DNA from: Desulfatitalea sp. | GTDB taxonomy: Bacteria > Desulfobacterota > Desulfobacteria > Desulfobacterales > Desulfosarcinaceae | Assembly (NCBI GenBank): GCA_013041835.1 | Contig: JABDRH010000412.1 | Location: 1-13,931, forward strand | Direction: 5' to 3' | DNA: 13,931 nt | Shown: in pieces, positions 1-13,931 of the stretch | Numbering within the stretch: the stretch's first letter is position 1 | Layout: each line of letters opens with the position of its first letter | Notes under the pieces: model-generated | Databases searched by the model: none | The model's input: only the letters and a program-made list of their open reading frames with translations | What the model was told of the DNA's origin: nothing | Program-made: the position numbers and the translations under genes

Positions 1-178
1 GGCTCGCGCAAAAATAACTTCAGCATTTATCCATCCCGGCTTCAGGTCATCTGGGTCCGATCTGCGGCCCCAAAATCCTCAAAATAGCTTGCTATTGCTC
101 CGGTTTTAGGTCCTTAGATCAAACCCACCTGACCCAAATCCGGGCGCCTAAACGCTGAAGGTATTTTTACGCAAGCCC
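1..178. repeat. Large imperfect palindromic repeat element, copy 1
   Basis: The two halves of this stretch are reverse complements of each other around the centre AATAGC-TT-GCTATT (83-96). Aligning the arms by hand with one single-base gap, about 63 of 88 positions match. Many of the mismatches are C/T or A/G changes that would still pair as G-U in RNA. The outer ends carry GGGCTYGCG followed by an A-rich run and CTTCAGC. The left end appears to begin one base before the window. A half copy of the same sequence occurs at 6024-6125, so this is a dispersed family and not a chance hairpin. No transposase lies inside it. It resembles a MITE or a large REP/BIME-type palindrome; the family is not recognised. 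It may also act as a bidirectional transcription stop for the leftward lipoprotein gene. Confidence 0.85.
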
Positions 179-430
179 TAAGACCGGATGTTCAAGCGCG
201 TCGATGGTGGCCAGGGAAAGGAATCGTTTCATGGCGAGCAGATCTCTTACCTTCTGTTTTGCCTGATCCATGGTGACAGCCGTGTTTTTTCCCACAGCCA
301 CCTTTGTCGCGCCGGTCATTGCATCAGGCATGGCCACCTGAGAATCATCCTTATTCACCAGGGGAGCTGTACAGGAGAAAACAAAGACAAGAGATATAAC
401 AAACAATACCGACAGACAATTCTCTTTCAA
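167..430 (-). CDS. Short lipoprotein, probably truncated (PPOX-like start)
   Basis: This is an 87-residue ORF starting at TTG, with GGAG about 8 bases upstream on the minus strand. Residues 1-20 form a hydrophobic signal peptide ending in VFSC, a plausible lipobox with Cys20 as the lipidated residue, so the product is likely membrane-anchored. The C-terminal stretch QKVRDLLAMKRFLSLATID followed by ALEHP resembles the first strand of pyridoxamine-phosphate-oxidase-like split-barrel proteins, but the ORF stops there. The last three codons and the stop (GGG CTT GCG TAA) lie inside the palindromic repeat at 1-178, so the gene was probably cut short when that element arrived. The missing part would lie left of the window. 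An alternative is a genuine small lipoprotein of unknown function. It lies downstream of the regulator on the same strand, 163 bases away. Confidence 0.55.
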   Translation of the reverse strand: MKENCLSVLFVISLVFVFSCTAPLVNKDDSQVAMPDAMTGATKVAVGKNTAVTMDQAKQKVRDLLAMKRFLSLATIDALEHPVLGLA

Positions 431-593
431 GGTCTTTGCTCCGTTTTTTTCTGGTTATGCCCTTCGATAATTTCACACTCTTTAATATAAGATTTACCGC
501 TTTATTCACGCCCATGGGTTCAAACGGTATCTGGCCGATAAAATCCTCCCGGCTCTGGGCAGTATTGGGTAGTATTTGGGTGTACGTGAATAT

Positions 594-1337
594 CTATCTG
601 TTCAGTTCCATCTCTCGCAGAAAAATGTTCGCCGTGCTGATCATCTCCCAGCTTACGGAATAAGTTTTCTTCAGATCCCTTAAAAACGTGGTGTAAAAAA
701 ACACAGGGGTGCCGTCGGGCAGGCCCAGGGATTCAGCCATATCGTCCGTGCACAAAAAGGGAAGCAAAGACTCTTTTATCTTTATGGGCGCCGACTCTAT
801 CCATTGGGTTAGACCGATAATGATCTGCTTTGCGGAATCGTCGTCTTTAAACCCCATTTTTTTCGTCCATTTTTCGGGAAAGTAAAACGTCATCAGCGCC
901 TTGAACCGCAGTTGCCCGGTGAAAACGATGCGGCAATAAAGCCTTAACAACCGCTGATTGACTGCGTCCCCGCTCAGTTCCATGAGCCCCACCAGGCGGG
1001 GATTGGGCGTGGTCCACTCCCGGCAGAACTCTTCGATGTTGGCGGTCTTTACCTCGGGGAAGGTCTTTCTGGAACTGATCAGCGTTGCCAGATCAAAAAA
1101 GTGCAGTTCCAGCGTTTCGGGAACCGTGGTCCCCCATCCTTGTTTTTTCGTCAAGAGCCCCTCGGCCTCCAATAGATCGAGACTTTTCCGAACGCTGGTC
1201 TGGGACATGCCATGTTGGCGGGCAAGCTCCTCGATAGTTCCTATTTTCTCGCCCCTTGGGATCTCTCCGCGAATAATGTCCTGCTTGAGCTTGTGATAAA
1301 CGCGGAAAAAAAGCGGAATGTTCTGACCTAAGGCCAC
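594..1337 (-). CDS. GntR-family transcriptional regulator (HutC/UTRA type)
   Basis: The 247-residue product has an N-terminal winged helix-turn-helix at about residues 9-75. It shows the family pattern YHKLKQDIIRGEIPRGEKI, then ELARQHGMSQTSVRKSLDLL as recognition region, then EAEGLLTKKQGWGT as wing. Residues about 95-245 fit a UTRA ligand-binding domain (for example FKALMTFYFPE and GTPVFFYTTFLRD). The start is GTG at 1337-1335, chosen because GGAGA sits 8 bases upstream. Known relatives repress catabolic operons and are released by a pathway metabolite. Here the gene is divergent from the eleven-gene CoA/Fe-S operon across a 389-base region containing several palindromes, so it is the likely local regulator of that operon and of itself. 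The ligand cannot be read from sequence; a CoA ester or its free acid is a guess. Confidence 0.88.
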   Translation of the reverse strand: MALGQNIPLFFRVYHKLKQDIIRGEIPRGEKIGTIEELARQHGMSQTSVRKSLDLLEAEGLLTKKQGWGTTVPETLELHFFDLATLISSRKTFPEVKTANIEEFCREWTTPNPRLVGLMELSGDAVNQRLLRLYCRIVFTGQLRFKALMTFYFPEKWTKKMGFKDDDSAKQIIIGLTQWIESAPIKIKESLLPFLCTDDMAESLGLPDGTPVFFYTTFLRDLKKTYSVSWEMISTANIFLREMELNR

Positions 1338-1360
1338 GCTGATAGTCTCCTTTTATGAAA

Positions 1361-1393
1361 CGGCGTCGGATCTGGATTGGATCCCCTACGCCG
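1361..1393. promoter_or_regulatory. Inverted repeat near the regulator start
   Basis: CGGCGT (1361-1366) pairs with ACGCCG (1388-1393), and inside it GGATC (1368-1372) pairs with GATCC (1380-1384) around a 7-base loop. It lies 24 bases upstream of the regulator's GTG, within its likely 5' leader. It could be an autoregulatory operator or an mRNA hairpin. Confidence 0.4.
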
Positions 1394-1438
1394 TCCGACT
1401 TTGCGGCCTATTTCGGATCATCGGATCGGCAATAGGCA

Positions 1439-1456
1439 TTTAAACAAAGGTTTAAA
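1439..1456. promoter_or_regulatory. Perfect 7-4-7 palindrome, candidate operator
   Basis: TTTAAAC-AAAG-GTTTAAA is an 18-bp perfect inverted repeat in the divergent region, about 100 bases from the regulator start. Its size suits a dimeric winged-helix regulator. Binding by the adjacent GntR protein is inference. Confidence 0.4.
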
Positions 1457-1520
1457 GGGGTTAAAGCATCTTGGCGTAATTAGGGCAACAGGAAAAAGAC
1501 AAAATAAAGCTTTTTTTTTC

Positions 1521-1546
1521 TTGACAGCTAATAAAATGAATGTCAA
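1521..1546. promoter_or_regulatory. TTGACA / TGTCAA inverted repeat, candidate operator or -35 region
   Basis: TTGACA (1521-1526) and its exact reverse complement TGTCAA (1541-1546) face each other across 14 bases, just after a T9 run. Each half also resembles a -35 hexamer on opposite strands, so this may be the core of the divergent promoters or a regulator site overlapping them. Confidence 0.4.
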
Positions 1547-1556
1547 ACAAAAGATA

Positions 1557-1574
1557 TGTTTTGTGTATAAAACA
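1557..1574. promoter_or_regulatory. 18-bp palindrome overlapping a TATAAA box
   Basis: TGTTTT-GTGTAT-AAAACA is a perfect 6-6-6 inverted repeat that includes TATAAA (1566-1571), a possible -10 of the rightward operon. A repressor bound here would block RNA polymerase, which makes it the best single candidate for the operon's control site. Both the promoter and the operator role are inferred. Confidence 0.42.
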
Positions 1575-1726
1575 ACAGACCATCAAACAATATGATTAAT
1601 CCGGCGGGCTTCGCGTGTCATGCCCGGCCATTCATCAGCAAAACCGGAAGATGCTTGGGGTAAGCATCCACGGACCCATGGCGCCGCATACAGGTCATAA
1701 TATGGCTAATTTGAAGGAGGTGTTGG

Positions 1727-2905
1727 ATGAATACACAGACCGAGCAGACCGACATACGGCCGAGTGCCTTGGAGGAACTGCTGACACTGCCCCTACGGGG
1801 TGAAAATCCGTATATTCTGGATTGGAAGGCCAACGGGGGGAAGGTATTTGCCTATGTTTGCAGCTACGTTCCCGAGGAAATTATCTATGCCGTCAAGGGG
1901 GTGGCAAAATCTAGATATCTGCCGGTTCGCCTGGGTGCCGCTGGCTGCAACAATACGGAAGACGCCGACATCGATCTTTCAAGGTGTTTGTGCAGCTTTG
2001 CCCGAAGTACGCTGCAGATGGGCCTCGACGGCGCGTATAGTTATCTTGATGGCCTGGTATTCAGCAGCAGTTGCGAGCAAATGAGACGCTCCTTCGAGTT
2101 CTGGAGGGATAAGCGCCATCCCGATTTTCTTGCGATGATTTCGGTTCCCCGCACCACCGACACCAACGCGCATTTCGAATGGTATCTCGAGGAAATCAAC
2201 AACGTACGGACAAAATTTGGACAAAAATACGGGCTGTTGTCGTCCAAGGCGGCGTTAAATGAAACCATCGCGATTTACAACCGGTTCCGGGAACTCATGC
2301 TGACGATTTATGCGTTAAGGCTGGGGGATGCCCCCAAGCTGACGGGAACCCAAGCTTTGAAAATCGCCCAGGCCGGCTTCAATATGCCCAAGGAGATTTT
2401 CAACACAAAACTGGAAGCCGCCATCGAAGAGATCATGCAGCGGCCGGGTATCACCGATTACCGCGCCCGTGTGCTTTTGGCCGGAAGCCCCGTCGACGAT
2501 CCGGCGCTGGTTGAGATCATCGAGGGCACCGGCGCGCTGGTGGTCACCGATGCCCTGTGCACCGGCAGAAAATTCATCGAGGGGATGGTGGATGAGGGCT
2601 CCGACGATCCGGTCAGGGCCATTGCCAAACGATACTTTTCAAAGGAAACCTGCCCTCGCATGATGGATGGCACCGATTCGCGGGTGGCCTACGTGAAGCG
2701 GTTGGCCAAGGAGGCCAACGTTGACGGTGTGATTTTCCAATACATTACCTTCTGCGACAACCACAATATCGAAAACATTATTGAATCGCGTGCTTTGGAA
2801 AAGGAAGGCATTCCAACCCTTACCCTGGAAAGGGAATACCAGCCCAAGGACGTGGGCCGGCTTCGAACGCGTGTCCAGGCATTCATGGAGAGAATCAATA
2901 AGTAA
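1727..2905 (+). CDS. 2-hydroxyacyl-CoA dehydratase/benzoyl-CoA reductase-type Fe-S protein, small subunit
   Basis: The 392-residue product has the HgdB/BcrC fold signatures in order: YVCSYVPEEIIYA with Cys45, PVRLGAAGC with Cys74, RCLCSFARS with Cys87 and Cys89, YLDGLVFSSSCEQMRR with Cys116, and the C-terminal VIFQYITFCDNH with Cys343 followed by EKEGIPTLTLEREY. These cysteines are the expected Fe-S ligands of the family. The active cluster accepts a high-energy electron from an ATP-driven activator and passes it to an acyl-CoA. The start is well set by AGGAGG 6 bases before ATG. Length fits HgdB or BzdN/BcrC-type subunits. It is the first operon gene and partners the next one. I cannot tell whether the reaction is 2-hydroxyacyl-CoA dehydration or reduction of a ring or enoyl thioester; a double-cubane cluster protein is a third option. 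The product is soluble, with no signal peptide or membrane segment. Confidence 0.87.
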   Translation: MNTQTEQTDIRPSALEELLTLPLRGENPYILDWKANGGKVFAYVCSYVPEEIIYAVKGVAKSRYLPVRLGAAGCNNTEDADIDLSRCLCSFARSTLQMGLDGAYSYLDGLVFSSSCEQMRRSFEFWRDKRHPDFLAMISVPRTTDTNAHFEWYLEEINNVRTKFGQKYGLLSSKAALNETIAIYNRFRELMLTIYALRLGDAPKLTGTQALKIAQAGFNMPKEIFNTKLEAAIEEIMQRPGITDYRARVLLAGSPVDDPALVEIIEGTGALVVTDALCTGRKFIEGMVDEGSDDPVRAIAKRYFSKETCPRMMDGTDSRVAYVKRLAKEANVDGVIFQYITFCDNHNIENIIESRALEKEGIPTLTLEREYQPKDVGRLRTRVQAFMERINK

Positions 2906-2948
2906 ACAATTCTCAGCGGTTATCCCGGTTGTGGAAGGAGGCAATAAA

Positions 2949-4379
2949 ATGGCGAATCGTGAACTGGAAAAATACGAGTTTCTTCAACGGCTGGACGTCA
3001 CCTGTGACCTGTTTGCAGGCATGTGCAGCCGAGGCTGGATGACGCCGGAAGAGCTTTTCGACAACATCGATATCCTTTTCGACGATATCGTGAAAGCGCA
3101 TGGTCATGACAAGGCATATCTTCAGAGCGTGGTGGACAATGTGCATCCGGACCTGGCCGAATCCTTGTTGAAGCCCAAACATGATTTGGACGTGGTCCAC
3201 TTCGGCAAGGCGCTGAAAGGATACACCACGGCGCTGAACGATCATCTGGCCGCGGGCAAGCCGGTGGTATACAGTTTTCCCACGCTGACCTCGGAGATCT
3301 GGTATGCCATGGATATCGTTCCGCTGCACTTCGAATTGTTGTCCGGGCTGCTTTCCGGTGTCTATATCACCGGTGTCGAGGCGGAAGCGGACGCGGCCGC
3401 CAAGGAGGGATTCGGCGACCATATCTGTGGATTCACCAAAGGTCCCATCAAGTCCATCGAAATGAACAAGCTGCCCAAGCCCGATATTCTATGTAAAAAC
3501 GGTTCGCCCTGCGACGCCAGCAATCTGAATTACGTCTACGCCGCCGACCTGCACGACTGTCCGCTGCTGGTGTTGGACTCGCCGTATTACAGCGATGATC
3601 GGGCCCTGAAGTACTACACGGAAAACATCATGGAAATGCTGTCCCAGGTGGAAAAGCTGATCGGGCACAAGATCGACGAGGACAAACTGCGCTATCACGT
3701 GGACATCAGCAACCAGCAGCTCAAATACTACTACGGCCTTCAAGAATTGCGCAAGCTCAGGCCCTGCCCCGATCCCGGCACACTTCGCTTTTTGGATTTC
3801 GGATCATTGGCCATTTGCGGCCATTCGGAAAAGGTGATCGATTATTGCAAGGGACGATATGATCGCGTCAAAGCCCGCGTCGACAACAACGAAACGTTCC
3901 TGCCCGAAGGCAAGGAAGAGATTCGCACATTGTGGTCCTGGGGCTGGATCGCCAACATGTGGTGGCTGCCGGACTGGCTGGAAGACCAATTCGCCTCGAC
4001 CTACATGGAATGTCAGCTCTCCTACATGCCGGGGGACGTGGTCGGGTATGTGGATACCACCAGTTTAAAGACGATGATCGAGGGGCTGGCATGGCGCTCC
4101 ATCAACTTTTGCATGCACAAGACGGCCATGAGCTATTCGGATATCTGGGTCAACGATTTTCTGAGTATCGCCCAGGCCTACAAGGCGGATGTGGCCCTGT
4201 TCGGCGGCAACCGAGCCTGTAAGCATGCCTGGTCCCTTTCCAAGATTTTAAGCGATCTGCTGATGGAAAAGTGCGGCATACCCAGTTTCATCTGGGAGCA
4301 CGATGTGTGCGATAAGCGCTACACCACCCACAAGGCCACCAAGGACATGTTGACCGAGTTTTTCAGCAGTATTTCGTAA
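2949..4379 (+). CDS. 2-hydroxyacyl-CoA dehydratase/benzoyl-CoA reductase-type Fe-S protein, large subunit
   Basis: The 476-residue product belongs to the same superfamily as the preceding gene. Recognisable segments are VYSFPTLTSEIWYAMDIVPLH (about 107-127, shown here as two joined motifs VYSFPTLTSE and IWYAMDIVPLH), GDHICGFTKGPIK with Cys160, LCKNGSPCDASN with Cys182 and Cys188, FGGNRACKHAW with Cys424, and the terminal GIPSFIWEHDVCDKRY with Cys454. The family's CSYVP cysteine of the partner is replaced by Ser-Phe-Pro here. Six tryptophans fall between 329 and 343. The start at 2949 has GGAAGGAGG just upstream; a longer in-frame ORF from 2781 overlaps the first gene and has no such site. Size is close to HgdA (about 54 kDa) and a little larger than BzdO/BcrB. 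It should form a heterodimer with the small subunit; the substrate is unknown. Confidence 0.85.
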   Translation: MANRELEKYEFLQRLDVTCDLFAGMCSRGWMTPEELFDNIDILFDDIVKAHGHDKAYLQSVVDNVHPDLAESLLKPKHDLDVVHFGKALKGYTTALNDHLAAGKPVVYSFPTLTSEIWYAMDIVPLHFELLSGLLSGVYITGVEAEADAAAKEGFGDHICGFTKGPIKSIEMNKLPKPDILCKNGSPCDASNLNYVYAADLHDCPLLVLDSPYYSDDRALKYYTENIMEMLSQVEKLIGHKIDEDKLRYHVDISNQQLKYYYGLQELRKLRPCPDPGTLRFLDFGSLAICGHSEKVIDYCKGRYDRVKARVDNNETFLPEGKEEIRTLWSWGWIANMWWLPDWLEDQFASTYMECQLSYMPGDVVGYVDTTSLKTMIEGLAWRSINFCMHKTAMSYSDIWVNDFLSIAQAYKADVALFGGNRACKHAWSLSKILSDLLMEKCGIPSFIWEHDVCDKRYTTHKATKDMLTEFFSSIS

Positions 4380-4443
4380 ACTTCACGTTGATGGTGATGG
4401 CACCAAAAGCCCATTGACGCGCCAATAAGCCAGGAGAAGCAAG

Positions 4444-5217
4444 GTGATACTCGGATGCGATATCGGCACGGGATACACAAAGGCGGTGGTGATGGACAAG
4501 GGCGAGTATCTTTACGGCGCCCATGTCCCCACCAATGCGGACCCCAATGACGCCATGGCGCGCGTGCTCACGGCCATTGAGACGGCCCAAGGCGTTGCCG
4601 CCGACGACATGGAAAAAATAGTCATCACCGGTTGGGGCGCGGGCAATGTCACGTTGCCCCACGAAGAGGCGCCCATCATGAAGAGCCTGGCCCGGGCGGC
4701 CCTTTGGGATGTGCCCGGCTGCAAAAATGTGCTCTGCATGGGCGCCCAACAGACCGCCATGCTGGCGCTCAACGACAAAGGCATGGTGCTGAACTACCGG
4801 CTGAACGACAAATGCGCCTCCGGTGCCGGGGCGTTTTTGGAGATCATCTTCGAGGCGTTGGAGTGCGATTACGACAACAGCGCCGATATCGCGCGCGCGG
4901 CGGACAAGCAAATCACCATGAGCAGCCAGTGCGCCGTGTTCGCGGAAAGTGAAGTGGTAAGCCTGGTCAACGATGGGGAATCGGTGGCCAATATCCTGAA
5001 CGCCATCTTTCGATCCATCGTCTCCAGCACGCGCACCCTTTCCAAGCGGATCAAGATCCTCGGCGATGTCGTGATCTGCGGCGGCCTGGCCAACAACACC
5101 CGCATCGTGGAGTTGGCGCAAGAGGCGCTGGAGACAAAACTGCACGTGTTTCGGCCACGTGCGGATTATATCGCGGCCGTGGGGGCCGCCCTGAGCCTGA
5201 ATGGAGGGCGAAAATGA
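4444..5217 (+). CDS. Activator ATPase of the HgdC/BcrAD family, divergent (activator 1)
   Basis: The 257-residue product has the ASKHA-type fold of acyl-CoA dehydratase activators: phosphate-1 motif GCDIGTGYTKAVVM (4-17), NDKCASGAGAFLE with Cys124, SSQCAVFAESEVVSLV with Cys163, and C-terminal ICGGLANN and YIAAVGAALSL. The two cysteines, 39 residues apart as in HgdC, should bridge one 4Fe-4S cluster between two protomers. Unlike activators 2 and 3, the phosphate-2 motif DIGGQD is replaced by CMGAQQ (98-103), so nucleotide handling may be altered and the protein may work as the non-catalytic half of a heterodimer with the next gene. The GTG start is supported by AGGAGA 6 bases upstream. It overlaps the next gene by four bases (ATGA), which suggests translational coupling. 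Confidence 0.87.
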   Translation: MILGCDIGTGYTKAVVMDKGEYLYGAHVPTNADPNDAMARVLTAIETAQGVAADDMEKIVITGWGAGNVTLPHEEAPIMKSLARAALWDVPGCKNVLCMGAQQTAMLALNDKGMVLNYRLNDKCASGAGAFLEIIFEALECDYDNSADIARAADKQITMSSQCAVFAESEVVSLVNDGESVANILNAIFRSIVSSTRTLSKRIKILGDVVICGGLANNTRIVELAQEALETKLHVFRPRADYIAAVGAALSLNGGRK

Positions 5218-6023
5218 TCTTCGCAGGCGTGGACGTCGGTTCCATGAGTGCCGAGGCGGTGTTGTTCGACGGCGAAAAAATACGCGCCCATTCGACCATC
5301 GTCGTTAAGCCCAACCCGCTTCAATCCGCCACCATCGTGATGGATACGGTGCTGGAAGAATCCGGTCTGACCTACGACGATATCACCTATTGCGTGAGCA
5401 CCGGTTACGGACGTGAACGAATCCCTTTTGCCCAACACGATGTCTCCGAGATCTCCTGCCATGGCAAAGGGGCCGTCTGGGCGGCGCCAACGGTAAGGAC
5501 GGTCATCGATATCGGCGGCCAGGACAGCAAGGTGATTCGGGTCGACGAAAACGGCGACATGCAGGATTTTGTCATGAACGACAAATGTGCGGCGGGAACG
5601 GGGCGTTTCTTAGAGGGGATCGCCAGGACCTTTCATCTGCATGTATCGGATCTGGGGCAATTGGCCCTCGAGGGCACCGACCCGGCGCCCATCAACAGCC
5701 TATGCACGGTCTTTGCGAATTTCGACGTGATGTGCATGCTGGCGGAAGGTCAAACCAAGGAGAACATCGCCTTCGGCGTTTCCAATGTCCTGGCCAGACG
5801 GGTGTTTTCACTGGTCAGCAGAGTGGGGCTGGTGCAAGACATTTGCGTCACCGGCGGCGTGGCCAAAAACCAGGGGGTGGTGCGTTCGCTGGCCCATGTC
5901 ATGGAAGTGCCCATTCAAAAACTGCCGGTGGATTCTCAGATCGTCGGGGCCCTCGGCGCCGCGCTTTTCGCCTGCCGGCGATACGAGCGGTTGCGCATGG
6001 AAGAAAAAAATCTGGCCAATTAA
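5214..6023 (+). CDS. Activator ATPase of the HgdC/BcrAD family, canonical (activator 2)
   Basis: This 269-residue protein shows every motif of the 2-hydroxyacyl-CoA dehydratase activator/benzoyl-CoA reductase ATPase family: FAGVDVGSMSAEAVLF (phosphate 1), VSTGYGRERI (61-70), VIDIGGQDSKVIRV (phosphate 2, 97-110), MNDKCAAGTGRFLE with Cys125, SLCTVFANFDV with Cys164, CVTGGVAKN (adenosine motif, 211-219) and DSQIVGALGAALFA. The paired cysteines bind the dimer-bridging 4Fe-4S cluster. ATP hydrolysis drives transfer of one low-potential electron to the two-subunit enzyme encoded upstream. The start ATG overlaps the stop of activator 1, so the two are probably made in equal amounts and may form a heterodimer like BzdP/BzdQ. 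The palindromic repeat copy 2 begins on the base after its stop codon. Confidence 0.92.
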   Translation: MIFAGVDVGSMSAEAVLFDGEKIRAHSTIVVKPNPLQSATIVMDTVLEESGLTYDDITYCVSTGYGRERIPFAQHDVSEISCHGKGAVWAAPTVRTVIDIGGQDSKVIRVDENGDMQDFVMNDKCAAGTGRFLEGIARTFHLHVSDLGQLALEGTDPAPINSLCTVFANFDVMCMLAEGQTKENIAFGVSNVLARRVFSLVSRVGLVQDICVTGGVAKNQGVVRSLAHVMEVPIQKLPVDSQIVGALGAALFACRRYERLRMEEKNLAN

Positions 6024-6125
6024 GGGCTCGCGCATAAATACGTTCAGCATTTAGACGCGCGGATTTGGGTCAAACCCGGTTCGATCTGAGGGCTCAAAAC
6101 CCAAGGAATAACGAGCTATTTTGAT
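6024..6125. repeat. Half copy of the palindromic repeat element (copy 2)
   Basis: The stretch starts with GGGCTCGCGCATAAATACG and continues with CAGCATTTAGACGCGCGGA, TTTGGGTCAAACCCGG and TCGATCTGAGGGCTCAAAAC, matching the reverse complement of the right arm of the repeat at 1-178. It runs through the centre (GAGCTATTTTGA) and then loses similarity. It therefore represents one arm plus the loop of the element. It directly follows the TAA of activator 2 and occupies most of the 125-base gap before activator 3. With only one arm it should not form the long hairpin, which fits continued transcription into activator 3. Confidence 0.75.
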
Positions 6126-6148
6126 ATTGAAGACAGGAGCCATCCTTC

Positions 6149-6970
6149 ATGCTCTTTGCAGGCATCGACATCGGTTCTTCCAGCGCTCAGGCGGTGTTGT
6201 TCAATGGCGAAAGGATCGTTTCCTGGGCGTCGATGGCGGCTCGCCCCATTCCCGAGCAATCCGCAAGGCTCGTTTTGGATGCGGCCCTGAAAAAATGCTC
6301 CGCCTCCGAGGAAGACATCGATTTTTGCATCAGCACCGGTTATGGGCGTGAGAAAATCTCTTTTGCCTTGGACAATGTCTCAGAAATCTCATGCCTGGTC
6401 AAAGGCGCTTTCCGGCTGAATCCAAACACGCGCACCCTCATCGATATCGGTGCTCAGGACAACAAGGTGATCCGGGTGACCGCTGACGGCCGGCTGCAAG
6501 ATTTCGTCATGAACGACAAGTGCGCCGCCGGGTCCGGCCGTTTTTTAGAAAGAATCGCCAGGACTTTCGGACTTTCGATTTCAGAGTTGGGGCCGTTGGC
6601 CCTGCGCGCGGACCAACCCGCGCCGATGCAAAACAGTTGCCCTGTCTATGTCGCTTTCGATGCCTTGAGCCGCATGGCCGAAGGATGGACCAAGGCGAGC
6701 ATCGCCCTGTCCGCCGCCCATATTTTGGCCAAGCGGCTGATCGCCGGATCACGCAAGTTCAACATCGAGCAGGCGCTGTGCCTCACCGGCGGCGTCGCCA
6801 AAAATGAGGCCGTGGTAAAAGCCCTCGAAGCATTTTTAGGCCTGCCGATCCAACCATTGCCCGTTGATTCGCAGATTGTAGGGGCGTTGGGGGCCGCTAT
6901 ATTCGCCCAGGATCAATATGACAGTGCTGTCGGGAGCCGAGCGGAGATAAACTATGGAATGTGTCGATAG
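6149..6970 (+). CDS. Activator ATPase of the HgdC/BcrAD family, extra paralogue (activator 3)
   Basis: This 273-residue protein aligns with activator 2 without gaps over the first 255 residues, with 138 identities by hand count (about 54%). It keeps FAGIDIGSSSAQAVLF, ISTGYGREKI, LIDIGAQDNKVIRV, MNDKCAAGSGRFLE with Cys125, Cys164, CLTGGVAKN and DSQIVGALGAAIFA. The surroundings of the second cysteine differ: NSCPVYVAFDA instead of SLCTVFANFDV. It looks like a tandem duplicate of activator 2 that has diverged at the cluster and partner-contact region. AGGAG lies 9 bases before ATG. The C-terminus overlaps the start of the next gene by 17 bases. It may serve a different acceptor enzyme, replace activator 1 or 2 in an alternative dimer, or pair with the CooC-like protein; none of these is shown. 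Confidence 0.9.
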   Translation: MLFAGIDIGSSSAQAVLFNGERIVSWASMAARPIPEQSARLVLDAALKKCSASEEDIDFCISTGYGREKISFALDNVSEISCLVKGAFRLNPNTRTLIDIGAQDNKVIRVTADGRLQDFVMNDKCAAGSGRFLERIARTFGLSISELGPLALRADQPAPMQNSCPVYVAFDALSRMAEGWTKASIALSAAHILAKRLIAGSRKFNIEQALCLTGGVAKNEAVVKALEAFLGLPIQPLPVDSQIVGALGAAIFAQDQYDSAVGSRAEINYGMCR

Positions 6971-7727
6971 CGGACAAATCATCGTCGTCGGTGGCAAGGG
7001 CGGCGTGGGAAAAACCAGCGTTTCGGCCATGATCGTCAAGCTGCTATCCCAAAAAAACCAACGCCTCCTGGTCATCGACGCCGATCCGGTGATCAGCCTC
7101 ACCCATGCCTTGGGTGAAACGCCCGTCGAGACCATCGGAAACTACCGTGAAAAGGTCATCCACAGCGATGAAGAAAAACGAACGCTTCTCAAGCGCCCCA
7201 TGAAAACCATCATCCGCGAGATGATGATGCACAATGACGGCCGGTTCGATCTGCTCACCATGGGACGCGCCGAAGCCAAGGGATGCTTTTGCGGCACCAA
7301 TGAGCTGCTTCGCCACGGCATCGAGTCGCTTTGCGGCGAATACGATACGACGCTCATCGACTGCGAAGCCGGCATCGAGCAGGTGAACCGGCGGGTGGTT
7401 CACCATATCGACAGCCTTTTGCTGCTGACCGACACCTCGCGCACCGGCATGCTCACCCTTACCCAGCTCAAGGATATCGCCGTGCAGTGCAACGAAGGCC
7501 GCCCCATATCAGTCAACGTTCTGGTCAACCGGCTGCGCCATCAGGCGGAAGAAGACGGCGTGAACCAAATGGCGACCGATTTTGGCCTGACGGTCATCGG
7601 GGCAATCCCCGAAGACCCAAGCGTTCGCGAGTTCAACCATGCCGGCCGGCCGCTTTTGATGTTGCCCGACGATTCGCCGGCCGTGGCGGCCCTGCAGACG
7701 ATATTGGCCAAGGTCGGGCTTTTATAA
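6954..7727 (+). CDS. CooC-like P-loop ATPase (SIMIBI class)
   Basis: The 257-residue product has a deviant Walker A GGKGGVGKTS (13-22) with the signature lysine Lys15 of the MinD/ArsA/NifH class. LVIDADPVISLTHALG (39-54) is the switch I region and TLIDCEAGIEQVNRR (133-147) matches the CooC family. AKGCFCGTNELLR contains the CxC pair Cys111/Cys113, which in CooC binds a metal at the dimer interface. CooC proteins load nickel into CO dehydrogenase, but no CODH gene lies in the window. Here the gene overlaps activator 3 by 17 bases and has its own GGAGA site, so it belongs to the dehydratase/reductase operon. Plausible roles are metal or Fe-S delivery to the Fe-S enzyme or a further ATP-driven electron donor; both are inference. 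No signal peptide or membrane segment. Confidence 0.88.
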   Translation: MECVDSGQIIVVGGKGGVGKTSVSAMIVKLLSQKNQRLLVIDADPVISLTHALGETPVETIGNYREKVIHSDEEKRTLLKRPMKTIIREMMMHNDGRFDLLTMGRAEAKGCFCGTNELLRHGIESLCGEYDTTLIDCEAGIEQVNRRVVHHIDSLLLLTDTSRTGMLTLTQLKDIAVQCNEGRPISVNVLVNRLRHQAEEDGVNQMATDFGLTVIGAIPEDPSVREFNHAGRPLLMLPDDSPAVAALQTILAKVGLL

Positions 7728-7771
7728 ATGTACTTCAAACCCAACACTCATGGCGTGAAAGGAGACCCATC

Positions 7772-8560
7772 ATGCGGCTAAAAGACAAAGTGGCGGTCAT
7801 TACCGGGGCCAGTCAAGGTTACGGAATGCAAATTGCCAAAGGATTTGCCAGGGAAGGCGCCGATATCGCCATTTGCGCCAGAAGCATCGATAAGCTGGAA
7901 GCCATTGGCCAGGCGATCCGGGAAGAGACCCGTCAAAAAGTACTCCCGGTGAAAGTGGATATCACTTCCCAGGCCGATGTGGGACAGTGTTTTCAAACCA
8001 TCGCCGACCAATTCGGCCGCATCGACATCCTGGTCAACAACGCGGGCGTCTTTCCGCCGGCCAGCATCCTCACCCTGACCGAGGCGGACCTGGACATGGT
8101 GTTCAACCTCAATCTCAAAGGCACTTTCTTCTGCACCCAGGCGGCGGCCAAGCAGATGGTCAAACAAAACAGCGGCAACATCGTGACCATTGGCTCCACC
8201 CAAAGCCGCCTGAGCTGGACCCAGAACTGGAACAATCCGGCCATCCCCATGGAAGCGCTGGTCATGTCCCCCTATTCGGCTTCCAAAGGCGGGCTTCTCG
8301 CAGCCACCCGGGACTGGGCCGTGGAATTGGGGCAGTATAACATCCGCGCCAATTGCATCGCCATGGGGGTGTTCCCAAGCGAAGAACTGCGGGCCGCCTT
8401 CCCCGAAGTGGTGATGGAATATATCCGTGAACAAACCGCGTTGAAGAAACTGGGAGATCCCGCGGACGTCGTGCCCATGGTGCTGTTTCTGGCCAGTGAC
8501 GAAAGCGAGTACATGACCGGACAAACCATCTCCTATGACGGGGGATGGGCCATGCCCTAA
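7772..8560 (+). CDS. Short-chain dehydrogenase/reductase (SDR)
   Basis: The 262-residue product is a classical SDR: TGASQGYG (11-18) as the dinucleotide-binding glycine motif, D63 in the VDIT segment, NNAG (89-92), FNLNLKG with Asn114, a catalytic Ser at 142, and YSASK with Tyr168 and Lys172. The C-terminus MTGQTISYDGGW is typical of 3-oxoacyl reductase or cyclic alcohol dehydrogenase subfamilies. The Ser-Tyr distance is 26 residues instead of about 13, so a roughly 13-residue, Trp-containing insertion lies next to the active site and may shape substrate choice. The start at 7772 follows AAAGGAG; the longer ORF from 7331 is a shadow of the CooC-like gene. In this operon it likely oxidises or reduces a hydroxyacyl-CoA or alicyclic alcohol intermediate with NAD(P)H. 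Confidence 0.93.
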   Translation: MRLKDKVAVITGASQGYGMQIAKGFAREGADIAICARSIDKLEAIGQAIREETRQKVLPVKVDITSQADVGQCFQTIADQFGRIDILVNNAGVFPPASILTLTEADLDMVFNLNLKGTFFCTQAAAKQMVKQNSGNIVTIGSTQSRLSWTQNWNNPAIPMEALVMSPYSASKGGLLAATRDWAVELGQYNIRANCIAMGVFPSEELRAAFPEVVMEYIREQTALKKLGDPADVVPMVLFLASDESEYMTGQTISYDGGWAMP

Positions 8561-8618
8561 AACGTTCGCGCATACACAAGCATTGAAGTTGTCCACACAT
8601 CCAGGAGAGATCAGGGGA

Positions 8619-10163
8619 ATGAACCTTTCAGCAGACATGGAGGCCAGGGCCGCCGAAGCGCCGGACAGAATCGGCCTGACTTTCGAAGACGGCAGCGAAT
8701 ACACCTACGGCCAGATCAATCGCAAGAGCTGCCAGATCGCCAATTACCTCGTATCCCAGGGGGTGGGGCCCGGAGACCGGGTGGGCGTCTACATGCAAAA
8801 CGCGCCCGCTTTCTTGTTCATCATCTTCGGTATTTGGAAAACCGGCGCCGTGTTGGTCCCCATCAATATCATGTACCAGGCCCAAGAGCTTATCCATGCC
8901 GTCTCCTCTACCCATGTGGACACCGTCATCACCGATGCCAACGGCATCGAGCGGCTGTTGACCATCAAGGAGAACTTGAACACCATCATGGTCGCCGGCG
9001 GCCTGCCCGGTACGCTTCCGGCGCATGTCATCGATTTTGACGCCCGGGTGTCGGACCAAAAAGCGGCCTTCGACAGCTTTGTCCCCGGGGAACAGGACGT
9101 GGCGGCCATCATGTTCACCGGCGGAACCACCGGGGCGCCCAAAGCCGTCATCACCAACCATATGGGGTGGTATAAAGCCTTGTGCGATCTGGCCGGCGGA
9201 CACACGGGCAACCAAGCCCGCCATCCCATCGCCGACGACCGCATACCGCCCAACCTGGTGGCCATGCCCCTGTTCCACGGCGGCGGCCAGCAGAGTATGC
9301 TGTTTGCCTATCATATCGGCCGCTCCGTTCTGCTCATGGAGCGCTTCAAGGCCGGAAAATACCTCGCCCTGGCCAAAAAATACAACGTCCGCAGCCTGGT
9401 GTTGATGCCCACCATGATTCACGACATCGTCAACTACGACGGCGACGCCGACCTGCGCCACGTCCGGACGGTGACCTCCATCGGCCAGGAATTGCGCCCG
9501 CTGCTCAGAAGCCAGTTCGAAGAAAAGTTCAACATTCCCATCTTGATGAACTACGGCTCCACCGAAGTGGGGCATGTGGCCGGCTGGGGCGTCAAGGACC
9601 TTAAAAAAGGACTGTGGAAACCGGGCTCGGTGGGCAAGCTCTACCCGGGCGTCACACTGCAGATTCGGGGTAAGGACGGCGCCCCGCTGCCGGCCGGCGA
9701 GATCGGAGAAATATTCGTCAAAAGCACCGTCACCACCAAGGGCTACGCGGGCAATGCCGAAGAGAGCAAATCATTGCTCCAAAACGGATGGATCTGCACC
9801 GGCGATATGGGGTGTTTGGACGAAGACGGCGTGCTTTTCATCAAGGGCCGCAAACGCGAAATGATCAAATGCGGCGGCTTTCAGGTGTGGCCCCTGGAAA
9901 TCGAGAAAGTACTCATGAAACACCCGAAGATCAATGACGTGGCCGTGGTGGGCGTTCCCGATGACCGCATGGGAGAAATCCCCAAGGCCTTTATCATCTT
10001 ACAGCAAGGAACCCAGGCGGATTCGAAAGAGATCATCGACTACTGCAGGGACAACCTGGCCCACTTCAAAGCCGTCAGGGCCGTGCAATTCGTCGATGCA
10101 TTTCCACGGGCGGATACCGGCAAGATACTCAAGGAGAAGTTGAAGGACAATGATAACGGATAG
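8619..10163 (+). CDS. AMP-dependent acyl-CoA synthetase (ANL superfamily)
   Basis: The 514-residue enzyme carries the adenylation motifs in order: IMFTGGTTGAPKAV (164-177, ATP phosphate loop), MNYGSTEVG (310-318), WICTGDMG (391-398), FIKGRKREMIKCGGFQVWP (407-425, hinge and CoA-binding switch) and PRADTGKILKEKL with Lys502, the adenylation lysine. It activates a carboxylic acid with ATP and CoA, giving AMP and pyrophosphate, and so is the likely entry step of the pathway. The start at 8619 has AGGAGAG about 9 bases upstream; the in-frame ATG at 8535 lies inside the SDR gene. Family signatures do not reveal whether the acid is aromatic, alicyclic or medium chain. It lies 58 bases after the SDR. 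I do not call it a benzoate-CoA ligase. Confidence 0.93.
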   Translation: MNLSADMEARAAEAPDRIGLTFEDGSEYTYGQINRKSCQIANYLVSQGVGPGDRVGVYMQNAPAFLFIIFGIWKTGAVLVPINIMYQAQELIHAVSSTHVDTVITDANGIERLLTIKENLNTIMVAGGLPGTLPAHVIDFDARVSDQKAAFDSFVPGEQDVAAIMFTGGTTGAPKAVITNHMGWYKALCDLAGGHTGNQARHPIADDRIPPNLVAMPLFHGGGQQSMLFAYHIGRSVLLMERFKAGKYLALAKKYNVRSLVLMPTMIHDIVNYDGDADLRHVRTVTSIGQELRPLLRSQFEEKFNIPILMNYGSTEVGHVAGWGVKDLKKGLWKPGSVGKLYPGVTLQIRGKDGAPLPAGEIGEIFVKSTVTTKGYAGNAEESKSLLQNGWICTGDMGCLDEDGVLFIKGRKREMIKCGGFQVWPLEIEKVLMKHPKINDVAVVGVPDDRMGEIPKAFIILQQGTQADSKEIIDYCRDNLAHFKAVRAVQFVDAFPRADTGKILKEKLKDNDNG

Positions 10164-10188
10164 GACATTTTAGCCAGGATAAGTGCGG

Positions 10189-11205
10189 ATGGGCGATACC
10201 AAACAAATTTGGGTGATCGGGGGACGCGACGGATACACCATCGGCGACGAAACCCTTGAACTGATGACCGAGGCCCACGACATGGCCAAGAAGACAGATT
10301 GCCGGATCACCGTGGTGATCTTCGGCGAGGCCCTGGACGAAACCATCGCCCTTCTGGCCGGGCGGCGCATAGCCGACCGCCTGGTGACCTTCGAAGCCGC
10401 CGCCTACCGCCATTACGACCCTGCCGCGTATATGGCGGCATTGGCCCAGTTGGCCCAAACGCAGCCGCCCGACATCGTTCTGGCCCCAGCCACTTCCATG
10501 GGACGGGACCTGGCGCCCCGCCTGGCCTTTCACCTGGGAGCCCAGCTGATTTCCAATATCCAGCAGATCCAGCTCACCCCCGCGGCAAAGATCAAGATCG
10601 TAAAACCCGTGTATGGCGCAAAAGCCAATGCCACGGGAAATGTGCCTGACGACGCGCCCCTCGTTGTCACCGTAATCCATGGCGTGATCGGTGTGGGCCG
10701 AACGAAGGGAAGTAAAGCGACGCAGATCGACCGGCGATCGCCCCCGGGCACCGCATCCCAAGCCCTTGCCTCCGGCTACCAGGTCTTGGAATTCATCGCA
10801 GCCGACCCCAGGACCATCGACATCGTCGATGCGGATGTCGTGGTCGCCGGCGGAAGAGGCGTCGGCGGCAAAGACGCGTTCGAGACGGTAAAAGCGTTTG
10901 CCTTTTTAATCGGCGGCGCCGTAGGCTGCAGCAGGCCTATTGTCGATGACGGCATACTGCCGCTCGACCGGCAGATCGGCCAGACCGGCAAAACCGTGGC
11001 CCCGGACCTTTTCGTCTCGTGCGGCGTCTCCGGCGCCATGCAGCATGAAATGGGCATGAAGGACGCCAAGTACATCATCGCCATCAACACGGATAAAGAC
11101 GCGCCCGTGTTCAGGATCTCGGACTACAAAGTCGCATGCGACGTCAACCGACTGCTGCCGGCAGTGATCAAGGAAATACACGGAAGAAGTATCGAGGAGC
11201 ATTGA
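10189..11205 (+). CDS. etfA: Electron transfer flavoprotein, alpha subunit
   Basis: The 338-residue product has an N-terminal Etf domain and the strongly conserved C-terminal FAD domain. The motifs are VVAGGRGVGGKDAFE (218-232), GCSRPIVDDG (246-255), RQIGQTGKTVAP (261-272), CGVSGAMQHEMGM (278-290), and IAINTDKDAPVF (297-308). It binds FAD and, with EtfB, carries electrons between acyl-CoA dehydrogenases or reductases and another redox partner. ATG at 10189 is preferred to GTG at 10183 because AGGA (10176-10179) is 9 bases from the ATG but only 3 from the GTG. The gene precedes etfB, the reverse of the commonest etfBA order. No acyl-CoA dehydrogenase lies in the window, so its partner may be the Fe-S protein two genes downstream and the Fe-S enzyme at the operon start. 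Confidence 0.95.
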   Translation: MGDTKQIWVIGGRDGYTIGDETLELMTEAHDMAKKTDCRITVVIFGEALDETIALLAGRRIADRLVTFEAAAYRHYDPAAYMAALAQLAQTQPPDIVLAPATSMGRDLAPRLAFHLGAQLISNIQQIQLTPAAKIKIVKPVYGAKANATGNVPDDAPLVVTVIHGVIGVGRTKGSKATQIDRRSPPGTASQALASGYQVLEFIAADPRTIDIVDADVVVAGGRGVGGKDAFETVKAFAFLIGGAVGCSRPIVDDGILPLDRQIGQTGKTVAPDLFVSCGVSGAMQHEMGMKDAKYIIAINTDKDAPVFRISDYKVACDVNRLLPAVIKEIHGRSIEEH

Positions 11206-11212
11206 ACGACCC

Positions 11213-12079
11213 ATGATCATCGCGACGATCATACGGCAGAGTCATTTTTTCCATTCCGGCGCCATCGGCATCGACCCCATGGACAACGAACTGGTGCGCG
11301 GCAACCTGCTTACGGCCATCAACCCTTATGATGAATCCGCCCTGAACATGGCGCTGTATCTGAAAGAGCACCATCCCGGGGTGCATATAATCGGGATCAC
11401 CCCGCGCGCCGAACAGGCCCAAGCGTTTATCGACCAAGCCATATCCTTGGGAGCCGACGAAGGCGTCATCCTGGACATGGAACCGACCGACGCCGCCGGC
11501 GCCGAACAACGCGCGAAACAGTGGTCGCTGGGCTTGAAGACCCTGGACTTTCAACTCCTGCTGCTCGGCGTCAAGGAGATGGACCGGTGTGAAGACGAAT
11601 TCGGCATTTACCTGGGCGCCCATCTTAACCTGCCGGTGATCAGCGGCATCAAGACACTGACATTGACGCAAGCTGGAGAAGTTCAAGCCGTGAGAAAACT
11701 GGAAAAAGGACACGGCGAACGGGTGAGCTGCCGCCTTCCCGCAGTACTGACCGCCGAAGCCACCGGCCGGTACCGGTATCCGACCCTAAAAAGCATCGCC
11801 CAACCCAAAAACACCCGCGTCATCCACATACCCGCGCCAACCGGTGACACGCAAGAGAAAATGCCGGCAGTAGCGCTAAAAAATCTTCGTCCCCCCAAAG
11901 TACGGCCCAAAAAAGGATTGGTGGAAGTCGACAGCAGCCTCTCCGTGACCGACAAGCTGAGCCAACTGTTCAGCGGTGGTGTGACAGAGAAAAAAGGGAC
12001 CGGTGACATCCTGACCGGTGCGCCCGATCAAGTGGCCAAAACCCTGGTGGCGCATATGCAGGACAAAGGATTCATTTAA
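11213..12079 (+). CDS. etfB: Electron transfer flavoprotein, beta subunit
   Basis: The 288-residue product shows the EtfB hallmarks: AINPYDESALNMAL (35-48), the nucleotide-binding loop GVKEMDRCEDEFGIYLGAHL (119-138), and LPAVLTAEATGRYRYPTLKS (175-194) matching the family PAVLTV...PRY pattern. It is somewhat longer than the usual roughly 255-residue EtfB, with a C-terminal extension after RPKKG (231-235) running to residue 288. Whether it is an electron-bifurcating Etf, with a second FAD in EtfB, cannot be settled by eye. The start is 7 bases after etfA; GAGGAG is 13 bases upstream, a long spacing, so translational coupling to etfA is likely. The next gene starts on the base after its stop. 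Confidence 0.92.
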   Translation: MIIATIIRQSHFFHSGAIGIDPMDNELVRGNLLTAINPYDESALNMALYLKEHHPGVHIIGITPRAEQAQAFIDQAISLGADEGVILDMEPTDAAGAEQRAKQWSLGLKTLDFQLLLLGVKEMDRCEDEFGIYLGAHLNLPVISGIKTLTLTQAGEVQAVRKLEKGHGERVSCRLPAVLTAEATGRYRYPTLKSIAQPKNTRVIHIPAPTGDTQEKMPAVALKNLRPPKVRPKKGLVEVDSSLSVTDKLSQLFSGGVTEKKGTGDILTGAPDQVAKTLVAHMQDKGFI

Positions 12080-13240
12080 ATGAGCAGTACAACCCAGAGC
12101 CGCGCGGTGCTGGCCACCGGGGCGGTATCCCGGCTCGTCGGCGAACGCGGAAATGAAACCTTCCGTAAATGTATGCAGTGCGGGACCTGTTCGGCGCTAT
12201 GCCCCTGGACAGATATACCCGGGCACCCGTTTAACATCAGACGCCTCATTCAACAGGTGGCCTTCGGCGACGAAGGATTCGAACACGACGACATATTGTA
12301 TGCCTGCACCACCTGCCGGCTGTGTGAATCCATGTGCCCCCGCGGCGTTGAATTGGTGGATTTCGTCCGCACCATGCGGCAATTGGTGACCCAGACCGGC
12401 TTTTATCCCAACGCGTATCGGGAAGTGATCTACAGCTTGCGCACCTTCGGCAACCCGTGGTCCCAGAAAAGAGAAAACCGCCTGTCCTGGAAAAAGGACC
12501 TGCGCATCCCCACCTATAAAAAAGGAACCGACTATTTGCTGTTTGGCTGCTGCACCAACGCCTTCGATCCGGACCGCCAGCGCAGCCTGTACGCATTTGC
12601 ACGCCTATTGCAGCAAGCCGGCGTCTCTTTCGGCATCCTGGGAAAGGAAGAGACCTGTTGCGGTGAATCAATCCGAAAAATCGGCGCGCAAGAAGATTTT
12701 ACGGCATTGGCCCAACACAACACCGATATATTCCTCGAAAAGGGCGTTGAAACCATCATTACCCTGTCCCCCCATTGCCACCACATCTTCAAAACCGCCT
12801 ACCCGGACCTGGCCGCCCAGGTCAAGATCATTCACTACACCGAGATGCTGGAAACACTTCTCGCCGATGGCCGGCTCACTCCCCGTGAACAACCCCCCAT
12901 CAACGTCAGCTATCACGACCCCTGCTACCTGGGCAGACACACAGGCATCTATGACGCCCCGCGCAACATCATCCATCACATCCAGGGCGTGCAACTGGTG
13001 GAGCTGCGCAAAAACAAAAAATACAGCCAGTGTTGCGGCGGCGGCGGCGGCCGCATCTGGATGGGCGGCGACAGCGGCAAGCTGGCCAACGTCCGGGTCC
13101 GCGACGCCATGGACAAAGAAGCCGAAACATTACTGACGGCCTGCCCCTACTGCACCAGCATGCTCGACTACAGCGCCACCGTGCTCGGCGGCCAAATTCG
13201 GGTAATGGACTTGGCCGAATACGTGGCGACCTGCGTTTAA
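12080..13240 (+). CDS. HdrD-like Fe-S oxidoreductase (two 4Fe-4S motifs, two CCG domains)
   Basis: The 386-residue product starts with two CxxCxxCxxxC motifs: Cys31/34/37/41 followed by Pro, and Cys76/79/82/86 followed by Pro. It continues with two cysteine-rich CCG domains. The first has Cys157-158, Cys193-194 and Cys233 but lacks the final CxxC. The second is complete, with Cys282, Cys318-319 and Cys355/358. This is the layout of HdrD, GlpC and LldE/LutA-type electron carriers; full CCG domains can hold a non-cubane 4Fe-4S cluster. Unlike membrane-bound Etf-linked Fe-S oxidoreductases, it has no hydrophobic segment, so it should be soluble or peripheral. Its place directly after etfAB suggests it is the Etf's redox partner, linking to a disulfide, a quinone module or the activators. 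Last operon gene; no obvious hairpin terminator follows. Confidence 0.92.
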   Translation: MSSTTQSRAVLATGAVSRLVGERGNETFRKCMQCGTCSALCPWTDIPGHPFNIRRLIQQVAFGDEGFEHDDILYACTTCRLCESMCPRGVELVDFVRTMRQLVTQTGFYPNAYREVIYSLRTFGNPWSQKRENRLSWKKDLRIPTYKKGTDYLLFGCCTNAFDPDRQRSLYAFARLLQQAGVSFGILGKEETCCGESIRKIGAQEDFTALAQHNTDIFLEKGVETIITLSPHCHHIFKTAYPDLAAQVKIIHYTEMLETLLADGRLTPREQPPINVSYHDPCYLGRHTGIYDAPRNIIHHIQGVQLVELRKNKKYSQCCGGGGGRIWMGGDSGKLANVRVRDAMDKEAETLLTACPYCTSMLDYSATVLGGQIRVMDLAEYVATCV

Positions 13241-13383
13241 CAAACAAGGTTTTCCGAAAATTCCAGGCACTACCCATCCGAAGCCCGACACCTTTTGCTT
13301 GCCGCTGACCCGATAGCTCTGCCTGTCACAAGACGCGCAGATATCAATGCATATAATCTGTCAAGTATATAGACGACCGTTGA

Positions 13384-13429
13384 GTTGCCTATCAGGCTCA
13401 TGCGACCTTACTAGGCAACCGATCGGTTG
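13384..13429. repeat. Nested short inverted repeats
   Basis: GTTGCCTA (13384-13391) and TAGGCAAC (13412-13419) are perfect inverted repeats across a 20-base loop. CAACCGATCGGTTG (13416-13429) is a perfect 14-bp palindrome overlapping the second half. GTTGCCTATC (13384-13393) recurs as GTTGTCTATC (13426-13435). This could be a transcription stop for the operon (without a T-run) or a regulator or recombination site. Confidence 0.4.
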
Positions 13430-13434
13430 TCTAT

Positions 13435-13556
13435 CGTATAGAGTTTTATCCGTAGTCCCGCCCCCAAAAGTGTTACAGTGCAGGCTCAATCACAATAAAG
13501 GTTATCAGCTCGGTGAATGATCCAACTCATCGGGATTGCGGATAAAACTCTATACG
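13435..13556. repeat. 122-bp segment bounded by perfect 18-bp inverted repeats
   Basis: CGTATAGAGTTTTATCCG (13435-13452) is matched exactly by its reverse complement at 13539-13556. The 86 bases between contain no gene. Such ends suit a MITE or solo mobile-element remnant, but no target duplication is evident at the edges. It lies just upstream of the brnT remnant, so a regulatory hairpin is an alternative. Confidence 0.6.
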
Positions 13557-13606
13557 TTCGCCTGAAAACTTGACACGTACATACAAACGTGCATATATGG
13601 GTTGCT

Positions 13607-13868
13607 ATGTTTGAATGGGATAAATCAAAAGCCGAGAAAAACCTATCAAAACACGGTATCGTTTTCGCTGATATTCGCGGTTTTTGATGATCCAAACGCT
13701 GTAACTCTCGATGATAGTGGATCAAATGAACAGCGTTATATCACCATAGGAATGGATGCTTTTGGTCGCATTTTAGTGGCGGTTTATACATGGCGTGGCG
13801 ATAATATACGTATTATTTGGGTGCAGTTTTTCTTGGCTCCAGTTTCTGCTATCATTTTCATCAATTAA
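13607..13868 (+). pseudogene. brnT: Frameshifted BrnT-family toxin remnant
   Basis: From ATG at 13607 the frame reads MFEWDKSKAEKNLSKHG then IVFADIRGF and stops at TGA near 13673. This is the usual BrnT N-terminus. The rest of the family pattern continues in the next frame: VFDDPNAVTLDD, then SGSNEQRYITIGMDAFGR, then ILVAVYTWRGDNIRII. A single added base, or two lost, around 13664-13672 separates the two halves. After RII the expected basic C-terminus (family pattern SARKAT...) is replaced by WVQFFLAPVSAIIFIN, so the 3' end also looks broken or recombined. BrnT is the RNase toxin of the BrnTA pair; no brnA antitoxin is seen in the 63 bases that remain. The gene is probably inactive. Base use is AT-rich compared with the operon, consistent with separate acquisition. 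Confidence 0.75.
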
Positions 13869-13931
13869 GTCCATATGTTGGAAGCGGTGACGCCGTTTTG
13901 CTTTTCAAAAAGAAATTTTCACCGCACGCCT

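Follow-up and report, generated by a model that had tools for sequence, protein, structure and literature searches.

A putative ATP-dependent acyl-CoA reductase with a conserved CooC-like partner in a Desulfatitalea operon

Class I benzoyl-CoA reductases operate beyond the redox range usual in biology and serve as a model for Birch-type chemistry. In their Bzd type (BzdNOPQ, 8s02), a pair of HGD-D subunits, the small one first, is accompanied by two activases; BzdN binds an [8Fe-9S] double cubane through six cysteines, and BzdO has three cluster cysteines together with a Glu65/His131 pair. Other systems to be compared are HadBC (2-hydroxyisocaproyl-CoA dehydratase, 3o3m), the homodimeric DCCP/YjiM (6eno), and the maturation ATPase CooC (3kje), known from CODH. 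The thn reductase (tetrahydro-2-naphthoyl-CoA), compared here through its published description, is presented in the available text as a class I enzyme with genes near OYE genes in N47 and NaphS2; the reductase genes of its operon run ncrC, ncrB, ncrA, ncrD, and 2-naphthoate:CoA ligase is phenylacetate:CoA-ligase-like (accessible part of PMC12016498). In the available part of PMC7306483, CooC and DCCP are both present, in separate gene groups.

Here we analyse a window of 13,931 nucleotides (the whole stretch of Desulfatitalea sp. DNA under study) carrying an operon whose core we read, with moderate confidence, as an ATP-dependent, class-I-like acyl-CoA reductase of its own clade for a hydrophobic cyclic acid. 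A preliminary description had called the module undescribed, and we likewise found no account of the gene set in the open-licence literature, covered mostly at listing level (we drew on accessible parts of PMC11971306, PMC12016498, PMC6394551, PMC5067608, PMC7306483 and PMC10418091).

Gene layout of the operon

The eleven genes are co-oriented on the + strand (1727-13240; Table 1), as first described, with intergenic gaps of -17 to 125 nt and, for most of them, a purine-rich stretch immediately 5' of the start; their spacing suggests that they may be co-transcribed. The reported likeness to the bzdNOPQ order also stands, two subunits being followed by two activases. Scans of the window returned fewer sites than the shuffle means (5 promoter-like against 7.7 and 12 terminator-like against 15.3), which makes them uninformative; the terminator scan reported none past 13240. 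Three features had been overlooked earlier: the standing of CooC as the most distinctive conserved partner, the six double-cubane cysteines, and the replacement of the BzdO catalytic His.

Table 1. Features of the operon and its upstream region (positions in the window)
Feature	Position	Strand	Evidence
GntR-family regulator, divergent from operon	594..1337	-	PF00392 57.9 bits; L015 homologue
Candidate GntR operator (TTGACA-N14-TGTCAA palindrome), 5' of operon	1521..1546	.	aligned upstream regions
HGD-D small subunit, 392 aa, BzdN-like	1727..2905	+	PF06050
HGD-D large subunit, 476 aa, BzdO/HadB-like, N-terminal extension	2949..4379	+	PF06050
Activase 1 (ACT1 type), GTG start	4444..5217	+	TIGR00241 150.8 bits; tree
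Activase 2 (ACT2 type)	5214..6023	+	TIGR00241 248.6 bits; tree
Activase 3 (ACT3), ACT2 duplicate of Desulfatitalea lineage	6149..6970	+	TIGR00241 222.5 bits; identity; tree
CooC-like P-loop ATPase	6954..7727	+	best solved match 3kje CooC; motif table
Short-chain dehydrogenase/reductase (SDR), accessory	7772..8560	+	PF13561 187 bits; L015 homologue 82%
AMP-binding acyl-CoA ligase, accessory	8619..10163	+	PF00501; L015 homologue 78%
Etf alpha subunit, accessory; alternative ATG at 10189	10183..11205	+	PF00766/PF01012
Etf beta subunit, accessory	11213..12079	+	PF01012
HdrD/TfrB-like Fe-S oxidoreductase, accessory	12080..13240	+	PF02754 two stretches, PF13183

Cluster ligands and phylogeny of the two subunits

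The two HGD-D proteins score 293 and 145 bits against PF06050. Six residues of the small subunit (C45, C89, C116, C278, C309 and C343) align with the cysteines that bind the BzdN double cubane and are candidate [8Fe-9S] ligands; the full set occurs in none of the 11 Bcr/Mbd/Had-type rows (one gene stands twice in the 11-row group, as L064_8 and L100). The truncated rows L058_39 and L069_1 display three of the six sites. The large subunit retains the three cluster cysteines (C160, C188 and C424) and the counterpart of BzdO Glu65 (E129). His131, the remaining element of the BzdO-type set, is replaced by S191, and Ser occupies this position in all 24 rows of the clade, in which L018_2 and P0026 are the same gene; BzdO Trp46 is not kept either. 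As far as cluster-ligand cysteines go, the "Fe-S" label of both subunits is upheld. Structural alignments with the Bzd type give identities of ~30% for the small and 16-18% for the large subunit.

In the phylogeny that the preliminary description had set as its refuting test, each subunit falls in a supported clade apart from all references used (BzdNO, Bcr-type, Had, DCCP and, in the small-subunit tree only, Mbd; HgdAB, BadDE and thn lie outside this set). The small-subunit search gave 884 matches among the 7998 best candidates scored, of which the best 120 were kept and 22 entered the tree (250-aa minimum, which left out the 166-aa fragment L073_67); in the 34-row clade one gene stands twice (L018_23 and P0068). 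For the large subunit there were 34 matches among the 7998 best candidates scored, of which alignment A2 took in 30 and the tree 12. The Bzd- and Bcr-type profiles stay under their cut-offs, the small subunit scoring 164 bits with the Bzd-type TIGR03190 (cut-off 453.8) and 110.1 with the Bcr-type TIGR02263 (421.15).

The pair could instead form a 2-hydroxyacyl-CoA dehydratase of the HadBC/HgdAB type equipped with extra activases, in which the electron would be recycled and an (R)-2-hydroxyacyl-CoA made by the SDR and the ligase would be dehydrated. The fold of both subunits and the three-cysteine large subunit are indeed shared with HadBC. However, HadC has no Cys at BzdN positions 36 and 263, whereas the window protein retains all six, and in the tree HadC sits among the Bcr/Mbd subunits, apart from the window clade. 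Conservation of two different activase types also speaks against it, and the HadC and HadB profiles stop short of their cut-offs (NF052456, 142.8 bits against 700; NF052455, 41 against 750), HadBC being the sole dehydratase among the references. We therefore regard a dehydratase as unlikely. A DCCP-like enzyme that reduces some small molecule other than a CoA ester, with the ligase and SDR as incidental neighbours, is distinctly improbable: DCCP is a homodimer, whereas the window encodes two different subunits along with two or three activases and CooC, and the DCCP profile NF040772 (cut-off 350) yields only 208.7 bits for the small and 37.1 for the large subunit. With three cluster cysteines in the latter instead of six, the window pair is of the BzdNO kind. 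Furthermore, ligase genes adjoin the core in L054, L056 and L057, occur upstream on the L014 and L016 contigs, and are present in the window as well.

Activases and CooC in the conserved core

All three activases exceed the TIGR00241 cut-off of 125.4 bits. Two distinct types, ACT1 and ACT2, are conserved in the tree, and ACT3, 54% identical to ACT2, is a duplicate of it (support 100/98) confined to the two Desulfatitalea operons examined; three activators, stressed previously, are hence a lineage trait and not a defining feature. The eleven genes do not form one conserved unit, since only five types are conserved between lineages: the small and large HGD-D subunits, ACT1, ACT2 and CooC. Among members of the window's large-subunit clade, all ten loci long enough to be compared have them in the same order (small, large, activase, activase, CooC). 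In the phylum search no more than four candidates per genome were scored; the ORF L055_18 and that of the L018 activase start too far upstream, and L018 ACT1, outside the ORF choice, was recovered by tblastn.

The most distinctive conserved partner is CooC, a MinD/CooC-type P-loop ATPase with CooC 3kje as its best solved relative. The P-loop GGKGGVGKTS and the CxC in GCFCG align with those of 3kje, so that the CooC-type motifs are all present; the CxC occurs in 15/15 HGD-linked copies. Unlike 3kje, the window copy is encoded with HGD-D proteins and has an extra Cys in a D-C-E-A-G segment, found in 14 of the 15 HGD-linked copies but in none of four others. The gene adjoins the activases in all ten testable clade loci and is absent from the ten Bcr/Bzd-type stretches examined, several of which (6.1 to 17.6 kb) stop at a contig end. 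Given that CooC is known from CODH and that the host has three further CooC-type genes, the protein might serve the host CODH/ACS, its place in the operon being historical; but its constant position beside the activases and its distinctive Cys, which none of those three host genes encodes, make this very improbable. The window contains no CODH gene.

If the acyl-CoA reductase reading is right, the core (1727-7727) would encode a relative of class I benzoyl-CoA reductase in which ATP hydrolysis by ACT1 and ACT2 (plus ACT3 in Desulfatitalea) would drive low-potential electrons first to an [8Fe-9S] double cubane of the small subunit and then to a [4Fe-4S] site held by three cysteines of its large partner, the place where, on the BzdNO model, the CoA ester would be reduced. 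A general acid other than that of BzdO is probable, because Ser stands here for His131 and Glu is retained. The dedicated CooC-like ATPase may build or repair one of the enzyme's clusters. There is also a slim chance that this is a separate reductase class, with a large-subunit cluster that is modified, possibly nickel-containing, rather than a plain [4Fe-4S]-OH2, and installed by CooC. This would explain why CooC and the Ser-for-His exchange occur together in every testable clade locus and why CooC is missing from the examined Bcr/Bzd stretches, and ring reductions impossible for benzoyl-CoA reductases would become allowed. Sharing the electron-storage cysteines while having another acid in the active site and a CooC-type helper to itself, such a related clade would offer a natural experiment on the role of the catalytic His and on the assembly of such clusters.

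Accessory genes, shared operator and substrate

Outside the core, the genes for the ligase, SDR, Etf and HdrD-like protein count as accessory. The CoA-ester route proposed previously is supported. The ligase would form the CoA ester, the SDR may act at an alcohol or ketone stage, and Etf together with the HdrD-like protein would probably carry electrons. The latter has an N-terminal 4Fe-4S dicluster and two CCG stretches (NF004898, 157.6 bits, below the cut-off of 385); the window was correctly said to have no separate ferredoxin gene, another difference from the Bzd type, although this protein has ferredoxin-type cluster domains.

In the nearest relative, Desulfatitalea BRH_c12, a different Etf-FixC set replaces the Etf/HdrD part, and the GntR at the equivalent place is 66% identical to that of the window. 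The palindrome has one match in the window against 0.02 expected (at most one mismatch). The BRH_c12 genome has exactly two such sites, one preceding the operon and the other a nearby run of genes for three OYE reductases, acyl-CoA dehydrogenases and an AmeABCD-like hydrophobe cassette. Both the exchanged Etf part and this sole other operator-like site make it doubtful that the module is "self-contained", as had been suggested. Since the BRH_c12 operon and this second run share the operator-like site, the substrate is likely a hydrophobic carboxylic acid with one or more rings, of the terpenoid, steroid or PAH type. The locus would thereby provide concrete genes for a step by which sulfate reducers and their relatives degrade hydrophobic ring compounds anaerobically.

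Among solved structures, 2-naphthoyl-CoA reductase (6qkg) is the best match of all three BRH_c12 OYEs, ahead of 2,4-dienoyl-CoA reductase (294.5 v 279.4, 266.6 v 241.3 and 311.8 v 267.0 bits). This proximity, and a thn gene order that by the Bcr naming we take to be small, large, ATPase, ATPase, would fit a thn-type tetrahydro-2-naphthoyl-CoA reductase in the window. Such an identity is nevertheless quite unlikely: in the accessible part of its gene table (PMC12016498) the thn operon has ferredoxin and MaoC genes, absent here, and CooC occurs 0 times in that review; the window ligase, moreover, is best matched by a fatty-acid-type profile (NF004837, 382.7 bits, below the cut-off of 476), whereas 2-naphthoate:CoA ligase resembles phenylacetate:CoA ligase. 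In NCBIfam, BaiCD is the closest family for two of the BRH_c12 OYEs and the mycofactocin OYE 2 family for the third, all below cut-off, and OYE identity does not settle whether the substrate is of the PAH, steroid or alicyclic type. The window's own genome also has two palindrome sites, but that at C250:1366 was discarded, lying inside an ORF on a contig where no ORF matched the BRH_c12 proteins compared. A class II (BamB) link through the AFOR-family gene of the clade-B locus L057 was likewise rejected, its product being nearest to aldehyde:ferredoxin oxidoreductase (539 bits to 9mqx versus 227 to BamB 4z3w).

Operon architecture and conserved core

The window corresponds to the entire contig C302 (13,931 bases) of a host genome of 4.3 Mb, distributed over 693 contigs and 86.9% complete. 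The eleven-gene co-oriented operon put forward in the preliminary description was confirmed, with all genes on the same strand and intergenic gaps of -17 to 125 nt (see table). Past the operon lies a 26-nt inverted repeat, 92% complementary and with arms 70 nt apart. Elsewhere in the window, an 87-aa ORF has by eye the look of a small lipoprotein and no family match in domain and profile searches.

Features located in the window and in compared loci
Feature	Locus	Coordinates	Strand
Operon, in order: HGD-D small subunit, HGD-D large subunit, three activases, CooC-like ATPase, SDR, ligase, EtfA, EtfB, 4Fe-4S dicluster/two-CCG-stretch protein	window	1727-13240	+
GntR gene, divergent from operon	window	594-1337	
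87-aa ORF	window	167-430	-
Inverted repeat	window	13435-13556	
4Fe-4S-tailed 317-408 aa family	L086	3849-4991	
4Fe-4S-tailed 317-408 aa family	L019	8744-9967	
4Fe-4S-tailed 317-408 aa family	L061	3120-4196	
4Fe-4S-tailed 317-408 aa family	L087	18255-19205	
CdhC-type protein (PF03598)	L061	2161-2994	
CdhC-type protein (PF03598)	L065	4800-5645	

The closest relative is Desulfatitalea sp. BRH_c12 (L015), with 89% identity for the large subunit, and its genome and that of the host are the only ones of 30 in the host's family to contain this subunit at E ≤ 1e-60. In a phylum sample of 395 genomes, with at most four scored candidates per genome, the large-subunit profile matched in 42 at E ≤ 1e-30 and reached at least 459 bits in eight, including the host, the next score being 322. 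Scanning of named genomes retrieved seven loci, including some in MAGs named Syntrophobacteria, Binatota, and Desulfobacterales. Close small-subunit relatives among the matches listed include P0062 (source name Acetobacterium wieringae, 56%) and P0084 (Candidatus Jordarchaeales, 50%); these names point either to a possible extension of the clade into Firmicutes and archaea or to binning errors.

The gene order HGD-D small subunit, HGD-D large subunit, activase ACT1, activase ACT2, CooC is found without a missing member in all ten clade loci with enough downstream sequence (window, L015, L017-L020, and L054-L057), except that the ACT2 type precedes the ACT1 type in L020. In the two remaining clade loci, L014 and L016, the contig ends shortly past ACT2, which in L016 is followed by a different ORF, and both contigs carry a CooC gene upstream, 12.4 and 12.8 kb away from the core. 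No CooC homologue was detected in ten control stretches (6.1 to 17.6 kb, several shortened by contig ends) around Bcr- or Bzd-type reductases above family cut-offs (four TIGR02263 and six TIGR03190). More distant HGD sets (L061-L063) also have CooC, which is therefore not exclusive to the window's clade.

In the activase tree, ACT1 and ACT2 form two groups maintained throughout the clade. The third activase, ACT3, inserted in the core of the window and L015, clusters with Desulfatitalea ACT2 (support 100/98, 54% identity) and is a local duplicate. The CooC-like protein has CooC (3kje) as its top solved-structure match, with the CxC motif in register. This motif occurs in all 15 HGD-linked CooC copies, two of them located 12-13 kb from the core, and in all four other copies compared, whereas an additional cysteine in a D-C-E-A-G segment occurs in 14 of the 15 and in none of the four. 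We can only infer a maturation target for this protein.

Placement of the reductase and other HGD sets

The small-subunit tree (76 rows) placed the window within a 34-row clade (support 99/94) separate from BzdN (14 rows), Bcr/Mbd/Had (11 rows), and DCCP/YjiM; in the large-subunit tree (56 rows), it falls within a 24-row clade (support 100/99) separate from BzdO, BcrB-type, HadB, and DCCP. The deeper branching order is unsure because of long branches (DCCP, HadB, L092, and others). Small-subunit scores against the double-cubane (208.7 bits, cut-off 350), BzdN (164, cut-off 453.8), HadC (142.8, cut-off 700), and BcrC (110, cut-off 421) profiles agree with this placement.

We give roughly even credence to an acyl-CoA reductase that is ATP-dependent and class-I-like, with a changed active site and a CooC-type ATPase of its own; its substrate is probably a hydrophobic cyclic carboxylic acid and, as far as can be judged from sequence, it works like BzdNO. 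We do not class it as a benzoyl-CoA reductase because it scores below the profile cut-off, branches outside the corresponding clade, and does not retain BzdO His131. Benzoyl-CoA is also less likely as its substrate because the host has a separate BzdNO-like set on contig C550 (L069). The latter belongs to the BzdN/BzdO clade, retains His131 and Trp46, and is followed by two activases, making it a candidate class I benzoyl-CoA reductase; its small subunit is cut off at the contig end. Counting the window, the host genome contains 13 HGD-D matches over nine contigs. A CdhC-type protein (CO dehydrogenase/acetyl-CoA synthase beta) is encoded close to HGD-D genes in two genomes, including the host.

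A palindrome shared with a second gene run

When aligned, the regions preceding the operon in the window and in BRH_c12, and that preceding a further gene run in BRH_c12, have in common the palindrome TTGACA-N14-TGTCAA. The 6.0-Mb BRH_c12 genome contains just two such sites, located before its operon and before this second run, and none of the reversed control pattern, a count that provides support, not an independent test, because the motif was derived from the same upstream regions. The second run contains two acyl-CoA dehydrogenase genes, one gene each for an amidohydrolase, a crotonase, and a ligase, and genes for three old-yellow-enzyme-type (OYE) reductases, followed by YCF48, MMPL (domain scored on the host's 87% identical copy), DUF1302, and DUF1329 proteins and further same-strand genes. 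This quartet has the same make-up as AmeABCD, the hydrophobe cassette described for the anaerobic metabolism of monoterpenes (PMC6394551). Host contig C589 carries a portion of the run, with OYEs 73% and 76% identical. OYE2 homologues of at least 73% identity occur in both family genomes carrying the window operon (partial in the host) versus none of the 28 without it, two of which have homologues at 35-42%. A further host HGD set (L064, G000:C67) has MMPL and DUF1329 homologues upstream.

Accessory genes and electron supply

BRH_c12 has homologues of the SDR (82%) and the ligase (78%); its Etf genes, just about 30% identical to those of the window, flank a FixC-like gene, next to which comes a ferredoxin-domain protein. 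All four clade-B loci (L054-L057) contain an AFOR-family gene (one of them cut), which in L057 is an aldehyde:ferredoxin oxidoreductase, and three of four have SCP2 proteins and, as called, ligases; L057 also has its own Etf pair. Given these differing Etf/FixC/AFOR sets, low-potential electron supply appears to be solved lineage by lineage, each seemingly with a different solution. Proteins of 317-408 aa with C-terminal 4Fe-4S domains, the rest lacking any Pfam match, recur near these loci and are candidate electron donors. Neighbours of the clade-A loci L014 and L016 encode acyl-CoA dehydrogenase, CrtI-like, GMC-type, and DUF1302 proteins, with an additional DUF1329 homologue in L016.
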